Below, piece by piece: positions 1 through 64,000 of a stretch of 64,000 bases of DNA. Every line of letters starts with the position of its first letter. Position 1 is the first letter of the stretch. The stretch lies in the NCBI GenBank assembly GCA_017507325.1, contig JAFWBD010000030.1, positions 1-64,000 of the forward strand, written 5' to 3'. This DNA is from Clostridia bacterium (lineage in GTDB: Bacteria; Bacillota; Clostridia; Oscillospirales; SIG627). The translations under genes were made by a program, and so were the position numbers. Under the pieces are notes generated by a model that had not been told where the DNA came from, did not search any database, and was given only the letters and a program-made list of their open reading frames with translations.

Positions 1-188
1 AGGGCGCTCGGTGCCAATTCATGCAACAAATCAATTTGAGAATCGGTCATTTGAGAAATATCATACACTGCAAAAGGTCGATTGATGGAAAATGGCAAAA
101 AGAAACCTCTGTTAACGCTCGGCATAAATCGCAATTCTTTATCTATAAAATCATAAATATACTTTTCGTTTTCTTTTGATAAATCCAT
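1..188 (-). CDS. Partial hypothetical protein (N-terminus only)
   Basis: An open frame of 62 codons starts at ATG 188 and runs off the left edge. It begins MDLSKENEKYIYDFIDKELR and continues through MPSVNRGFFLPFSINRP. A good ribosome binding site (AAAGGCGGTG) lies just upstream of the start. The visible part is hydrophilic with no signal peptide or known motif, so no function is assigned. Base composition is AT-rich, like the rest of the first 4.8 kb. Confidence 0.6.
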   Translation of the reverse strand, partial: MDLSKENEKYIYDFIDKELRFMPSVNRGFFLPFSINRPFAVYDISQMTDSQIDLLHELAPSA

Positions 189-243
189 GTTTTCACCGCC
201 TTTTATTTATTATAACATAATAGCCTTAAAAAGTAAATTCACG

Positions 244-267
244 CAGTATAAATCTCCTCAAATTACA
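244..267. repeat. 24-bp exact repeat, copy 1 (spoVT leader-like)
   Basis: These 24 bp (starting CAGTATAAATCTCCTCAAAT) recur exactly at 3202-3225, where they sit 43 bp upstream of the truncated spoVT copy. Here no spoVT coding sequence follows. It is probably a remnant of a third duplicated spoVT upstream region. Confidence 0.7.
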
Positions 268-308
268 GATAATAAGAACCTCACACCACTCACGAAAACA
301 AGTTTTCG

Positions 309-424
309 GCGGCTGAGAGAACCTTGTTACTCGCTTTGCTCGTAATAAGAACCACACGGCGTTTCCAAATTTGGAAAATTTGACGGCGGAGAGAACCTTG
401 TTACTCCCTGCGGTCGTAATAATA
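309..424. repeat. Pair of imperfect direct repeats (~40 bp each)
   Basis: Units at 309-349 and 385-424 share GAGAGAACCTTGTTACTC followed by a variable stretch and CGTAATAA. They lie in a 527-bp gap (189-715) that otherwise holds a hairpin, paired palindromes and one promoter. I see no coding sequence there with a plausible start and codon pattern. Confidence 0.6.
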
Positions 425-551
425 GGGCAAACCGCTTGAAACCCACATAAACACCGGGGTTTTCGCTGATTTTTGTTAGGCTCAATTTGCACAAAATCCT
501 GTTTAAATTGGTTTTTCGATCAAAAAGCGAGGTGTAACCTACATATTATGA

Positions 552-587
552 TGCCGGATGAGCGATGATGTTCATCCGGTTTTGTTT
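552..587 (+). terminator. Hairpin, possible rho-independent terminator
   Basis: CCGGATGA and TCATCCGG pair around a 10-nt loop and are followed by TTTTGTTT. No recognised plus-strand gene lies upstream, so it may terminate a lost gene or insulate the ATPase promoter. Confidence 0.5.
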
Positions 588-611
588 CAGTGAATAAAAA
601 GATCGTCTTTA

Positions 612-655
612 AAGTATACTTGCAATGATTTTAACAAATAATTCGAAGTATACTT
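612..655. promoter_or_regulatory. Two AAGTATACTT palindromes upstream of ATPase promoter
   Basis: The 10-bp palindrome AAGTATACTT occurs at 612-621 and 646-655, 34 bp apart (about three helical turns). It lies just upstream of the -35 box at 666. The arrangement fits a dimeric regulator binding two sites, but the regulator is unknown. Confidence 0.45.
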
Positions 656-665
656 ATAATAAATG

Positions 666-694
666 TTGACAAATTTGAATATTAGGGCTATAAT
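666..694 (+). promoter_or_regulatory. Sigma-A-type promoter for the ATPase gene
   Basis: Perfect -35 TTGACA (666-671) and perfect -10 TATAAT (689-694) are separated by 17 bp. Transcription would begin near 701, right at the ribosome binding site (AAAGGAG, 702-708), so the leader is very short. Confidence 0.85.
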
Positions 695-715
695 AATTGT
701 GAAAGGAGTGGTTAA

Positions 716-2164
716 ATGGCTATTATTAGTAAAGAACAGATACTAAAAGTGCTAAGTGCATATAATCCTTGGTGGAAAACAGGAATGATAAATCCAGTTC
801 TTACAAAAACATATAAAAGATTTGCTTTTTATGAAGCCATGAAAAGATTAGAACAAACCGATATTAAGAGGACGGTTGTTTTAACCGGAACTAGGCGAGT
901 TGGTAAAACTACAATTCAATATCAGATGATAGAGGCACTGTTGAAAAAAGGAGTGAATCCACAACAGATTGTTTTCATTTCATTGGATCACCCCATGTTG
1001 AAATTGAGTGCTTTTAATGAGATATTGGAATGTTATCATGAAAATATATATCCAAATCAAGATGTTTACTATTTCTTTGATGAAATTCAATATGCTTCAG
1101 ATTGGGACAGATGGTTAAAAACAATATATGATATGCAGCCGGAAACTCATATTGTAGCAACGGGATCCGCAAGCCCTGCGCTTATTAAGGGAAGCTCGGA
1201 AAGCGGTGCCGGCAGATGGTCGGTTATTAGTGTTCCTACAATGTCGTTTTATGAGTATTGTGAACTCGTTGGCGTGACAACACCAACCTTTGAAAAAAAT
1301 CTAAAAATCAGTTCTTTTTTAAATCTAGACAGAATAGAACAAACCGAGATCATGCTGAAACTTGCAGAAGTACAAAAACATTTTGCGAGATATCTACAAA
1401 TAGGCGGTTTCCCGGAACTGGCTCTTGCTAATGATGATATTATGGCTCAGCAAACCATGAGAGAGGACGTTGTCGATAAGGTTTTAAAGAGAGATTTGCC
1501 GTCTTTATATAACATTCGTAATTCAACCGAACTTGAAAGAATTTTCCTTTATCTATGTAATGTTTCTTCGGAAATTGTATCAATAGAAGCCTTAGCGAAA
1601 GAGCTTCAAGGAGTATCACGCCCTACTGTTGAAAACTATATTAAATATCTTGAAAGTGCAAACTTAATTTATCAAAGCTGGCCTGTTGATATGGACGGTA
1701 AAAAGCCGTTAAAAGCAAGCCCCAAAATCTATATTGCGGATGCAGCAATACGAAATGCAGTGCTGATGAATCATGATGTTTTAACAGATCCCACCGAAAT
1801 GGGTAAGATCGTTGAAACGGCGGTTTATAAACATGTGGCAGCTTTCTATTATCAAAAAGCCACTTCAGTTGGCTATTATAGGGGCGGCCGCAAAGATAAA
1901 GAAATAGATATTGTAGTAGAGTATCCGCAGATTAGAAATATATTGATAGAAGTAAAGTATAGGGAAGCCGCCCCTGTTCCTAATGATAGTGCAATTTGTC
2001 AATTGGCCGGAGGAGCCTCTGCTGCAATTATTGTTACAAAAACTCCGGATGATTATGGGATTCACAATGCTCTGGACGGAACCAAACTTATTAGAATACC
2101 AGCATACGCTTTTTTATATCTGCTAGGTCACGCCGAAAAGAATGGGTATAAGGGTATAGAATAA
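716..2164 (+). CDS. AAA-family ATPase with DUF4143 C-terminal domain
   Basis: 482 aa. It contains Walker A GTRRVGKTT (residues 58-66) and a Walker B-like YYFFDEIQ near residue 120, the pattern of the AAA_14 group. The C-terminal third is DUF4143-like, with a PD-(D/E)XK-type signature (KEIDIVVEY ... LIEVKY). Proteins of this family are common, patchily distributed and AT-rich in gut Firmicutes and archaea; their substrate is not established. There is no signal peptide or membrane segment, so it is cytoplasmic. The start is fixed by AAAGGAG eight bases upstream. It is a single-gene unit with its own strong promoter and ends at a bidirectional terminator shared with the convergent XRE gene. Confidence 0.85.
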   Translation: MAIISKEQILKVLSAYNPWWKTGMINPVLTKTYKRFAFYEAMKRLEQTDIKRTVVLTGTRRVGKTTIQYQMIEALLKKGVNPQQIVFISLDHPMLKLSAFNEILECYHENIYPNQDVYYFFDEIQYASDWDRWLKTIYDMQPETHIVATGSASPALIKGSSESGAGRWSVISVPTMSFYEYCELVGVTTPTFEKNLKISSFLNLDRIEQTEIMLKLAEVQKHFARYLQIGGFPELALANDDIMAQQTMREDVVDKVLKRDLPSLYNIRNSTELERIFLYLCNVSSEIVSIEALAKELQGVSRPTVENYIKYLESANLIYQSWPVDMDGKKPLKASPKIYIADAAIRNAVLMNHDVLTDPTEMGKIVETAVYKHVAAFYYQKATSVGYYRGGRKDKEIDIVVEYPQIRNILIEVKYREAAPVPNDSAICQLAGGASAAIIVTKTPDDYGIHNALDGTKLIRIPAYAFLYLLGHAEKNGYKGIE

Positions 2165-2183
2165 AATTTAGTTATGTATTATT

Positions 2184-2213
2184 AAAAGCGGAGTGGAAAT
2201 TCACTCCGCTTTT
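2184..2213. terminator. Bidirectional rho-independent terminator
   Basis: AAAAGCGGAGTG and CACTCCGCTTTT form a near-perfect stem with a 6-nt loop and T-runs on both strands. It separates the convergent ATPase and XRE genes. Confidence 0.85.
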
Positions 2214-2216
2214 GCA

Positions 2217-3038
2217 TTACTTATTAAACCGGATAGGATAATCGCCAAAGCCCATACAACAGGAAATACCATCGGAAAGCCCGTATCTTAATATTTCGAT
2301 CGTTGCAATCAAAATGCACAGGCAAGAATGATACATACTATTAATTTCGTAGGTATAACCAAGAGATTTGTGTTTTGACTCTTTTTCGATAACGATCTTT
2401 GCTGCAATTAAGTTATCAAGAGCAATGCGAAGGTTTTCTTCACTTAATTTAAGTTTTTCTTGCATTTCTGCAAAGCTGATATCACTCATTGAAATGATAG
2501 CCATACAGACGAGCAGGTTCTCCTTTGTTGCCAATGCCGCCAATAAATCTGCACCGAGGTCGGCGGTATCAGGAGTTATACTTTCGAAAAATGCCCGAGT
2601 TAAAATAGCGCCGTAGCCTTTTCCGGAAAGTAACGATACACCATTTTCATTAGAAATATGTGCAGGCGCATCATAGATTGCAGTATCTCTGCTTTTTAGA
2701 TTTCCCCATGAAAGTCCATGATGCGCATGTCCGAAGATTTTTACCACGTCTTCGTACGCTTCTTTGCTCATTTGATTTGGAATATTTTGCACTTTCTCAA
2801 ATACTTTTTCGTACACATCATCGTATGTCATATCTTTGCCATAATACAGATAATCAATACTGACATTAAAATAATCTGCTATTAAAGGCAGGGTTAATGT
2901 ATCAGGCTGACAAGCACCGGTTTCCCATTTAGAAACCGCTTGTGCAGATATATTTAGTGCTTCTGCCAATTGTTCTTGGGTAATACCCTTATTTTTTCGC
3001 AAGGCAATTATATTTTTAGCAATGTTTATATCTTTCAT
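2217..3038 (-). CDS. XRE-family transcriptional regulator (273 aa)
   Basis: Residues 1-65 are a classic Cro/C1 helix-turn-helix (NIIALRKNKGITQEQLAEAL ... QAVSKWETG). The following SIDYLYYGKD is typical of Clostridial SinR-like regulators. The remaining 200 residues contain a predicted second winged-helix-like stretch (SDISFAEMQEKLKLSEENLR) and no recognised ligand domain. The start ATG has AGGAGG upstream. It is monocistronic, from the promoter at 3089-3117. Target genes are unknown. Length and composition resemble chromosomal XRE regulators with long effector tails rather than small phage repressors. Confidence 0.8.
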   Translation of the reverse strand: MKDINIAKNIIALRKNKGITQEQLAEALNISAQAVSKWETGACQPDTLTLPLIADYFNVSIDYLYYGKDMTYDDVYEKVFEKVQNIPNQMSKEAYEDVVKIFGHAHHGLSWGNLKSRDTAIYDAPAHISNENGVSLLSGKGYGAILTRAFFESITPDTADLGADLLAALATKENLLVCMAIISMSDISFAEMQEKLKLSEENLRIALDNLIAAKIVIEKESKHKSLGYTYEINSMYHSCLCILIATIEILRYGLSDGISCCMGFGDYPIRFNK

Positions 3039-3088
3039 TTTAGATAGTCCTCCTTGAATTTGACAGCAGGCCTTCTGTTCTTGAGCTT

Positions 3089-3117
3089 ATTATATCAAAA
3101 CGAAAGCAGTAAAACAA
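3089..3117 (-). promoter_or_regulatory. Promoter of the XRE gene
   Basis: Read on the minus strand: -35 TTGTTT (3112-3117), 17-bp spacer, -10 TATAAT (3089-3094). A 13-bp palindrome CAACCATTGGTTG (3139-3151) lies upstream and could be a regulator site. Confidence 0.65.
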
Positions 3118-3201
3118 TAACTTGTAAAGAGATGCACACAACCATTGGTTGTTTGAACATCAAAATCCCTAATTTCAATTGTTTTTCTTTTTGAGAAATT
3201 A

Positions 3202-3251
3202 CAGTATAAATCTCCTCAAATTACAAATACTAACAACACAATTTGTAATTT
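3202..3251 (+). promoter_or_regulatory. spoVT-like upstream region with 11-bp inverted repeat
   Basis: It includes the second copy of the 24-bp repeat (3202-3225) and an exact inverted repeat, AAATTACAAAT (3218-3228) with ATTTGTAATTT (3241-3251), directly before the ribosome binding site of the truncated spoVT. The equivalent region of the intact gene (about 4760-4800) is similar but less symmetric. Confidence 0.5.
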
Positions 3252-3267
3252 AAGGAGAAATGTATAT

Positions 3268-3444
3268 ATGAAAGCAACCGGAATAGTTCGTAGAATTGAC
3301 GACCTTGGGAGAGTCGTGATTCCCAAAGAAATTCGCAGGACGATGAGGATAAGAGAAGGCGACCCGTTGGATAATTCATTGACACTTGAAGAACGGTTTT
3401 GTATTGCGATACATAGTCTTTCGCAAAGAATAACAGCGCAGTAG
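3268..3444 (+). pseudogene. Truncated spoVT copy: AbrB DNA-binding part fused to unrelated tail
   Basis: A 58-codon frame starting at ATG 3268 with AAGGAG upstream. Residues 1-34 are the AbrB-type swapped-hairpin domain and match the intact spoVT at 4816, including a 42-bp identical stretch (3304-3345 against 4852-4893). After GDPL the sequence switches to an unrelated 24-residue tail (DNSLTLEERFCIAIHS...) and stops inside a terminator. The AbrB part is almost complete, so a DNA-binding peptide could still be made, but the GAF-like sensory half is lost. It is either a decayed partial duplication or a mini-regulator that could interfere with SpoVT. Confidence 0.75.
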
Positions 3445-3470
3445 AATTTCTACCGCGCTGTTATTTTCTT
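3429..3470 (+). terminator. Terminator overlapping end of truncated spoVT
   Basis: AATAACAGCGC (3429-3439) pairs with GCGCTGTTATT (3455-3465), with an inner GTAGA/TCTAC stem, then TTTCTT. The last codons of the truncated gene form the left arm. Confidence 0.85.
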
Positions 3471-3483
3471 GCTGTCTTGTTGT

Positions 3484-3987
3484 TTATTTGTTCGTGCCGT
3501 AAATATCCTTATTTAAGTGCTTTGTGCAAGGCACCCCGATTAGCAACATAATGAGAAGTAGAACCAAAAGCAAAACAACACCAGCTGCAAACTCTCCTCC
3601 TGCTATAAGTATGGGGCAAAGGAATATTAATACATACAAAGGTGCGTTTGCAAAACCGAGAGCAGTTTTTAGCTTTCTTTTTGCAGATTCAAAAATAGCG
3701 CGATCGTGTGGATTTTGTGTTGAGATTTGAGGCACGACAATAGATTTTGCTTTTGCCCATGCAACAAACGAGAAAATGAGCCCGATTCCTAAACATAAAA
3801 TTAAGCAAATGATACCAACTGAGTAAATACTTTTTACCTTGTCTTCAAACTCTTTGATTGCGATGTAATCATTGGAATATGAATTCACACTTCTTTGGGG
3901 TGCTTGATAATTTGCTGTTGCACAACCACAACCAGTGCAAATTAGAGCTTCATCCGCTATTTCTTTTCCGCATTTCGTACAAAACAT
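3484..3987 (-). CDS. Zinc-ribbon membrane protein
   Basis: 167 aa. The N-terminus MFCTKCGKEIADEALICTGC is a zinc ribbon with two CxxC pairs. After a linker come two to three hydrophobic segments: IYSVGIICLILCLGIGLIF near residue 55, then FANAPLYVLIFLCPIL and GVVLLLVLLLIMLLIGV near the C-terminus. Such zinc-ribbon/membrane proteins are frequent in Firmicutes and usually uncharacterised. It lies 28 bp downstream of the lipoprotein gene in the same direction and is probably co-transcribed with it. The start is supported by AAAGGAG. Confidence 0.75.
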   Translation of the reverse strand: MFCTKCGKEIADEALICTGCGCATANYQAPQRSVNSYSNDYIAIKEFEDKVKSIYSVGIICLILCLGIGLIFSFVAWAKAKSIVVPQISTQNPHDRAIFESAKRKLKTALGFANAPLYVLIFLCPILIAGGEFAAGVVLLLVLLLIMLLIGVPCTKHLNKDIYGTNK

Positions 3988-4015
3988 CTTAATACTCCTT
4001 TTGTGTTATTTATAG

Positions 4016-4417
4016 TTAGTTTATAGAAATATCAGTGACACAACCTTCTTGAGTAAAGATCTCTGAAACTTTACCATCGGTAGTTACCCATGCCACATAA
4101 GAGAAATCAAATGTTTTCCTGTTGGTTTCATTATAATCCGTATATCCTGTTATAGATCCGTGCAAAACCACCATCCAACTGCCTTTTTCTATTTTGGCAT
4201 AAGACGTAGAGTTGAATTTTGAACTGCCTACCACAGAGGAATAGAGTTTCAGTTCGTTAGCAATCTTTCTCCATCTGTCGTTTCTCTCAACATAGTCTTC
4301 AAGATATTCGATTGCATCATCTTCTGTTTGCAGATTGACTTTTTTCTCGCAGGCAAGCAGACTAAAGCCAATGGACAGGGTTAAAATAATAGCCAGTAGT
4401 GATTTTAAGCTTTTCAT
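4016..4417 (-). CDS. Small lipoprotein
   Basis: 133 aa with a lipoprotein signal peptide: a positively charged start, a hydrophobic stretch (LLAIILTLSIGFSLLAC) and lipobox LLAC, so it should be anchored outside the membrane. The mature part is hydrophilic and unrecognised. It is first gene of a two-gene unit with the zinc-ribbon protein and is divergent from a small XRE regulator. Its promoter (-35 4483-4488, -10 4460-4465) is embedded in two palindromes, which suggests control by that regulator. Function unknown. Confidence 0.75.
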   Translation of the reverse strand: MKSLKSLLAIILTLSIGFSLLACEKKVNLQTEDDAIEYLEDYVERNDRWRKIANELKLYSSVVGSSKFNSTSYAKIEKGSWMVVLHGSITGYTDYNETNRKTFDFSYVAWVTTDGKVSEIFTQEGCVTDISIN

Positions 4418-4437
4418 TATAATAATCTCCTCACTTA

Positions 4438-4488
4438 TGTAACATAATGTTACATTTTTATTGTAACATTTTGTTACAATAATGTCAA
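4438..4488 (-). promoter_or_regulatory. Divergent promoter region with two operator palindromes
   Basis: TGTAACATAATGTTACA (4438-4454) and TTGTAACATTTTGTTACAA (4461-4479) share the half-site TGTAACA. The minus-strand promoter for the lipoprotein (TTGACA, 17 bp, TACAAT) has one palindrome between its boxes and the other just after the start point, the expected layout for repression. A plus-strand TACAAT at 4475-4480 could serve the XRE gene. Confidence 0.75.
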
Positions 4489-4499
4489 GGGGTGATTGG

Positions 4500-4703
4500 A
4501 TGATTGGGCTAAAAAATATTCGAAAGAAAAGAAATTTAAATCAGCAAAAGGTTGCTATGGACTTGAATATATCTCGAGAAGCGCTTTCCTACTATGAAAA
4601 CGGAAAAAGAGAACCTTCTCTTGAACTTTTAATTCAAATGTCGAAATACTTTAATGTTTCAATCAATTATTTAATAACCGGTGAAGAATTTCAAAAAAGA
4701 TAA
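4500..4703 (+). CDS. Small XRE-family repressor
   Basis: 67 aa, essentially only a Cro/C1 helix-turn-helix (LKNIRKKRNLNQQKVAMDL ... ALSYYENGKREPSLELL). The ATG at 4500 is preferred to the in-frame ATG at 4482 because AAGGGGTGA lies 5-12 bases upstream of it. It is divergent from the lipoprotein/zinc-ribbon pair and next to paired TGTAACA palindromes, so autoregulation and control of the neighbouring operon are likely (inference). It has no sensory domain, so any signal must act through another protein or by titration. Confidence 0.8.
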   Translation: MIGLKNIRKKRNLNQQKVAMDLNISREALSYYENGKREPSLELLIQMSKYFNVSINYLITGEEFQKR

Positions 4704-4745
4704 AACCTACCGATTCGATGAATCAAAGGTAGGTTTCTTTTTGTT
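4703..4745 (+). terminator. Rho-independent terminator of the small XRE gene
   Basis: AAACCTACC pairs with GGTAGGTTT, with an inner GATTC/GAATC stem, followed by CTTTTTG. Confidence 0.85.
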
Positions 4746-4815
4746 TTATGTGGTATATTCTCCTGCCTTTTACAAATAATAGTATCACGATTTGAATTAA
4801 AAGGAGAATTTATAT

Positions 4816-5349
4816 ATGAAAGCAACAGGTATAGTTAGGCGTATAGACGATCTTGGGAGAGTCGTGATTCCCAAAGAAATTCGCAGGACGATGCGGATTC
4901 GTGAGGGAGACCCGCTGGAGATTTACACCGATCGGGACGGCGAGGTAATTTTCAAAAAGTATTCGCCGGTGGGCGAAATGCTGTCGGAGGCTCAGGGGTA
5001 CTGCGACACTTTATACAAAAGCTGTGGGATCGTGGTGGCGGTGGTGGATCGGGATGCGGTCATCGCCTGCGCGGGGGTTCCCAAAAAATCGGTGATCGAT
5101 CAGAAGCTGTCCCAGGAGACCGAAAAAATTTTAAATTCCCGACAGCTCTTCTCCTATACCATGGGAGCGGTGCAGATCCCTATGGGGCCCGAGGGGTGGT
5201 TTGTATCCTCTCTGATGCCCATTATTTCCGAAGGAGACGTCATTGGCGGAGTGGCCTGTCTGAAGCAGGATTTAAGAGAGGTGGGCGACACCGAAAAAGC
5301 GCTGATTCAAACAGCGGGAATCTTCTTGGGCCGCCAGCTGGAGGAATGA
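4816..5349 (+). CDS. spoVT: Stage V sporulation protein T (transcriptional regulator)
   Basis: 177 aa, the usual SpoVT length. Residues 1-50 form the AbrB-type DNA-binding domain (MKATGIVRRIDDLGRVVIPK). The rest is a GAF-like regulatory domain (GIVVAVVDRDAVIACAG ... IPMGPEGWFVSSLMPI). SpoVT modulates late forespore genes in Bacillus and Clostridium, so its presence suggests sporulation ability. AAAAGGAG gives a clear start. The first 40 codons are AT-rich and near-identical to the truncated copy at 3268. The rest has the GC content of the backbone, marking the border between accessory and core DNA. It is monocistronic, ending at a strong terminator. Confidence 0.93.
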   Translation: MKATGIVRRIDDLGRVVIPKEIRRTMRIREGDPLEIYTDRDGEVIFKKYSPVGEMLSEAQGYCDTLYKSCGIVVAVVDRDAVIACAGVPKKSVIDQKLSQETEKILNSRQLFSYTMGAVQIPMGPEGWFVSSLMPIISEGDVIGGVACLKQDLREVGDTEKALIQTAGIFLGRQLEE

Positions 5350-5370
5350 GGGATCGATGCTTTTTTGCGC

Positions 5371-5405
5371 AAAAAGCCGATTGGTTTGAAACCGATCGGC
5401 TTTTG
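5371..5405 (+). terminator. spoVT terminator
   Basis: AAAAGCCGATTGGTTT pairs with AAACCGATCGGCTTTT. The stem is strong and symmetrical, so it may also serve the convergent gene ending at 5420. Confidence 0.85.
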
Positions 5406-5419
5406 AGATTCACGCACTT

Positions 5420-6169
5420 TTATTTTTTGGAATTCTTCTCGCAAAGAGCAAAGAAATTTTCAAAGAATTTCATTTCCTCCTCGTACCCCATACGATTGGC
5501 AAGTTCCGGGTGCCACTGAGTGGCGAAGATCTTTTTCTCCTTGCATTCGATGGCCTCGATGATCCCGTCATCGGTGGTAGCAACGGTGCGAAAGCCCTCT
5601 GCAAGGCGGTCAATGGCCCAGCCGTGATAGGAATTGCTCTCCACCCGACGGGAGCCGAACACATCATACACAAAGGAATCCTCTTCCACGTTGATGGGAT
5701 GGGTGCTGTAGCTGACAGGATTTCCAAAGCGATCTTGCCGCTCACTTTTTGTTGAATGTGCCTCCGCAGCTTGATCTCGAAGCTCTTTTACCCTTCCAAG
5801 GCTCCCTCCGTAAAACACATTGATGGCCTGCAAACCGCCGCAAATTCCGAAGATGGGCTTCTGCATCCGATCAAAGGCGGCAATCACCTTGGCATCCAGG
5901 GCGTATTCATCCTCCACGTTCGGCGGATCAAAGGGCGCGCCTCCGTAATAGGTAGGGTCGATATTGATGGGACTTCCGGGAACGATCAAACCATCCAAGG
6001 GCTCGCAAGCCTTTTCCAGATCGTATTCCGAGGCGATCACCGTCATCCCCACCCCGTAGCGACGGGCGATCTCCACCAAATTTCCGTGGGCAAAATAGCG
6101 ATTTCCGTTCCAGATCCCTTCAAAGGTGCCGGCACCGAATCGAATCAACGTTGCAAGATTCATTTCCAT
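5420..6169 (-). CDS. Class I glutamine amidotransferase-like hydrolase (peptidase C26 type)
   Basis: 249 aa. The nucleophile Cys110 lies in PIFGICGGLQ and the His/Glu pair in TQWHPE, the triad of the gamma-glutamyl-GABA hydrolase (PuuD) / peptidase C26 family. GLIVPGSPINIDP matches the early substrate-loop motif of that family. Such enzymes cleave gamma-glutamyl bonds in small molecules in the cytoplasm. The exact substrate cannot be read from sequence and there is no polyamine operon nearby. Monocistronic, with a promoter at 6191-6218 and AAGGAG before the start. Confidence 0.85.
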   Translation of the reverse strand: MEMNLATLIRFGAGTFEGIWNGNRYFAHGNLVEIARRYGVGMTVIASEYDLEKACEPLDGLIVPGSPINIDPTYYGGAPFDPPNVEDEYALDAKVIAAFDRMQKPIFGICGGLQAINVFYGGSLGRVKELRDQAAEAHSTKSERQDRFGNPVSYSTHPINVEEDSFVYDVFGSRRVESNSYHGWAIDRLAEGFRTVATTDDGIIEAIECKEKKIFATQWHPELANRMGYEEEMKFFENFFALCEKNSKK

Positions 6170-6190
6170 TTTCTCCTTCCGTTTTTCTTC

Positions 6191-6218
6191 AGTATACCGA
6201 TTTTTATAAAAAAAGCAA
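6191..6218 (-). promoter_or_regulatory. Promoter of the C26 hydrolase gene
   Basis: Minus-strand -35 TTGCTT (6213-6218), 16-bp spacer, -10 TATACT (6191-6196). Confidence 0.6.
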
Positions 6219-6256
6219 GTGCTTTCGAAAAGTTTGACGGGAATTTCAATCTTCTA

Positions 6257-6285
6257 TTGAAATAGCAAATCTTCTGTGTTACAAT
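6257..6285 (+). promoter_or_regulatory. Promoter of the acyltransferase-like gene
   Basis: -35 TTGAAA (6257-6262), 17-bp spacer, -10 TACAAT (6280-6285), 31 bp before the start codon. Confidence 0.65.
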
Positions 6286-6316
6286 GAGATATCAAAAATA
6301 CGGAAGGTGAAATCAA

Positions 6317-7504
6317 ATGACACTGAACGAATTGGCAAAAGAGATCGGCATTGAAAAATACGATGCGCTCCCTTCGGGAATGTTCCGTTACTATCCCATT
6401 CCCGAGGAACACAAATCAGAGCTTTGTTCTATGGAAATGATCGAGCGTCTCCAGAAGAATTTTGATTTGTTTGGCAAATACTACGATACGGTTCGGGAGT
6501 GCTGGCTTGCTACCGAGGCCAATGAAAACGTGAAGACTTATTTGGACGTGGCGGGATTGTTCACCAAATACGGCAGCTATCCCGAAATTTCCCGCATCAA
6601 ATCTCTTCATCCCGACGGAACGCCCTTGACCAATATGTTCCACCTTTTCATTCATCTTCCCGCTGTGGAAGCCGCTTATGAGCTCTACGTGAAGCGCGGC
6701 TTTCCCGAGGAGGAGGCAAGGAATTATTTCCATTGCTACCAAGGCAACATTGCGGCCACAGAGCGGAGCTGCGGATATCCTGCCATTTCCAGAGGCTATT
6801 TCTCCTGGCTTTGCCATTACATCAAGACCCTGCTGTTTGCCACGGGCGGCTTCAATTTTGACCTGCATCCCTATCGCCACGCCACCATTTTGAAGAATAA
6901 GAAGAGCGGCGTGATTCAGCCCGTTTGCGCAAATCTTCCCATTCATCGAAGCGGCCTCGTTCTGGGCTCTGCCGGTATGGAAGATGAAGAGGGCTCTTTC
7001 GTAGGCGAATTTGAAGAAACCGACGATGCTTACATCGCCTATCCCGCAGAAAATCTGCGTTATCAGAATAAAAAGGTCGTGTATCCCAAGGAGGAATGGG
7101 AGATTCTGATGAAGGCCGGAGATGACAGCATCGGCGTTCATATCCCCCGCGGTGCCGACATTACCCCCGAAGCCTTCCGCGCCGCCTTGGCAAGTGCAAA
7201 AGAGATCGTAAAAACTCGCTATCCCGATTGGTCTCCCAAAATGTTCACCTGCGGCTCCTGGCTGCTCTCGGGCGAATTGAACGAGCTGATCAAGCCCGAA
7301 TCCAAAATTCTCAGCTTTGCGGGATGCTTCACCCGTTTCCCCATCAAGGATGCGGGCAAAAGTGCCTTGAGCTTCATTTTCCCCGGCCAATCCAAGCTTC
7401 CCATTGAAGAGCTCCCCGATGACACCAGCCTGATGCGTGCCATCAAGAAGCACTATCTGGACGGAAAATTCGTTTATATGTACGGCGGTGTCATTGAGCT
7501 GTAA
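6317..7504 (+). CDS. Acyltransferase-like protein (NAT_N/GNAT_C type, tentative)
   Basis: 395 aa, soluble, no signal peptide. The overall plan (an alpha-helical N-terminal half, then a C-terminal half containing GVHIPRGADITPEAFRAAL and a late SWLLSGELNELI ... ILSFAGCF stretch) resembles Firmicutes proteins annotated as acyltransferase-domain proteins with a GNAT-like C-terminal domain. I rely on general similarity and not on a catalytic residue, so the reaction is unknown. It has its own promoter, GAAGGTG before the ATG, and a terminator directly downstream, so it is monocistronic. Confidence 0.55.
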   Translation: MTLNELAKEIGIEKYDALPSGMFRYYPIPEEHKSELCSMEMIERLQKNFDLFGKYYDTVRECWLATEANENVKTYLDVAGLFTKYGSYPEISRIKSLHPDGTPLTNMFHLFIHLPAVEAAYELYVKRGFPEEEARNYFHCYQGNIAATERSCGYPAISRGYFSWLCHYIKTLLFATGGFNFDLHPYRHATILKNKKSGVIQPVCANLPIHRSGLVLGSAGMEDEEGSFVGEFEETDDAYIAYPAENLRYQNKKVVYPKEEWEILMKAGDDSIGVHIPRGADITPEAFRAALASAKEIVKTRYPDWSPKMFTCGSWLLSGELNELIKPESKILSFAGCFTRFPIKDAGKSALSFIFPGQSKLPIEELPDDTSLMRAIKKHYLDGKFVYMYGGVIEL

Positions 7505-7522
7505 TCCCGCCTTTCTCAATTC

Positions 7523-7553
7523 GGACGGTCAGAAAGCTGGCCGTCCTTTTTTA
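7523..7553 (+). terminator. Terminator after the acyltransferase-like gene
   Basis: GGACGGTCAG pairs with CTGGCCGTCC (one wobble) and is followed by TTTTTTAT. Confidence 0.85.
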
Positions 7554-7556
7554 TAA

Positions 7557-7588
7557 AAATTGGGACTGCCCGAGGGCAGTCCCAATTT
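7557..7588. terminator. Terminator for the surface-protein gene (bidirectional)
   Basis: AAATTGGGACTGCC and GGCAGTCCCAATTT form a perfect 14-bp stem with a CGAG loop. On the minus strand it is followed by TTTTATAA. Confidence 0.85.
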
Positions 7589-7593
7589 GCACA

Positions 7594-10500
7594 TTATACC
7601 TTTGATTTTTTACCCAAGAGCAAAAAGACGACTGCCACCAAAACAAGCAGGGCAACACCGCCTCCGCACAAAACGGGAAGAAGCCACGGAGACTCGGAAG
7701 CGAGAGGGGCAAAAGGATCGTTTTCGACTTCACCTGGGAGCGGTTCCGGCTCCTCGGGAGAATTTCCCTCTTTTTGTTCCCGCGCCAAAACGTAATAGCT
7801 GAAATGATCGGTCTCAAAAACAAGGAATCCTCCGTCTTCGTGGATTCCCCAATCCAACGGCTCCGCATAGCCCTCCTCGGGGTTCACGTAGAACAGCGCC
7901 ACGTCCTCCCCCCATCCTGCGGGAAGCGGAACCGTCACAGCGATGATACCGCTTGGCTGAATGGCATTTTGCCCCGAAACAAGGGAAATATCTAACACCT
8001 CAAGCTGAAATTCCTCATCGAACAGATCCTTCAGCAAGGTGCCGATGGCTTTTTCGGTCTCGGGAGAGGGAGATTCCACTACAAGGCGGGCATTTTGATA
8101 ATGCGATGCCTCTTCCGAGGGGAACCAAAGGGTAATCCCCGATCCTTGGTGGGAAAGGCTTCCCTCGGAAAGAGCGGGGCCTTGGGGATTCGAGGGCTGT
8201 GAGGGCACGCTCGGATCGGTGGGATTCGAGGGCTGTGAGGGTACGCTCGGATCGGTGGGGTTTTCTTCGGGGGGAACAGGCAGATCGGGGAGAAAAGGCT
8301 CCATTCCCTCGGTGCTTTCTCCCACCGCAATCGGCAAGATCTCCTCAACGGGGCAACGGATGCAGGAATGGATCTTGGCCCCTGCGGAAGTGGCAGTGGG
8401 ATATTCCAAAACCTTCCAAGGACCGTAGCTGTGCCCCAAGGGGGGAGCATCCTGCGCGATCTCATCCATCTTGGCACCGCATTCGCGGCAAGCAAGGGTG
8501 TGGTATCCGAAATTGATGCAATCAGGCTCATAGATCTTCACGATCTCAAAAACGCAGCGATGCTCCTCTGTTTTCGGGATCGGTCTGGATTCCCTTTGGG
8601 AACAGCGAGAGCAAATCCGCTCCTCGGTTCCCTCGTATTTGGGCGTAGGCTCCAGAATCACCGTCCAAGCCCCGAAGGAATGTCCCAAGGGAGCGGTGGC
8701 ATCGGCCTCATAGCTTCCGCCACAAGAGCAGGTATATTCGGTATAGCCGCCCTCAAGGCAAGTGGGGGGAATCGTTTTCGTGGGAAGATAGCGGCATTGG
8801 TGCCCGGGAGGCAAGCACGGAACGCTCTGTGTGAGGCGGTCACCGCAACGGGAGCAGGTTTTCTCCTGCAGCCCCTCTTCGGTTTCCGTGGGCTCCTTGA
8901 CCGTTACCCAAAAGCCGTAAGCGTGTCCCAGGGGGTCGGATTCCTCCGACGGATACTCTTTCATACAGCCGTAGCAAATATAAATCTGATAGCCACCCTC
9001 GGTGCAGTCGGGCTTCTTTTCTTCCTTGAGCTCCAATCGGCACTGATGGACTATGATTTCCTCCTTAGGAACGCCGCAGCGGGAGCAGGTGGCTCGTCTC
9101 AAGCCGGGTTCGGTGGCGCTCGCTTCCTTGATCACAATCCACTCTCCCCAAAGATGCCCCAAGGCTTCTTGGGTCACAGCGCCCTTCTCCTTCAATCCGC
9201 ACTCGCAAAAGTATTCCATATAGCCGTCGGTAAGACAAGTGGCCTCCACCTCGTGAGGAATGTTGAAATTGCAAACGTGGTCCTTCACGTCGCTGTAATC
9301 GGGAACGCGGGTGTCCTCCCAAAAATAGAGATCGATCTCCATGGAGCAAACGATCATCCGATCCCCATCGGTAATGGAAACGGACAGCGTGGTCTTCCCT
9401 TCCTTGCCGCAGGCGGTCACAAAGCCGTTCTGATCCACCGTGGCAATGCTCGGATCGCTGCTTTCCCACAGCACGGTATTGGCGCTGTTTTGCGCGTGGA
9501 GCTCGTATTCGTACGGGAGCACCACTCTCCCTCGATAATTGCGGTCCAAATAGATCTGCGATAGACGGAAGGAGCAATCCTCCTCCGAAACGATCAATTC
9601 CACAGCTCCCGAGCGGTCCAGATAATACTTCTTCCCTTCAAAGGTCTTAACCGTTTCATTGGCGGTCACCCCGTTGGGATAGGCGTAATACAAACCACCG
9701 TAAAAATACCATCCGTCACGGTAGACCTCGCCCGGCTTCATATTTTGGCGGCGTTCGGGATTTTCCACGTATCGTCCGCCGTCCTGAGAGGAGCCGATTT
9801 GAATGCGGACGTGAAAATCAAAATAAGCAACACCGTTGACGCAAATGCCCACACTTCCCACCGTGCTATCCACCGTCTTGCTCTGATAGCTCCAGACGGT
9901 ATCCTCATAATACTGCATGGTGGTGGAGGAACGGAAGGGATAGGATAGGATCTTTTCGTAAGCGGGCACCACCATTTCCACGGTCTCCATATAATAATAC
10001 CTGGAAATATAATCCCGATCGGTAAGACCCGTCGTTTGCTCCCAAAGGGGATCAAACAGCTTCCACTCTCCGTCAAGATAGGCAAAGCACCAAGCGTGCC
10101 CCGGGAGGGAAGTTGTGACCTGATAGAGGGAAACATCCGTCATATCCCCTCGAAGACCGTCTCCCCAAACGGCGGGGATTCCGCTCAATCGGAGCAGATC
10201 CCGCAAAAGGTAGGCATAGCCTGCGCAGTTTGCTCTGCGGGCATAGAAGGTATCGATGGCGTAAAACTGATGAGAAGTGTTTTCAGACTTCAAATTGCGG
10301 CAGATCCAGCCAACAATGGCAACCGCCTTTTCCTCATCGCTTTGACAGCCCTCGGTAATGGTATCGGCCAGGGCTTTCAGAATTCTGTGATCCTTTTCGG
10401 TGCCGTGGGTCATCACAAGAGCCGTTTCGGGATATTTTTCCACGTAGATCTCCTGCAAATAGCGAAAATGCTTATCCACGATCAGCCGAGCGGTATCGGA

Positions 10501-10647
10501 GGCGGGATTGGAGACCGCCGATACCGAAAGATGCAGATCACAAGGCACCGCGCCCAAAACGAAGAGCGCCGCCAAGAAAAAGCAAAGCGCGGCTTTGGGC
10601 AGGCAGATTCTTCTTTGACGCTTTTGAAAACAGAAAAATGCTTTCAT
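7594..10647 (-). CDS. Cell-surface protein: transglutaminase domain, Ig-like domain, Cys-rich repeats
   Basis: 1017 aa. A long signal peptide ends near residue 45. A transglutaminase-like fold follows, with the apparent Cys-His-Asp triad in RRANCAGYAY, PGHAWCFAYL and KLFDPLWE (about residues 139-200). A BIG2-type Ig-like domain (SSDPSIATVDQNGFVTACG) lies near 400-445. Residues about 460-760 hold five repeats of the form C..GGY..Y.C..CG ... LGH..G.W ... CSRC, each with paired CxxC. Then come a Pro-rich linker (PTDPSVPSQPSN twice), a beta-rich domain, a membrane segment and a short basic tail (GKKSKV), so it is membrane-anchored and exposed. The transglutaminase-like part could crosslink or cleave proteins. 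It is alone, with a weak ribosome binding site (GAAAGGGTC). Confidence 0.8.
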   Translation of the reverse strand: MKAFFCFQKRQRRICLPKAALCFFLAALFVLGAVPCDLHLSVSAVSNPASDTARLIVDKHFRYLQEIYVEKYPETALVMTHGTEKDHRILKALADTITEGCQSDEEKAVAIVGWICRNLKSENTSHQFYAIDTFYARRANCAGYAYLLRDLLRLSGIPAVWGDGLRGDMTDVSLYQVTTSLPGHAWCFAYLDGEWKLFDPLWEQTTGLTDRDYISRYYYMETVEMVVPAYEKILSYPFRSSTTMQYYEDTVWSYQSKTVDSTVGSVGICVNGVAYFDFHVRIQIGSSQDGGRYVENPERRQNMKPGEVYRDGWYFYGGLYYAYPNGVTANETVKTFEGKKYYLDRSGAVELIVSEEDCSFRLSQIYLDRNYRGRVVLPYEYELHAQNSANTVLWESSDPSIATVDQNGFVTACGKEGKTTLSVSITDGDRMIVCSMEIDLYFWEDTRVPDYSDVKDHVCNFNIPHEVEATCLTDGYMEYFCECGLKEKGAVTQEALGHLWGEWIVIKEASATEPGLRRATCSRCGVPKEEIIVHQCRLELKEEKKPDCTEGGYQIYICYGCMKEYPSEESDPLGHAYGFWVTVKEPTETEEGLQEKTCSRCGDRLTQSVPCLPPGHQCRYLPTKTIPPTCLEGGYTEYTCSCGGSYEADATAPLGHSFGAWTVILEPTPKYEGTEERICSRCSQRESRPIPKTEEHRCVFEIVKIYEPDCINFGYHTLACRECGAKMDEIAQDAPPLGHSYGPWKVLEYPTATSAGAKIHSCIRCPVEEILPIAVGESTEGMEPFLPDLPVPPEENPTDPSVPSQPSNPTDPSVPSQPSNPQGPALSEGSLSHQGSGITLWFPSEEASHYQNARLVVESPSPETEKAIGTLLKDLFDEEFQLEVLDISLVSGQNAIQPSGIIAVTVPLPAGWGEDVALFYVNPEEGYAEPLDWGIHEDGGFLVFETDHFSYYVLAREQKEGNSPEEPEPLPGEVENDPFAPLASESPWLLPVLCGGGVALLVLVAVVFLLLGKKSKV

Positions 10648-10671
10648 CTTTTTTGACCCTTTCTCAAAATG

Positions 10672-10710
10672 AAAAGGAGCAGCTTCGATTCCGAAAACCG
10701 CCGCTGCTCC
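10672..10710 (-). terminator. Terminator of the amino-acid transporter operon
   Basis: Read on the minus strand, GGAGCAGC and GCTGCTCC pair and are followed by TTTTCATTTT. It lies just past the ATPase stop codon. Confidence 0.75.
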
Positions 10711-10719
10711 GTCTTGTTC

Positions 10720-11628
10720 TTACAAAACCTTGGACAAAAACTCCTTCAAGCGGGGATGCCTCGGATTTTTGAAAAATTCCTCCGGGGTAGCTTCCTCCGC
10801 AATCACGCCCTCATTCATAAACATAATGCGGGTTCCCACCTCGCGGGCAAAGCCCATTTCATGGGTCACCACCACCATGGTCATTCCCGAGGCGGCAAGG
10901 CTCTTCATTACGTCCAGCACCTCGCCGACCATTTCGGGATCCAGTGCACTGGTGGGCTCGTCGAAAAGCATCACGTCGGGCTCCATGGCCAAGGCGCGAA
11001 CAATGGCAACACGCTGCTTTTGACCGCCGGAGAGCTTGGCGGGATACTCATCCCTCTTGTCCTCCAGATCGATTCGACGCAAAAGCTCCAACGCCTTTTC
11101 CTCGGCCTCCTCCTGCGTTTTCAATTTCAACTCCACGGGAGCCAGGGTGAGGTTTTGAAGCACGGTCAAATTATTGAACAAATTAAAATGCTGAAACACC
11201 ATTCCCATCTTGCGACGGGCCAGGTTAATATCCAAACGCTTTTCCTTTTCAATGGCCTTTCGCATATTTTCGAAGGCCCTTCCTTCTCGCTTGGAAAGAA
11301 GGCGGTTTCGGCAAATTTCCTCCAACGCCTCATCCTCCTTCTTGTTACGGCGGAGCATTTTTTCATAGGTGGCAGACTGTTTCAGCCATTCGGGATACAA
11401 ATAGGGGTCGGGGGCGGTAATCAGATCGCCCGCCACCCAAACCTCGCCGCCCGTGGGCTGCTCCAACAGGTTCATACAGCGCAAAAGGGTGCTCTTTCCG
11501 CTTCCCGAGGGGCCGAGGATCACCACGCGCTCCCCCTTTTCAATCTCGCAGGAGACGCCGCGCAAAACCTTGATCTCGCCGTTTTCACCAAAATCCTTAT
11601 AGACGTTTTTAACGCTTATCACCGGCAC
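10720..11628 (-). CDS. Polar amino-acid ABC transporter, ATPase subunit (GlnQ type)
   Basis: About 302 aa. Walker [10 protein letters not shown] (39-47), Q-loop [10 protein letters not shown] (about 139-148), signature LSGGQKQR and Walker [13 protein letters not shown] are all present. It energises import through the adjacent permease. The family is normally about 240 aa. The extra length is a ~60-residue charged helical insertion (about 72-132) between Walker A and the Q-loop. The start is taken as GTG 11628, four bases after AAAGGAGG; GTG 11622 is an alternative. A longer in-frame extension into the permease gene lacks a ribosome binding site. It overlaps the permease gene by 20 bp, so the two are translationally coupled. 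Confidence 0.88.
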
Positions 11629-12301
11629 GCAGCCTCCTTTCGATTTTCTTGATGACAAAGGTCAGCATATACACGATGGCAAGATAAAACAGCGCCACCA
11701 CACTCATGGGGATCAGATAGCTTGCCATATTGTTACCGCTTCCGATGATCTTGGCCGCCATGGTCAGATCGTACATACCGATCATACTGACAATGGAGGT
11801 CTCCTTGATCAAAGCGATCAATTCGTTTCCGATGGTGGGGATCACGTTTTTGATGGCCTGAGGGATCACGACCTTGCGCATGGTAATTCCCGAGGTGAGC
11901 CCCAGGGCTCTTCCCGCTTCGGTCTGACCCACGTCCACCGAAAGAATGCCCGCACGGATGTTTTCCGCCACGTAGGCACCGGAATTGATCCCGAAGGCAA
12001 TGGTGGCTGTCACGATTTCGGGAAAATCCCGAATGGTGAAGATCACGTAAAACATAATAAACAGCTGCAGGGCCATGGGGGTTCCGCGGATCACGGTAAT
12101 ATAGATCTTGGAGATCCACTTGGGGATCTTCATAGCGGGAGAATCGGGACAAATGGTGATCAGTGCCACCACAGTACCCAGCAAAAGACCCATAACGGCC
12201 GCCGCCACGGAGATCACAAGGGTGATCTGAAGACCCTTGAACAAGCTCTGCATATAATTGGGGTTGGTAAAGAGCGTATAAACGCCTTCAAAAAAATTCA
12301 T
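11609..12301 (-). CDS. Polar amino-acid ABC transporter, permease
   Basis: 230 aa, typical for the HisM/GlnP family. Several membrane segments ([34 protein letters not shown]) flank the ATPase-coupling EAA-type loop ([20 protein letters not shown]). Second gene of the operon binding protein - permease - ATPase. The family homodimerises or pairs with a second permease; only one is present here, so a homodimer is expected. Confidence 0.92.
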
Positions 12302-12335
12302 ATCCTATTTCCCATCCAAATCTTAATAAACGCCG

Positions 12336-12367
12336 AAAAAGAACGACACCTTCGTATCGTTCTTTTT
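12336..12367 (-). terminator. Intercistronic hairpin (attenuator) between binding protein and permease
   Basis: AAAAAGAACGA and TCGTTCTTTTT form a perfect 11-bp stem with flanking A/T runs. Its place after the binding-protein gene fits partial termination, giving excess binding protein over membrane subunits, as is common in such operons. Confidence 0.8.
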
Positions 12368-12383
12368 CCATATGGAATCAATC

Positions 12384-13256
12384 TTATTCCATTCCCATGT
12401 GACGCATCACCATTTTTTCAATTTCGGTCTTACCGGAGGAATCCTTCTTCATCAGCTCCTCCAAAACCGCATTGATGGCATCCAAAAGCTCGGTGTTGCC
12501 CTTGGTAACGCAAATGGCGTACTGCTCTTCCACGGGTGCATCCTCTTCTCCGGCTTCGGTAGCGGAATAGTAGAGAGGCAGGCACTTCAAATTGGAATTC
12601 TTGGAAACGATAAACTGAGCGGGAAGCTCATCGATGATGACCACGTCTACCAGATTGGCACCGATGCCGTCGGCCGCAAGCTGGGCATTGTCAAAGTTCT
12701 TCATCGTGGTTCCGGTGTTGTAAAGGACTCCGTCGTAGCCGTAATCCTCGTTGTCAGCGGTGGCATTGATCTCACCGTCGGTATAGATCCAACCGGTGGT
12801 ATCGGTCTGGGTACCGATGGTCTTGCCCTTCAGAGCCTCCCAAACGATGTATTCGCCGTCAGCACCGCTCTTCTTGGCAATATCGGAATCCTTGGCAAAA
12901 ATCACGTACTGGACGGAGGTGTAATAAGGAACGGAAAAATCGACCTTTTCCTTACGCTCATCGGTAATGGTGATGCCGGCGGCGCCCGCATCGCAAACCT
13001 TGCCCTCGGAAACGTTATCGATGATGGCGGAAAATTCAACGTTCTTGAATTTTACCTTTTTGTTCAGCTTCTCGCCGACCTTTGCCATAATCTCGACGTC
13101 AACGCCCTTGATGTCGTCCCCATCGTAATACTCAAAGGGGGCAAAAAACGCATTGGTCTGAACCAGAATGGTGTTGCCGTCCGAGCAGGATGCAAAGGTA
13201 AACGCGGTGCCCAAAAGCATCGCACAAGCCAAAAGCAATGCACAGATCTTTTTCAT
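12384..13256 (-). CDS. Polar amino-acid ABC transporter, substrate-binding lipoprotein
   Basis: 290 aa. The start is at MKKICALLLACAML, with AAGGAGAG upstream, not at the longer in-frame extension. Lipobox FASC (Cys near 22) anchors it. The mature protein is a SBP_bac_3-type periplasmic-binding fold: FFAPFEYYDGDDIKGVDVEI near the N-terminus and an inner motif with ITDERKEKVDFSVPYY. Ligand class (glutamine, polar or charged amino acid) is inferred from the partner subunits only. Promoter at 13302-13330. Confidence 0.9.
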   Translation of the reverse strand: MKKICALLLACAMLLGTAFTFASCSDGNTILVQTNAFFAPFEYYDGDDIKGVDVEIMAKVGEKLNKKVKFKNVEFSAIIDNVSEGKVCDAGAAGITITDERKEKVDFSVPYYTSVQYVIFAKDSDIAKKSGADGEYIVWEALKGKTIGTQTDTTGWIYTDGEINATADNEDYGYDGVLYNTGTTMKNFDNAQLAADGIGANLVDVVIIDELPAQFIVSKNSNLKCLPLYYSATEAGEEDAPVEEQYAICVTKGNTELLDAINAVLEELMKKDSSGKTEIEKMVMRHMGME

Positions 13257-13301
13257 AATTGTTCTCTCCTTCAATTGAATTGATATGATCTTACTGCGAA
13301 T

Positions 13302-13330
13302 ATCATACACTTCATTTTCAGTTTCGTCAA
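13302..13330 (-). promoter_or_regulatory. Promoter of the amino-acid ABC operon
   Basis: Minus-strand -35 TTGACG (13325-13330), 17-bp spacer, -10 TATGAT (13302-13307). Confidence 0.75.
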
Positions 13331-13497
13331 GAGATTTTTGAATATTTTTTCATTTTTTTCATTTCTTTTTCGAAAACGGCTCTCCTTGCGGGTATTTTTC
13401 CCGAAGTAACCCAAGACGTCCGCCCCCGTTTCCGAGAAAAATCCCCTGAAAATCGGAAAAGGCATCGGTGCTTTTCCTCTATTTTCTTTCTTTACGG

Positions 13498-13532
13498 ATG
13501 AATATTATTTCGCCAAATTGAATAATATTCAT
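13498..13532. promoter_or_regulatory. 12-bp perfect inverted repeat upstream of the carboxypeptidase gene
   Basis: ATGAATATTATT (13498-13509) and AATAATATTCAT (13521-13532) are exact reverse complements with an 11-bp centre. There is no T-run, so it is more likely an operator than a terminator. A second dyad, GCGGG/CCCGC, follows at about 13540-13560. Confidence 0.45.
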
Positions 13533-13597
13533 TTTCTGCCGCGGGAATATCGGCCCGCGCCGCAGCATATGCTCTTCTTGACAGGAGTGTGAGTATT

Positions 13598-14782
13598 ATG
13601 AAAAAGAACATCGTATCCGCCATCGCCCTATTTTTGGCCCTCTGGCTTTTGATTCCCATTCGGGGAGACGCCGCCGAGAGCCTTATGGAAGCAGGCCTCA
13701 CTCTGCCCACTACAGAGCTGAGCCTTCCCTGCCGAGGAGCCATTCTCATTGAACAGACCACCGGCACGGTGCTTTATGAAAAAAACGCCGATGAAAGCCT
13801 GCCCATTGCCAGCGTTACCAAAATTATGACCCTGCTGTTGACCATGGAGGCCATCGAAAAAGGAGTGCTCTCGGAGGATCAAAGCATTTCGGTCAGTGAA
13901 AACGCCGCCTCCATGGGAGGAAGTCAGATCTTCTTGGAGCCGGGGGAGGTCATTTCGCTCCACGATCTGTTAAAGGCAGTTTTCGTTTCCAGTGCCAACG
14001 ACGGCGCGGTGGCTCTGGCGGAGGCGGTTTCGGGAAGCGTGGAGGGCTTTGTGGATGCCATGAACCAAAAGGCGCGGGAGCTCGGAATGAAGGATACCGT
14101 GTTTTACAATCCCACGGGGCTGGACGATGAGAAAACCAATGTGGCCTCCGCACGGGACGTGGCCCTGATGTCGGCGGCACTGCTGTCCTATGAAAAAACC
14201 TACGATTACACCACCCTTTGGACCGATTCCGTTCGAGACGGCGCCTTCGGTCTTTCCAATACCAACAAGCTCATCCGTTTCTATCCCGGTGCCACGGGGT
14301 TGAAAACCGGCTATACCGCCAAGGCGAAATTCTGCGTTTCCGCCTCTGCCGAGCGAAACGGGCTGAAGCTTTGTGCCGTGGTGCTGGCGGGAGAGAGCAG
14401 CGCCGAGCGCTTCCGTGCCGCCAAGACCCTTCTGGATCACGGCTTTTCCAATTTCGCCTATTACTGCCCCGATGACCTTTCCTTGCCCGAAATTCCCGTT
14501 TGGGGCGGAAAGGCAGAGAAGATCACCCTCTGCTGTGAAGATCCCGCCGTTTTGCTGACAAAATCCGATGCGGCAGGGCTGACGCCCGTTATCACGGCGG
14601 CCGAGGAGCTGTTTGCCCCCGTGGAAAAGGGACAGATCGTGGGAAAAATTTCTTACTGTAAGGGCGGCGCTTCGATCTACGAGATTCCGCTGACCGCCGC
14701 CGAGGCTGTGGAGGCGCTGGATTTTTGGGATCTGTTTTTCCTCCTTTGCCGCAATTTCTTTACGGGAAGCGGCAAGAGCTGA
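13598..14782 (+). CDS. dacF: D-alanyl-D-alanine carboxypeptidase (S11, DacF type)
   Basis: 394 aa. An N-terminal signal sequence (KKNIVSAIALFLALWLLIP) precedes the penicillin-binding domain: SxxK at 72-75 (SVTK), SxN in VSSANDGAV near 132, and KTG in TGLKTGYTAK near 230. A beta-rich C-terminal domain follows, ending in an amphipathic aromatic helix (LDFWDLFFLLCRNFF) that likely anchors it to the membrane. It trims the terminal D-Ala of peptidoglycan stem peptides. In sporulating Firmicutes DacF-like enzymes act on spore cortex, but the vegetative DacA role is equally possible. ATG 13598 is preferred over GTG 13589 on spacing from AGGAG. It ends 4 bp from the convergent neighbour. Confidence 0.88.
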   Translation: MKKNIVSAIALFLALWLLIPIRGDAAESLMEAGLTLPTTELSLPCRGAILIEQTTGTVLYEKNADESLPIASVTKIMTLLLTMEAIEKGVLSEDQSISVSENAASMGGSQIFLEPGEVISLHDLLKAVFVSSANDGAVALAEAVSGSVEGFVDAMNQKARELGMKDTVFYNPTGLDDEKTNVASARDVALMSAALLSYEKTYDYTTLWTDSVRDGAFGLSNTNKLIRFYPGATGLKTGYTAKAKFCVSASAERNGLKLCAVVLAGESSAERFRAAKTLLDHGFSNFAYYCPDDLSLPEIPVWGGKAEKITLCCEDPAVLLTKSDAAGLTPVITAAEELFAPVEKGQIVGKISYCKGGASIYEIPLTAAEAVEALDFWDLFFLLCRNFFTGSGKS

Positions 14783-14786
14783 GGCT

Positions 14787-16319
14787 TTATTTTTCCGTTT
14801 CGGCCATGAGTTCCGTCAGCGTCTTGACTGTTTCATCCACAATGATCTGTCCCGCCTCGGGGGTCACCTGATTGTCAAACACGCTGGCACCAAATCCCCT
14901 TCCCCAAAGCCCTCTTTCGGTGGGAAGATAGGAGCCGTTATCGATCCCCGGCTGAGCGGCCAGCTGCACCACGAAGGTTTGAACAAAGGGGCTTCTGGCT
15001 TGAATTCTCTGCTCGTAATCCATAAACAGCTCGAAGCGGTTGGTGGCAAAGGCAATATCCCCCACCTGAACCACGTGCATTTCCATGGGCAAAAAGCGGC
15101 TTTCTCCCTGAGATTCGTACCGTGCGATGATGCGGCGATAGCGCCCTCTCTTGGAGAGAACGGTTGAATTGAATTTCAGATTTTCTTCGGGGGTTCCGTC
15201 AAAGGAAAAGCGGCTCTCCAATTCCTTTTCCAGCCCTTTTTTTGCAAATTCATAATCCTCCTTTGTCACAAGGCGCTTGGGAAGCTGAACGCTCTGCACC
15301 CGATGGGACAGACGGGGATGGGTCTCGATCTCTTTTTTTGCCCAGGCATATACGTCGTCAAAGCAGGCAAGGATCCGCTCCGCGATCTCCTTGCGATTGA
15401 AGATCTCGGTCTTTCGCTCCGCACGGGTTTCCACGTCCCCGTATTTTAAGCGGTAACGGCGCTCTCTTGCCGCCAAATAATGGAGCTGACGGGGAGAAAG
15501 ATCTCCCGCGGCGGCGCACTGGGGCAAAATGAAAATATCGCCGTATTTTTCCCGAATGGCGGTGCGAACGTCGTGCCAATAATCGGCCGAGATCATTTTT
15601 TCGTGCTCGGAATTCTGGCTGGGGCAGGGAACGTTTACGATCGCCCCCGTTAATTGATTTTGTCCGTCAAAGGTAAACATCAGATTGCAAAAGGGATTTC
15701 CTCCCGTTTCGTAGTGGCTGAACCCGGGATCATTGGTTTTTCCGTACATCCGAACGTGCCCGTCTACCCCGTGGGTGGAATCCCGAACCGTTCCCTCCCG
15801 CAGAGACAGATCGTCAAAATACACCACGCGGCGGTTAAAGGAAACCACGGCAAAGCCGTAACCGTAGGAAATACCTCCCTCCGAGCGGCTTTCATAGGCC
15901 TCCGCCACCGCTTCGACCATTTGGGACACCAAAAAATCCCGATACTCATCGGAGGAAGCGATCTCAATTCCGTCGTGCGGAAGCGTATCCTCTCCCGAAA
16001 AGGAAATGGAGCCGATCCCGCCCACGTGGGTGGCGGCGGTATGGGTATGGGTGGCGTGAAGAATGATCTTTTCCGGCGCGATCCCCGGACAGCGGCGGCA
16101 CGCCTCGTCCCGGAGATCATCCAAAATGCGGTTGCGGCAATCGATCATATCTCCCGATACAAACACAGCCAGATCCTCTCCGTTTTCCAAAACCAATGCC
16201 GTAACCGTTAAGGGATCCAGGATCCCCTTTGAGGGGCGCATATAAAACTGCCCCGACATATTCACGGGCTTTTCGGTGGAAACGTCCCTCTGTGCCCAGC
16301 CAATGCGAATGCGGTTCAT
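14787..16319 (-). CDS. Neutral/alkaline ceramidase-fold hydrolase
   Basis: 510 aa, starting at the second ATG (MNRIRIGWAQRDVSTEKP), which has the right distance from AAGGAG. It starts like members of the neutral/alkaline non-lysosomal ceramidase family and has the zinc-site stretch ILHATHTHTAATHVGG near residue 100, a second region QCAAAGDLSPRQ, and a late EMHVVQVGDIAFATNRFELF. There is no signal peptide, so it is likely intracellular. Bacterial members may act on amide-linked lipids or on unrelated substrates. The match is to fold and metal site only; no substrate can be named. Convergent with dacF, with no obvious terminator between them. Confidence 0.75.
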   Translation of the reverse strand: MNRIRIGWAQRDVSTEKPVNMSGQFYMRPSKGILDPLTVTALVLENGEDLAVFVSGDMIDCRNRILDDLRDEACRRCPGIAPEKIILHATHTHTAATHVGGIGSISFSGEDTLPHDGIEIASSDEYRDFLVSQMVEAVAEAYESRSEGGISYGYGFAVVSFNRRVVYFDDLSLREGTVRDSTHGVDGHVRMYGKTNDPGFSHYETGGNPFCNLMFTFDGQNQLTGAIVNVPCPSQNSEHEKMISADYWHDVRTAIREKYGDIFILPQCAAAGDLSPRQLHYLAARERRYRLKYGDVETRAERKTEIFNRKEIAERILACFDDVYAWAKKEIETHPRLSHRVQSVQLPKRLVTKEDYEFAKKGLEKELESRFSFDGTPEENLKFNSTVLSKRGRYRRIIARYESQGESRFLPMEMHVVQVGDIAFATNRFELFMDYEQRIQARSPFVQTFVVQLAAQPGIDNGSYLPTERGLWGRGFGASVFDNQVTPEAGQIIVDETVKTLTELMAETEK

Positions 16320-16383
16320 AGCCATTCTCCTTTTATTCCTGATTTCGTTTGAAAAAATTATATCAAAAAGAATTTTTCAAGTC

Positions 16384-16420
16384 AATGCTTCTCCCCGCGG
16401 GGGAAGCATTTTTCTTTTTC
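16384..16420. terminator. Hairpin with T-run between divergent genes
   Basis: AATGCTTC pairs with GAAGCATT around a CCCC/GGGG inner stem, followed on the plus strand by TTTTTCTTTTT. It lies just upstream of the zinc-sensor promoter and could block read-through into it. Confidence 0.6.
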
Positions 16421-16423
16421 CCC

Positions 16424-16475
16424 TTGACAAATCTCATGTTTCCAAATATAATTACACTTGAACAATTGTTCAAGT
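16424..16475 (+). promoter_or_regulatory. Promoter and operator of the zinc-resistance operon
   Basis: -35 TTGACA (16424-16429), 17 bp, -10 TATAAT (16447-16452), both consensus. Starting 3 bp after the -10 box is the perfect 20-bp palindrome ACTTGAACAATTGTTCAAGT (16456-16475). Its TGAACA...TGTTCA core is the known operator type for ArsR/SmtB-family metal sensors. Confidence 0.9.
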
Positions 16476-16494
16476 ATTGGAGGAATTGGAGAAA

Positions 16495-16857
16495 ATGGAT
16501 CCTATCAAAGATAAGACTCCCCCCTTATATCAGTTTTTTTCCGAGAAGGAGGCCGAGCGAAAAAAAGCCCTTCTCCCGTCGGAAGAAAAAATTTCGAGTC
16601 TGGCCACTTTTTTTAAGATATTCGGAGACGTGACCCGCCTTCGGATTCTGTTTCACCTGCTGGAAAGCAAGCTTTCCGTGGGCGATCTGGCCGCTCTGAC
16701 GGGAATGACCGATTCTGCGATCTCCCATCAGCTCAAGCAATTAAAAAGCATCAATTTGGTTTATTGCCGCCGACACGGAAGAACCCAGTTTTATTCCTTG
16801 GCGGATCAGCACGTAGCAGATATTTTAAAAATCGGATTGGAGCACGTATCGGAATGA
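16495..16857 (+). CDS. ArsR/SmtB-family metal-responsive repressor (CzrA-like)
   Basis: 120 aa. A winged helix-turn-helix (FGDVTRLRILFHLLE ... DSAISHQLKQLKSINLVYCR) is followed by DQHVADILKIGLEHVSE. The last stretch fits the alpha-5 zinc site pattern D-x-H-x10-H-x2-(H/E), with Glu as the last ligand. The alpha-3 CxC cadmium site is absent, so zinc (or cobalt) sensing by an apo-repressor is likely. The start ATG 16495 has GGAG upstream; the longer TTG start overlaps the ribosome binding site. It overlaps the P-type ATPase by 4 bp (ATGA) and binds, by inference, the palindrome at 16456. Confidence 0.88.
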   Translation: MDPIKDKTPPLYQFFSEKEAERKKALLPSEEKISSLATFFKIFGDVTRLRILFHLLESKLSVGDLAALTGMTDSAISHQLKQLKSINLVYCRRHGRTQFYSLADQHVADILKIGLEHVSE

Positions 16858-18980
16858 GAAGACAGTATAAAATCGAAAATCTGGACTGCGCCCACTGCGC
16901 AATGGAAATGGAAGCGGCCTCAAGAAAAATTGAAGGCGTTCAATTCGTCAGCATCAATTTCGTTTCCATGAAATTGACTCTGGAGGCAGAGGACAACATT
17001 TTCCCCACGGTTTTTCAAAAGGTAAAAAAGGCCTGCCGTGAGGTGGAGCCCGAGGCGGTCATTGTGGAAGAAGGCTATCGGATGAGCGCCTCTCAGAAAA
17101 CGGAGGTGGCTCAGATCCTTTTGACGGTATTTCTTTTTGCCGTTGCCAAAATTCTGAGCGGATTGGAATGGTTTGCCGAGGGAACGCCTCTTCACCTTCT
17201 GATCTTTCTTCCCGCCTATCTGCTCGGCGGCTTTGCTGTGATCCGAAAGGCCTTTTCGGGTATTTTTCACGGAAGGATCTTTGATGAGAACTTTTTAATG
17301 ACCCTTGCCACCCTCGGTGCCTTTGCCGTCGGAGAAGCAGGCGAGGGCGTGATGGTGATGATCCTTTACCGCATCGGCGAATTCTTTCAGGGTCTTGCCG
17401 TTGCCAAAAGCCGCCGCAGTATTTCGGAGCTGATGGACATTCGTCCCGACAGCGCCAATCTTCTTGTGGAGAACGAATTTCAAAGAGTCTTTCCCGACAA
17501 AGTTGCCGTCGGCAGTCTGATCGTTGTCAATCCCGGTGAAAAGATTCCCTTGGACGGCGAGATTCTGGAGGGCGAAAGCCTTTTGGATACGGTAGCGCTG
17601 ACCGGTGAAAGCATTCCCCGCTCCGTCAAAGCGGGAGATCCCGTTTCGGCAGGCTGTATCAATATGAACGGTGTTTTGAAGATCCGTACCCAAAAGACGT
17701 TTTCCGAAAGCTCCGTTTCCAAAATCTTGGCCTTAATTGAGAATTCCGCCGAAGGCAAATCCGAAGCGGAGCGATTCATCACCCGCTTTGCCCGTTATTA
17801 CACCCCCGTTGTGGTGATCCTTGCCCTTTGTCTCGCTGTGATCCCCCCTCTGTTCGGACAAGATCCGGGCCTTTGGATCCACAAGGCCATCACTTGCCTT
17901 GTGATCTCCTGCCCCTGCGCTTTGGTGATCTCCGTTCCGCTGACCTTTTTCGGAGGCATCGGCGGAGCAGGCAAAAACGGAATTCTGATCAAGGGGGCGG
18001 ACAGCTTGGAAAAGCTCTCCCGACTGGATATTCTGGCATTCGATAAAACCGGCACGCTGACCCGAGGCACTTTTCGGGTCACCGCCATTCACCCCGAGAT
18101 CATCTCGGAGGATCAGCTTTTGGAATTGGCCGCCACTTGCGAATATTATTCCAATCACCCCATCTCTCTTTCTCTGAAGGCCGCCTTCTCACGCGAGATC
18201 GACAAGGGCAGGATCGGCAGGATCACCGAGTACGCGGGCGAGGGGATTCAAGCCGAGGTGGACGGCAAGGAATATTACGTTGGTAACGAAGCTCTGATGC
18301 TTCATTTTGGCATACCGCTCACCCCCTGCCGATGCCATGACTGCAAGGGAACCGTGGTTCACGTTGCCGAAAAGGGAAGCTACCTTGGCCACATTCTGGT
18401 AGCCGATACCCTCCGAGAGGATTCTCTCGAATGCATTCACTCTCTGCGCGAGAGCGGCATCTCCCGTATGCTCTTGGTTTCGGGAGATCAACGGGACATT
18501 ACGGAAAGCATTGCCGCTTCCCTTGATATCAAGGAATTTTACGCCCCTCTCCTTCCCGAGGAAAAGCACGGGATGATCTGCGAGATCCGCGAGAAAAATC
18601 CAAACCGCGTTTTGGCCTTTGCCGGAGACGGCATCAACGACGCTCCCGTTCTGGCGGAGGCGGATCTTGGCATTGCTATGGGCGGGATCGGTGCCGATGC
18701 GGCCATTGAAGCGGCGGACGTGGTTTTGATGGATGACAAGCCCTCCAAGATCCCTCTTGCCTTGCAGATCGCCAAAAAGACCTTGGGGATCGTTTGGCAG
18801 AACGTTATTCTTTCGGTGGGCATCAAGCTGTTCGTTTTGATCCCCAATATTTTTCTGGGAGAAGAGAGCGTTCCCTTGGCTCTTGCCGTGTTTGCCGACG
18901 TTGGCGTTTGTCTGCTGGCGATTTTGAATTCCACCCGCGCCCTGCACGTCCGCAGGAAAAAGAGCCGCTCCCACAAATAA
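16854..18980 (+). CDS. cadA: Zn/Cd/Co-transporting P1B-type ATPase
   Basis: 708 aa. The start at ATG 16854 overlaps the repressor stop codon. Residues 1-70 are a heavy-metal-associated domain with LDCAHCAME (Cys12, Cys15). The membrane CPC motif is at 353-355 (SCPCALVIS), phosphorylated Asp397 in DKTGTLT, and the hinge motif GDGINDAP near 590. The CPC site with a Cd/Zn-type N-terminal domain marks a P1B-2 exporter of Zn(II), Cd(II) or Pb(II). The nucleotide-binding domain has an unusual cluster, CRCHDCKG (about residue 500), which may be an extra metal site. It is co-transcribed with and controlled by the upstream repressor. Confidence 0.92.
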   Translation: MRRQYKIENLDCAHCAMEMEAASRKIEGVQFVSINFVSMKLTLEAEDNIFPTVFQKVKKACREVEPEAVIVEEGYRMSASQKTEVAQILLTVFLFAVAKILSGLEWFAEGTPLHLLIFLPAYLLGGFAVIRKAFSGIFHGRIFDENFLMTLATLGAFAVGEAGEGVMVMILYRIGEFFQGLAVAKSRRSISELMDIRPDSANLLVENEFQRVFPDKVAVGSLIVVNPGEKIPLDGEILEGESLLDTVALTGESIPRSVKAGDPVSAGCINMNGVLKIRTQKTFSESSVSKILALIENSAEGKSEAERFITRFARYYTPVVVILALCLAVIPPLFGQDPGLWIHKAITCLVISCPCALVISVPLTFFGGIGGAGKNGILIKGADSLEKLSRLDILAFDKTGTLTRGTFRVTAIHPEIISEDQLLELAATCEYYSNHPISLSLKAAFSREIDKGRIGRITEYAGEGIQAEVDGKEYYVGNEALMLHFGIPLTPCRCHDCKGTVVHVAEKGSYLGHILVADTLREDSLECIHSLRESGISRMLLVSGDQRDITESIAASLDIKEFYAPLLPEEKHGMICEIREKNPNRVLAFAGDGINDAPVLAEADLGIAMGGIGADAAIEAADVVLMDDKPSKIPLALQIAKKTLGIVWQNVILSVGIKLFVLIPNIFLGEESVPLALAVFADVGVCLLAILNSTRALHVRRKKSRSHK

Positions 18981-19001
18981 AAAGCTCGTTATGGTAAAAA
19001 A

Positions 19002-19056
19002 GCGCAAGACCCTCATTTTAACGGGAAAGCTTTCCCGAGGGTCTTGCGCTATTTTT
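19002..19056. terminator. Strong bidirectional terminator
   Basis: GCGCAAGACCCTC (19002-19014) pairs with GAGGGTCTTGCGC (19037-19049) around a nested CGGGAAAGCTTTCCCG hairpin. T-runs follow on both strands. It ends the P-type ATPase transcript and the convergent GDPD-like gene. Confidence 0.9.
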
Positions 19057-19761
19057 TTACAGAGAGGCCAAAACGGATTTGACGAAGGGCAGATCGTTGA
19101 CCAAAAGCCCATCGGGCTCCATGGCAACAACCCTTTTGAGGCTTTCCTCATTGGGGAAGCCCACCTTGCATTCGGTTTCGGGACCGCCGGTCATCACCCA
19201 AAGCTCAACGCCCGCACTTTTTACGCGGGCAACGTTTTCGGGGGTCATCCACCGCTCCCACAAGCGAATGTAATTGACACCGTGGCGTGCGAATTCTTCA
19301 ATATTCTCAGGCCCGTGAATAAAGCCCAAAACCTTTGCCTCGGGCAGACGCTCGCGGATCCGAACCAAACTTCTCACCTCGGTGATCCCGAAGGTGACCC
19401 GATCCTCATAGCCGTACTCCTCCACCAGATCCACCACCGACTCCAGCACGCTGTGGCTGTGATGCAGCAAAATAGGCGCGATCTCACAGCGGAAAAAATG
19501 ATCCAAAAGGTGAGAGGGACAGGCGGGATCCTTCTTCAAGCGAAGGGACAGAAATTCCTCTGCCGTCACCTCACAGCAACGGCGGGGATCACCGTATTTT
19601 TTCATCAGATCCTTATCGTGAAAGACCGCCAAGCGCTGATCCGATGTATACTGCAAATCAAGCTCCACCAGATCCGCACCGTTTTTCAAGGCTTCTCTGG
19701 CAGAAAAAATGGTGTTGGAGGGATACAGCGTAGGGCCGCAGGCATGGGCGATCAGTTTCAT
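19057..19761 (-). CDS. Glycerophosphodiester phosphodiesterase-like protein
   Basis: 234 aa, the size of a bare GDPD TIM barrel. The family pattern is visible (ADLVELDLQYTSDQRLAVFHD; final VNDLPF), but the opening HRG...ENT is changed to HACGPTLYPSNT. The first catalytic Arg and the metal-binding Glu are therefore replaced. It may be a divergent enzyme with another substrate or a non-catalytic homologue. No signal peptide, so cytoplasmic. AAGGAG precedes the start; monocistronic. Confidence 0.75.
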   Translation of the reverse strand: MKLIAHACGPTLYPSNTIFSAREALKNGADLVELDLQYTSDQRLAVFHDKDLMKKYGDPRRCCEVTAEEFLSLRLKKDPACPSHLLDHFFRCEIAPILLHHSHSVLESVVDLVEEYGYEDRVTFGITEVRSLVRIRERLPEAKVLGFIHGPENIEEFARHGVNYIRLWERWMTPENVARVKSAGVELWVMTGGPETECKVGFPNEESLKRVVAMEPDGLLVNDLPFVKSVLASL

Positions 19762-19890
19762 GGCGATTCTCCTTTATTACACTTCCGTCTGATGGATCGA
19801 ATGCATCGAATTTTCCGCAAAAAGCAGAAAATGGCGATCTTGAATTCCATCAAAGGATTGTTTTGGAAAGATTTGTATCAAGCCGATTCA

Positions 19891-21906
19891 TCAGGTTTCG
19901 ATCAAGACGGGAACGATCATAGGTCTGCGGCGGATACGACCGTAGAGGAATTTGGAAACCTCCTCCTTGACTCGGGAGCGAACGGAAGCAAAATCCATTC
20001 CGCTGCTGAGAGAATTCTCCAAAACGCGGCAGGCAAAGCTGCGGATCTCTTCAATGAGATCCTCGTTCTCCCGAACGTATACAAAGCCTCGGGTCACGAT
20101 CTGCAGATCCCCGACCAAGAATTTTCCGTAGGAATCCACCGCGGCCACCACTGTAATGATGCCGTCCTCGGAAAGAAGCTTGCGATCCCGCAGAACCACA
20201 CTTCCCACGTCACCGACGCCGAGACCGTCCACCAGAATCTTGCCCGAATCCACAGAGCCCGCAAATTCGGCCTTCGCACCGCCCTCGGAAAACTCAAGAA
20301 CCTTTCCGATCTCGGAAATGAAAATATTCTCCTTGGGAACACCCACGTACTGGGCCAAAGCGGCGTTGCGGGCAAGGTGCTTGTATTCCCCGTGAACGGG
20401 CATAAAGAAGCGGGGCTTGGTCAGAGCAAAGATCAATTTGATCTCCTCCTGGCAGGCGTGGCCCGAAACGTGTACCTCGGCAATGCGATCGTACACCACC
20501 TCAACCTTTTTCTTCATCAGCTCGTTGATGATATTCCCCACGGTTTTTTCGTTACCGGGAATGGGATGTGCGGAGATCACCACCATATCCTCGGGGCAGA
20601 TCTTGACCTGGCTGTGGGTGCCGAAGGCAATGCGGGACAGTGCGCTCATCGCCTCCCCTTGGCTGCCCGTGGTGATCAGCGTCACGTGGCGCGGTGGGAT
20701 CTTCTTCAATTCCTCCGGCTGAACCAAGGTTCCCTCGGGAATGGTCATATATCCCAATTTGGAGGCGGTTTCCACAATGGTGGTCATACTTCTGCCGAGA
20801 ATACACACCGCTCGACCGTATTTGATGCTGGCATCGATGATCTGCTGAACCCGATGAATGTTGGAGGAGAAGGTGGCAACGATCACCCGCTTGTCGTTAT
20901 CGTGGAAGATCTGCTCCAAGCTGGTTCCCACCGTTCTTTCGCTGGGGGTAAAGCCCGTGCGCTCGCAGTTGGTGGAATCGGAAAACAGAGCGGTCACCCC
21001 GTCTCTCCCCAATTCACCGAAGCGAGTCAGATCGGTCATTTCACCGGAAATGGGGGTGGGATCGATCTTAAAATCTCCCGTGAATACCAGAACCCCTGCG
21101 GGGGAATCCACCGCAAAGGCCACGGAATCGGCAATGGAATGGTTCACACCGATGAATTCCACCGAGAAATCCCCGACGGAAATCACGTCGCCCACCGAGG
21201 TCACACGCAGATCCACCTGCCCCAAGAGGCCGAATTCCGAAAGCTTGTTTTCCACAATGCCGAGGGTCAATTTGGTTCCGTAAATGGGCACGGCGATCCG
21301 CTGCATCACATACGGAATGGCGCCGATGTGATCCTCGTGGCCGTGGGTCAGAAAGATTCCGCGGAGCTTTTCCTTGTTTTCCTCCAGATACTTCACATCC
21401 GGGATCACAAGGTCGATTCCGGGCATCCCGTCATCGGGGAAGCCCATTCCGCAATCGATCACGATCATATCCCGATCGCTTTCCACCACGGTCATATTCT
21501 TTCCGATTTCTCCGAGTCCTCCCAGCGGAATCACGCGGACCTTTCCGTTTTGTGCCGTGGGACGGGCTTTTCTTTTCGTACTTTTTTGGCGGGCGGCCTT
21601 CTTTTCCTTTTCCACTTCAATTTCCAAGGGCATGGCCTCTTCTTTTCTTTTTTTCGGTTCCGTTTTGCTTTTGCCGCCTTGGCGAGGCTTATTCGCTTCG
21701 CTTCGGGCAGGATCCTTTTTGCGGGAGACGGCCTTTTTGCCGTCCTTCTTCGATTTTTCCGCTTCTCTCATTCGAAGGATCTCCTGTTCTACCGTCATCT
21801 CCTTTTTTTCCTCTTTGTTGCGGGAACGGAAGATTTTTTTGACGGTTTTCTTTTTCTTATGTACGGGAAGGCTCTTACCTTCCCCGAATTGCTTTTTCGA
21901 TTTCAT
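19891..21906 (-). CDS. rnj: Ribonuclease J
   Basis: 671 aa. The core starts near residue 121 (VRVIPLGGLGEIGKN) and carries the metallo-beta-lactamase metal motif LTHGHEDHIGA and beta-CASP signatures (ALFSDSTNCERTGFTPSE; FMPVHGEYKHLARNA). RNase J is a 5'-3' exo- and endoribonuclease for mRNA decay and rRNA maturation in Firmicutes. The first ~120 residues are an extra Lys/Arg-rich, probably disordered extension. The 671-aa length exceeds the usual ~555. The start has GAGGAA upstream and overlaps the end of the preceding gene by 32 bp, so coupling is likely. Confidence 0.92.
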   Translation of the reverse strand: MKSKKQFGEGKSLPVHKKKKTVKKIFRSRNKEEKKEMTVEQEILRMREAEKSKKDGKKAVSRKKDPARSEANKPRQGGKSKTEPKKRKEEAMPLEIEVEKEKKAARQKSTKRKARPTAQNGKVRVIPLGGLGEIGKNMTVVESDRDMIVIDCGMGFPDDGMPGIDLVIPDVKYLEENKEKLRGIFLTHGHEDHIGAIPYVMQRIAVPIYGTKLTLGIVENKLSEFGLLGQVDLRVTSVGDVISVGDFSVEFIGVNHSIADSVAFAVDSPAGVLVFTGDFKIDPTPISGEMTDLTRFGELGRDGVTALFSDSTNCERTGFTPSERTVGTSLEQIFHDNDKRVIVATFSSNIHRVQQIIDASIKYGRAVCILGRSMTTIVETASKLGYMTIPEGTLVQPEELKKIPPRHVTLITTGSQGEAMSALSRIAFGTHSQVKICPEDMVVISAHPIPGNEKTVGNIINELMKKKVEVVYDRIAEVHVSGHACQEEIKLIFALTKPRFFMPVHGEYKHLARNAALAQYVGVPKENIFISEIGKVLEFSEGGAKAEFAGSVDSGKILVDGLGVGDVGSVVLRDRKLLSEDGIITVVAAVDSYGKFLVGDLQIVTRGFVYVRENEDLIEEIRSFACRVLENSLSSGMDFASVRSRVKEEVSKFLYGRIRRRPMIVPVLIET

Positions 21907-24114
21907 TTAATTTTCCTCTGTATTGGAATGCACCTTCCAGTGCCGCCTCACAGCTGACACTTTCCGATATGATTCTGATTTCGTAAAATCCCGGACGAAT
22001 CTGCACGCTTCCCTCTCGCGGGATTCCGCCCTTTCCCGCCGCCGCAAGAAGCCTTGCCTTGGTTGCCTCTTCGGGGCAATAGCGCAGACGGCTGATATAA
22101 AGATCGGGGGTCGCTGAAAATTCCGCTTTGATGGTTTCGCTGTCTTTGTTTTGAAAATAATGCATCAATTCGGCCGCAAGAAAGCTTTTATCATACAGCA
22201 TTCTTTCCTTTACGGCCAATGAACGCTCTTTTTCCTCTTGATTGACGGTATTGTTGAAGGAAAAGCGGCTGACCTTGCCGCCTCGGCTTTCGATGTGCTC
22301 GGTGAAAAAGGCGGGGGCGGTATCGGGCAAAACGAAGGCTCTCTTCCCTTCTTCCATTTTCCGATCGATCACGTAGAGCCTTGCCTTTTCCGTATCGGCG
22401 ATTTTTTCTCCGTCCAGAAAGCATTTCAAAGAGCGGTCAAAAATTTCGAAGCTCAATCCCTTTCCTCTGGTTTCATTGTATGCACGCCAGCGGGATTTTA
22501 TGGCGGCTTCCCGAACAAGCCGTGCACCCTTTCCTCCGAAGCCGATCTCTCGAAGAGCGCCGTCTCCCATGGCTTCCGAGAGCGCATAGCGGTACAACTC
22601 CGAAATGCCGTCGTCATAGCGTATTTTTCCCCGTAGCGGAGCGGCGCCGTCCTCTTCCTCGGCAAAAAAGCGCGCCAGGCGAAGCGTGTCCCGACGGGAA
22701 GGAGGGAAGCCATCCTCCCGCAGAGCAAAAAACAGTCCTCGTTCGTTTTCCGCCGATACAAATACGCCCGGCAAGGCGCGGGTCTGCATTCCGAAGGAGG
22801 CCAATTCCCAATCTCCTCGGCCCAAAAGGAGCGCGTTCTGCCCTCCCTTGATCACTCCGCCGGCAAACAAGGTGGCAAAATAGGCGCTGCTCTCCCGATC
22901 CTCCTCCCACAAAACGGCAATATCACAGCCGTAGGCTCGGGCAAAGGCGTAGCCAAGCCGTTCGGAATCCCGCCCGTCCAGGCCTGCCTCTGTGGCAGTG
23001 GCGGCGCCGCGCTCGGTGAAGACCAGACCCTCCTCCTCAAAGGGAAGGCGGCGATCCACCACGGAAAAGGGAGGATATTTTTGGTTCGGTCGGGTCACGG
23101 CACCGCGCTGAACGGCACTTTTGGCGCCCAAAACGCCCCCGGGGAGCACGGCGCCCTCCCGAGAAACGCGGCATTCCTCGCACAAAACGGCATCCTGCAC
23201 CAAGGCCCCCTCTGCCACGTGCACCTTTTCCATAATCAGAGCCCCGCGCACGCGGCTCCCTGCGGCCAAATGCGCCCCCTCTCCGATCACGGATCCCGAT
23301 TGCAGCTGCGCGCCCTCTTCCACCGTGGCGCTGTGGGAAACGAAGCTCTTTCCCTTGCCGTCGGAGGAGAGAACCATCCTCCCGCTCTCCGGCAAAAAGA
23401 TTTTAGCCTTTCCTTCCATCACATCCAGATTGCAACGGTAAAGGGTGTGAATCCTCCCGATATCACACCAATACCCCTCGGCCTTATAACCGAAAAGGGA
23501 ATACCCCTCCTTCAACAAAAGGGGAAAAAGATCATGAGAAAAATCGAATACTCCCTCCGAGGGGATTCGATCCAGAACCTTGGGGGACAAAATATAGACC
23601 CCCGTATTCACCAAATCGGAAAAGGTCTCCGACCAATCGGGCTTTTCGGAAAAGGCGAAAATTCTTTCAAAGGCATCGGCCAGAACCACGCCGTATTCCA
23701 GCGGTGTTTTCACGCTGGAGAGGACGATGGTCACGTCGGCCTTCTTGTTTCTGTGAAATTCAAGGCGCGGGTCAGATCAAAATCGCAAAGAGCGTCTCCG
23801 CTCATCACCAAAAAGGCATCCTCCCCCAGCAAATGCTCCTGCAACACCTTCACACCGCCCGCTGTTCCCAGGGGCTTTGTTTCGTGAGAATAGGATAAAC
23901 TCATTCCGAAGGCATCGTTTCCGTAGCGGGAACGAATGTGCTCCTCCAGATAATGGGTGGTCACGTAGCACTCGGTGACGCCGTGGTGCGCCAAAAGAGA
24001 CAGACAGTAATCCATCACGGGACGCGCCAAAACGGGAACCAAGGGCTTGGGTCTTGTATCGGTAATGGGTCGCAGTCTTTCACCGCGACCGCCGGCTAAA
24101 ATAACAGCTTTCAT
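21875..24114 (-). pseudogene. Sugar-phosphate nucleotidyltransferase/phosphomutase fusion with a frameshift
   Basis: Two frames cover one protein. Frame 1 (24114-23731, 127 codons) opens with the nucleotidyltransferase signature MKAVILAGGRGERLRPITD and runs to CDFDLTRALNF. Frame 2 (23734-21875) resumes with VTIVLSSVKTPLEYG and contains the rest of that domain (KPDWSETF..VNTGVYIL), a left-handed beta-helix of hexapeptides (GSVIGEGAHLAAGSRVRG), then a phosphomannomutase-like region lacking the usual catalytic Ser loop. One missing base near 23748 accounts for the break. The residual junction GTGA could permit coupled re-initiation. Full length would be ~745 aa, as in mannose-1-phosphate guanylyltransferase-like fusions of Clostridia. 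A sequencing error cannot be excluded. Confidence 0.8.
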
Positions 24115-24206
24115 AGCATCCTCCTGTGAGCTTCTGATACTGTTATTTTTTCCTCAGAGAAAGATGCTTATTCCGCAAAACCGATACAAATCCCGAAAAT
24201 GATATC

Positions 24207-24234
24207 AAAGCAAAGAACGGTTCAGCCGTTTTTT
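24207..24234 (-). terminator. Weak terminator after truB
   Basis: On the minus strand AACGG and CCGTT pair, followed by CTTTGCTTTG. The stem is short; read-through into the nucleotidyltransferase gene, 120 bp on, is possible. Confidence 0.45.
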
Positions 24235-25145
24235 CAGTATGAAAACGGATCGGAAGGAAACTCCTTGAGCTTTTTACACCAAAGGCATCCATCCTTCTCC
24301 AGAATTTCGCCCAACGCGAAAAACACCCCTTTGCGGTACAGCCGCACCCGAGAGCCTGCCTCGACGTCGATGGAGGGCAATTTGGAAAGAGAGACCTCGC
24401 ATCCGTTTGCAATGAGGCGGGCAAAAAAATCAGGCAGAGCCAATACGGGATGGGCAAAGAACAGCGTTTCGGTGGGGATCAAAAGAGATTCCCGCTCGGC
24501 CAAGGTCATTTTTTCCAGATCTTCCAAAAAAACGGCTTCGGAGGAGGAAAAGCTTCCGCTTTTTTCCCGTTCCAGGGCACTCATCGCCCCCAAAACACCG
24601 ATCCGATCGCAAAGATCGGTCAGAAGGGTTCGAATATAGGTTCCCTTGGAAACCCCGATCCGAAAGACCGCCTCCCCTTCCCCGAAGGAAAGCAGATCAA
24701 AAAAATGAACGAAAACGGGACGAGCCTTGCGCTCCACAACCATTCCCGCGCGGGCATATTCATACAGCTTTTTGCCGTTCACCTTCACCGCCGAATACAT
24801 AGGCGGGATCTGATGATACAGCCCCAAAAAGCCCTTGGTGCCCTCCTGCACCGTTTCCTTCGGCGGAACAAGAGCGTTTTCCTCCAAGGTCCTCCCCCAA
24901 ACGTCCTCGGTATCGGTTCGGATCCCGAAGCGGAGCGTGGCACGGTACACCTTGATTTCGGAGGGGATCAGATCGTTGGCCTTCACGGCGTTTCCCACGA
25001 GAATGGGCAACACACCCGTAGCCTCGGGATCCAGCGTTCCCGTGTGTCCGACCTTTTTGGTGCCGAAAAGCCTTCGGATACGGGCCACCGCATCGTGTGA
25101 GGTGTAGCCCTTTTCCTTATAAAGATTCAAAATACCGCTTTTCAA
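24234..25145 (-). CDS. truB: tRNA pseudouridine(55) synthase
   Basis: 303 aa. The catalytic Asp lies in VGHTGTLDPEATGVLPI near residue 40. YKEKGYTSHDAVARIRR is the family start. TruB makes pseudouridine 55 in the T-arm of tRNAs. The start is TTG 25145, five bases after GAGGAGG, overlapping the nrnA stop codon by 4 bp (TTGA). The longer in-frame extension is antisense-like, basic and lacks a ribosome binding site. Last gene of the rimP-nusA-infB operon, as in many Firmicutes. Confidence 0.93.
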   Translation of the reverse strand: MKSGILNLYKEKGYTSHDAVARIRRLFGTKKVGHTGTLDPEATGVLPILVGNAVKANDLIPSEIKVYRATLRFGIRTDTEDVWGRTLEENALVPPKETVQEGTKGFLGLYHQIPPMYSAVKVNGKKLYEYARAGMVVERKARPVFVHFFDLLSFGEGEAVFRIGVSKGTYIRTLLTDLCDRIGVLGAMSALEREKSGSFSSSEAVFLEDLEKMTLAERESLLIPTETLFFAHPVLALPDFFARLIANGCEVSLSKLPSIDVEAGSRVRLYRKGVFFALGEILEKDGCLWCKKLKEFPSDPFSY

Positions 25146-26104
25146 GAAAGCCTCCTCTCGGCCTCCTGCAGTACACGGGAAAGAACCTCTTTTTCGTCTC
25201 CCTCCACGGTACAGCCCGCCGCGGCTCGGTGTCCGCCGCCGCCGAAATGAGCGCAAAAAGCGGCGGCATCAAAGGCCTCCTCACTGCGAACGGAGATCTT
25301 GAAGACCCCCGATTCCCGTTCCTTGAGCACGACGGAAACCAAAACGCCCTCCAGCTTTCGGATCACGTTGATCACCTGATCCAATTCCTCATAGGAGGCG
25401 CCCAGCCTTTTCTGCTCCGCCAAGGAAACCGAAAGATAAGCCACCCGATTGTCGGCAAAAAGGCCCACTTCTCTTGCCGCGTAGCCCTCGATCATCATTT
25501 CCTTGGGGGTCTTGGTTTCAAACAAGCGCTTATTGATCCGATAAAACGCCCCTTCTTCGGCAAAAGAAGCCAAAAGGGCGGCCGCCCGATAGCAGTTTTC
25601 ATTGGTATTGGAATAGCGGAAACACCCCGTATCGGAAACCAAAGCCGTATACAGCGCTTCGGCCAAATAAGCGTCCGGAGAAACGGGAAGATAGCCGATC
25701 AGATCCAGAATGATCTCCCCGCAGCTGGCAGAATCGGCATCCACGTAGTGATGCTTTGCCGAAACGGTGTTGATCCGATGGTGATCCAAGGCCAGATCGA
25801 TCCGATCGGCAAAATCAGCCCCGCAAAGCATTTCGGGAGAAGCAATATCCACCGTGATGAAAAAAGAAGGCTCAAAATCCGCCTCAAAGGCTTCCTTTTC
25901 CACCAGATAGGAAAAACGCTCCCCGAAGGGATCGGGACAGAAGATCGCCACCTGCTTTCCCATTTTCCGAAGCGCATGCCCAAGAGCGTGGGCAGAGCCG
26001 CAAGCGTCGCCGTCGGGAGAGCGGTGACACGCCACAAGGACCCGATCGACAACCGGGTCTTGAAGCAGATTGGCTATTTTTTTCAGTTCGATTTCATTTT
26101 TCAT
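25142..26104 (-). CDS. nrnA: DHH-family oligoribonuclease / pAp phosphatase
   Basis: 320 aa. N-terminal DHH domain: VACHRSPDGDACGSAHALG (first metal motif) and ALDHHRIN (DHH motif). C-terminal DHHA1 domain with the glycine-rich FGGGGHRAAAG. NrnA degrades short RNA oligonucleotides and 3'-phosphoadenosine-5'-phosphate. The start ATG 26104 overlaps the end of rbfA by 11 bp; a TTG start one codon earlier is less likely. Confidence 0.93.
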   Translation of the reverse strand: MKNEIELKKIANLLQDPVVDRVLVACHRSPDGDACGSAHALGHALRKMGKQVAIFCPDPFGERFSYLVEKEAFEADFEPSFFITVDIASPEMLCGADFADRIDLALDHHRINTVSAKHHYVDADSASCGEIILDLIGYLPVSPDAYLAEALYTALVSDTGCFRYSNTNENCYRAAALLASFAEEGAFYRINKRLFETKTPKEMMIEGYAAREVGLFADNRVAYLSVSLAEQKRLGASYEELDQVINVIRKLEGVLVSVVLKERESGVFKISVRSEEAFDAAAFCAHFGGGGHRAAAGCTVEGDEKEVLSRVLQEAERRLS

Positions 26105-26438
26105 CAATCTTTAATTCCTTCAGCACCTCGGCAATATGCGCTCCGTGCTCGGCAGAACGATCGTGAATGAAGATCAATTCGGGGGTTTGGCGAAGATTCA
26201 GTTTGGCGGCAAGGCAGGTGCGGATATATCCCGCCGCGCTTTCCAGACCCTTCTGCACCTCCGCGGGCGAACCGGTAATGGTTCCGAAATACACCTTGGC
26301 GTATTTCAGATCCGGTGTTACCCGAGCGGCATTCACCGTGACAAAAGCGGAGCTGACGCGGGGATCCTTCACGTTACGGATGATCTCTTCCAAAGCGTGA
26401 GCCACCGAATCGGAAATCCGCTCCAATCTATGATTCAT
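26094..26438 (-). CDS. rbfA: Ribosome-binding factor A
   Basis: 114 aa, usual length. KH-type fold with RISDSVAHALEEIIRNVKDPR near the N-terminus and the conserved FVTVNAARVTPDLKYAKVYF. RbfA matures the 30S subunit 16S rRNA 5' end. It follows infB by 14 bp in the classic order. Confidence 0.95.
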   Translation of the reverse strand: MNHRLERISDSVAHALEEIIRNVKDPRVSSAFVTVNAARVTPDLKYAKVYFGTITGSPAEVQKGLESAAGYIRTCLAAKLNLRQTPELIFIHDRSAEHGAHIAEVLKELKIDEK

Positions 26439-26452
26439 AATACCTCTTTATT

Positions 26453-28993
26453 TCAGTTCTTGATTTCTTCCATCACGTAGGCTTCCAAAACGTCACCCAC
26501 GTGAATATCGTTGAATTTTTCCAGGCCGATACCGCACTCGTAGCCCTGAGCCACTTCCTTGGCATCATCTTTGAATCGCTTCAGAGAAGAAATCTTGTCC
26601 TCAAAAATGACCACGCTGTCACGAAGCACGCGGATCATGGCGTTGCGGGCGATCTTTCCGTCCAAAACGTAAGAACCGGCAATCACACCCACACCGGGCA
26701 CGCGAATGGTTTGGCGAACCTCTGCCTGACCCAAAACGTTTTCCTTGAAGGTGGGGGCAAGCATACCCTTCATAGCCTTTTCGATCTCCTCCAGGCACTC
26801 GTAGATAATGCGGTAGGTGCGGATATCCACTCCCTGAAGGGCGGCGCTTTCCGTAGCACCGCGATCGGGACGGACGTTAAAGCCCACGATAATGGCATCG
26901 GAGGCGGCGGCCAGCATCACGTCGTTCTCGGTGATGCCGCCCACGGCATTGTGGATGACCTTCACCTTCACCTCTTCGCAGGAGAGCTTCTCCAGGGAAG
27001 CCTTGACGGCCTCCGCACTGCCCTGCACGTCAGCCTTGACGATGATATTCAGATTCTTCACGCCTTCCTTCATCTGGCTGAAGAAATCCTCCAGGCTCAC
27101 CTTACCGTTGGCCTTGAATTCCTCTTCCTTCTGCTGGTTCTTTCTCTGATCGGCCAATTCTCTGGCCATTTTTTCATCCTTCACGGCGTTGAAGATATCG
27201 CCTGCACCGGGAACCTGATCCAAGCCGAGGATCTCCACGGGAACGCTGGGGCCGGCGCTCTTCATATTTCTTCCCTTATCGTCGGTCATGGCACGGACTC
27301 TGCCCACGGCACCGCCCGCAATGATCACGTCACCCACGTGAAGGGTACCGTTCTGAACCAGAACGGTGGCAACGGGGCCTCTTCCCTTATCCAATTTGGC
27401 TTCGATAACGGCACCCTTGGCCTCGCGGTTGGGGTTGGCCTTCAGATCGGCCATCTCGGCCACCAGAAGGATATTCTCCAAAAGATCGGGAATTCCCTTT
27501 TTGGTCAAAGCGGAAACGGGAACGCAGATCACGTCGCCTCCCCATTCCTCGGGTACCAGATCGTACTTGGTCAATTCCTGCTTGATGGTATCGGGATTGG
27601 CACCGGGCTTATCCATTTTATTGATGGCAACGATGATGGAGACCCCTGCGGCTTTGGCGTGGTTAATGGCCTCTACAGTCTGGGGCATAATACCGTCATC
27701 GGCGGCCACCACCAGAATGGCAATATCGGTCAATTGAGCGCCGCGGGCGCGCATAGCGGTAAAGGCGGCGTGGCCGGGAGTATCCAGGAAGGTGATGGGC
27801 TTGCCCTCCACCTCGATGCGGTAGGCACCGATGTGCTGGGTGATACCGCCTGCCTCGCCTGCGGTAACGTTGGCGTGGCGAATGGCATCCAGAATGGAGG
27901 TCTTACCGTGGTCAACGTGACCCATTACCACCACAACGGGGCTTCTGGTCTCCAATTCTTCTTCTCCGTCGGCTCTTTCGTCAATGAGCTTTTCTTCGAT
28001 GGTTACCACCTTCAGGGGCTGTGCCTCACTGCCGAATTCATCGGCAACCAAGGCGGCCGTATCGAAATCAATGCTCTGGTTGGCCGTTGCCATAGCGCCC
28101 ATCATCATCAATTTTTTCATGACGTCGGCCGTGGTAACACGCAATTCCTTGGCCAGATCGGAAACCACAACGCTCTCGGGCAAAAAGATCTGCGCGGGAA
28201 CGGTGGCTCTCACCACCTCGTGGGCGTGCTTCTTCTTTTCGCCGCGGCGGGGACGGCGGATCTGAGGACGGCGGCGGGAGGAATCGCTTCCGAATTCATA
28301 GTTCTTCTCATCATATTTGGAAAGATCGATATCCACGATTTTGGTATCGATGATACGGGTTTCCTTCTTTTTGGCAACGAATTCCGTTTTGGGTCCGTCG
28401 AAAACGGGGGTAAATCCTGCGGAGGGAGCGCGCTTTTCACCCTTGTCTTCACGTTTTTTATCCTTCTTATCTGCCTGTCCGGGACGGGCGGAGGCAAAAC
28501 GGTCGTTTTTCTCCTGCTTTTTCTTGTCGGAATGTTGCTTCTCGGCGCTGTTCTTAGCAGCCTTTTCGGCAGCAGCTTTTTCCGCAGCAGCTTTTTCGGC
28601 AGCAGCTTTTTCGGCAGCGGCCTTCTCGGCAGCGGCCTTCTCGGCAGCGGCCTTCTCGGCGGCGGCTTTTTCGGCGGCGGCTTTTTCGGCAGCGGCTTTT
28701 TCGGCAGCGGCTTTTTCGGCAGCGGCTTTTTCCGCGGCGGCTTTTTCGGCAGCAGCCTTCTCCTCCTGCTCCTTTGCGGTGTCCTTCACCTTGTATTTTC
28801 CGTCAATGTAATCGTTAATATTCTCCACAACGTAACGATCCATCAATTTCTGCAGAGCATAGCTGACCTCGTCGGCATCCAAAACGCCGCCGGTCTGCTT
28901 GGTCATCCCCAAATCGGAAAATACCGCGGTCAAATCCTTCGATTTGATTTCAAGATCCTTCGCAAGTTGACTGATTTTCACTGTATCTGCCAT
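26453..28993 (-). CDS. infB: Translation initiation factor IF-2
   Basis: 846 aa. Residues 1-60 are an IF2_N domain ([20 protein letters not shown]). A long linker is dominated by about 13 tandem copies of AAAEK (see 28556-28760). A second IF2_N domain ([19 protein letters not shown]) precedes the GTPase domain with GHVDHGKTS near 355, DTPGHAAF and NKMDKPG. Domains II-IV end in [14 protein letters not shown]-2 brings initiator fMet-tRNA to the ribosome. GGAGG precedes the start. The repeat linker is unusually regular and may vary in length between strains. Confidence 0.97.
28556..28760 (-). repeat. 15-bp tandem repeat inside infB (VNTR-like)
   Basis: About 13 tandem 15-bp units encode Ala-Ala-Ala-Glu-Lys. 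Units differ only at synonymous positions (GCA/GCG/GCC, AAA/AAG), so the peptide is conserved while the DNA is slightly diverged. The encoded stretch should form a long alternating-charge helix. Confidence 0.9.
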
Positions 28994-29011
28994 AAAATCC
29001 CTCCAAACGCT

Positions 29012-29314
29012 TCACAAAGAAGCCAAAACTAAATTCAAAAACTCATGCGGGACAGAAGCGCAAACCGTTTCTGCCTGCTTGCCCAGACATTGCCCGAATT
29101 CCGCCTTGGTCAGCGAGATCCGTTTGACGGGAACCCCCCGATGCTCGGCAAGAGAAGCAATTTTCTTTTCCGCGTTTTCCGCGGCATCCGAGGCCAGGAG
29201 AACCACGGCGGCCTTCCCCTTGCGGATCTCCTCCTTCACCAGATACACTCCGGTGGTGATCCGACCCGCACGGCAAACCAAGCCCAAGGCTCCGGCAATT
29301 CTTTCCTTACTCAT
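29012..29314 (-). CDS. rplGA: L7Ae-family RNA-binding protein (YlxQ)
   Basis: 100 aa. L7Ae/L30e/S12e fold pattern: ALGLVCRAGRITTGVYLVKE, AAVVLLASDAAENAEKK and VPVKRISLTKAEFGQCLGK. Members bind kink-turn RNA; the function of YlxQ in Firmicutes is still ill-defined. It overlaps rnpM by 8 bp and precedes infB by 18 bp, the standard arrangement. Confidence 0.9.
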   Translation of the reverse strand: MSKERIAGALGLVCRAGRITTGVYLVKEEIRKGKAAVVLLASDAAENAEKKIASLAEHRGVPVKRISLTKAEFGQCLGKQAETVCASVPHEFLNLVLASL

Positions 29315-29573
29315 TCCGCAAGCTTTCCTCCAGAGCCAAATAGATCTCCTCGGGAATCGAAACCTCTAAATTCTTTTCCAGCCGCTTTGCCTTTTTGGCC
29401 TTGGAAAGACAGCTTTTCTTCGGGCAGAGATAAACTCCGCGACCATTGGCCTTTCCCGTTTCGTCCAAAAGGATCTGCCCCTCGGGGGTTCGGACCACAC
29501 GGACGAATTCCTTTTTCGGCTTTTGCTCGTTACAGCCCACACAGCGGCGAAGCGGTACTTTTTTCACCTTCAT
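29307..29573 (-). CDS. rnpM: RNase P modulator RnpM (YlxR/DUF448)
   Basis: 88 aa. The motif VPLRRCVGCNEQKPKKEFVR and the later KANGRGVYLCPKKSCLSKA are diagnostic of the YlxR family, recently named RnpM for its effect on RNase P in B. subtilis. It follows nusA after 2 bp. Confidence 0.93.
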   Translation of the reverse strand: MKVKKVPLRRCVGCNEQKPKKEFVRVVRTPEGQILLDETGKANGRGVYLCPKKSCLSKAKKAKRLEKNLEVSIPEEIYLALEESLRNE

Positions 29574-29575
29574 GC

Positions 29576-30598
29576 TTATGCCTTGATATCGATCTTGTAG
29601 CCGGTCAATTTGGCCGCCAGGCGAACGTTCTGCCCTTCCTTACCGATGGCAAGAGAGAGCTGCTCGGGAGCCACGGTAACAAGCGCAGATCTTCCTTCTG
29701 CCAGCTCCACGTCCAAAACGGTGGCGGGCGCAAGGCTTGCGGCGATAAAGCGTTCGGGCTCTTCACTGTATTTGATCAGATCGATCTTTTCCCCACGGAT
29801 CTCACCGAGAATGCTTGCGGTTCTCATTCCCTTCACACCGACACAGCTGCCCACGGGATCCACGTTATCATCGCGGGAATACACAGCCACCTTGGTTCTG
29901 CTTCCGGCCTCTCTGGCAACGGATTGAATGATGACTGTTCCGTCCTGGATCTCGGGGATCTCCAATTCGAAAAGACGCTTGATAAAATTGGGGTGGGTTC
30001 TGGAAAGCACGATCACGGGATTTCGGGTATCCTTTCTGACCTCGCACACGTAAACCTTCACGTGGTCGCCCACCTTGAAGCGATCGCCGGGGAGCTGCTC
30101 GGCACGAACGAGGGTTGCCTGCGTATTTTCGAATTCCAGGATCACGTTGCCCGTCATCCGTTCAATGATCACGACGGTACCGGTGATGATCCCTTCCGTC
30201 TTCTTTTCATATTCCTCGATCAAACGGCCGCGCTCTGCCTCACGGATGGCCTGCACAATGACCTGCTTGGCATTCTGTGCGGGAATTCGACCGAAATTCT
30301 TCGGCTTGAATTCATATTCCTGAATATCGCCGACCTTGGCTCTTTTGGACTTCTGGCGGGCAGATTCCAGATCGATCTCGCAGGAAGGATCCTGAACCTC
30401 CTCCACCACCGTCATCAAACGGTACATCTTCACGTTGCGCTTCACCGGATCGATCACAACACGGACGTTGGATTCATTGTTGTTTTCTTTTTTATAGCCG
30501 GTCAGAAGAGCGGCCTCTACCTTTTCCAGCATAAATTCCTTGGGAATTCCCTTTTCTCTCTCCAGTGCTTCCAGCGCATCAAAAAATTCATTGTTCAT
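29576..30598 (-). CDS. nusA: Transcription termination/antitermination factor NusA
   Basis: 340 aa. The start is the ATG of MNNEFFDALEALEREKG, with AAAGGA upstream; the 8-residue extension is rejected. N-terminal RNA-polymerase-binding domain, S1 domain (EGIITGTVVIIERMTGNV), then two KH domains (DPVGSCVGVKGMRTASI; LAIGKEGQNVRLAAKLTGY). The acidic C-terminal repeats of proteobacterial NusA are absent, as expected in Firmicutes. Confidence 0.96.
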   Translation of the reverse strand: MNNEFFDALEALEREKGIPKEFMLEKVEAALLTGYKKENNNESNVRVVIDPVKRNVKMYRLMTVVEEVQDPSCEIDLESARQKSKRAKVGDIQEYEFKPKNFGRIPAQNAKQVIVQAIREAERGRLIEEYEKKTEGIITGTVVIIERMTGNVILEFENTQATLVRAEQLPGDRFKVGDHVKVYVCEVRKDTRNPVIVLSRTHPNFIKRLFELEIPEIQDGTVIIQSVAREAGSRTKVAVYSRDDNVDPVGSCVGVKGMRTASILGEIRGEKIDLIKYSEEPERFIAASLAPATVLDVELAEGRSALVTVAPEQLSLAIGKEGQNVRLAAKLTGYKIDIKA

Positions 30599-30625
30599 AA
30601 TTTTGATCCTTTCCCGATTCAAAAC

Positions 30626-31114
30626 TTACAGATTTTCATATACCGTGGTGACCTTGGCCACCGCATCCTGCCCGAAGGACTTTTCTTCACCGTTTTCCAA
30701 GCCCAGAACCAGCCCCTCTTCTCCATAGGAAATGAGGGTTCCGACCAAGCTTTTTTTACCGTCCGCAGGGGCATACAGCTTCACGCAAACCTTTTTTCCG
30801 AGATAAAAGCGGAAATGCTCCGCACGGGAGAGCTCCCGCTCCAACCCCGCAGAGGACACCTCCAGATAATAGCTGTCCGAAATGGGATCCTCCCGATCCA
30901 GAATGGGGCTGAGCAATCGGGAGATCTTTTCGCAATCATCCAAATCGATGGCCTTGGTGCGATCCGTATTCTCAATGGTGACCAAAAGATTGAAATCCGC
31001 ACCCTCCTTGAAATAATCCACGTCCCAAAGCAAATATCCGGCTTCCTCCACCGGACCGCGGATGAGATCCTCTACCTTGGCGGCAATTTTACCGCGCCCT
31101 TTTTTTTCAGCCAC
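30626..31114 (-). CDS. rimP: Ribosome maturation factor RimP
   Basis: 162 aa, beginning with GTG after GAGGTG. The conserved stretch CEKISRLLSPILDREDPI and SDSYYLEVSSAGLERELSRA are RimP signatures. It assists 30S assembly. First gene of the long operon ending with truB; 27 bp before nusA. Confidence 0.94.
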   Translation of the reverse strand: MAEKKGRGKIAAKVEDLIRGPVEEAGYLLWDVDYFKEGADFNLLVTIENTDRTKAIDLDDCEKISRLLSPILDREDPISDSYYLEVSSAGLERELSRAEHFRFYLGKKVCVKLYAPADGKKSLVGTLISYGEEGLVLGLENGEEKSFGQDAVAKVTTVYENL

Positions 31115-31230
31115 GCTTCACCTCATAAAAAAAGTCCTAACACAGCAAAGTGAGTAGAGCGGAAATCCACTCTACTCCCATACAACCTTATCGTACCCTT
31201 ATTTTACCACAGTCACAAGAAAAAAGTCAA
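31115..31230 (-). promoter_or_regulatory. Promoter and leader hairpin of the rimP-nusA-infB operon
   Basis: Minus-strand -35 TTGACT (31225-31230), 18-bp spacer, -10 TAAAAT (31201-31206). The leader folds into GAGTAGAG/CTCTACTC with an inner GGA/TCC (31152-31177), about 40 nt before rimP. No U-run follows directly, so it is a leader structure rather than a terminator; NusA autoregulation of such leaders is known in other bacteria. Confidence 0.65.
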
Positions 31231-31320
31231 GAACTTTTTTGCTTTCTGTTGAAAAATTCCCGTTTTGGCATGATAATCATCACCGAAAACCGCCATCTTC
31301 GGTATTTTGCCTGCATGTTA

Positions 31321-31395
31321 CCGCAAGGAGAAGAGTCTCTTTGCGGCAAAAAGCCGTCCCTCCCACCGATCTTCGGGAAGAGACGGCTTTTTTTT
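31321..31395. terminator. Terminator(s) after the symporter gene
   Basis: AAAAAGCCGTC (31348-) pairs with GACGGCTTTTTTTT (to 31395), working in both directions. A second hairpin CCGCAAGGAGA/TCTCTTTGCGG lies at 31321-31346. Confidence 0.85.
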
Positions 31396-31423
31396 GCTCG
31401 GTATTCGGCCGAAAGAATTTGCC

Positions 31424-32989
31424 TTATGCCTCGATCTTGCCGCTGCGCACCAATTCAAAATCCTCCTCAATCTCCTTGGAGGGAGCCTTGGTGACAAGAG
31501 ATACCACTACGATGCAGATGGCAGAGAAGATGAAGGCGGGAAGCAATTCGTAAATGGCGAAAACACCGCCGAGCTTACTGATGAGAAGCTTCCAGATAAA
31601 GACCATGGCACCGCCGCTGACCATACCCGCCACAGCACCGGCACGGGTGGTTCTCTTCCAAAAGAGGGAGAAGAGCATCAAGGGGCCGAAGGTAGCACCG
31701 AAGCCTGCCCAGGCAAAGGAAACGATGGAGAAGATCACGCTGTCTTCATCCAAGGCGATCACCACACCTACCAAGGTGAGAACCAGCAGGGTGATGCGGC
31801 TCATCAGCATAACCTCTTTGTCCTTGGCATTCCTTTTCACAATGCCTTGGAAAATATTCTTGGCGAAGGCAGAGGCGGCAATGAGCAGATACGAATCGGA
31901 GGAGCTGATGGTGGCGGCCAGAATGCCGGCCATCACAAAGCCTGCAATAATAGGAGGCAAAAAGCTGGTGGAAAGGGTAATAAAGATGTTCTCGGCACCG
32001 GACTTGGTCAGATGCGCCACGGGGTAGAGGTGACGGCCCACGATACCGATAAAGACGGCAACGCCGAGAGAGATGACCACCCAGATCATAGCAATGCGAC
32101 GGGAGCGCTTCAATTCATCCTCCTTGCGGATGGCCATAAAGCGAAGAAGAACCTGAGGCATACCGAAGTATCCGAGACCCCAAGCCATTGCGGAGCAAAC
32201 GGTCAGAAGAGAATATCCTCCCGCCTCGCCGAAGACGGGCTTGCCGTTTTCCACAAGCTGGGTTCCCTCCTCCAAAACGGGGGTGGCAATGCCGAAAAAT
32301 TCCAAAAATCCGGGGATCTGCTTGGCGTTTTCCACCACGGCACCAATGCCGCCTGCGGAAATCACGCTGATGATCACGATCACCGTCAAGGCCGTCAGCA
32401 TGACGATGGCCTGCATAAAGTCGGAAATGCTCTCGGCCAAAAAGCCGCCCAGAAGGGTGTACAGCAAAACGAACACGGCACCCAGGATCAGCATAGCCTG
32501 ATAGGGCATTCCGAAGAGGGCGGAAAAGAGCTTGCCGCAGGTTACAAAGCAGCTGGAGGCATACACCGTAAAGAAGATCAGAATGAAAGCCGCGGAGATC
32601 AGCATAATCCACTTTTTGCTTTCACGGAAGCGGTTGGAAAAGAATTCGGGAAGGGTAATGGCGTTGCCCGCACGAACGCTGTAGCGGCGCAAACGGCGGG
32701 AAACGATCAGCCAGTTAAAATAGGTACCCACCGCAAGACCGATGGCGGTCCAGGCGGCATCGGCAAGGCCGCACCAGTAGGCAACACCGGGCAGGCCCAT
32801 CAAAAGCCATCCGCTCATATCGGAGGCCTCGGCGCTCATTGCCGTGACCCAAGGGCCGAGCGAACGACCGCCCAAGAAATATTCCTCGGAATTTTTGTTG
32901 GCGCGCTTGGCATAATACACGCCGATGAAAATGACCGCCGCCATATAAAGCACCATAGCGATCAAAATCTGAATGGAATCACCGTTCAT
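31424..32989 (-). CDS. putP: Sodium/solute symporter (PutP-like, SSS family)
   Basis: 521 aa, starting at MNGDSIQILIAMVLYMAAV after AAAGGAG. About 13 membrane segments. EEYFLGGRSLGPWVTAMSAE and ASDMSGWLLMGLPG are typical PutP signatures, so Na+-coupled proline uptake is the best guess; related members carry other substrates. The C-terminal tail is short and acidic. Monocistronic, with its promoter at 33044-33072. Confidence 0.88.
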   Translation of the reverse strand: MNGDSIQILIAMVLYMAAVIFIGVYYAKRANKNSEEYFLGGRSLGPWVTAMSAEASDMSGWLLMGLPGVAYWCGLADAAWTAIGLAVGTYFNWLIVSRRLRRYSVRAGNAITLPEFFSNRFRESKKWIMLISAAFILIFFTVYASSCFVTCGKLFSALFGMPYQAMLILGAVFVLLYTLLGGFLAESISDFMQAIVMLTALTVIVIISVISAGGIGAVVENAKQIPGFLEFFGIATPVLEEGTQLVENGKPVFGEAGGYSLLTVCSAMAWGLGYFGMPQVLLRFMAIRKEDELKRSRRIAMIWVVISLGVAVFIGIVGRHLYPVAHLTKSGAENIFITLSTSFLPPIIAGFVMAGILAATISSSDSYLLIAASAFAKNIFQGIVKRNAKDKEVMLMSRITLLVLTLVGVVIALDEDSVIFSIVSFAWAGFGATFGPLMLFSLFWKRTTRAGAVAGMVSGGAMVFIWKLLISKLGGVFAIYELLPAFIFSAICIVVVSLVTKAPSKEIEEDFELVRSGKIEA

Positions 32990-33043
32990 ATTCAGTCTCC
33001 TTTTCTGCATCAAGAATCGTTTTTTGAATAAAAAAGTTTTTTA

Positions 33044-33072
33044 ATTTTATCACACTTTTTTTCGAAAAGCAA
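33044..33072 (-). promoter_or_regulatory. Promoter of the symporter gene
   Basis: Minus-strand -35 TTGCTT (33067-33072), 17-bp spacer, -10 TAAAAT (33044-33049). Confidence 0.6.
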
Positions 33073-33191
33073 CATTTTTTCAAAAAATATGAATTTTTTT
33101 GCAAAAAAATCATCTCATCACGCCGAAAAAAGGAAAGAAATCCGTTTTTTGAAGTCCCCGAAAAAAACGCATCAAAAAAAGCAAAACGCTC

Positions 33192-33220
33192 TTTACTTTT
33201 CTTGCTTTTTGACTTATAAT
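33192..33220 (+). promoter_or_regulatory. Promoter of the glycosidase-like gene
   Basis: -35 TTTACT (33192-33197), 17-bp spacer, -10 TATAAT (33215-33220), 32 bp before the ATG. Confidence 0.6.
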
Positions 33221-33251
33221 CAAAAAAATTGCATTTTTGGAGGAAAGCAAT

Positions 33252-34544
33252 ATGCAGAAAAAGCTTTTTGCTCGCCACCCCATCGGAAATCCCGATCGGA
33301 CCTGGCGACAGGACCATTTTCTTTTGGGTGTTTCAAACCCCGGCCCCACCGGTCTTGAGGTAAGAGATCCCATCCGTTTGGAAAAGACCCGAAGAGGTGT
33401 GGAAACCGCCGTAAAGGCAGGCTTCAATCTGCTGGAAATGCTGTGGGCCAGTCCCGAGCAAGGCTTGGAGATCCTGCGCACCGCCGAGAGATTGGGTGCC
33501 AAGGTGGTTTATCAAAACCTTCGCCGCTTCGGTGGTATGGGCTTCACAAAAAAATTTCTCAACGAGGACAACGACCTTGCGGGCACCATCCGTGATACCA
33601 AGCAGTGGAATTGCATTGCCGGCTACTACGTATACGACGAGCCCATCAACGAGGATCAGCGCAAGGTAACAAAGGAGCTCATTGAAATCGTGGAAAAGGA
33701 ATGCCCTCACCTTCTCCCCTACACGGTTGCCGCCGCCAAGGATTATTACATCGATCCCCTGGCTGATGAGGTCAACCCCGCTCAGCTTTCCTTTGACAGC
33801 TATCCCTTCGGCAACATCGGCCAGCAATTGGAGGCCGCGGATCAATTGGATCACTGCAATCTGTGGCTGACCTTTGAGATCGCCCGCAAGGCCGCCGAGC
33901 GCATCAGTGCCCCCTTCTGGTTCTATTATCAGGGCCACGAATTGTTCTATCATCCCAGCTTTGACCGCTATACCTTCGCCGCCTCCCGTATGATGGCCAA
34001 CGCCGCCATTTTGTACGGCGCCAAGCAGATCTCCAGCTACGTGGAATTCGACGGTTACGTGGATCCCGCCACGGGCGGCCCCGGCGTTCACTTCGAGGAG
34101 CAAAAGACTCTCAACGAGGAGACCGCCAACCTGGGCAACACGCTGATGGCTCTGCACTGCAAGCGCGTGATTCACGATAAGAGCGTGGTGCTCCTTTCCA
34201 AATACAAGGAAGAGTGGGAGAAAACCGTCCTCACCATGGCAGACAGCGAATATCTGGAGGGCGAATTGCCCCACCGTCTCTCCGTTTCCGAAATGGAGGA
34301 TGAATACGGCCACCGTTACCTTGCGGTGCTCAACCGTGATTACCGTCAGGAGATCCACTACTGCTTAAAGCTCAAGGAGGCCTCCAACGTTTACCGCACC
34401 TCCGAGAAGGACGGTCAGGAGACCCTCGTATACAACGACGTATTGAAGCTCCGCGGTCATCTGTCTCCCGGAAGCATTGCCCTTTATCGACTCCAGCCCG
34501 CAGCAGACGAGCCCTACACCGTGGAATACTATCTGGATAAATAA
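33252..34544 (+). CDS. TIM-barrel glycosidase-like protein of unknown function
   Basis: 430 aa, start ATG 33252 after GGAGG. Soluble, without a signal peptide. The pattern AGFNLLEMLW, AKVVYQNLRR, IAGYYVYDEP and QLSFDSYPFG, ending strands of an apparent (beta/alpha)8 barrel, resembles clan-A glycoside hydrolases, with the DEP glutamate in the acid/base position. The C-terminal ~90 residues look like a small beta-sandwich (YLAVLNRDYRQEIHYCLKL). No named family was recognised with confidence. It stands alone with its own promoter and terminator, next to the glucuronate-isomerase operon, so a role in sugar breakdown is plausible. Confidence 0.5.
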   Translation: MQKKLFARHPIGNPDRTWRQDHFLLGVSNPGPTGLEVRDPIRLEKTRRGVETAVKAGFNLLEMLWASPEQGLEILRTAERLGAKVVYQNLRRFGGMGFTKKFLNEDNDLAGTIRDTKQWNCIAGYYVYDEPINEDQRKVTKELIEIVEKECPHLLPYTVAAAKDYYIDPLADEVNPAQLSFDSYPFGNIGQQLEAADQLDHCNLWLTFEIARKAAERISAPFWFYYQGHELFYHPSFDRYTFAASRMMANAAILYGAKQISSYVEFDGYVDPATGGPGVHFEEQKTLNEETANLGNTLMALHCKRVIHDKSVVLLSKYKEEWEKTVLTMADSEYLEGELPHRLSVSEMEDEYGHRYLAVLNRDYRQEIHYCLKLKEASNVYRTSEKDGQETLVYNDVLKLRGHLSPGSIALYRLQPAADEPYTVEYYLDK

Positions 34545-34552
34545 AAGCATCT

Positions 34553-34597
34553 TAAAAAAAGTCAGCTCCCCTTCCCTTTGGAAGGAGAGCTGTTTTT
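34553..34597. terminator. Bidirectional terminator
   Basis: AGCTCCCCTTCC and GGAAGGAGAGCT pair with a short loop; AAAAAAA precedes and TTTTT follows. It serves the glycosidase-like gene and the convergent uxaC operon. Confidence 0.85.
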
Positions 34598-34602
34598 ATC
34601 GC

Positions 34603-35268
34603 TTATCGGGGCAAACGAACGGGAGAAAAGGCCATCATATCGTTGTAATAGGCCATATAGGGCGGCGTGGTCTCAAAGGGAGGCTGCGTTTTCAGATAGG
34701 CGTTGAATTCCTCCAAAAGCCTCTGCAAGCGGACCTCGTCCTCTCCCTCGGGGACGATGCGGGTATAGCCCAGGGAAATGTGAAAATGATAGGAATCGTG
34801 TCCGGGGAGGCGCAAACCGATGGCATCGGCCACGGCATCGCGGAAATCCAGCAGGATTTTTTCCTGCTTTTCATCCGCAGGCAAAAGGCGGGCAACCATA
34901 CAGGACTTTCCGCATTTTACACAGTCAAAGCGCATACGGATCCTTCCGGGCATAGCGGCAGAGGCCACGGCGGCGGAAATATAATCATCCACCTCATCCA
35001 TGGGAAGATCCTTGGGAAGACGGGCGGGCCAGAACTCATCGCTGCGGACCTGATCGTTCAGGCCGCGGATCACGGTCATATGATAGCTGTCCTCGGGAAG
35101 CAGGATCAAATGGGAATCCAACCCCTCCTCCAGCACACGCTTTCTTAAATGAAGCATCACCTCGTAGGCGGCGGATTCGGGGGTAACGTCTGCCACCACG
35201 GTATTTCCCGGATAGCGTCGAACGGAGCCGTCCTCATAAAATTTTCTGCCGATGTCTTTTCCGTACAT
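34603..35268 (-). CDS. 2H-superfamily phosphoesterase (DUF1868-like)
   Basis: 221 aa. The start at MYGKDIGRKFYEDG is chosen for its spacing from AAAGGAG. Two HxT/S motifs, YHMTVIRGL near residue 75 and YHFHISLGYT near 165, are the paired catalytic histidines of 2H phosphoesterases; the general look is that of DUF1868. Such enzymes act on 2',3'-cyclic or ADP-ribose-like phosphoesters. Last gene of the uxaC operon, 2 bp after the HAD gene. Confidence 0.75.
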   Translation of the reverse strand: MYGKDIGRKFYEDGSVRRYPGNTVVADVTPESAAYEVMLHLRKRVLEEGLDSHLILLPEDSYHMTVIRGLNDQVRSDEFWPARLPKDLPMDEVDDYISAAVASAAMPGRIRMRFDCVKCGKSCMVARLLPADEKQEKILLDFRDAVADAIGLRLPGHDSYHFHISLGYTRIVPEGEDEVRLQRLLEEFNAYLKTQPPFETTPPYMAYYNDMMAFSPVRLPR

Positions 35269-35270
35269 AT

Positions 35271-36128
35271 TCATTCTCCTTTCGCCCACCGGGGGTCGGT
35301 GGGAAGCAGGGTCTCAAAGCGAGCGATCTCCTCGGCTTCTCTTTCCCCTGCATATTTTCCCTGCAAAAACAGCTCGGCAGCTTCACCGAAGCGCCTCCAC
35401 GAGTCTGCCTCTCCGTCGGGACAAATGGGATAAAAGAGCACGCCGTTTGTATGAGCGGCCTCCCGATCCCCCGGCGCGTCGCCGATCATCAAAACGTGTC
35501 CCCGGGGATAGCGGTCCTTCAGAGAAGCAATGATCTCCTTTTTGGTTCCGCTTTCCTGCCCCTCCACCGAGGCGGTGAAGCGCAAAAGACCGTGCTCCTT
35601 CCATTCCCGCTCCAGCGCCTCGTAGGGCGTTGCGGATACCACGACGATATCGGCCACGGAGCTGAGCGCTTCCAGGCATTCTCTCACGTAAGGGAAGGGG
35701 GGGACGCCGAACACCAATTCGGCTATGCGGGCATTGACGTCCGCAGACCACGCAAGGATCCCCTCGAATTCCTCTGCACATTCGGGATGCACCCTTCGGT
35801 ATTCCTCCAAGGCGGCGTTACTCAAGGCCCCGCCCTCGGACACGTAGCGCTCAAGATGCGGCAGGGCAGGCGGCGTAAAGCCCCGAAGCTGTACCTCCTT
35901 GCGGAGACGCAGTACCTCCAGTGCACGAAGCAGGGCGCGCAGGCGATGAATGCCGCGGGTTGCGGAATAAAGATTGGTAAAATCCCAGGCGTCTCTGGCG
36001 TATTTGGAAACGGCCTGCAAACGGAAATGTCGGATAAAAGAGGGACAAAAGCATTCCTTGTGCTTAACCTCCATGGTATCGAAAACACAGCCGTCCGAAT
36101 CGATACAAATCAAAAAATCCTTTTTCAT
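35271..36128 (-). CDS. HAD-superfamily hydrolase (phosphatase-like)
   Basis: 285 aa. HAD motif I is LICIDSDGCVFDT (DxD), motif II VVVSAT, a conserved Lys in GTKKEIIASL, and motif IV MIGDAPGDREAA. A large helical cap occupies about residues 25-140. Probably a phosphatase for a small phosphorylated metabolite. It lies between a Cof-type HAD gene (8 bp away) and the 2H phosphoesterase gene, all apparently co-transcribed with uxaC. Confidence 0.85.
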   Translation of the reverse strand: MKKDFLICIDSDGCVFDTMEVKHKECFCPSFIRHFRLQAVSKYARDAWDFTNLYSATRGIHRLRALLRALEVLRLRKEVQLRGFTPPALPHLERYVSEGGALSNAALEEYRRVHPECAEEFEGILAWSADVNARIAELVFGVPPFPYVRECLEALSSVADIVVVSATPYEALEREWKEHGLLRFTASVEGQESGTKKEIIASLKDRYPRGHVLMIGDAPGDREAAHTNGVLFYPICPDGEADSWRRFGEAAELFLQGKYAGEREAEEIARFETLLPTDPRWAKGE

Positions 36129-36136
36129 ATTTCCCC

Positions 36137-36967
36137 CTACAGCACGTATTTTTCAAAAGCATCTGCCAAGCCGTCTTCGGTGTTAAAGGCGGTAACATCA
36201 TCGGCAAGCTCACGGATCTCAGCGGGGGCATTTCCCATGGCCACGCCGATGCCGCAAGCCTTTAAAATGCCGAGATCGCTGCTGCTGTCCCCAATGGCAA
36301 GGGTTTCCTCGTACGAAATCCCCGCGGCCTTCAAAACCGCATCGGTGGCCCGAAGCTTATCCAGCGTACAGTGGGAAAACTCCATATCCTTTCCTGCGCC
36401 GGGGCGAGTATGGCGGACAAAGCCCGTGGCGGTGACCGCCTCGTACAAGGGCTTCTGCAGATTCTCGGGGATGCCGTAAAGATTCATTTTCTCCACCTGC
36501 ACCCCGTGCTTTCGGATATATTCCGAGGGGCACTCCATGGAGGTGTAGCACTCATCTCGAACGTACCACACGTGGTGCAAGGGGACCTGCGTCTCCTTCA
36601 GGTGATCCGTTACCGCCTTTTCCAGATAAATGGTTCCGTTGGCGGCAATTTCATTGTACAGCCCCTTCCCTTCCAGAATTTCCATTAATCGGGCCGATTC
36701 CTCTGTGGGGATCAGATCCTCGTATAAGCTGACCTTTTTTTCCAAATCGATGGCGCGGGCTCCGTGACAGGTGACAAAATAGCGCAGACCCGTTTGGGTC
36801 AAAAGCTGGGGCGGAAGCATATCGTAGACCCGCCCCGTGCAGGGAATGACCGTGATCCCCTTTTCAATGGCCCGTTGAACGGCTCTCATATTGCGAACGG
36901 AAACCGCCACCTGGCTGTTTCCCAAAAGGGTTCCGTCCATATCCATCAAAACCGCTTTGATCTTCAT
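36137..36967 (-). CDS. Cof-type HAD-IIB sugar-phosphatase family protein
   Basis: 276 aa. MDMDGTLLG (motif I), IPCTGR (motif II), and AIGDSSSDLGILKACGIGVAMGNA (motifs III/IV and the family C-terminus). Cof-type enzymes dephosphorylate sugar phosphates. Its start codon overlaps the uxaC stop by 4 bp (ATGA), implying linked expression and perhaps removal of a phosphorylated dead-end product of the same pathway (inference). Confidence 0.9.
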   Translation of the reverse strand: MKIKAVLMDMDGTLLGNSQVAVSVRNMRAVQRAIEKGITVIPCTGRVYDMLPPQLLTQTGLRYFVTCHGARAIDLEKKVSLYEDLIPTEESARLMEILEGKGLYNEIAANGTIYLEKAVTDHLKETQVPLHHVWYVRDECYTSMECPSEYIRKHGVQVEKMNLYGIPENLQKPLYEAVTATGFVRHTRPGAGKDMEFSHCTLDKLRATDAVLKAAGISYEETLAIGDSSSDLGILKACGIGVAMGNAPAEIRELADDVTAFNTEDGLADAFEKYVL

Positions 36968-38379
36968 TTGATATCTCCGCCGTCTTCCAAGCCGAAATAG
37001 CGCGCGGCGTTACCGTAGCAAATATCCCGCACGATCTGCCCCAAGGCCTTTTCGTCATTGGGGTATTCTCCGTCCTCCACCCACTGTCCCAAAAGGTTGC
37101 AGAGGATTCTTCTGAAATATTCGTGACGGGTATAGGAAAGAAAGCTTCTGGAATCGGTGAGCATTCCCACGAAATTTCCCAGAACCGAAAGGTTGGCCAA
37201 GGATCTCAGCTGAGCCTCCATCCCCGATTTGGTATCGTTGAACCACCAGGCAGAGCCGTGCTGAACCTTACTCGGAACCCCGCCTCCCTGAAAAGAACCG
37301 ATCACCGTATCGATCAATTCATTGTCGTGGGGATTCAAAGAATAGATAATGGTTTTGGGAAGGGCATCCTTTTTCTCCAGTGCGTCCAAAAAGCTCACCA
37401 GAGCTCCTGCGCATTCCTTGGTGGAAATGCAATCGAAGCCCGTATCGGGGCCCAATTCTTCAAATTTCTTCGTGTTTCCGTTACGGCGCACCCCGTAATG
37501 CAACTGCATCACAAGGCCTCTCTTGGCATATTCCTCTCCGAGGAACAGCAAAACGGAGGTTTTATAGGCATCCGCCTCCTCCAGGGAAAGCGTCTCTCCC
37601 GCCATGGCACGGCGAAAGATCTCCTCGATCTTTTCCTCCGAAGCGGGGGCATATACCACGTAGTCCAAGCCGTGATCCGTGGCGCAACAGCCCAAGGAGC
37701 AAAACAGATCCAAACGGCGCGCCAAGGCCTTTTTCACGTCAGCGGCGCTTTCGATCTTCATCTCGGCGGCCGCCGCCAATTTCCCGATATATTCCGCAAA
37801 GCCCGCCTTTTCGATATTCACCGCCTTATCGGGACGGAAGGAGGGCTTCACCGCTACGTCAAAATCCTTTTCCTCCCGCAAAAGCCGATGCCACTCCAAG
37901 GAATCGATGGGGTCATCGGTGGTGCCAATCATTTTCACCCCGGAATTCTTGATGATGCTGCGGGCACTCATCTCCTCGGAGCGAAGACGCTCGTTGCAAA
38001 TGCGATAGACCTCCTCGGCGGTCTCTTCGTTCAGAACCCCGTCGTAGCCGAAATAGCGCTTCAGTTCCAAATGAGTCCAATGGTACATGGGGTTTCCGAT
38101 GGCACGGGGGAGCATCTTGGCAAATTCCAGGAATTTCTCGTAAGGATCGGCTTCTCCCGTAATCTTGTCTTCTGCCGTACCCATGGTGCGGATCAAGCGC
38201 CACTTATAATGATCGCCCCCCAGCCAGATCTCGGTGACGTTTTCAAAACGCTTATTCTCATAGATCTCCCGAGGATTCAAATGGCAATGATAATCTGCAA
38301 TGGGCATTCCCTCGGCGTAGCCGTGGTACAGTTTTTTTGCACTTTCTGTCTTGAGCAAAAAATCTTCCGTGATAAACAT
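36964..38379 (-). CDS. uxaC: Glucuronate isomerase (uronate isomerase)
   Basis: 471 aa, starting at MFITEDFLLKTESAKKLYHG after GGAG; the 19-residue upstream extension is rejected. IADYHCHLNPREIYENKRF carries the metal-binding HxH of the amidohydrolase-like UxaC family. DPIDSLEWH, the RPDKAVNIE strand and HGSAWWFNDTKSGMEAQL are also family features. It converts D-glucuronate to D-fructuronate (and galacturonate to tagaturonate). The other hexuronate genes (uxuA/uxuB, kdgK) are not in the window. First gene of a four-gene operon and divergent from an AraC regulator. Confidence 0.95.
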   Translation of the reverse strand: MFITEDFLLKTESAKKLYHGYAEGMPIADYHCHLNPREIYENKRFENVTEIWLGGDHYKWRLIRTMGTAEDKITGEADPYEKFLEFAKMLPRAIGNPMYHWTHLELKRYFGYDGVLNEETAEEVYRICNERLRSEEMSARSIIKNSGVKMIGTTDDPIDSLEWHRLLREEKDFDVAVKPSFRPDKAVNIEKAGFAEYIGKLAAAAEMKIESAADVKKALARRLDLFCSLGCCATDHGLDYVVYAPASEEKIEEIFRRAMAGETLSLEEADAYKTSVLLFLGEEYAKRGLVMQLHYGVRRNGNTKKFEELGPDTGFDCISTKECAGALVSFLDALEKKDALPKTIIYSLNPHDNELIDTVIGSFQGGGVPSKVQHGSAWWFNDTKSGMEAQLRSLANLSVLGNFVGMLTDSRSFLSYTRHEYFRRILCNLLGQWVEDGEYPNDEKALGQIVRDICYGNAARYFGLEDGGDIK

Positions 38380-38412
38380 TTCTTTTTTTCTCCGTTTCTT
38401 TCTCGTTTTTTC

Positions 38413-38441
38413 TTGCAAGATTGATGTAATTTTCATATAAT
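38413..38441 (+). promoter_or_regulatory. Promoter of the AraC-family gene
   Basis: -35 TTGCAA (38413-38418), 17-bp spacer, -10 TATAAT (38436-38441). The 100-bp divergent region must also hold the uxaC promoter, which I could not place. Confidence 0.7.
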
Positions 38442-38479
38442 ATTAAAGAAGAACCTTATATTTTGCAAAGGAGCCGAAT

Positions 38480-39262
38480 ATGCCAAGCGTTGAGATCGAT
38501 AAGAGGGTGTTTTCTCACGAATACACCATGAGCAACCTCCACTCCCATTCCTATTACGAATTTTATTTTCTCACCGAGGGAACCCGACAGTATTTTTTCA
38601 AAAACGCCATGTATCACATCAGCGCGCCTACCCTTATTCTCATTCCTCCGCACACCATGCACAAAACGGAGGGAGGCCCCTTCACCCGCTATACGCTGAT
38701 CGCCTATCCCTCTCAGCTCAACGGATTTCAGGCAAAAACCCTGGAAAAATACAAATTGCACCTGATCCGCCCCGGTGAAAAGGAAACCGAGGAGCTCATT
38801 CGGATTCTGGAGGAGGCCGGAAAAATTCAAAATGAAGCCGACAAATCCGATATCACCAACGCTCTTTTTTCCTATTTCGTGTATCAGGTCAGCAAATTGG
38901 ATCTGAAATACGAAGACCGTGCCGAAACCCGTACCAAAGCCATTCCCGCGGCGATCCTGAAGGTGTTTTCCTATCTGAATACCCACTATCGGGAAAATTT
39001 GACGCTGGATGAGCTTTCACAAAAATTTTTCATTTCCAAATCCACTCTGAATTACAATTTCAAGCGCCATCTTCTGTGCACGCCCATGGAGTATCTGACC
39101 AACGTTCGCTTGGCCAAGGCCAAGGAGCTTCTTTTGAACAGCAAAAAAAGCATTGCCGCTGTTGCCAAGGAATGCGGCTTTTCCTCTCCCAATTATTTCG
39201 GTCTGGTCTTCAAGCGGAAGGAGCATGTTTCCCCCGCTCTTTACCGCAAAATCGAATCGTAG
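38480..39262 (+). CDS. AraC-family transcriptional regulator
   Basis: 260 aa. An N-terminal cupin (HSHSYYEFYFLTEGTRQYFF; APTLILIPPHTMHKT) for ligand binding and a C-terminal double helix-turn-helix (LTLDELSQKFFISKSTLNYNF; IAAVAKECGFSSPNYFGLVFKRKE). Divergent from uxaC with 100 bp between starts, so it probably activates the uxaC operon in response to a uronate or related sugar (inference). AAAGGAG precedes the ATG. Confidence 0.88.
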   Translation: MPSVEIDKRVFSHEYTMSNLHSHSYYEFYFLTEGTRQYFFKNAMYHISAPTLILIPPHTMHKTEGGPFTRYTLIAYPSQLNGFQAKTLEKYKLHLIRPGEKETEELIRILEEAGKIQNEADKSDITNALFSYFVYQVSKLDLKYEDRAETRTKAIPAAILKVFSYLNTHYRENLTLDELSQKFFISKSTLNYNFKRHLLCTPMEYLTNVRLAKAKELLLNSKKSIAAVAKECGFSSPNYFGLVFKRKEHVSPALYRKIES

Positions 39263-39380
39263 CGGATCCCTCTCGGAAAACAGCTCTATTGTACCACAAA
39301 GTTTTACGTTTTGATATACATAATATTTTAAATTCTGATAGAATTACATAAATATTTCAAGTTTTATCTTCGCAAAAAAA

Positions 39381-39430
39381 CAAGCACGGTGAAAAAATTC
39401 CGTACGGAAGCCTTCATCGTGCTTGATTTC
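39381..39430. terminator. Terminator of lipoprotein gene 1 (duplicated element, copy 1)
   Basis: CAAGCACG (39381-39388) pairs with CGTGCTTG (39418-39425), with an inner TTCCGTACGGAA. The same element is repeated nearly exactly at 40908-40952. Confidence 0.8.
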
Positions 39431-39446
39431 TTTTTCATTCGTTCTC

Positions 39447-40760
39447 TCAGTTACTGACAAAGGGAACCGAATATGCCAAGACCTTTTCCCCGTTGCCCAA
39501 TTGACAGTAAATCTCGAGGGTATACCCGGGCTCCTCGTACTGACGAAGCAAGCTGTAAGTGGGAAGCACCTTCGACATAGCCGCGGAGCGCTTATAGTGC
39601 CATTCCTGCATCCAGATGTGATTCAATTTTACGTTGCCCTCGGCATCCTTTACCACAGTGTAAACGTCCGACATGGAATAATTGGCCGTCAGGACCTGCG
39701 AGCTGATCTGAAAATAATTGTAGGTTGCGGGCGGATTCGACATGGTGACTACAGCGGGCTCCACCGGATCGGTTCCAAGAAATTCGGCAAAGGTAAAGGG
39801 GATGTAATTGGTATTACGCAATTCTTCAAAGGTATATACCACGTCTACCCCACCCTGAACGATATAGGGAAGGCCATCCTGCTCCCATTTATGGTATTCG
39901 GCATCGGTATACATAACCTGCTCCAAGCAGGTCAGCGTGCTCAATTTGGGATCGATGCTGCCGTCCTCCCGACGAACCACGTTGGCATTCTCTGCGGCCA
40001 TCCGCACGTGTCCTTTGTTAACAATGCCATCCGCCTTTTTGATCAGGGCGTAGCACTCGTACATCGCGCGAGCCGTATGATTTTTGATGATATCATCCGT
40101 GTCGGGGTCACCGTTCTGCCCGAAGGCGGTGATGGTATCGCTGTAATAATAATTACCCACGCGGAGAAAGCCGTTGGCCTGCGTACAATTCTGGGTCCAT
40201 TTTCCACCGGGATTGGAATTGACCACGCGGCTCCAAGCCCAAAGAGCACTGCCCGAGCAGGCATTGCCGAAATAATGGTTGTCCTTCACCAAATCCTTCA
40301 GATGCAGAACGCCGTATTCGGCATCGTAGAAATGGAGCAATCTGTAAATATTGCCGGAGGAGGTGTTGATATAAGGGATGCCTCCCTGCAGTTTTCCTTC
40401 CTCAAAGGTCATGGTCACGTCTTTCGAGCTGGTCACGTAGCTGTAATCCTGATCGGGCAACCATTTAAAGCTCAGCTGCAAACGGAAGAAATCCGTGCAG
40501 ATGGTTCGAAGCTGTTCCTCGGTCATCGAGGAATTGGCAATGGGAATGGCCGCCAGCAGTTCGGGGAGCTTTGCTCCCGTAATGGGATCGTAACCGACGT
40601 ATTTTTCTTCTTCCTCAGTGGACTCGGGAGCGTTTTCGGTCTGAGATTCTCCCGTATTTTCCGAGGTTTGGGTCCCGGTAGCCGAAGGCTCGGCGGGGGT
40701 GCATGAAACCGTCGTCAAAACGGCAAAAACAGCCATCAGCAAGGCAAGGATTCGTTTCAT
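39447..40760 (-). CDS. Lipoprotein, possible NlpC/P60-like cysteine hydrolase (paralogue 1)
   Basis: 437 aa, start at MKRILALLMAVFAVL after AAAGGAG; lipobox TVSC (Cys20) and a Ser/Thr/Glu-rich linker to residue 50. The middle has Cys168 in FGNACSGSALWAWSRV and His251 in VNKGHVRMAAENANVV. A CSG...W motif followed ~80 residues later by GHV is the spacing and order of Cys and His in NlpC/P60-type peptidoglycan hydrolases, but overall similarity is low, so this is an inference. The C-terminal part is beta-rich. It is one of a tandem pair with separate promoters and duplicated terminators. Confidence 0.75.
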   Translation of the reverse strand: MKRILALLMAVFAVLTTVSCTPAEPSATGTQTSENTGESQTENAPESTEEEEKYVGYDPITGAKLPELLAAIPIANSSMTEEQLRTICTDFFRLQLSFKWLPDQDYSYVTSSKDVTMTFEEGKLQGGIPYINTSSGNIYRLLHFYDAEYGVLHLKDLVKDNHYFGNACSGSALWAWSRVVNSNPGGKWTQNCTQANGFLRVGNYYYSDTITAFGQNGDPDTDDIIKNHTARAMYECYALIKKADGIVNKGHVRMAAENANVVRREDGSIDPKLSTLTCLEQVMYTDAEYHKWEQDGLPYIVQGGVDVVYTFEELRNTNYIPFTFAEFLGTDPVEPAVVTMSNPPATYNYFQISSQVLTANYSMSDVYTVVKDAEGNVKLNHIWMQEWHYKRSAAMSKVLPTYSLLRQYEEPGYTLEIYCQLGNGEKVLAYSVPFVSN

Positions 40761-40800
40761 ATTGTCTCCTTTCATTTCCAGTTAATACTGAATTTTGTCC

Positions 40801-40828
40801 ATTATATCACACTTTTTTTGATTTGAAA
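40801..40828 (-). promoter_or_regulatory. Promoter of lipoprotein gene 1
   Basis: Minus-strand -35 TTTCAA (40823-40828), 16-bp spacer, -10 TATAAT (40801-40806). The paralogue has an equivalent box at 42337-42342. Confidence 0.6.
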
Positions 40829-40907
40829 ACAGTAAATTTGCATTTTTCTTGCCAAAGCATAGAAAAATCGTCCCCCGTCAGACTTTTCTTTTGACCTTGC
40901 ACAAAAA

Positions 40908-40957
40908 CAAGCACGGTGAAAAAAATTCCGTACGGAAGCCTTCATCGTGCTTGATTT
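40908..40957. terminator. Terminator of lipoprotein gene 2 (duplicated element, copy 2)
   Basis: CAAGCACG (40908-40915) pairs with CGTGCTTG (40945-40952), with the same inner TTCCGTACGGAA as copy 1. The duplication unit therefore included the terminator. Confidence 0.8.
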
Positions 40958-40974
40958 CTTTTCAATTCGATCTC

Positions 40975-42297
40975 TCAGCGACCGACAATGGGAGCGGTAT
41001 ACACCAAAATTCTCTCGCCGTTCCCCAATTGACAGTACACTTCAAAGGTATGTCCTCCCGCCTCCTCGTACTGGCGCAACACACCGTATGTGGGAAGCAC
41101 GCCCGATTTTGACATTTCCACAGAGCGAACGTAGTGATTTCTCGCCATCCACATATGGTTCAATTTCACGTTACCCTCGGCATCCTTCACCACGCAGTAG
41201 ATATCGGAAATGGGATAATTGGCCTCCACGATCTGGGTGGAAACGTGAAAGTAATTGAATTCGGCGGGCGGATTCTGCATGGTAGCGGTGCCGGGCTCCA
41301 CCGGATCGGTTCCGAGAAATTCGGCAAAGGTGAAGGGAATGTAATTGGTGTTACGCAATTCTGCAAAGGTATAAACCACGTCCACACCGCCCTGAATGAT
41401 ATAGGGAAGGCCGTCCTGATCCTTTTTGTGGTGCTCTGCGGTGGTATACAGAACCTGATCCAAGCAGGTCAGCGTGCTCAATTGGGGATCGATGCTGCCA
41501 TCCTCCCGACGAACCACGTTGGCATTTTCGGCGGCCATCCGCACGTGCCCCGTGCTGACGATGCCGTCCGCCTTCTTTACGAGGGCATAGCACTCATACA
41601 TGGTCTGAGCGGTATGATTTCGCATAATGTCATCCACGTCAATGGCACCGTTTTGTCCGAAGTTGGTGATGGTATCGCTGTAGGTATAATTTCCCAAGCG
41701 GAGAAAACCGTTGACGTGGGTCATGCTATGCGTCCAGTTTCCCTTGGGAACGGTGTTGATCACGCGGCTCCAAGCCCAAAGAGCACTGCCCGAGCAGGCA
41801 TTGCCGAAATAGAGATTGTTGCGCGTCAATTCCTTAAGGCGCAAAACGCCGTGCTCGGCATCATAAAAATGAAGAATTCGGTACAGGTTGCCGGAGGCGG
41901 TGTTGATATAGGGGATGCCGCCCTGCAGCTTTCCCTCCTCATAGGTAATACGCTCGTTTTTCGAGCTGGTCACGTAAGTGTAATCCTGATCGGGCAGCCA
42001 TTTGAAGCTCAGCTGCAAACGGAAGAAATCCACGCAGATGTTGCGAAGCTCTTCCTCGCTCATGGAGGAATTGGCGATGGGAATGGCCGCCAGCAGTTCG
42101 GGGAGCTTTGCTCCGACAATGGGATCGTAACCGACGTATTTTTCATCGTCCGAGGTGGATACGGGTGCTTCTTCGCTTGAAACCTCTTCCGAAGTCTCCT
42201 CTGTTTGGGTCCGGGTGGCCGAAGAGTCGGCAGGGGTACAGGAAACCGTGGTCAAAACGGCAAAAACAGCCATCAGCAAGGCAAGGATTCGTTTCAT
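40975..42297 (-). CDS. Lipoprotein, possible NlpC/P60-like cysteine hydrolase (paralogue 2)
   Basis: 440 aa, start at MKRILALLMAVFAVL. The signal peptide is identical to that of its neighbour, with lipobox TVSC and most of the core shared (GNACSGSALWAWSRV; GHVRMAAENANVVRREDG). The linker after the lipobox and the C-terminus differ most (VTSSKNERITYEEGKLQG against VTSSKDVTMTFEEGKLQG). The putative catalytic Cys and His are kept in both copies, which argues for function. Its own promoter has TATAAT at 42337-42342. Confidence 0.75.
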   Translation of the reverse strand: MKRILALLMAVFAVLTTVSCTPADSSATRTQTEETSEEVSSEEAPVSTSDDEKYVGYDPIVGAKLPELLAAIPIANSSMSEEELRNICVDFFRLQLSFKWLPDQDYTYVTSSKNERITYEEGKLQGGIPYINTASGNLYRILHFYDAEHGVLRLKELTRNNLYFGNACSGSALWAWSRVINTVPKGNWTHSMTHVNGFLRLGNYTYSDTITNFGQNGAIDVDDIMRNHTAQTMYECYALVKKADGIVSTGHVRMAAENANVVRREDGSIDPQLSTLTCLDQVLYTTAEHHKKDQDGLPYIIQGGVDVVYTFAELRNTNYIPFTFAEFLGTDPVEPGTATMQNPPAEFNYFHVSTQIVEANYPISDIYCVVKDAEGNVKLNHMWMARNHYVRSVEMSKSGVLPTYGVLRQYEEAGGHTFEVYCQLGNGERILVYTAPIVGR

Positions 42298-42423
42298 ATT
42301 GTCTCCTTTCGGTTCGATTGATACTGTATTTTTTTCATTATACCATATCATTTTCGATTTGGAAACAGTAAAATTGCTTTTTTCATTTTTTGTCCACAGC
42401 ACCCCAAAATCGGCTTTTCGCCT

Positions 42424-43080
42424 TTAATCCCTCGCCTCGATTCTTCCGTCGGACATATGATATCGCACGTCGGCTTCTCCCGCAATCTCCTCGGAATGGG
42501 TCACCACCACCACGCATTTTCCCTTTTCATGGGCCAAGCGCTTTAGGATGGCAATGATATTTCGGCTGTTTTCATTGTCCAAATTCCCCGTGGGCTCATC
42601 TGCCAAAAGGATGGGGGCATCGGCGGCAATGGCGCGGGCGATGGCAACTCTTTGCTGTTCCCCGCCCGAAAGCTGGGTGGAGCGTTTTTTTCCGTGAAAG
42701 GAAGTGAGCCCCACCGCCCGAAGAAGAGCGTTCACGTCGGGTTTTTCCTTCTTTTTTCCGATTTCATAGGAAAGAAGAATGTTTTCCGCCGCGGTCAATT
42801 GGGGCAACAAATAATAGGCTTGAAAGATCATCCCCACCTGTTCTCTGCGGAATCTGTCCTGATCTGTCTTTGCCAGATCCACACCGTTCACGAACACCGT
42901 CCCGCTCGTTGGCGTATCCAAGCCCGCCATCAAGGAAAGAAGAGTTGTTTTCCCCGAGCCGGAGCGACCGGTGATGGCATAGAGCTTCCCCCCCTCCAGC
43001 TTCAGATCCACACCGCGCAGGGCGTGAACGATCCCCGCTTTGGTAGGATAATCGTAAGTTACATTTGAAACTTCAATCAT
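42424..43080 (-). CDS. ABC transporter ATPase (MacB/LolD type)
   Basis: 218 aa, start at MIEVSNVTYDYPTKAG after AGGAG. Walker A GRSGSGKTT, Q-loop MIFQAYYLLP, signature QLSGGEQQRVAIARA and Walker B ILLADEPTGNLD, all of the type that pairs with FtsX-like permeases. Last gene of the BlaI-BlaR1 operon, 13 bp after the second permease. These complexes usually move lipoproteins, peptides or toxic peptides through mechanical transmission rather than direct transport. No terminator was clearly seen before the next minus-strand gene. Confidence 0.92.
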   Translation of the reverse strand: MIEVSNVTYDYPTKAGIVHALRGVDLKLEGGKLYAITGRSGSGKTTLLSLMAGLDTPTSGTVFVNGVDLAKTDQDRFRREQVGMIFQAYYLLPQLTAAENILLSYEIGKKKEKPDVNALLRAVGLTSFHGKKRSTQLSGGEQQRVAIARAIAADAPILLADEPTGNLDNENSRNIIAILKRLAHEKGKCVVVVTHSEEIAGEADVRYHMSDGRIEARD

Positions 43081-43093
43081 CGTTTTTCTCCTG

Positions 43094-44830
43094 TCAATCG
43101 TAACGCACGCTTCGATATTTCTCAGAAGAGATACTGAGATATTCACACATCAGCTCCAATTCCTTCATCGGAAGAACAAATTCCTCTCCAATGTGGGCCT
43201 CCGGAGGATAGATCCCGCTGACCACAAGTCCCGACGAAATGAGGACCCCCCGATAGAGACCGTTTGCCAAGTCACCCGTGAAAACGAGGGCTTCTCCCAT
43301 TTTCTGAGGCATTAGGGGAATGATTTCCCCCACTCGATAAGGAGAATTTTCGGGAACGTAGCATCGGAAATAATAGCCCGAAAGCTTTCCCGATTCGGAA
43401 AGAATATCCCGTTCAAAGGAAGCGGTATTTTCAAAGCCGTCCACCGCAAAATCGGTCATTCCCAAAAGAGTCATCGCGCCGCTTTGAGACCAAAAAATCT
43501 CCCTGCGAACGCCGATTTTCCCTTCCTCCAAATGATTGGAAACGGCGTGCACTTCTCCGACCAAGCCCTCGTATCCGTCAATTAAAGAAAGGTGAATCTT
43601 GCGCTTCAGGATAATTTCCCGATTGGTTCTTTCGGAAAGATCCTCCTGAGCGTTTGCTTCTTCTACAGCCTCCTCCAGGGCACACCTCTCCACGAAGTGA
43701 AGCGCCGAATCGGAAACGGCACCTCCCGAAAGAAGAGCGGCAGAAAGTGCCGCGATCATAATAAGAACGTACTCTGAAGCAAACATTGCGGAAATTTTCG
43801 CACTCTTCATTCCCAAAACGCGAAGCACCGTGCGCTCGTTTTTTCCGGAAGAAGAAAAGAACCAAATGATCAGCGCCAAAATCACAGTGCCCACGGTCAA
43901 AACAGAAAAGAAAACGATCCGCGACAGCAACAAAATGCCCTCCAAGCCATCTTTCACGGCAAAATATGCACCGTCATTGATGTTGATATCAAATGCGGAG
44001 AGATCAAAACCAAGGCTTTGCGCATCGCGAATGAACACCTCCCCCGATTCCGGCGAGGTCAAAAGAAAATCCAAGCGGATGACCCGATCGGGTCGAGCGG
44101 CAACGGAATCCAAATGGGCGCCGGTAGGCCAAAGCATACACAGATCCCGAAAATAATCCTCTAAGGGAATATAGCAAAGCTCGGTTCCCTTCCCGCTTTC
44201 ATAGATACCGACCACGCGGTAAAGGGAGAAGCTCCCGCTGTTTTCAAAATCAAAGGTAACCTTGTCGCCGAGGGCAAGACCGTAGCGCCGTGCCGTATTC
44301 CGTGAAAGAATGATGGCTCGGGTGCCGCCACGCATTTCCTCAGAGGTGAAAAGCCGCCCCTCCACGATTTTACTCTCTCCGCTATAAAATGCTTCGGTCA
44401 AAACGAGATTGTTCACCGCCTGCACCGAAACACGATCATCCACCGAAATCACCTCGCGGGGAGGCTCTGCCAAAAATTCTTCATCGGGAAGCTTTCCCAT
44501 CAATTCCTCTTGGGCTAAGCTCCCAGCGGGCAAGGTGATATTCCACGCCTTGACGGAGCCGGACTGAGAAAGAGGATACGCTTCGTCCACCGTAAGATAG
44601 CGGGAGGAAGGAATCTTTACGCCATCGGGGCTAATGACCGCGCGGCGGGTAATCGTTGCCACGGCAGGATAATTCTTCTCCAGATCCGTCAGAGCAGATT
44701 CCACTCTCTGACTGATGGTCTGACAGACGATCATCACCAAAGCGGTAAGCAGCGCGATGAAAAAGCAAAGAAAGCTCCGGAGAGGCCGCCGAATCACGTT
44801 TCGAAAAACGAAATGAAAAAACACCTTCAA
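43094..44830 (-). CDS. FtsX/MacB-type ABC permease 2
   Basis: 578 aa from a TTG start at 44830 that overlaps the upstream stop by 4 bp (TTGA). The longer in-frame stretch before it is antisense to the first permease. One membrane segment near residue 20 (FLCFFIALLTALVMIVCQTI), a ~260-residue extracytoplasmic domain, two or three segments around 300-400 (GILLLSRIVFFSVLTVGTVI; YVLIMIAALSAALLSGG) and a second long external region to the C-terminus. The final membrane helix typical of MacB is not clearly visible, so the topology is unusual. It pairs with the adjacent ATPase and permease 1. Confidence 0.8.
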   Translation of the reverse strand: MKVFFHFVFRNVIRRPLRSFLCFFIALLTALVMIVCQTISQRVESALTDLEKNYPAVATITRRAVISPDGVKIPSSRYLTVDEAYPLSQSGSVKAWNITLPAGSLAQEELMGKLPDEEFLAEPPREVISVDDRVSVQAVNNLVLTEAFYSGESKIVEGRLFTSEEMRGGTRAIILSRNTARRYGLALGDKVTFDFENSGSFSLYRVVGIYESGKGTELCYIPLEDYFRDLCMLWPTGAHLDSVAARPDRVIRLDFLLTSPESGEVFIRDAQSLGFDLSAFDININDGAYFAVKDGLEGILLLSRIVFFSVLTVGTVILALIIWFFSSSGKNERTVLRVLGMKSAKISAMFASEYVLIMIAALSAALLSGGAVSDSALHFVERCALEEAVEEANAQEDLSERTNREIILKRKIHLSLIDGYEGLVGEVHAVSNHLEEGKIGVRREIFWSQSGAMTLLGMTDFAVDGFENTASFERDILSESGKLSGYYFRCYVPENSPYRVGEIIPLMPQKMGEALVFTGDLANGLYRGVLISSGLVVSGIYPPEAHIGEEFVLPMKELELMCEYLSISSEKYRSVRYD

Positions 44831-46191
44831 TGAACCGCACCCCCCATCTCCTTCATTACCTCGACCTTTCGGATTTTCCAACCGGAGAACAGCGAAACGC
44901 CGAAAATCACAGAAAAAGATAGGGCAAGCGTTTGCATCAGGGCCGAATAAATCAGGTAAGAAAGCCGCCCGAAAAACAACTGCTCCGTTTGTGCATAAAC
45001 AGAATCCTTGAAAAAAACACTCTTTACCGAGGTTCCCGAAAAGGAAAGAGCATCCAAGCGGATCGCGCGGTCGATAGCGGGACCGATCTGATACCAAAGC
45101 GGTAGAACGATTCCCACCGCCACAACAAAGGAAACCAAAAAAAGAAATAGATTTTCTCGAAAAAACAGAGCGGTAACACTTCTTCGCTTGGCTCCCAAGG
45201 CACAATAGATCCCGACTTCCCGAGATCGGGAATTCAGATCCCAGAATAAAATTCCAAAGAGAGCGGCACCAAAGCAAAAGATCACGGAAAGCATTGCAAT
45301 TTCAATGGATTGAGAAAATTTTACCAAAGACTTGGCCTCCTCCTCGGGGGAAAAGCTCTTCAGTCCAAAAACGTTCACTCCGCAAAGATGCCCGATTTCC
45401 GTCAATCTGCTTTCCAGCTTTTCAATCAAAGCATCGGAGGGATTTTTCAACTCAAGATAAAGCTTTGCTAACAAAACACTCTCACTTTGAATGGATTGAA
45501 GCCCGTGTTCATACACGGAAAGCGGAAGGTAGATTTGATTTTCCGCCATCTCGTAAGGAAAGCGCGCAGTGGATTCCGTTGGCACCGCGCTTTCCCACAG
45601 GCCGGCAATCACAAGAGAGCAGGCGCTCTCACGATTTGTATCGGGATCAAGGAGGATAAGCTCCACCGTGTCGTGAAGCTTCCATCCGTTACATTCCGCC
45701 AAGGCCTTGGAAATCACCACTGCCCGTCGTTTTTCCACATGATATTCCTCAAGGATTCCCGTTCCTTCCGAGATCCATTTTTCGCCGGAATAAAAATCCT
45801 TCACCATGTCGGTGGAGGTGACGGCAGAGAGTGAAAAAGGCTTCAGCTTCATCGATTGGGCAATGCTCTCGTCCGCACCGCTTTGTTCCTTCAGAAAAAT
45901 ACTTTTGGCTCCGGAAATATCACATAGCCCGACGGCGACGGCGTGATAGGATAAAATACAATCAAAGCTGTCGGATATCAATTCTGCCTTTGCCAAGGAA
46001 AAGCCTTGGGAGGCGTCGTGGAATTCCACTTGCACAGAGGAGGCCATCGGTCCGACAAGGCGTACCGCATTTTCCCGTGCCAAGTCGTACAGAAGAAAGA
46101 TGAAAAGTAAGGCGGCGGAAAGAAAAAGGAACAAAACGCCCAGAAGAAGGCTTCTTTTCGGCATACGAATCAAATTTTTAAGCGCCTTCAT
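44827..46191 (-). CDS. FtsX/MacB-type ABC permease 1
   Basis: 454 aa, start at MKALKNLIRMPKRSLLLGVL after TTGGAG; it overlaps the previous gene by 4 bp (ATGA). One N-terminal segment (LLLGVLFLFLSAALLFIFLL), a ~230-residue external domain, then three C-terminal segments (IEIAMLSVIFCFGAALFGIL; LFLFLVSFVVAVGIVLPLWY; LIYSALMQTLALSFSVIFGV) around the cytoplasmic coupling loop LGAKRRSVTALFFRE. This is the classic four-segment FtsX layout. Half of the transporter driven by the ATPase at 42424. Confidence 0.88.
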   Translation of the reverse strand: MKALKNLIRMPKRSLLLGVLFLFLSAALLFIFLLYDLARENAVRLVGPMASSVQVEFHDASQGFSLAKAELISDSFDCILSYHAVAVGLCDISGAKSIFLKEQSGADESIAQSMKLKPFSLSAVTSTDMVKDFYSGEKWISEGTGILEEYHVEKRRAVVISKALAECNGWKLHDTVELILLDPDTNRESACSLVIAGLWESAVPTESTARFPYEMAENQIYLPLSVYEHGLQSIQSESVLLAKLYLELKNPSDALIEKLESRLTEIGHLCGVNVFGLKSFSPEEEAKSLVKFSQSIEIAMLSVIFCFGAALFGILFWDLNSRSREVGIYCALGAKRRSVTALFFRENLFLFLVSFVVAVGIVLPLWYQIGPAIDRAIRLDALSFSGTSVKSVFFKDSVYAQTEQLFFGRLSYLIYSALMQTLALSFSVIFGVSLFSGWKIRKVEVMKEMGGAVH

Positions 46192-46658
46192 TCGTTTTTC
46201 TCCAAATACTTTTCGGCTCCCTCGCAGCTTCCATCGCAATTGGGATCCTGAGACGAGCAAAGAACGTATTCCCTTCCTGCTGACGTGGGAAGATCGGGAG
46301 AGGCGGCACAAACGCAGCACACCCATTTGGCAACGTGGTAGTAAGCTCCGTTATACGCAAGCTTCGTCTTTTCTTCCAGGCCGAGAAAGGTTCTGGTGTG
46401 ACGCTCGAATTTTTCCCCGAATTCACAGGGAATTCCGTTTGGAACGCTGATGCACTGCACGTGGTGATACTCGTGGCGGGGATACGCATCGTAAAGATCG
46501 TAATTGGCTGCGGGGGAATACTGCAGGATATGATGCCCGCAGGAAAAGGCTTCCCCTCCCGAAAGGGAATCAAACACCCCTTCCTTCTCTCCTATGGAGG
46601 AACAAGAAAAGAGACTTGCCGTGCACAGCACAAGAACAAGGCACAAATTGCGTTTCAT
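46188..46658 (-). CDS. Cys/His-rich lipoprotein
   Basis: 156 aa. The signal peptide ends in lipobox SLFSC (Cys19). The mature part has nine Cys and several His: CGHH, YHHVQC, WVCCVCAAS and NCDGSCEGAEK. The same order (C-x-H, then H/C, then CxxC, then C and N-x-DC-x-G-x-C-x-G) appears at the C-terminus of the BlaR1-like protein two genes upstream, so both probably share a small metal-binding or disulfide-bonded extracytoplasmic domain. Overlaps of 4 bp on both sides (ATGA at 46655 and 46188) place it firmly in the operon. No family recognised. Confidence 0.8.
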   Translation of the reverse strand: MKRNLCLVLVLCTASLFSCSSIGEKEGVFDSLSGGEAFSCGHHILQYSPAANYDLYDAYPRHEYHHVQCISVPNGIPCEFGEKFERHTRTFLGLEEKTKLAYNGAYYHVAKWVCCVCAASPDLPTSAGREYVLCSSQDPNCDGSCEGAEKYLEKNE

Positions 46659-48271
46659 TTCAGTGAAATCTCCTTGTCTCCCACGTAAAGATTTTCCAAA
46701 GAGCTGATCTTCTTTAATTCTTCCCAAGCCACGCCCTCCGGAAGATATATGGCGCGGATTTCCTTCGGCGGGTCGTACGAAAGGGCTTTTACGTCAGAAA
46801 TTTTCGTTTCGGTCAAATCCATTTCCTTTAAAAAGGAAACGGAATCCAAGAAGGAAAGGTCGGAAAGAAGCGTGTTTCTCACATTCACCGTGCTCAAGGG
46901 CTTTTTCGGAAGTAAGAACTTCTTCAAAGGATTTTGACAAAGCGATAAAAACTCCAGAGAGCGGGCATCAGAAAGGATCTCGGCGTTTTGAATTTCGTTT
47001 TGCTCCAAAACAAGCTGTGCAACAGTGCAATTTTTCAGACCAGAAAGATCCGTGATTCCGCAGGAAACCAGCTTCAGGGAAAAAAGAGAGGAAACGGCAC
47101 GCCCTTGGGGATTTCCGGCGGCATTGTACCGCACCTCAAGGTTTGAAAGGCAAGGAAAGAAATCAAAATCCTCCCAAGAAAAATCATCAATTTGAGCGGG
47201 AATATTCTGATTGAGAATTTCCAAGGGGATCTCCGTGGGGGATGGATTGATATAAATGACGTCTCCATTCCAATAAACGCTGTGAACGGATGCCAAATCC
47301 TTTTGCGTGATCGGTTCCGAAGCTCCGCGCTTCAAGTAGGCACGGATCGCTTGTTCCAAGCGTGCGGAACAGAAGGTGACGGCGGTATCGGAAATTTTTT
47401 CTACCGCAGCGGAAACCGAAATGAAAACCGTTTCCCCCAAAAGCCCGTTTTCTCCCATAAGAGCAACGGAAATTTCCCCCTCAAAGGAAGGAGAAAGAAG
47501 AATGGGCGTGTTGGCAGGGTACACTGTGACGAATTGAGAGGAATAAGAGATGGTGTTCTTCCCCTCCTTCACCCAGATCTCCTTAGCATCGTGGGAGCAA
47601 AGCGAAAGGACCGTTTGATTTCTTTCCGAATCAAAGCCTTGAGAAAGAAACTGTGCCTTTGGGGGGAAGAACATTTCCACAAGCCGGGGATAAGAAGAAA
47701 GCGCCGTCTTCACATCAGTCCCGTTTTCCGCACGGCAGAGCAGGTCAAATTCAAACAGTCTCATCAGATCTTCGTTGGAAAAAAGCTTCTCCGCATCATA
47801 CTCTGCGGCTCGGTAAAAAACCTCTCTCCAAAAGTGCTCCAATCTCTCCTCTTTCACCCACTTTTGCGGAAGGAGACATTGGGGCGGGTTTTCCTTCAAA
47901 AAGGAATCGATCCGCTCTTCATAGCAATCGTATTCCTTCGTTTCAACCCCTTTGGCGCGAAGAATCCCAATATCCAGCTTTGCCCGATACAAGCAATCGA
48001 TCAAAAGCCGATACTGCCCTTCAAAGCTCTTTTGATCGTAAGCGGCACGGTATTCCTCGGAATCGGTATCCGAAATCACAATCATTCCCAAATTCCGATG
48101 ATACTCCTGCTCCTTTCGCACAAGATCTGATTCATCCATCTTTTTCTCCGCAGACAAAGGAATCGTTTCTCCCACAGTGGGAATCTCAAAGCTCTCCTTG
48201 GGACGAAAATTGCAGGACGAAAAGAACAGCAAAGCAATGAGCATCAGAAATCTCAGAACTCGGTTTTTCAT
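46655..48271 (-). CDS. Leucine-rich-repeat lipoprotein
   Basis: 538 aa, start at MKNRVLRFLMLIALLFFSSC (lipobox SSC20) after AAAGGAG. A helical first half (about 40-200) and a middle beta-rich region are followed by 4-5 internalin-type leucine-rich repeats from about 400 onwards (LVSCGITDLSGLKN; LVLEQNEIQNAEILSDAR; LSLCQNPLKKFLLP; VNVRNTLLSDLSFLDSV; MDLTETKISDVKALS). The LRRs suggest protein or peptide binding outside the membrane. It lies between the sensor and the Cys-rich lipoprotein and may be the ligand-binding subunit of the system (inference). Confidence 0.82.
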   Translation of the reverse strand: MKNRVLRFLMLIALLFFSSCNFRPKESFEIPTVGETIPLSAEKKMDESDLVRKEQEYHRNLGMIVISDTDSEEYRAAYDQKSFEGQYRLLIDCLYRAKLDIGILRAKGVETKEYDCYEERIDSFLKENPPQCLLPQKWVKEERLEHFWREVFYRAAEYDAEKLFSNEDLMRLFEFDLLCRAENGTDVKTALSSYPRLVEMFFPPKAQFLSQGFDSERNQTVLSLCSHDAKEIWVKEGKNTISYSSQFVTVYPANTPILLSPSFEGEISVALMGENGLLGETVFISVSAAVEKISDTAVTFCSARLEQAIRAYLKRGASEPITQKDLASVHSVYWNGDVIYINPSPTEIPLEILNQNIPAQIDDFSWEDFDFFPCLSNLEVRYNAAGNPQGRAVSSLFSLKLVSCGITDLSGLKNCTVAQLVLEQNEIQNAEILSDARSLEFLSLCQNPLKKFLLPKKPLSTVNVRNTLLSDLSFLDSVSFLKEMDLTETKISDVKALSYDPPKEIRAIYLPEGVAWEELKKISSLENLYVGDKEISLK

Positions 48272-48299
48272 GGATTCTCCTTTCCCGCTTGACAAAAAT

Positions 48300-49664
48300 T
48301 CAAAACATCCAAAAGGATCGATCCGGATATCGTTCTCGTACCGCTTCCTTATACGCTTCCCATTCGGTTTGATAACGGTATCCCTCTTTCAATCGCCCGC
48401 CGGCACAGCCCCCGCGGCAATCGGCATTATTGTATTTGCAAACGTAGACACCGACCGATCTCACCGTTTCCCCGCAAAGAACGCAGGGCTTGGAAAAACG
48501 GTGGCAATAGAGATACGGTGAGGCCGGATCCTCGTTTGGAAAGCTTTCGACGGTGGAGGTATAAAAGACGTGATTGCATTTTTCAAAAGAGCTTTCATCA
48601 AAAAATATAACCGTCGGCTCCAAGATCCAAGGGGATTCCTCGGTCTTCGGTGAATCGATCGCACCAAGCGTTTCCTCAAGAGTCGAGGATTCCTGTTCGC
48701 CCGTGGACGGCAAATCCGGAATCGACGCCGCCTTCGGATTGGTCAGGAAGAAACAGCAGAGCGCAGCACAGAATATCAATCCCACCGAAACGGTAACGTT
48801 TTTCGGCTTTCGGTATTGCAAAACGGAGCGGATCCGCTCCCGCGCGCTCACCTCACCAAAGCAAAGCGGATAGGTCAAGGGGCGGCTTCTTTCGGTACTG
48901 CAAAACAAAAGCGCCCGAGAATACTCTGCTCTTCCCTCCCGATTCAAGCCTTGAATCACCCTTTCATCGCAGGAAAACTCAATATCACGGCAAAACAAAA
49001 CGAAGGAAACCCAAACCAGCGGGTTGAACCAATGCAAAGAAAGCGCCAAAAAACCCAGTGCCTTCCAAAGCGGATCGCCTCTTCGGATATGCGCATTCTC
49101 GTGAGAAAGAACGTGCCGTGTCTCACTTTCGTTCAAGGAAAAGGGCAGGTAGATCCTGGGGGAAACAATTCCGAGAACAAAGGGAACCCGAATCCTTTCG
49201 CTGCGGTATACGTTATCTTGGCAAAAAATCGCTGTGGACAGCCTTTTCTGAAGCAGAACGTAGCTTCCTATGGCGTAAATCAAAATCAAGACCATTCCCA
49301 ACAGCCAGATCAAAGCCGCAATGGGCAAAACCGTTTGCAAAGGATTGGCGCTTTCACCGGGCAAGGGTGAAAAATTCTCCTTCAATATCGGATTCAAGCG
49401 ATCGTTCAGCTCCCCAATCCCCGTTTGAAGGGCAGGCACTTGATCGGTCATAATGCCGGGACTGACGGTTTGAGCACTGGGAATTAAGCTGAACTCACTT
49501 TCCGCAAAATAGGGGCAAAACAGACGAAACGCAACGATCCCCCACAAAAGAACGCTGATCCATCGAGGTGCCTTTTTCATCAAAAAACGAAGCAGAAAAA
49601 CCGCCGCAATCAAATACGAGGCGGCAATACTCATATTGAAGCAATGCAAAAAGATTTGTGTCAT
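48300..49664 (-). CDS. BlaR1/MecR1-type M56 metalloprotease sensor without penicillin-binding domain
   Basis: 454 aa. Three or four membrane segments. The cytoplasmic zinc-protease motif HENAH (188-192, in VLSHENAHIRRGDP), with the downstream ligand Glu in DIEFSCDERVI. After the last segment (LIFCAALCCFFLTN), where BlaR1 would carry a beta-lactam-binding domain, there is only a ~140-residue tail. It holds CNH, YCHRFSKPCVLCGE and a DCRGGCAGG cluster matching the operon's Cys-rich lipoprotein. By analogy with BlaR1, ligand binding outside would activate the protease, which then removes BlaI. It overlaps the repressor gene by 4 bp. Confidence 0.88.
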   Translation of the reverse strand: MTQIFLHCFNMSIAASYLIAAVFLLRFLMKKAPRWISVLLWGIVAFRLFCPYFAESEFSLIPSAQTVSPGIMTDQVPALQTGIGELNDRLNPILKENFSPLPGESANPLQTVLPIAALIWLLGMVLILIYAIGSYVLLQKRLSTAIFCQDNVYRSERIRVPFVLGIVSPRIYLPFSLNESETRHVLSHENAHIRRGDPLWKALGFLALSLHWFNPLVWVSFVLFCRDIEFSCDERVIQGLNREGRAEYSRALLFCSTERSRPLTYPLCFGEVSARERIRSVLQYRKPKNVTVSVGLIFCAALCCFFLTNPKAASIPDLPSTGEQESSTLEETLGAIDSPKTEESPWILEPTVIFFDESSFEKCNHVFYTSTVESFPNEDPASPYLYCHRFSKPCVLCGETVRSVGVYVCKYNNADCRGGCAGGRLKEGYRYQTEWEAYKEAVRERYPDRSFWMF

Positions 49665-50032
49665 TCACCCTCACCTCCCCGATAACGATCGATCATCGCC
49701 TGAATCTCATCCAGCTCCTTTTCGGACAAACGGCGCTGCTTGGTAAACGCCGCAAAAAACGCAGGAATCGAGCCCTCAAAGGTTTTTTCCACCATTTCGT
49801 CCAATTCCGCTCTTTGAATTTCATCCTTGGATACCAAAGAGGATACGATCGAGTTTTCGTTTTTCAAGATGCCGCGCTCGGAAAGGCGCTTGATCACCGT
49901 GTAGGTGGTGGTGGGCTTCCATTTTAACCGTTCTCGGCACAAGGCGACAAGTTCCCCGCTTTTACAGGGCTCCTTCTCCCACAGGATCAAGCAGAAACGG
50001 TATTCACTTTCAAAAATTTTCGGCGTACTCAT
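49661..50032 (-). CDS. BlaI/MecI-family repressor
   Basis: 123 aa, usual family length. Winged helix (ESEYRFCLILWEKEPCKSGE; WKPTTTYTVIKRLSERGILK) and C-terminal dimerisation helix. BlaI repressors bind TACA/TGTA-like or CTAA-type dyads and are inactivated by proteolysis triggered by BlaR1. First gene of the seven-gene operon, under its own two operators (50045-50084). The family cleavage site between Asn and Phe is not evident here, so the mode of inactivation may differ. Confidence 0.9.
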   Translation of the reverse strand: MSTPKIFESEYRFCLILWEKEPCKSGELVALCRERLKWKPTTTYTVIKRLSERGILKNENSIVSSLVSKDEIQRAELDEMVEKTFEGSIPAFFAAFTKQRRLSEKELDEIQAMIDRYRGGEGE

Positions 50033-50044
50033 TACGATCTCCTC

Positions 50045-50097
50045 TCTAACGCATTAGACTTCACATATACTCTAACACATTAGAGCTGCCTTGTCAA
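50045..50097 (-). promoter_or_regulatory. Promoter with two BlaI-type operators
   Basis: Minus-strand -35 TTGACA (50092-50097), 17 bp, -10 TAGAGT (50069-50074). TCTAACGCATTAGA (50045-50058) and TCTAACACATTAGA (50071-50084) share the dyad CTAA-N4-TTAG, 26 bp apart. The upstream copy overlaps the -10 box; the downstream copy lies after the start point. Confidence 0.85.
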
Positions 50098-50356
50098 GAA
50101 AAATCATTGAAAAAAATCATTGAAAACAAAAAATGCACCCTTCCATTTTGGGTGCACAGAAAAAAACAAGAGACGGCTCATAAAAATCAAAAGGCCGCCC
50201 CCTGCTTTCGTTCGCTCATTTTTCGTCAATTTTCGCCTTTCTCGCGAAATGTTCCTTGATTTTCGATACCCTGATTTTCCACTAACCGTCCCTTGATTTT
50301 GTTGTGATTTTGGCTGTAACCGTATAAGCCGTTTTGAGTTTGCGTCCTCCGTTCCG
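50098..50356. repeat. Intergenic region with seam-type repeats
   Basis: This 259-bp stretch has no gene. It holds a type-2 repeat (CGCGAAATGTTCCTTGATTT, around 50242-50265) and a type-1 fragment (CCGTCCCTTGATTT, 50285-50299) like those between the immunity genes. It marks the left (3') end of the cassette array. Confidence 0.6.
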
Positions 50357-50737
50357 TTAGGTGTTTACTACTTTTGTTCCAAAGGTCTTTTCTTCCCACT
50401 CAATGAGAGCAGAATAATACTTTTTATCCACAAAAAAACCTTTGCAAAAATACAAATAGCCAATGGTCGTCATCAAAAACGAACGTTTGATCAGTAGCTT
50501 GAAATTCGGAATGCTCCCATCTTTGTTATAAATAGCAAGACCCACAATCTTTTTTCCTACGCTTGCGTTTCTAAACACAATATCCTTAAAAAAGAAAGGG
50601 CTTATGAACAAGAAGTAGGAAATAGAATTCGGTTCCATATTAAGCCAAAGGAAAATTCTTTTAAAAATGCTATAAAACACTCCCAAAATGAGGGCGTCAA
50701 AAAAGAATGCTATCAAACGTTTTCGTAAAACCTCCAT
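50357..50737 (-). CDS. RDD-family membrane protein (immunity-like, copy 1)
   Basis: 126 aa, three membrane segments: the first begins MEVLRKRLIAFFFDALILGV; then FLFISPFFFKDIVFRNASVG and MTTIGYLYFCKGFF. The RNASVGKKIVGLAI region is typical of RDD proteins. Its start overlaps the stop of a toxin tail (TAATG at 50735-50739), the coupling expected for toxin and immunity. A paralogue with the same arrangement lies at 52282. Confidence 0.75.
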   Translation of the reverse strand: MEVLRKRLIAFFFDALILGVFYSIFKRIFLWLNMEPNSISYFLFISPFFFKDIVFRNASVGKKIVGLAIYNKDGSIPNFKLLIKRSFLMTTIGYLYFCKGFFVDKKYYSALIEWEEKTFGTKVVNT

Positions 50738-50930
50738 TACTCGAATAACCTTTCAAAGAATTCTGTAACATTGAATCCGGCAGATACAAATCCAACAGCT
50801 CCGAAATGAACACTTGCTGAAAACGACACTAAAAAATCCCCCTCATTATTTATTACAAATGGACCAATCGCTAATTCATTCCCTTTTACTACATCTGGAT
50901 AGTGAATCATATCAAATGGACCGTCCCCTG
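50737..50930 (-). pseudogene. Displaced Rhs-toxin C-terminal tail (preceding RDD copy 1)
   Basis: Reading from the seam, the frame runs KSGDGPFDMIHYPDVVKG ... FGAVGFVSAGFNVTEFFERL and stops where the RDD gene begins. The end FNVTEFFERLF matches the tail before the second RDD gene (FNVTEFLGRIF). No toxin domain remains. Confidence 0.6.
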
Positions 50931-50937
50931 ATTTTTT
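50917..50937 (-). repeat. Seam repeat S1 (shortest)
   Basis: AAAATCAGGGGACGGT, in frame as KSGDG, then immediately unique toxin-tail sequence. It joins the end of the DUF4279-like gene to the FNVTEF tail. Confidence 0.7.
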
Positions 50938-50938
50938 G

Positions 50939-51364
50939 TCAAGACGAACCATCGTATGGGTCAATACCAATATCCGCCTCCAAAAAACGAATTTTCTTCA
51001 TATTTTCTCCGTCGAAATCAAGTGCAGGGTATGTTCCATATTGGTAAAATGCTATATCAATGAAAGCACTTCCGTTATACCTCGCCAATAAAGCCTTAAG
51101 TTGTGGCAAACGCCCCTCCACTTTCGAGAACATTTTGGTCAAAGCTTCACTTATGTACCAAAAACGTTCGTAGTAAATTTCTGCAAAACCAATAGAAACA
51201 CGCGGGAAACACTTTGGTCTTATAACCTCTGTATCATAAATTCCCAGTCCTTTCAAATCGTTTAAAATCATATCTACATCAACATTTTCATCAAATGAAA
51301 AAGATATTTTAGAGTATACTTCCGGTATTTCGTCCATCTTTTTATCATTATCAATCGTATCCAT
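50939..51364 (-). CDS. DUF4279-like immunity protein
   Basis: 141 aa. YSKISFSFDENVDVDMILND at the start, GFAEIYYERFWYISEALTKM in the middle and RFLEADIGIDPYD at the end follow the DUF4279 pattern found in polymorphic-toxin immunity proteins. Soluble. The start lies a few bases after the stop of the small ORF at 51369, its likely former toxin tail. Its last codons run into the seam repeat, so the native C-terminus may be altered. Confidence 0.7.
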   Translation of the reverse strand: MDTIDNDKKMDEIPEVYSKISFSFDENVDVDMILNDLKGLGIYDTEVIRPKCFPRVSIGFAEIYYERFWYISEALTKMFSKVEGRLPQLKALLARYNGSAFIDIAFYQYGTYPALDFDGENMKKIRFLEADIGIDPYDGSS

Positions 51365-51368
51365 AAGT

Positions 51369-51590
51369 TCACCTTCCTTCGGGAAATATTTCGAACAAAT
51401 CTTCCGGAAAATATCCCGTTTCTACCCATATTTTTTGACTCTTGTTTCCTAACCATAAGATCGAGTTATTCGCTGTGTCCTTGAAAATATCAAATTTATT
51501 ACCTTGGTTTTTCACAAACCTATCTTTAAACATATGCACATCTACTTCCCTAAAGAAAGGCAACAGAACTCCCCAATTGACGTTGTGCAT
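51369..51590 (-). pseudogene. Displaced toxin C-terminal tail (preceding the DUF4279-like gene)
   Basis: 73 codons, soluble, ending NNSILWLGNKSQKIWVETG then YFPEDLFEIFPEGR and a stop 2 bp before the next ATG. The density of Lys/Asp/Trp looks like the end of a small RNase or DNase toxin, but no family is identified. Its 5' end overlaps the end of the upstream immunity gene, so both were probably cut at this junction. No seam repeat is seen here. Confidence 0.5.
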
Positions 51591-52098
51591 AAACGAATCT
51601 CTTTTTTAGTTTTGATTCGCAATCAAGAATGGGAATGCATTCCATGTTGTTTTTATACACCTCGACGTACTCTTCAAAATTTTTTTCATCCCAAGCTCGA
51701 TTCAATTGTTCTAAAACTTGCTTGGATTTTAATTCTTTCTGTTGCTGCTCTGCATATTTTAACAAAGTCAAATCGTCTAACTCTGAAAAAACCTTATATA
51801 CCATCTTTTTCAAATGATCCAAAACTCTTTTGCAACTCTCTTCATTCGTTACTTGATTTTTTGCAATCTTATTTATATCTTCGTCATTAAAACCAATATA
51901 TTTAGCAAGATCAAATAGACGATAGGAACTGCCTTTTACATCAAAACAAATATATAATTCCATTTTTTTCTCATAACAAACAGAGAAGGAGACATTTTGA
52001 TTAAAATATGTAACCTCATCTTTTTTTGCGGAAAAATTAAGGTCATACTCTTTTTGAATTTCAGCAAAAGCCTCACGAACAATATTTATAAAATTCAT
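51550..52098 (-). CDS. Immunity-like hypothetical protein
   Basis: 182 aa, soluble, mixed alpha/beta: MNFINIVREAFAEIQKEYDL, then MELYICFDVKGSSYRLFDLA and a charged coiled-coil-like segment LLKYAEQQQKELKSKQVLEQ. Not recognised. AGGAGG lies 7 bases upstream of the start, directly after the stop of a short toxin-tail frame. The last ~15 residues (VYAQRQLGSSVAFL) overlap the following tail and may be non-native. Confidence 0.6.
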   Translation of the reverse strand: MNFINIVREAFAEIQKEYDLNFSAKKDEVTYFNQNVSFSVCYEKKMELYICFDVKGSSYRLFDLAKYIGFNDEDINKIAKNQVTNEESCKRVLDHLKKMVYKVFSELDDLTLLKYAEQQQKELKSKQVLEQLNRAWDEKNFEEYVEVYKNNMECIPILDCESKLKKRFVYAQRQLGSSVAFL

Positions 52099-52108
52099 CC
52101 ATCTCCTC

Positions 52109-52270
52109 CTATGGTTTCACCCAAAAACCATCTTGATAAATATAACTATGGTGAATCAACAGACTACGCTCCAAGCCAAGAAAGCCAGCCTTTTCCATTG
52201 GATACTGAGAGAAATAATCCAATTGCCGGAGGAAAGGCAAAGCCGTCATACCGAGGGAGACCGTTGCCAA
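52109..52270 (-). pseudogene. Possible toxin tail (preceding 182-aa immunity gene)
   Basis: An open frame without a start runs VSLGMTALPFLRQLDYFSQ ... IHHSYIYQDGFWVKP and stops 10 bp before the next start. Position and coupling match other tails, but the upstream half could be a non-coding repeat read by chance. Confidence 0.3.
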
Positions 52271-52281
52271 AGAAACGTTTT

Positions 52282-52782
52282 TCAACGTTCAAGAAATTCA
52301 TCATAAAGAACGGAAAGTTTCTTGAAATCAACACCCGTTTCGGTCATAGCTTCGTTTTTGAATCGATTCAGAGCTTTGGTTTCCACAACCCTTGTACCCA
52401 AACGTTCTTTTTCTTCGATAAACAACTGTGCATAATGGTTTTTATCCAAAACCTGCGCCTTAGACACAATCCAATTTCCTCTCATACAAAACCATAACAA
52501 ACGTTTGATCAAAACCGTTACAGATGGGTATGACCAATCGCTGCAATAGATGGCAAGTCCCATTATTTTTTTCCCTAAACTTGCATTCCGAAACAAAGCA
52601 TCCTTATACAAATACGGAATCATCGCAATCATATACATCCATATTCCCTGTTTGAAAAGCCACGCAAAGGGAGGAATAAAAAATCGACAAAATTCAAATG
52701 CAAAAGCAAAAACAAAAGCATCGATCAAAGTGGAGAAAAAACGTTTTCTCAAAATTCTCCGCATTGTTTTTGTGTAAATCAT
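52282..52782 (-). CDS. RDD-family membrane protein (immunity-like, copy 2)
   Basis: 166 aa. Same plan as the copy at 50357: RRILRKRFFSTLIDAFVFAF, WMYMIAMIPYLYKDALFRNA, SLGKKIMGLAIY, then a longer soluble tail ending VLYDEFLER. The start codon overlaps the tail's stop (ATGA at 52779-52782). Repetition of the toxin-tail/RDD pair suggests successive related cassettes. Confidence 0.75.
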   Translation of the reverse strand: MIYTKTMRRILRKRFFSTLIDAFVFAFAFEFCRFFIPPFAWLFKQGIWMYMIAMIPYLYKDALFRNASLGKKIMGLAIYCSDWSYPSVTVLIKRLLWFCMRGNWIVSKAQVLDKNHYAQLFIEEKERLGTRVVETKALNRFKNEAMTETGVDFKKLSVLYDEFLER

Positions 52783-52850
52783 TTTTCAAAAATCCTTCCC
52801 AAAAACTCCGTTACATTGAATGCTATTGAATCGTGCCCCCTATCAAAGCA
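52779..52850 (-). pseudogene. Displaced toxin tail (preceding RDD copy 2)
   Basis: The frame CPCFDRGHDSIAFNVTEFL then GRIFEK stops on the RDD start codon. The FNVTEF..R.FE end is shared with the tail at 50737. Confidence 0.6.
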
Positions 52851-52903
52851 TGGACACTTCGAGAAAGGCGGGGACAGCTCTCTGTCTTTGGGGGACGAGC
52901 CGC

Positions 52904-52940
52904 CTCAGCTTGGGTCAATCACAGAACCGTCCCCTAATTT
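52904..52940 (-). repeat. Seam repeat S2
   Basis: AATTAGGGGACGGTTCTG, then TGATTGACCCAAGCTGAG, switching to unique DNA after 37 bp. Its left end supplies the stop codon (TAG) of the 177-aa gene. Confidence 0.75.
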
Positions 52941-53467
52941 CTGTAATCAATTATCGTTGGAATGTTACAACGAATCATTTCCTCAATATTATGGAGCTCC
53001 CGACAAAAATTCAAGGAAAGTACAACTGTCTCTTCAACAAACACTTTGTACGATAGAGAACTTTTATTTACAATTTTCTTGGTTTCTTCGTAGTCCAACC
53101 GATTAGCAGATAACAGTAAATAAGAATGTCCTTTATAGGAATTCGTATAATATGCATAGCGAAAACTTTTCCATGAAAAAACGTGCTCGTTATCGCCTTT
53201 GCCATTGCTAATAATGAGTCCATCCTCCTCAAAAATAAAGGTTATTTTCGAATTCTTGTTACAAAAATACAACACAATGACGGATAGGATGGTTTCTGCA
53301 AATAACAATAACAATAACTCCAACACGTTCTTCATTGTTACATTCGTTGAAAGCACTGTTAATATAAATTCAAGGACAAAAGAAGCGACAAGTATTGCTC
53401 CCAGCATCCAATTTGCAATCATTGCCTCTACTCGATAAGGCTTAAATACGATTTTCTGTTCATTCAT
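52934..53467 (-). CDS. YcxB-like two-pass membrane protein (immunity-like)
   Basis: 177 aa. Two adjacent membrane segments (MLGAILVASFVLEFILTVL; LELLLLLFAETILSVIVLYF), then a cytosolic PH-like/YcxB-like domain (ITFIFEEDGLIISNGKGDNE, HVFSWKSFRYAYYTN). Membrane immunity proteins usually protect against pore-forming or membrane-acting toxins. The last two residues (RN) and the stop lie in the seam repeat. Confidence 0.6.
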   Translation of the reverse strand: MNEQKIVFKPYRVEAMIANWMLGAILVASFVLEFILTVLSTNVTMKNVLELLLLLFAETILSVIVLYFCNKNSKITFIFEEDGLIISNGKGDNEHVFSWKSFRYAYYTNSYKGHSYLLLSANRLDYEETKKIVNKSSLSYKVFVEETVVLSLNFCRELHNIEEMIRCNIPTIIDYRN

Positions 53468-53487
53468 ATTGCCAACCTTCGTGAATT

Positions 53488-53610
53488 CTAATACAATTTA
53501 ATTCTTTCAAACTTACAGTGGCGAGAATTAATCGGTTCATTGGAGTCAAAAGAATAGCCACAATACCGAATGGGGTTATACTGTGCGGAGGTGGAGGCAA
53601 AATAGCCCGC
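53488..53610 (-). pseudogene. Rhs core fragment (degenerate)
   Basis: The frame AGYFASTSAQYNPIRYCGYS then FDSNEPINSRHCKFERIKLY. The NPIRY motif and its context are the Rhs-repeat core just before the toxin domain; the rest (normally YYDxETGLYYLQSRYY) is lost. It directly follows, in the same frame, the stop of the upstream immunity gene. Confidence 0.65.
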
Positions 53611-53643
53611 TCAGCTCGGGTCAATCACAGAACCGTCCCCTGT
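53593..53643 (-). repeat. Seam repeat S3 (with Rhs core)
   Basis: AGGGGACGGTTCTGTGATT, then GACCCGAGCTGAGCGGGC and TATTTTGCCTCC. It is translated as GDGSVIDPS plus stop at the end of the 148-aa gene, giving that protein a seam-encoded C-terminus. Confidence 0.8.
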
Positions 53644-54057
53644 CTTGCACCATTCTCCTTCTTGTTTATTGATCTCATACGAATAGCACTCTATTTCTTG
53701 ATTCAAAATGCTTTTCATGATATTGTTTCTGTTCATCCTTTTGAAATTCGAAACAGCTTTTTTGGCATCTTGTTCCGAAGTATATACGCCGATTTCGCCT
53801 GAATAATCATAGATTTTTTCTTCATCCGAAAAAGAAAAATATGCTTCATATACAACCTGCGGCATAGAATCAACAGCTCCCAGCGCACATTCTTCTATAA
53901 TGAAACCATTCGGATAATCTTGAAAGCCCGGCAACGTGCGATAATGCTCGATTGCTTCATTTGCTTTTGATGGCTCCGAAAAATAACCAAGTGTAAGCGG
54001 GGCAGGAAGGTCATAATCAGCATTATCATAAATATGCCTTAAACGATAAATATACAT
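53611..54057 (-). CDS. DUF7336-like immunity protein (tandem copy 2)
   Basis: 148 aa, start at MYIYRLRHIYDNADYDLP after AGGAGG. YFSEPSKANEAIEHYRTLPG then FQDYPNGFIIEE resembles the small DUF7336-type domain (a YLLEH-like start, then PGF.D.P.GF.I). Soluble. It shares its layout with the next gene upstream and begins where that gene stops (TAATG). The last nine residues are encoded by the seam repeat. Confidence 0.6.
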   Translation of the reverse strand: MYIYRLRHIYDNADYDLPAPLTLGYFSEPSKANEAIEHYRTLPGFQDYPNGFIIEECALGAVDSMPQVVYEAYFSFSDEEKIYDYSGEIGVYTSEQDAKKAVSNFKRMNRNNIMKSILNQEIECYSYEINKQEGEWCKTGDGSVIDPS

Positions 54058-54497
54058 TATTTTCCTCCTACGCAAGTATCAAAGCCTTCTCCCCAAAATG
54101 AAGAGTATTCATCAACTTTTAAGCAATTTATAAAAAGCTCACTGATTAATTCGAAACGAGAAAAACTGTTTTCGTTCAGCAAAAGGAAGCGTTTTTCTGC
54201 TTCCTCGCACTCCGAAAGAGAAGCATAGATACCAAGAGTCTTTTCATACCAATAATAGTAGTCCGTATCATGAATTTGTTGCTCCAATTCATATACGTAT
54301 TCCATAGCAGTAACGTCTTGAAAAAGCACTTGACGTATGATGAATCCATTGGGGGAATTGCAAAAACCATTCAGCGTTTTGAAATACCGAATTGTGCTCT
54401 CTGCTTTTTCCAATGAAGAAAAATATCCGATCCTCTTTAGCTCCACATTGCGGTAAAGCCCTTTATCTTCAATGTGTTCCAAGCAATACAGCTCCAT
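54057..54497 (-). CDS. DUF7336-like immunity protein (tandem copy 1)
   Basis: 146 aa, start at MELYCLEHIEDKGLYRN after AAGGAG. IGYFSSLEKAESTIRYFKTL then NGFCNSPNGFIIR aligns with the same region of copy 2, though overall identity is low. Neighbouring diverged copies suggest either duplication followed by divergence or two related specificities. Confidence 0.6.
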   Translation of the reverse strand: MELYCLEHIEDKGLYRNVELKRIGYFSSLEKAESTIRYFKTLNGFCNSPNGFIIRQVLFQDVTAMEYVYELEQQIHDTDYYYWYEKTLGIYASLSECEEAEKRFLLLNENSFSRFELISELFINCLKVDEYSSFWGEGFDTCVGGK

Positions 54498-54513
54498 TTT
54501 CTTCTCCTTAACT

Positions 54514-54573
54514 CTAAGCCCAGAAAAAATCAAAGGACGGTTCTATGATGGATTCGAATTTTTTGAACGGCAT
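54514..54573 (-). CDS. Micro-ORF / toxin-tail remnant with own ribosome binding site
   Basis: 19 codons, MPFKKFESIIEPSFDFFWA, after AAGGAG, stopping 17 bp before the next gene. It spans an inverted, altered copy of the seam motif (54525-54550). It could be the end of a toxin or a leader peptide. Confidence 0.3.
   Translation of the reverse strand: MPFKKFESIIEPSFDFFWA
54525..54550 (+). repeat. Seam repeat S4, inverted
   Basis: AAAATCAAAGGACGGTTCTA on the plus strand, opposite in orientation to all the other copies. Confidence 0.5.
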
Positions 54574-54661
54574 AACGCTCTCCTTGTTAAGCGACGGATG
54601 TTTTTTGCCCGCTTTCGCTTAGGGTTCATCTTGCACTCATTTTTCGTCAATTTGCACCTTT

Positions 54662-54686
54662 CACGCGAAATGTCCCTTGTTTTCGC
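54662..54686 (-). repeat. Type-2 repeat, right after an immunity gene
   Basis: GAAAACAAGGGACATTTCGC then GTGA. Related copies lie around 50242-50265, 55889-55908 and 61334-61358, the last three within 25 bp of an upstream stop codon. Confidence 0.6.
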
Positions 54687-54691
54687 AATCG

Positions 54692-55756
54692 TTAGCCGTA
54701 TACGTGTTGCAAATTTGCTCCCGTTTGCTCAATCCTCCACAAAGCACCGTCCCGACCTTGCATATAAACCCAACAATCATCAAAAATATAGATTGAAATA
54801 ACTTCCCTTTCGCAAAGAAGCTGCGTCGTTCCGTCCTCCAAACAATAACGATAAACGCCATTTTCGTTTGAATAATAAAAAACCCCGTTGAATAGATTTG
54901 CTGCGTCATTGGATTCGATAATTCTTTTCATATTTTCCTTTTCCGCATTGGAAAGATCTACTGTATATACAGCGTACGAATTCCGAAGGATGAGTAAGTT
55001 TTGATAAAAAAATGTATCATAGTCAGCCCACCGGTTGAGCGATATTATTTTGGTGGACTTTTTTGAAGACATATCATATCTCCAATAAAGAGTATAATGA
55101 AGCGGGGAGTCATCTTCGGGGTGTCTGTCTGTATCGGTTGTTGTATAAAAGATGGTATTGTCTTGCACGTAAAACCAAGAAATCCCCTCCAGAATCGTAA
55201 AATACTCTCCATTTTGATAAAGTATCAAGGAACAGTCCCTATCAAGTGTAGATCCATCAAGGAAATAAAAGCCTTCTTCACATTGTTGATAATAGGAACG
55301 GCATAACGAAGGATTCAGTGCAGGAAAAGAAGAAACTTCCTCGAATGAATGGCTTTCCTCGTTATAGACCTTCGGGTGATAATCAAAGCCATCACTCCTA
55401 TCAAAAAACATAATCAACTGATTTTGATAAGATAGAATCGGATTGGTTACACGCCACCCTTTCAATTCAATCCCCTTCCAATGAATTCGCTCCGCACCTT
55501 GATTGGTAATTTTTATGGTCCCGTGAAGCCACGAGCTTTCATCGTAATAGTAATCATAGTAAAGAGCATCTCCGATTCGAAATAAATCCCTTCTGCCATA
55601 GAGATTATAATAATTATCAATTGCATTTCCGGAAATTTCAATCGGAGTATTATATTTATATTGAAGATGATTCCATGCAAGGATACCGAAAGCGGAAACG
55701 ATCAAAAGCCACAACGCTAACAATACCAATAAAAATTTGTCTTTTTTGGTAACCAT
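54692..55756 (-). CDS. Membrane-anchored beta-propeller-like protein (immunity-like)
   Basis: 354 aa. N-terminal membrane segment (FLLVLLALWLLIVSAFGILA), then a long external domain with repeated strand pairs such as LFRIGDALYYDYYYDE, GISWFYVQDNTIFYTT and GVFYYSNENGVYRYCLEDG, as in DUF5050-like propellers. Such proteins occur beside polymorphic toxins but also as general envelope proteins. No seam tail is in frame. The gene is bounded by seams on both sides. Confidence 0.6.
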   Translation of the reverse strand: MVTKKDKFLLVLLALWLLIVSAFGILAWNHLQYKYNTPIEISGNAIDNYYNLYGRRDLFRIGDALYYDYYYDESSWLHGTIKITNQGAERIHWKGIELKGWRVTNPILSYQNQLIMFFDRSDGFDYHPKVYNEESHSFEEVSSFPALNPSLCRSYYQQCEEGFYFLDGSTLDRDCSLILYQNGEYFTILEGISWFYVQDNTIFYTTTDTDRHPEDDSPLHYTLYWRYDMSSKKSTKIISLNRWADYDTFFYQNLLILRNSYAVYTVDLSNAEKENMKRIIESNDAANLFNGVFYYSNENGVYRYCLEDGTTQLLCEREVISIYIFDDCWVYMQGRDGALWRIEQTGANLQHVYG

Positions 55757-55803
55757 ATTATAGCAATACCCCTTTCTGTTTTAATTGACGTCAAAAAATA
55801 GAT

Positions 55804-55855
55804 AGCAAAATAGCCCGCTCAGCTCGGGTCAATCATTGGCTGTCCCATGATTTTT
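55804..55855 (-). repeat. Seam repeat S5 (truncated at GYFA)
   Basis: AATCATGGGACAGCCAATGA, then TTGACCCGAGCTGAGCGG and GCTATTTTGC, then unique DNA. It keeps the start of the Rhs part (GYFA) only. Confidence 0.75.
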
Positions 55856-55888
55856 CGTCCCCCGATTTTGCATTTTCGTCGGTTTTCA

Positions 55889-55908
55889 CGCGAAATGTCC
55901 CTTGATTT
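55889..55908 (-). repeat. Type-2 repeat
   Basis: AAATCAAGGGACATTTCGCG, 22 bp after the stop of the 183-aa gene and just before seam S5. Confidence 0.6.
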
Positions 55909-55930
55909 AAGCCGTCACAACTTGATCGTC

Positions 55931-56503
55931 TTAACTCCAATCAAAATCATCCGAGAAATACTTTTCAACGAAAGCACCCCAATGGTTTCGAACCTCCTGT
56001 GCATCTTCAGCAGAATATCCATCAAGATATATACCCAAAAAAACTAAGGTTCCGGTATTGTCGTTGTATGCAAACATCTGAAACCAGTAAGGAAAGCCGT
56101 GATTCGTATTTTCAGCTGTATTTTGGATAAACGTATAACCATTGTACTCTAAAATACTTGAATCAGACAAACTCATATTCTTTAAACAGTATTCTTTCGC
56201 TTGTTCGTACTCTGTCTGTTCATAGTGAATATCAACCAAAACAGTTTCATAGAATTCATATGGTTTCCATATTGTCTTTTCTCGAAGATGATAGTCAATA
56301 CCGGTGTGTGAAAACTGTTCTGCAAAGCTTTCAGACGGAAAGAGATTTATGGTAAGCTCATAATTCGAATCATATATATTGAACTTCTCATACCCATCAA
56401 TACGAAACTCGCGTCCATCGAAGCCGAAGTTATAATTGTCACATGAGGAAAAAATGCTCAAAACAAACGCAATTACAAGCAATACAATCGCTCTTTTTTT
56501 CGT
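55931..56503 (-). CDS. Lipoprotein (immunity-like) with a probable ACG start codon
   Basis: 190 aa if started at ACG 56503. The sequence AGGAGG-AGATC-ACG-AAA-AAA-AGA is what would be expected at an ATG start of a lipoprotein (TKKRAIVLLVIAFVLSIFSS then C). Only a downstream TTG (56482) offers a usual start, and it would cut off the basic part of the signal peptide. The external domain (about 165 aa) is not recognised. Either ACG is used poorly or the gene has been partly inactivated by one T-to-C change. Confidence 0.65.
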   Translation of the reverse strand, partial: TKKRAIVLLVIAFVLSIFSSCDNYNFGFDGREFRIDGYEKFNIYDSNYELTINLFPSESFAEQFSHTGIDYHLREKTIWKPYEFYETVLVDIHYEQTEYEQAKEYCLKNMSLSDSSILEYNGYTFIQNTAENTNHGFPYWFQMFAYNDNTGTLVFLGIYLDGYSAEDAQEVRNHWGAFVEKYFSDDFDWS

Positions 56504-56512
56504 GATCTCCTC

Positions 56513-56609
56513 CTACATCCCCAAAGCACCAAATAGAAAAGTTGCGATTTTAACTTCCAGCCGAGGATCCCACGCGTTTGGCTCAATCATAGTACCGTCC
56601 CCTGATTTT
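56513..56609 (-). pseudogene. Displaced toxin tail running through a seam
   Basis: The frame KSGDGTMIEPNAWDPRLEVK then IATFLFGALGM stops 10 bp before the ACG start of the lipoprotein. The seam repeat is again read as KSGDG. No catalytic residues are visible. Confidence 0.5.
56582..56609 (-). repeat. Seam repeat S6
   Basis: AAATCAGGGGACGGTACTAT, then GATTGAGC, then the unique tail AWDPRLEVK. Confidence 0.7.
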
Positions 56610-56693
56610 ATTATACCTCACGCCCAAAACTACTGCAATAGGCTTTGTCTCAAACGTTTTGCAGCCCGAGCAAATCAAACCTTCCCCTTGTGT

Positions 56694-57488
56694 TCAAATA
56701 CAAACAACATCTATAGGCTCAATATTGCGCATCAAGACCAAAGATTTAAAATGGATTTCTTCTGTTTCGGGCACATATTCACATATAAAATACGGATATT
56801 GTCCGCCTGCGGATTCTTCAATACGACATATCAAAAACAATCGATCTGATTCAACTTTCCAAGCACTGCAATGATAATCTAACCCAATCAATGCTTCGCG
56901 GAATTCTTCTGTTGTTCGCTCAACAACACCCGTTATATCGACTTGAAAATCAGCCAACAATTCATTCGTTCGATCACGAGGCAAGCTCGAATCCTTCCCT
57001 GCGTCTTCGAATTTATATACTCCTGTAAGAACATCATAAGAATCGATCACTCGCGAAGTTTCATCGAATGCATTGTTGTTGTAATATTCAAAATACAAAG
57101 CCCCTTGTTTTCCAACCGCCCAAGGATGTGTTTTATAACCGTTCTTCTCGAAAACCAAAGATTTTTCATTTCCGTATAAATCGCAAGTATATACGCATAC
57201 AGAAAACTCAAACGGACCGGTTTGCTTTGTCGTTGAAAAATATAACGTTTTATCCGAAAACAGATACCCTTTATTCAGACCTTCATCATCGCTTACAAGA
57301 TCACTTAAATCCAATGTGTGATCTGTAAAGTAAAACACACAATCATCCAATACAGCAACCACATTGTCATCGACTGAATACGATTCAAAGCGTTTCTTAA
57401 TATCATCATAATGATTTTCACACGAGCATAACGTTGAAATTATAATGATCAAAAACAACAAGGTATTCATTCTCATACACCACTTCAT
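56694..57488 (-). CDS. Lipoprotein (immunity-like)
   Basis: 264 aa, start at MKWCMRMNTLLFLIIIIST after GGAGG; lipobox TLCSC. External domain with repeated Tyr-rich strands (VAVLDDCVFYFTDHTLDLSD; GALYFEYYNNNAFD). Not recognised; the repeat pattern is somewhat like the propeller protein at 54692. Its start overlaps the stop of a short toxin-tail frame (ATGA at 57485). Confidence 0.65.
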   Translation of the reverse strand: MKWCMRMNTLLFLIIIISTLCSCENHYDDIKKRFESYSVDDNVVAVLDDCVFYFTDHTLDLSDLVSDDEGLNKGYLFSDKTLYFSTTKQTGPFEFSVCVYTCDLYGNEKSLVFEKNGYKTHPWAVGKQGALYFEYYNNNAFDETSRVIDSYDVLTGVYKFEDAGKDSSLPRDRTNELLADFQVDITGVVERTTEEFREALIGLDYHCSAWKVESDRLFLICRIEESAGGQYPYFICEYVPETEEIHFKSLVLMRNIEPIDVVCI

Positions 57489-57580
57489 TTTGAATATCCT
57501 CCATTGGTTGTACTTGACGAAAAAGAGAATGGAACTGTTATGTACCGGCAAACATCGCGTTTGGTCACCCAAACACAGAC
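57485..57580 (-). pseudogene. Displaced toxin tail (preceding lipoprotein 56694)
   Basis: An open frame VWVTKRDVCRYITVPFSFSS then STTNGGYSK stops on the ATG of the lipoprotein gene (ATGA overlap). This is the same coupling as at 50737 and 52779. No Rhs core or seam remains in front of it. Confidence 0.5.
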
Positions 57581-57674
57581 TTGTCAGAAATATTCCTGAC
57601 ACCTTTAAGGGCTTGGGATACTCCCAACAAACTGCCTTCAGTTCCCAAAAGGCGTTGCTTGCTGGTATAGTTTA

Positions 57675-58136
57675 TCAGGGGCTTATATTAAATTCGCAAA
57701 TATCAAAAATATACTTTGATTTTACTCCAAATTCAATTCTCACAGTATCCCCTTCATCAATATCTCTACTGATAATATCATCAGAATTTATACTGCTATA
57801 AACCATTGTATATTCTGTATTGTCTATCATTAGATTTATACGATCCTTGCCATCTCTCTCTATACTATTGATAACACCGATTTTTTCCTCGACAATATTA
57901 CGACTATATTCATAATAGGCCAAAGAAATCGGGTATAGATTCATACAAACAAAATGCCATGCCCACAAACAAACAAGTACACCACTTATGCCGAATCGTA
58001 AAACTGTTTTTATCTTTTTGTTTTCGATATCTTTTGTATTTTTGAACATACCATAGACAGCTAACAAAATCCAAAGTCCTGAAAATACTGCCGCAAAAGC
58101 ATAGGCCTGTAAACTACTTTTTATTAATTCATACAC
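57675..58136 (-). CDS. Two-pass membrane protein (immunity-like)
   Basis: 153 aa. Two membrane segments (YAFAAVFSGLWILLAVYGMF; RFGISGVLVCLWAWHFVCMN), then a ~70-residue domain with alternating strands (IGVINSIERDGKDRINLMID; TVRIEFGVKSKYIFDICEF). It resembles the 147-aa and 152-aa proteins of the array in plan: membrane part, then an OB-like domain. Its upstream tail ends 20 bp before the start. Confidence 0.6.
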   Translation of the reverse strand: MYELIKSSLQAYAFAAVFSGLWILLAVYGMFKNTKDIENKKIKTVLRFGISGVLVCLWAWHFVCMNLYPISLAYYEYSRNIVEEKIGVINSIERDGKDRINLMIDNTEYTMVYSSINSDDIISRDIDEGDTVRIEFGVKSKYIFDICEFNISP

Positions 58137-58155
58137 TGCACCCTTCCTCCCAAAA

Positions 58156-58265
58156 CTAATCTAAACACCAATAATAATCATATCCACCATATACTCCATA
58201 TGATGTACCTATCGTGAAACTATACGCACTTGCACCGTTAGGCCACCAGCAGGAGCAAAGCGATC
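58156..58265 (-). pseudogene. Displaced toxin tail (preceding 153-aa gene)
   Basis: Frame SCWWPNGASAYSFTIGTSYG then VYGGYDYYWCLD, stopping 20 bp before the ATG. Gly/Tyr-rich; could be the end of a membrane-active toxin. Confidence 0.45.
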
Positions 58266-58276
58266 GCCAACCCTCG

Positions 58277-58316
58277 CCTCAACTTGGGTCAATCATTGAG
58301 CTGTCCCCTGATTTTC
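58277..58316 (-). repeat. Seam repeat S7
   Basis: AAATCAGGGGACAGCTCAAT, then GATTGACCCAAGTTGAG, then unique DNA. It starts 10 bp after the stop of the 147-aa gene. Confidence 0.75.
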
Positions 58317-58322
58317 GCTAAT

Positions 58323-58766
58323 TTATTGAACTTCTTGCAGGACTTCACAAATTTTGGTGTTTGGATAATACCGGATTAAATAAGTTTTTCCTACCTCGAC
58401 ATCTTTGGCATACAAAACGACAATTTCATTCCGGTCAATGAGATAAAATTTAGGCTTGGCGTTTATGATTTGTCCGTTTCCGTCATAGTCTTTTTTTGAA
58501 TATGTAAATCCCAATACTTTGGCCTTTTCCTCTTCGAACAAACCGTTAGCAACATAGTGATAGTCCTCACAACATCGAATAAAATTCGCACCGGAAAACA
58601 CAAAAAAGATTAGTAATACTACGGATAAAGCTACTAATTTTATCAGACCATATTTTTGTGCAAGAAACTGCCTTCTCATAAATATCAATATGAGAAGAAG
58701 TAAACCAAGAAGCAGGATACACCCAACCAAAGAAAGATGGAATATTGCCCAATATGATTTTACCAT
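58323..58766 (-). CDS. Two-pass membrane protein (immunity-like)
   Basis: 147 aa. Membrane segments WAIFHLSLVGCILLLGLLLL and LIKLVALSVVLLIFFVFSG, then a soluble domain AKVLGFTYSKKDYDGNGQII ... KTYLIRYYPNTKICEVLQ of the DUF3592-like type (OB-like fold with a Y.V.Y-P pattern). GGGAGG precedes the start, 13 bp after the stop of the Rhs/toxin tail at 58779. Confidence 0.6.
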   Translation of the reverse strand: MVKSYWAIFHLSLVGCILLLGLLLLILIFMRRQFLAQKYGLIKLVALSVVLLIFFVFSGANFIRCCEDYHYVANGLFEEEKAKVLGFTYSKKDYDGNGQIINAKPKFYLIDRNEIVVLYAKDVEVGKTYLIRYYPNTKICEVLQEVQ

Positions 58767-58778
58767 GTTGCACCTCCC

Positions 58779-59066
58779 CTAAATGTTTGCATACAAAAAT
58801 CTAAATGTGGCCCGATAGAAACACTTTCCTATGTCAATTTTCAGGTTGATATCAAACAGGGTGCTTTTCATTAGACTACCAGAACCCCCATTGGTTACTG
58901 CGCGTGTTGCAACATCGTACACATATTTTTCCGCATTAAGAAACCGTCCCCATTCGGGATTGTAGTAGCGGCTCTGGAGGTAGTACAGCCCCGTTTCTAC
59001 GTCGTAGTAGTAACTGCGGTAGCGGATGGGGTTGGCGGTGCCGACGGTGGAGGCAAAATAGCCCGC
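58779..59066 (-). pseudogene. Rhs core fragment with in-frame toxin tail
   Basis: AGYFASTVGTANPIRYRSYY, then YDVETGLYYLQSRYYNPEW and GRFLNAEKYVYDVATRAVTN, the classic Rhs-repeat core, then ~35 residues of tail ending FRATFRFLYANI-like and a stop just before the immunity gene. The frame is open from the seam's TGA and has no start. It is the best-preserved Rhs relic here. The core alone is enough to identify the locus as Rhs-derived. Confidence 0.85.
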
Positions 59067-59104
59067 TCAGCTTGACTCAATCAGTGAGCTGTCCCTTGAT
59101 TTTC
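59052..59104 (-). repeat. Seam repeat S8 (full, leading into Rhs core)
   Basis: AAATCAAGGGACAGCTCACT, then GATTGAGTCAAGCTGAGC and GGGCTATTTTGCC. Its start is the 3' end of the 222-aa gene (residues KIKGQLTD). Confidence 0.8.
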
Positions 59105-59745
59105 GGATCAAAGGCAATGAATCCTCCCTGCGCAGTATCTTTTGAAACGGCGATAAGCACTTCGTTTTCTCGCTTACTGAAAATGTCATTCAGTTGCTCC
59201 CTATTGCGCTCATATTCTTTTTGGGAGATCAATACGGTTGAATGAGTCTGATCCATTAGAATCTTTAATTTCTCGGCTGTAAAAAAGCTGCAGCTCAACG
59301 ATTCAGATAAAAACGTAGAAGGTAAAACGAAAATGGCATCAGGGCGCATCTGACTGCGAGCCACACTCCGGTTATCATAAATAGCAATCACAGCTTCTTG
59401 AACCCCCTGTTCGTCACAAATGGGGGAAAAATGGCTGTCTACCGCCGAGCAAATGGTAATAGCCTCAATATCGGAATACTGAATGAGTTTTCTCCTGCGA
59501 AGCCAATTCTGTTCCACAATCCCCTCCGCATCAAAATGCCAGCTTTTATCAAGTTTGATGCAAAGACATACTGAGACAATAACAGAGGTGCTCTGAAATC
59601 CTACGAATAGACCAAGAGCTGAGGAAAAAGAATCGCCGGTACCACTTAAAAAAAGCAAAAGCAAGCATACAAAAATGCCAATAATAAAGAGGATAATATT
59701 GAACCAAACGAGCTTCTGCTTTTCTCTTCTGCTCAATATCTTCAT
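59077..59745 (-). CDS. Two-pass membrane protein with PH-like domain (immunity-like)
   Basis: 222 aa. Membrane segments FNIILFIIGIFVCLLLLFLS and LFVGFQSTSVIVSVCLCIKL, then a ~150-residue domain (WHFDAEGIVEQNWLRRRKLI; YSDIEAITICSAVD) of PH-like character. GGGAGGTG precedes the start, which lies 2 bp after the stop of the toxin tail. The last ~8 residues are seam-encoded. Confidence 0.6.
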   Translation of the reverse strand: MKILSRREKQKLVWFNIILFIIGIFVCLLLLFLSGTGDSFSSALGLFVGFQSTSVIVSVCLCIKLDKSWHFDAEGIVEQNWLRRRKLIQYSDIEAITICSAVDSHFSPICDEQGVQEAVIAIYDNRSVARSQMRPDAIFVLPSTFLSESLSCSFFTAEKLKILMDQTHSTVLISQKEYERNREQLNDIFSKRENEVLIAVSKDTAQGGFIAFDPKIKGQLTD

Positions 59746-59747
59746 TC

Positions 59748-60000
59748 CTATACACCTCCCATAATCACAATGTAGGTCATAGCATCATCAATCGCTCCAA
59801 AGAACGAAGTTATCATCTTTCCAAATGTATCCGATAAGCCTGGCATTAGACCAAAGGCTTGAGAGGACACTCCCGTTCGTTCCGCTACATCCACAAAACC
59901 CGTTAACGAACTCGTTCCTATTGCAACAGTAAAACTTTCTGCAGCATTCTTCCATATTTGGTCTGCGGACTTTTTCATATCTTCACTGCCCCACAAATAT
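59748..60000 (-). pseudogene. Displaced toxin C-terminal region, frameshifted from its Rhs core
   Basis: GEYLWGSEDMKKSADQIWKN then AAESFTVAIGTSSLTGF and a hydrophobic end (FFGAIDDAMTYIVIMGGV). In intact Rhs proteins NNPV..DPSGEYLWG would be continuous, so a small deletion has shifted the frame between core and tail. The stop lies 2 bp before the immunity start. A TTG at 60020 or ATG at 59978 could still start it. Confidence 0.6.
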
Positions 60001-60217
60001 TCACCGGGTTGTTCAAACAATAAGCATACAGATTTTTATCTGTCAGCCCCATTGGGGTGGCAGTAAGAATCCAAGCCGAATCCGCACTAATAAACCTGCA
60101 AGTTACGGGGTCATAATACCGGCTTTGGAGGTAATAGAATCCCGTTTCCGCATCGTAGTAATAGCCACGATAACGGATGGGGTTGGCGGCGCCGACGGTG
60201 GAGGCAAAATAGCCCGC
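59975..60217 (-). pseudogene. Rhs core fragment
   Basis: AGYFASTVGAANPIRYRGYY, then YDAETGFYYLQSRYYDPV and TCRFISADS ... LTDKNLYAYCLNNPVN. It is longer than the relic at 58779 (it reaches the NLYAYCxNNPVN motif) and overlaps the toxin tail in another frame. No start codon; in frame with the seam's TGA. Confidence 0.85.
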
Positions 60218-60252
60218 TCAGCTTGGGTCAATCATTGAGCTGTCCCTTGATT
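60201..60252 (-). repeat. Seam repeat S9 (full, leading into Rhs core)
   Basis: AATCAAGGGACAGCTCAATG, then ATTGACCCAAGCTGAGCG and GGCTATTTTGCCTC. It starts at the stop codon of the 152-aa gene. Confidence 0.8.
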
Positions 60253-60709
60253 ATAAATCCTCCAACAAATTGGCGTAACCATCCTCAAATTCCAACAAAA
60301 CCTCTCCATTCACCGTTAAAGATACAATCGGCATAATATACCCATCTCCAAAATATCGGGGAGCAGTCATAAATTCCACCTTATCTCCTTTATGCAACCG
60401 ATTCTTTATGTTTTTTTCTAATAACAAATCAAAGCTTTTCCCTTTAATTCCAAACGTATAGTGTTCGTACGGTTCGGTCAACTCTTCTTGAAACGTAAGA
60501 AACAAGCCATCTTCACCAAAATTCAACCACTCAACTTCTCCTGAAACGGTAACATATACTTCCTTTTCAGAATAATAATTTTTCAACTGAATCGATTCAA
60601 ACCACAGGAAAACTGTGTGAAGGGAAACAATAAATCCTACTATGCAAAAAACAACTGCGATGAATAAATACATAATACGTTTTAAAAATTTTTTTCCCAT
60701 CTCCACCAT
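60251..60709 (-). CDS. Single-pass membrane protein (immunity-like)
   Basis: 152 aa. One membrane segment (IMYLFIAVVFCIVGFIVSLH), then an external or cytosolic beta-rich domain (KEVYVTVSGEVEWLNFGEDG; LHKGDKVEFMTAPRYFGDGY) with an OB-like look. GGAGG precedes the start. Not recognised as a named family. Confidence 0.6.
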   Translation of the reverse strand: MVEMGKKFLKRIMYLFIAVVFCIVGFIVSLHTVFLWFESIQLKNYYSEKEVYVTVSGEVEWLNFGEDGLFLTFQEELTEPYEHYTFGIKGKSFDLLLEKNIKNRLHKGDKVEFMTAPRYFGDGYIMPIVSLTVNGEVLLEFEDGYANLLEDL

Positions 60710-60738
60710 TCGCTCCTCCCTATTCGCTAAATGTCAAG

Positions 60739-60760
60739 ACACAGAACCGTCCCCTAATTT
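60739..60760 (-). repeat. Seam repeat S10
   Basis: AAATTAGGGGACGGTTCTGT then GT, switching at once to a 30-bp spacer and the next immunity gene. No tail of recognisable length remains. Confidence 0.65.
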
Positions 60761-60763
60761 TTG

Positions 60764-61183
60764 CTATGCGAGCTTAACTGTTATGCTTTCACAGAAACCA
60801 AAGTGCTCATAAAGACAATGTTCAATAACAGCATTATTGATTTTTCGTTTTGATGATACACTTTCAAACAATGCCCAAGAAACCCTGCCTTGTTTAATTA
60901 ATGTTCTTCCGTAAGCATGATCTAATTGTTTCTCTATTTTCAAAAAAGAAGCTATCAGATCGTCTTTTTTCTCGGATTGATTTAAAATACGCACATCAAC
61001 ATAAAAGGCATTTCCGCTTTTCGTGTGAATAGCTATATCACATTTACAATCATCAAATATGTTAATATCTGATAAATGCACTACATTATCTGCTGAATGT
61101 TTGTGTGGTGATGTAACACAACACATTCGTGGGAAAAAGCTATCAATAGATTTAAAATATATTTTTTCTTTATAGATTATCAT
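60764..61183 (-). CDS. Soluble immunity-like hypothetical protein
   Basis: 139 aa, no membrane segment. MIIYKEKIYFKSIDSFFPR at the start; the strand/helix order (FDDCKCDIAIHTKSGNAFYV; LLASFLKIEKQLDHAYG-like helix) is not recognised. The start overlaps the stop of a tail frame (TAATG at 61181-61185). AGAGGAA lies upstream. Confidence 0.55.
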   Translation of the reverse strand: MIIYKEKIYFKSIDSFFPRMCCVTSPHKHSADNVVHLSDINIFDDCKCDIAIHTKSGNAFYVDVRILNQSEKKDDLIASFLKIEKQLDHAYGRTLIKQGRVSWALFESVSSKRKINNAVIEHCLYEHFGFCESITVKLA

Positions 61184-61265
61184 TATTTTTCCTCTTTTAT
61201 AATGACTCTAAAAAGCCAAATTGAATCAATCGTTTTACTGACATCCAAGAAAAACACCGGAAACC
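61183..61265 (-). pseudogene. Displaced toxin tail (preceding 139-aa gene)
   Basis: Frame ending VFFLDVSKTIDSIWLFRVII then KEEK, with its stop overlapping the next ATG. Confidence 0.4.
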
Positions 61266-61291
61266 ACCACCATTCCCTGATTTCCCAGACA

Positions 61292-61330
61292 CCTCAGCTT
61301 GGGTCAATCATAGTACCGTCCCCTGATTTA
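61292..61330 (-). repeat. Seam repeat S11
   Basis: AAATCAGGGGACGGTACTAT, then GATTGACCCAAGCTGAG, then unique DNA. It follows a type-2 repeat at 61334-61358. Confidence 0.75.
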
Positions 61331-61333
61331 CGG

Positions 61334-61358
61334 TTTTTCGCGAAATGTCCCTTGTGTT
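61334..61358 (-). repeat. Type-2 repeat
   Basis: AACACAAGGGACATTTCGCG then AAAAA, 2 bp after the stop of the 170-aa gene. Confidence 0.6.
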
Positions 61359-61360
61359 CA

Positions 61361-61873
61361 TCATCGGCAATAGTGTTTTTTGTTTCGTGCCGTTTTCCCA
61401 GTATTCAGCATAATTACAAAAATAGTTATAACTATAAATGCAAGCTCAAAAACGCTAAAGAATATCGTCAAAACAATTTGCACAACACGTTGCTCAGTGT
61501 TAAATTTCTCATATGAAAGATATTCTTCCTCCTCAGAAAATGCATCAATAACTAAATTTGTTTTCCCAAAGAAGCTTTGTTCTTCTATGTAGGTTATTGT
61601 TAACATATCTCCTTCGTGGAGTGCTTCCGATATCTCAAAAATGCCATGATAATCGGATGCCAATCCTCCCTTGCAAAACAGATATGCGCTTGAATTGGCA
61701 TATACATATAAGTTTGATTCATTATATCCACGCCTATAACGGATTCTTTCAATGACAATGCTACGTTGTGTTGCAGTCGTTATGTCTATAGGTTTAGCTT
61801 GGTATAACAAACAAAGAAAACTCAGCAATATGAAACACTGAATCGTTACTAACGTTATAATGGTTTTTTTCAT
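61361..61873 (-). CDS. Two-pass membrane protein (immunity-like)
   Basis: 170 aa, start at MKKTIITLVTIQCFILLSFL; the 11-residue extension in frame overlaps the previous gene and is rejected. N- and C-terminal membrane segments (C-terminal: VVQIVLTIFFSVFELAFIVI) flank an external domain (RYRRGYNESNLYVYANSSAY; EGDMLTITYIEEQSFFGKTN). Not recognised. It starts 6 bp after the chimeric ORF's stop. Confidence 0.6.
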   Translation of the reverse strand: MKKTIITLVTIQCFILLSFLCLLYQAKPIDITTATQRSIVIERIRYRRGYNESNLYVYANSSAYLFCKGGLASDYHGIFEISEALHEGDMLTITYIEEQSFFGKTNLVIDAFSEEEEYLSYEKFNTEQRVVQIVLTIFFSVFELAFIVITIFVIMLNTGKTARNKKHYCR

Positions 61874-61878
61874 CTCTC

Positions 61879-62379
61879 TCATCCACCAAAGTTTATATTG
61901 ATCCATGTGTTAACACAGAATGTTGCATACTGATGCGGAGCATCCAGCAGAAAACTTTCAATTTGTCCAGACAAATATGATTTACTAATATAGTGCCAAG
62001 CCTTTTTTATCGTTTTTTTAGCATTCTTTTTAATCAGTGGTCTAACATTCTTTTGAAGTATTGTCTTCACAGAACCGTCCCCTGATTTTCCGTCTTTCCC
62101 ATTAAAGAAAGCACCCAATCCGGACATCTCGAGGACCCATATTTTTTGCAAGGGAATGTCAAATTTGCAATCTAACACCGTTTCCTTTGTGTTTATTTCG
62201 TTTATTTCTCTCGTATATAAATGGACCGGATACAAGTTGCTTAACTCTAAATCCACAAAGTAATATTCTCTGCCATCCCTGCCATCAATAATTACTAAAA
62301 AGTTCTCATCGCTTTGATATATTGTTGTTTGTGTGCCAAAGTGCTTTTTATCTTTGCGTTGCACAATCCTTTTATACAT
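61879..62379 (-). CDS. Chimera: immunity-like N-terminus fused through the seam to a toxin tail
   Basis: 166 aa in one open frame. Residues 1-96 (MYKRIVQRKDKKHFGTQTTI ... SGLGAFFNGKDG) look like a soluble immunity protein, starting after a GTGAGGT site and a preceding tail's stop. KSGDGSV is the seam repeat. The last ~60 residues (LQKNVRPLIKKNAKKTIKKA ... YATFCVNTWININFGG) end just before the next immunity gene, as toxin tails do elsewhere in the array. The fusion is therefore best read as an immunity gene truncated by insertion of, or recombination with, the next cassette. Confidence 0.65.
   Translation of the reverse strand: MYKRIVQRKDKKHFGTQTTIYQSDENFLVIIDGRDGREYYFVDLELSNLYPVHLYTREINEINTKETVLDCKFDIPLQKIWVLEMSGLGAFFNGKDGKSGDGSVKTILQKNVRPLIKKNAKKTIKKAWHYISKSYLSGQIESFLLDAPHQYATFCVNTWININFGG
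62067..62089 (-). repeat. Seam repeat S12 (inside the chimeric ORF)
   Basis: AAATCAGGGGACGGTTCTGT then GA, in frame as KSGDGSV; only 23 bp of the seam remain. Confidence 0.7.
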
Positions 62380-62383
62380 AATA

Positions 62384-62506
62384 CTACCTCACCGGTGTCG
62401 AAAGTTCCTCAAGCCATTGGTATCCCTTCTCAAGCAAAAACTGAATCTCATGATAGAGCCAAGAACCAAGGCCCGTTCGTATTTTGTAAAAACACAAAGC
62501 GCACCC
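62384..62506 (-). pseudogene. Displaced toxin tail at the right end of the array
   Basis: An open frame without a start, LCFYKIRTGLGSWLYHEIQF then LLEKGYQWLEELSTPVR, stops 5 bp before the start of the chimeric ORF. The amphipathic WLYHEIQFLLEKGYQWLEEL segment reads as real protein. Confidence 0.5.
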
Positions 62507-62772
62507 CTACCGAGGCAAAACACGGCAGGAATGCGCATGATATCGGAAAAAAATTGTCCCCAATCGAGATTGCAGGGGGTGCCGAATTCCGCAAAAAATA
62601 TTTTGCCAAGCAAAACCCCCCTTTTGCTCTCTTCTGCTTTTATTTTAACATACCGCCCTTTCTTTTGTCAACACCCTCTCCGCCGCCGATGCCGTCGCGG
62701 CTTCGGTGGCCGATTTCTTCAACCACTGTACTGAAAATGGGACACCGGATCTGTTATGATAAACACAACAAC
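62507..62772. other. Non-coding stretch at the array/backbone border
   Basis: No gene with plausible start and coding pattern. Composition changes from AT-rich to backbone-like near 62,650. A plus-strand ribosome binding site (AAAGGAGG, 62773-62780) for the next small gene closes it. Confidence 0.5.
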
Positions 62773-62789
62773 AAAGGAGGTATTCCAAA

Positions 62790-62945
62790 ATGAACAAACA
62801 AATTCCTTTACGTCCCATACAGCAGAATCGACAATTGCAAAGGCTTCTGGCAGAGAAAAGAAAGCTCTCCCTTCAAAAGGAGGCACTGACCGCCCTCTGC
62901 CTCATTCTCACCGCCGCCCTGGGACTTCTTTTGATCCTGATTTAA
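62790..62945 (+). CDS. Small membrane protein (51 aa)
   Basis: ATG 62790, nine bases after a perfect AAAGGAGG. A basic, Gln-rich N-terminal half (MNKQIPLRPIQQNRQLQRLL) is followed by a single hydrophobic segment (LTALCLILTAALGLLLILI) that ends the protein. This is a tail-anchored type of topology. It overlaps the convergent phosphodiesterase gene by 4 bp. No homologue recognised; codon use fits the backbone. Confidence 0.65.
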   Translation: MNKQIPLRPIQQNRQLQRLLAEKRKLSLQKEALTALCLILTAALGLLLILI

Positions 62946-63487
62946 AGGGCAAATTCCCGATAAACCTCCCCCTCCAGCGTTTTCCACGTAAAGAGGCCGT
63001 CTGCAAACGTCATATAGCTGCGGGAGGAGCCGCCCTTGGGGATGGTAACGGAGCCGGGATTGAGAATGATGATTCCGTTTTGCTCCTTGCAGATGGGAAC
63101 GTGGGTATGCCCGTGCAACAAAATATCTCCCTTTTTCAGAGGAGGAAGATTTTCTTCGGAAAAGCGGTGGCCGTGGGTGGCAAACAAGGTTCGATCCTCC
63201 AAGGGCAGAAGAGCATAGTCTGCCAAAATGGGGAAGGAAAGCACCATTTGATCCACCTCGGTATCGCAATTGCCCCGCACGCAGAAAAGACGGTCCTTTA
63301 CGGAATTCAAAAGACCGATGACCTCCTTGGGGTCGTAGCCTTGCGGCAGATCGTTTCTCGGGCCGTGATATAACAGATCTCCCAAAAAGAGAATTCTTTG
63401 AGCATTTTCCTTTTCAAAGGCTTCCAAAAGCATTCGGCAGGTAACGGCCGAGCCGTGCAGATCCGATGCAATCATCCATTTTTTCAT
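62942..63487 (-). CDS. yfcE: YfcE-family metallophosphoesterase
   Basis: 181 aa, usual family length. Metal-binding motifs WMIASDLHGS, RILFLGDLLYHGPRN, VRGNCDTEVD, LFATHGHRF and LLHGHTHVP. YfcE enzymes hydrolyse phosphodiesters in vitro; the in vivo substrate is unknown. Promoter: minus-strand -35 TTGCCA (63537-63542), 17 bp, -10 TATACT (63514-63519). Confidence 0.93.
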   Translation of the reverse strand: MKKWMIASDLHGSAVTCRMLLEAFEKENAQRILFLGDLLYHGPRNDLPQGYDPKEVIGLLNSVKDRLFCVRGNCDTEVDQMVLSFPILADYALLPLEDRTLFATHGHRFSEENLPPLKKGDILLHGHTHVPICKEQNGIIILNPGSVTIPKGGSSRSYMTFADGLFTWKTLEGEVYREFAL

Positions 63488-63513
63488 TTGACAAGCACCT
63501 CGTTTTTTTTAAA

Positions 63514-63542
63514 AGTATAACGAAAAAAACAGATTTTGGCAA
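63514..63542 (-). promoter_or_regulatory. yfcE promoter
   Basis: Minus-strand TTGCCA (63537-63542), 17-bp spacer, TATACT (63514-63519). On the plus strand TATAAT at 63574-63579 probably serves the next gene, though its -35 box is weak. Confidence 0.7.
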
Positions 63543-63606
63543 GTTTTTTCTTTCATTTTTTGCTTTTTGGCGTTATAATGGTCTCATCTGAAAAAGGACG
63601 GTTGTT

Positions 63607-64000
63607 ATGATGACCTACGAGGCTTCTCTTCGCATCAGCTCATACGTTGCCAATATCATTGCCGCAGGCTCTGCAGTGCCCGAAATCACCCCCGAGGAGA
63701 TTCTCCGCGCAAGACGGGACTATTCCGATGAAAAATTAGAGTTGCTTCGGGCTGAGGGCTTCTATCGGGGTGATTTCGAGCTGTTTTACGTTTTATTTTG
63801 CTTTTGCAAGCAGATCGGTCTGTTTGCCATGGCCGACCGAGATTATTTGCGCAGGCTTTTTTCTCAAGCCAAGCGCTTCGAAGCCGCCTTTTTAACCGAA
63901 AATCCTTACGTCAAAAGCATTCGGATCCGTGAGCGAAGAATCGGGGATTTTCTGCTCACCGAGAGCCGTTATGACCGCGGCGAGATCTTTCAATTCGATA
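63607..64000 (+). CDS. Partial hypothetical protein
   Basis: An open frame of 131 codons from ATG 63607 (AAAGGA upstream) runs off the right edge. It begins MMTYEASLRISSYVANIIAA and continues through a helix-rich, acidic/basic sequence (FYVLFCFCKQIGLFAMADRD). No signal peptide or family signature. TATAAT lies 28 bp upstream. Confidence 0.65.
   Translation, partial: MMTYEASLRISSYVANIIAAGSAVPEITPEEILRARRDYSDEKLELLRAEGFYRGDFELFYVLFCFCKQIGLFAMADRDYLRRLFSQAKRFEAAFLTENPYVKSIRIRERRIGDFLLTESRYDRGEIFQFD

Follow-up and report, generated by a model that had tools for sequence, protein, structure and literature searches.

A duplicated lipoprotein gene of a gut Clostridia bacterium belongs to a lineage-expanded family of putative NlpC/P60-like cysteine hydrolases

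Introduction

The NlpC/P60 modules of the R. flavefaciens protein RflaF_05439 (PDB 4EYZ) are the described system closest to the proteins reported here; they carry a Cys/His/Gln triad together with a Tyr, and one of them, NlpC/P60_2, was purified and had no protease activity (PMC3573020). As in our proteins, the NlpC/P60 fold of RflaF_05439 is hidden at the sequence level, the same four residues recur, several modules stand in tandem within one protein, dockerins occur, and the host is a fibre degrader of the herbivore gut; even the spacing of 38 between Tyr71 and Cys109 equals that between Tyr130 and Cys168 of our gene A (PMC3573020). However, a single gene is described there, whereas here there are dozens, mostly single-domain lipoproteins bearing an Ig-like domain, along with leaderless chains. 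The structure 4EYZ was compared by its published description and was not among the four chains, all chance-level, that a PDB sequence search with a 73-member profile returned at E <= 10; 4EYZ, 2HBW and 2P1G (named in PMC3573020) are also absent from our VIA-align 2 rows, a re-ranked candidate list whose silence cannot exclude them.

Canonical NlpC/P60 proteins (Acd24020, 7cfl; 3h41; CwlO, 8wt3; PF00877) share with the family the predicted core fold, the order Tyr/Cys/His and a PY-GG motif, but their domain has about 100 residues, compared with about 279 here. The papain-like fold predicted for the catalytic domain is also that of the CHAP-type (PF05257) lysins Ly7917 (5d74, Z 7.5) and PlyGRCS (8h1i, Z 7.1), although in profile comparison the family is no nearer to CHAP than an unrelated pair is. 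Lastly, the C-terminal residues 334-437 resemble the Ig/fn3-like domains of surface proteins, but are matched with confidence by no Pfam Ig or fn3 model.

Results

A tandem pair of lipoprotein genes

The window, that is, the whole stretch of 64,000 nucleotides that was analysed, contains two adjacent genes, A and B (Table 1); aligned over 438 positions, their proteins share 332 residues (76% identity). Both begin with a signal peptide and lipobox, TVSC, within a first block of 23 identical residues. The segments CSGSALWAW and GHVRMAAEN are unchanged between them, and divergence is found in the acidic linker (about residues 24-52) and at the C-terminus. The preliminary description had proposed just such a tandem duplication, with both segments kept and with drifting linkers and C-termini, and the alignment bears it out; its suggestion that the products act outside the cell is supported, for these two genes, by the signal peptide and lipobox.

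Nucleotide identity over segments of 60 codons is at best 0.86-0.89, dips to 0.73 in the segment that starts at codon 181, within the catalytic domain, and lies at 0.70-0.73 beyond codon 330. With dN 0.158, dS 0.552 and a ratio of about 0.29, the pair is an old duplication under purifying selection. Chance similarity and assembly duplication were rejected as its source because the copies differ at dS 0.55 and other genomes carry arrays.

The flanks are alike as well, with 89 of 124 bases matching in the upstream blocks and 76 of 84 downstream. Promoter-like sites and terminator hairpins are both present twice, in line with the earlier claim that promoter and terminator had been duplicated with the gene, and AAGGAG sits 5 nt ahead of the ATG in A and B. 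By direct folding, each hairpin was equalled in 0 of 200 shuffles; a pattern scan for terminators, which found 6 sites for 6.0 expected, did not list the two. The promoter scan is weak by itself, since 9 promoter-like sites were found in the region against 5.4 ± 2.1 in shuffles.

Table 1. Positions of the features of genes A and B in the window.
Feature	Position	Strand	Basis
Gene A, terminator hairpin	39381..39425	-	direct folding, z -4.75
Gene A, 437-aa lipoprotein: signal peptide/lipobox, acidic linker, NlpC/P60-like domain, Ig-like domain	39447..40760	-	sequence, alignment, model
Gene A, Ig/fn3-like domain, residues 334-437	39450..39761	-	model, structure comparison, Z up to 7.8
Gene A, NlpC/P60-like catalytic domain, residues 55-333	39762..40598	-	model, structure comparison, profile
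Gene A, Gln281, presumed third polar residue of triad	39918..39920	-	118/122 (2 Cys, 1 His, 1 Glu)
Gene A, His251, presumed catalytic His	40008..40010	-	121/122; pairs with NlpC/P60 His
Gene A, Cys168, presumed nucleophile	40257..40259	-	121/122; pairs with NlpC/P60 Cys
Gene A, Tyr130, presumed oxyanion-hole Tyr	40371..40373	-	120/122 (2 Phe); role after PMC3573020
Gene A, signal peptide, lipobox TVSC, lipid-bearing Cys20	40701..40760	-	sequence
Gene A, RBS, AAGGAG	40766..40771	-	sequence
Gene A, promoter-like site, TTTTCA-17-TATAAT, TG ahead of second hexamer	40801..40829	-	consensus match only
Gene B, terminator hairpin	40908..40953	-	direct folding, z -5.16
Gene B, 440 aa, tandem copy of gene A	40975..42297	-	sequence, alignment
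Gene B, Ig-like domain	40978..41298	-	alignment with gene A
Gene B, NlpC/P60-like catalytic domain	41299..42135	-	family alignment
Gene B, His251	41545..41547	-	sequence, alignment
Gene B, Cys168	41794..41796	-	sequence, alignment
Gene B, RBS, AAGGAG	42303..42308	-	sequence
Gene B, promoter-like site, TTTCCA-17-TATAAT, TG ahead of second hexamer	42337..42365	-	consensus match only

Predicted fold and profile comparison

Two AlphaFold2 models were confident (pLDDT 93.2, pTM 0.92; pLDDT 90.2, pTM 0.90). When VIA-align 2, which re-ranked Foldseek candidates only, was applied to the catalytic domain, ranks 1-11 (7cfl, 3h41, 6biq, 8wt3, 5d74, 3m1u, 5d76, 8h1i, 4f88, 5udn and 6sqx; Z 9.7 to 5.3) were NlpC/P60 proteins, wall endopeptidases and phage lysins, the best being 7cfl (Z 9.7, 118 of 127 residues, 2.4 Å). 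Below these came a Staphylococcus amidase entry (4.9), AvrRpt2 (4.2), and calpains and a deubiquitinase (3.2-3.1), and the first row of another kind stood at rank 18 with Z 3.0. With the whole model, Ly7917 (5d74) ranked second (Z 7.7). Foldseek alone gave no significant match to the catalytic domain; its lowest E was 0.89 in the PDB and 0.26 in BFVD. The predicted model shows the arrangement expected of a papain-like core: the Cys opens a helix (114-122) and the His opens the strand that follows (197-201).

In hhalign, comparison with 30 NlpC/P60 sequences gave a score of 32.1 and E 2.7e-4 at a probability of only 42%, pairing Cys with Cys, His with His and the PY-GG motif; ten column shuffles reached at most 20.3. 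The score against 23 CHAP sequences was 16.6, with shuffles at <=13.4, but CHAP against transglutaminase itself scored 16.3. PF05257 touches 2 of 73 members (best E 0.00099) and 0 of 50 in the 50-member family alignment. The transglutaminase core (PF01841) was rejected, as its alignment (score 15.7, E 0.14) spans 20 profile columns (23-42) without Cys or His; transglutaminase rows in the whole-model VIA-align 2 run cover model residues 279-382 only.

Neither window protein matched any Pfam family, PF00877 included. PF00877 is likewise absent from all 19 Pfam families matched by the 50 members, and from the 25 of 34 families listed for the 73 members. NCBIfam gave weak matches only, of which the window pair's best covers the signal peptide, and no NCBIfam family occurs in more than 3 of the 50 members. 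As far as these searches reach, the family is recognised with confidence by no Pfam or NCBIfam model. For the Ig-like domain, the best Pfam matches in the 50 members were fn3 (E 0.032) and FlgD_ig (0.084), neither of them confident.

Active-site residues

Across 122 non-identical domains, Tyr is kept in 120, Cys and His in 121 each, and Gln in 118; a stricter set of 113 domains gave 111, 112, 112 and 110, respectively. All four are present in 62 of 64 lipoprotein domains, 29 of 30 leaderless domains and 17 of 19 other secreted domains, with classes taken as they stood before hand corrections. The single degenerate copy, domain 1 of the relative L041, has lost Tyr, Cys and His jointly. This near-invariance, together with the joint loss, argues that the active site is under selection. 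The residue ahead of the Cys is, by contrast, variable (Q 41, D 23, A 18, H 12, S 10, T 8 and others), whereas D-C-[SATG] occurs in 29 of 30 canonical NlpC/P60 sequences. Since the Asp of the DCSG motif is found in only 23 of the 122 domains, canonical specificity need not apply. The Tyr-Cys spacing has a median of 39 (range 35-66), and the median Cys-His spacing is 85 (107 domains located) against 52 in canonical NlpC/P60 (26 sequences located).

The preliminary description had suspected a remote NlpC/P60-like hydrolase and had named structure prediction as one check. The confident models, the closest structures, the pairing of Cys and His in the profiles and their near-invariance speak for this class of fold, and they bear indirectly on how close Cys168 and His251 lie to each other. 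Among solved structures, the predicted catalytic domain thus has its closest counterparts in NlpC/P60 proteins and kindred wall hydrolases.

Size and spread of the family

The source is an uncultured gut bacterium, and the pair is part of an unlabelled family that runs to dozens of copies, some of which lack an export signal. The window's genome (1.6 Mb, 63%-complete) holds 24 domains in 18 genes, and five other genomes of the genus have 7 to 32 matches each, with 32 on one contig of a 1.5-Mb relative. Of 16 other genomes from the same taxonomic family but outside the genus, just one has matches. A single-protein scan of genome contigs, a set that possibly leaves out genomes very near the window's, returned nothing.

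Within the window's genome, 12 of the 18 genes encode single-domain lipoproteins according to a rule that is fallible (two long L064 fusion proteins were counted as lipoproteins). The other 6, with 12 domains, are without export signal; 4 of them encode two- or three-domain chains, and the starts of the leaderless genes carry ribosome-binding sites. In a tree of 120 rows the copies group by genome, and the family appears to have multiplied largely separately in several genomes, so that its copies probably differ in specificity. Secreted and leaderless forms would have interconverted repeatedly on this tree, with at least 10 changes when L050_5004 and L047_6594 are set by hand as lipoproteins and L125_11512 as leaderless, and L119, cut by a contig end, is set aside. 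The G005 domains need 2 changes on it. Some relatives bear dockerin, SLH or Ig-like modules, the dockerin fusions occurring within the same genus, and 6 of 20 fused parts scored above a Pfam family cut-off.

Canonical NlpC/P60 gave 0 to 2 matches per genome in 22 genomes of the taxonomic family and none in the window's own genome, and 8 of the 16 other genomes have neither canonical NlpC/P60 nor the new family. A replacement of canonical NlpC/P60 by the new family is unsupported because canonical copies are scarce throughout the taxonomic family. A phage, plasmid or viral origin was also rejected: no relatives were matched in 50,697 phage and 72,556 plasmid records, nor in viral contigs in two scans.

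Discussion

The best reading of the family is that of new, lineage-expanded, putative NlpC/P60-like cysteine hydrolases. Stated in full, and with a probability of about two thirds, its members are surface lipoproteins with a papain-like hydrolase domain of predicted NlpC/P60 fold, predicted to cut amides, multiplied within the lineage, and with variants that differ in specificity. For catalysis, substrate, the location of the leaderless forms and purpose we infer the following. The A and B lipoproteins would be anchored in the membrane and kept outside the cell on the acidic linker, which would be followed by the papain-like hydrolase domain and then the Ig/fn3-like domain. Cys168 would serve as the nucleophile and His251 as the base, with Gln281 orienting the His and Tyr130 in the oxyanion hole, and at the cell surface the enzyme would cut amide bonds of short peptides, most probably those of peptidoglycan type. 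The copies, which keep the catalytic residues and vary in the residue before the Cys, probably differ in specificity. The leaderless copies, often two- or three-domain chains, may apply the same chemistry to intracellular peptides or exit by an unknown route. The purpose may be feeding on the cell walls of neighbours, or competing with them by this means, in the herbivore gut. An extension that we put forward only tentatively is a genus-wide two-compartment system, in which numerous, diversified surface lipoproteins would cut non-self peptidoglycan peptides and leaderless multi-domain chains would process the products inside or be exported.

For small genomes, such copy numbers are in our judgement a heavy investment in one predicted enzyme type. 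If active, the family would offer many natural variants with which to study how specificity changes in a papain-like wall hydrolase, and it would point to eating or attacking cell walls as a principal occupation of these bacteria of the herbivore gut. The leaderless chains also pose the question of what role a wall-type hydrolase plays when it lacks an export signal.

The fold can serve other chemistries, and the substrates of this active site might instead be peptides from the diet or the host, linkages in glycoproteins, or acyl groups, an alternative with a minor but appreciable chance. The variable residue before the Cys would suit it, as would the plant-fibre setting suggested by the dockerin fusions in the genus and by genes for UxaC, GH20 and DUF4838 that adjoin some copies. 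However, the solved structures that come closest are for the most part hydrolases of the cell wall, and the neighbours vary between copies: no consistent partner gene was found in the 13 family stretches listed, in which AraC regulators adjoin the window pair as well as one leaderless triple, and short-chain dehydrogenase genes adjoin some copies. The Pfam comparison covered just 10 neighbours (2 without a match). Against the main reading, none of the neighbour genes examined points to peptidoglycan.

That surface and leaderless copies are weapons against the walls of neighbouring bacteria, expanded in an arms race, seems unlikely. The grouping of copies by genome and the leaderless multi-domain chains would fit, and NlpC is named four times in an article about polymorphic toxins (PMC3482391), but Pfam recognised no toxin-delivery domain among the 20 fused parts, the window pair has a dN/dS well below 1, and the phage, plasmid and viral searches yielded no relatives. 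We consider it similarly improbable that the copies are housekeeping autolysins of the host organism. Because canonical NlpC/P60 is so scarce, they may serve wall growth; yet 24 domains in a 63%-complete genome, half of them in leaderless genes, seem beyond the needs of growth, and 8 of the 16 other genomes show neither type of protein. Least probable are non-catalytic surface binders, such as adhesins or receptors, in which nothing but the fold is retained. The Ig-like C-terminal domain, some Ig-like and SLH fusions and the full-model Foldseek search of the PDB, where Ig-like domains fill the list and adhesin and fn3 domains top it, might suggest them, but against them stand the four near-invariant residues and the concerted loss of Tyr, Cys and His in the sole degenerate copy.

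The tandem lipoprotein genes

Genes A and B encode lipoproteins that are 76% identical, and the conserved motifs and positions assigned to them in the preliminary description were right. Its claim that promoter and terminator are duplicated together with the gene also held: each copy has its own promoter-like site, ribosome-binding site, and strong terminator hairpin. With a dN of 0.158 and a dS of 0.552, the pair bears the mark of an old duplication under purifying selection.

Positions of the tandem genes, their neighbors, and selected relatives (L, fetched loci; G, genomes, G000 being that of the window; C, contigs)
Feature	Position	Strand	Description
Gene A	window 39447-40760	-	lipoprotein, 437 residues
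Gene B	window 40975-42297	-	lipoprotein, 440 residues
ABC ATPase and MacB/FtsX-type permease	window 42424-46326	-	directly upstream of the pair; a further permease-like ORF nearby
Pseudo-enzyme domain	L041:3400-7005 (G000:C49), first domain		Cys168 and His251 replaced, Tyr130 to Phe, Gln281 kept
Relative with in-frame stop	L110:3650-4387 (G642:C8:98646-99365)		apparently decaying copy
Weak match, distant phylum member	L067 (G260:C1:969377-969676)		two internal stops; possible remnant or chance
Two adjacent secreted genes, same genus	L124:135-3930 (G001:C172)		type I dockerin at the end of each
Lipoprotein relative	L048:1151-2926 (G017:C24)		~150-residue linker of PEVKPEVE-type repeats between signal and domain
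Three relatives	L064:11105-18764		fused N-terminal glycine-rich repeat regions, right after six tandem lipoproteins

Relation to known families

Pfam has no match to either protein at E ≤ 10, NCBIfam gave weak matches alone (the best over the signal peptide), and PDB sequence searches returned chance-level matches at most. Among the 50 members of A3, an alignment of the pair with 48 domains from named genome loci, none matches CHAP or NLPC_P60, and the Ig-type matches are weak (FlgD_ig in four, fn3 in two; best E 0.032). None of the open-licence PMC papers brought up by literature searches appears to describe the family, judged on titles and the starts of abstracts. The NlpC/P60 superfamily is reportedly treated by Anantharaman and Aravind (2003).

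The preliminary description had suggested a remote NlpC/P60-like hydrolase, and structure prediction agrees with this proposal. The model of residues 55-437, built from A3, is confident (pLDDT 93.2, pTM 0.92). In VIA-align, where a Z below 8 may reflect a common arrangement, its residues 334-437 are Ig/fn3-like (Z up to 7.8), and the other part aligns with the rank 2 structure, the streptococcal-type lysin Ly7917 (Z 7.7). For the catalytic part modeled alone (residues 55-333, alignment A4; pLDDT 90.2, pTM 0.90), Foldseek found no significant structure (best E 0.89). VIA-align 2, ranking 999 of Foldseek's 1000 candidates, placed 7cfl first (Z 9.7, 118 of 127 residues, 2.4 Å), followed by 3h41 (9.5), 6biq (9.4), and CwlO, 8wt3 (9.0), the four chains that reach at least 8; Ly7917 scored 7.5. 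Ranks 1-11 are NlpC/P60 proteins, wall endopeptidases, and phage lysins (rank 11, Z 5.3), ranks 12-17 comprise an amidase entry, AvrRpt2, calpains, and a deubiquitinase, and the first structure of another kind stands at rank 18 (Z 3.0).

Profile comparison points the same way. In hhalign, A4 scored 32.1 with a set of 30 NlpC/P60 sequences taken from its own order (E 2.7e-4, probability 42%), compared with at most 20.3 for ten column shuffles and 62.9 for the positive control, CHAP against NlpC/P60. The alignment pairs GIPYINTSSG with the canonical TPYRYGG and, around Cys and His, NACSG with DCSG and KGHVRM with SHVGIY. CHAP was matched by two of the 73 relatives scanned singly (best E 0.00099, among 25 of 34 families listed); A4 scored 16.6 against it, no better than CHAP against transglutaminase (16.3). 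Transglutaminase itself scored 15.7, and the profile test places the family outside it. By the features tested, the family lies outside PF00877 proper and, through prediction and conservation, appears to belong to the NlpC/P60 superfamily.

Conservation of the predicted active site

The core is covered by 122 non-identical domains, in which Asp244 is kept in 122, Arg85 in 121 (one gap), Cys168 and His251 in 121 each, Tyr130 in 120, and Gln281 in 118. From the initial 162 domains this count leaves out 7 that were too short and 33 identical sequences, and it includes two cut or longer reads of genes already counted; a stricter set of 113 gave Cys 112, His 112, Tyr 111, and Gln 110. The single domain that lacks Cys168 and His251 opens a leaderless triple (a gene without export signal) in the window's own genome, the other two domains of which retain Tyr130, Cys168, and His251. 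One natural Gln281 variant is His, which is the third residue of CwlT (Cys-His-His-Tyr, PMC6403190).

The canonical D-C-[SATG] motif occurs in 29 of the 30 NlpC/P60 sequences, whereas the residue preceding Cys168 is Asp in only 23 of 122 family domains, the others having Gln (41), Ala (18), His (12), Ser (10), Thr (8), or further residues. The median Cys-His spacing is 85 in the family (107 domains located) and 52 in canonical sequences (26, one value of -5 being a motif mismatch).

Proposed mechanism

By analogy with the fold class, the enzyme would be kept outside the cell by its lipid anchor and acidic linker. Cys168 would attack the amide carbon, His251, oriented by Gln281, would shuttle the proton, and Tyr130 would assist the oxyanion hole, with the Ig-like domain serving as a spacer or binder. 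The closest published parallel is RflaF_05439 of R. flavefaciens, tandem NlpC/P60 modules on an X-dockerin, not recognizable by sequence, with a Cys109/His215/Gln230 triad and Tyr71 (PMC3573020). Protease activity was sought there and none was found, which advises caution in presuming an ordinary substrate for the present family (PMC3573020). If our reading is right, this is a new lineage-expanded variant of NlpC/P60 type whose predicted chemistry is ordinary; what is unusual is its scale and deployment.

Expansion and distribution

The window's own genome (63% complete, 1.64 Mb) holds 29 matches spread over 18 genes, of which 24 are domains and 5 are C-terminal pieces. Each of the six genomes in the genus has between 7 and 32 matches. 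Elsewhere in the taxonomic family, one of 16 genomes (G017) has a single match. The order and phylum samples, for which no more than five or six candidates were scored in any one genome, inform on presence rather than copy number. In the order, 18 of 295 genomes match, seven being the six of the genus and G017; in the remaining 11 the core is matched in five only (G490, G502, G514, G642, G649), the others having short matches, mostly C-terminal pieces. Across 398 genomes of the phylum, the own genome and one weak, twice-interrupted match were found, and nothing else. The source organisms of the twelve named loci are uncultured Clostridia or Oscillospiraceae, and several loci are labeled as roe deer colon, goat cecum, rabbit ('Lapin'), sheep rectum, or water buffalo cecum.

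A quick tree was built from 120 domains (54 of 117 inner branches starred, 32 open). On it the genome label needs 28 changes in total, compared with 79.5 when shuffled. G005 needs 2 (31 domains; 27.6 shuffled), the own genome 5 (24; 22.1 shuffled), G004 8 (15 rows), and G001 6 (9). The nine L064 domains together make up one side of a branch (98), and a 113-row tree gave similar clustering. So few changes indicate that arrays expanded largely separately across several lineages, above some older shared copies.

Deployment

The starred set of the window pair has 16 rows, 14 of them leaderless domains (12 from the own genome, 2 from L054), and the leaderless or secreted state changes at least 10 times on the tree, 9 of these forced by starred branches. 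By rule, the own genome encodes 12 single-domain lipoproteins and six leaderless genes with 3, 3, 2, 2, 1, and 1 domains, four of the six having AAGGAG 7 nt before ATG. Among 110 genes on the fetched stretches, duplicate records removed, the rule classed 68 as lipoproteins, each with a single domain, 21 as otherwise secreted, and 21 as leaderless; after hand correction the numbers were 70, 19, and 20, one gene being set aside. Nine leaderless genes have at least two domain segments; in two of these, both from L054, a partial domain is combined with a full one.

Among the other secreted relatives, some have SLH (L112, L117) or Ig-like domains (L109, L111). The two dockerin-ended genes on L124 suggest display on a cellulosome-like scaffold, and 20 of the 22 genomes in the taxonomic family contain dockerins, 1 to 18 apiece. 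The one glycine-rich L064 region compared with Pfam matched no family.
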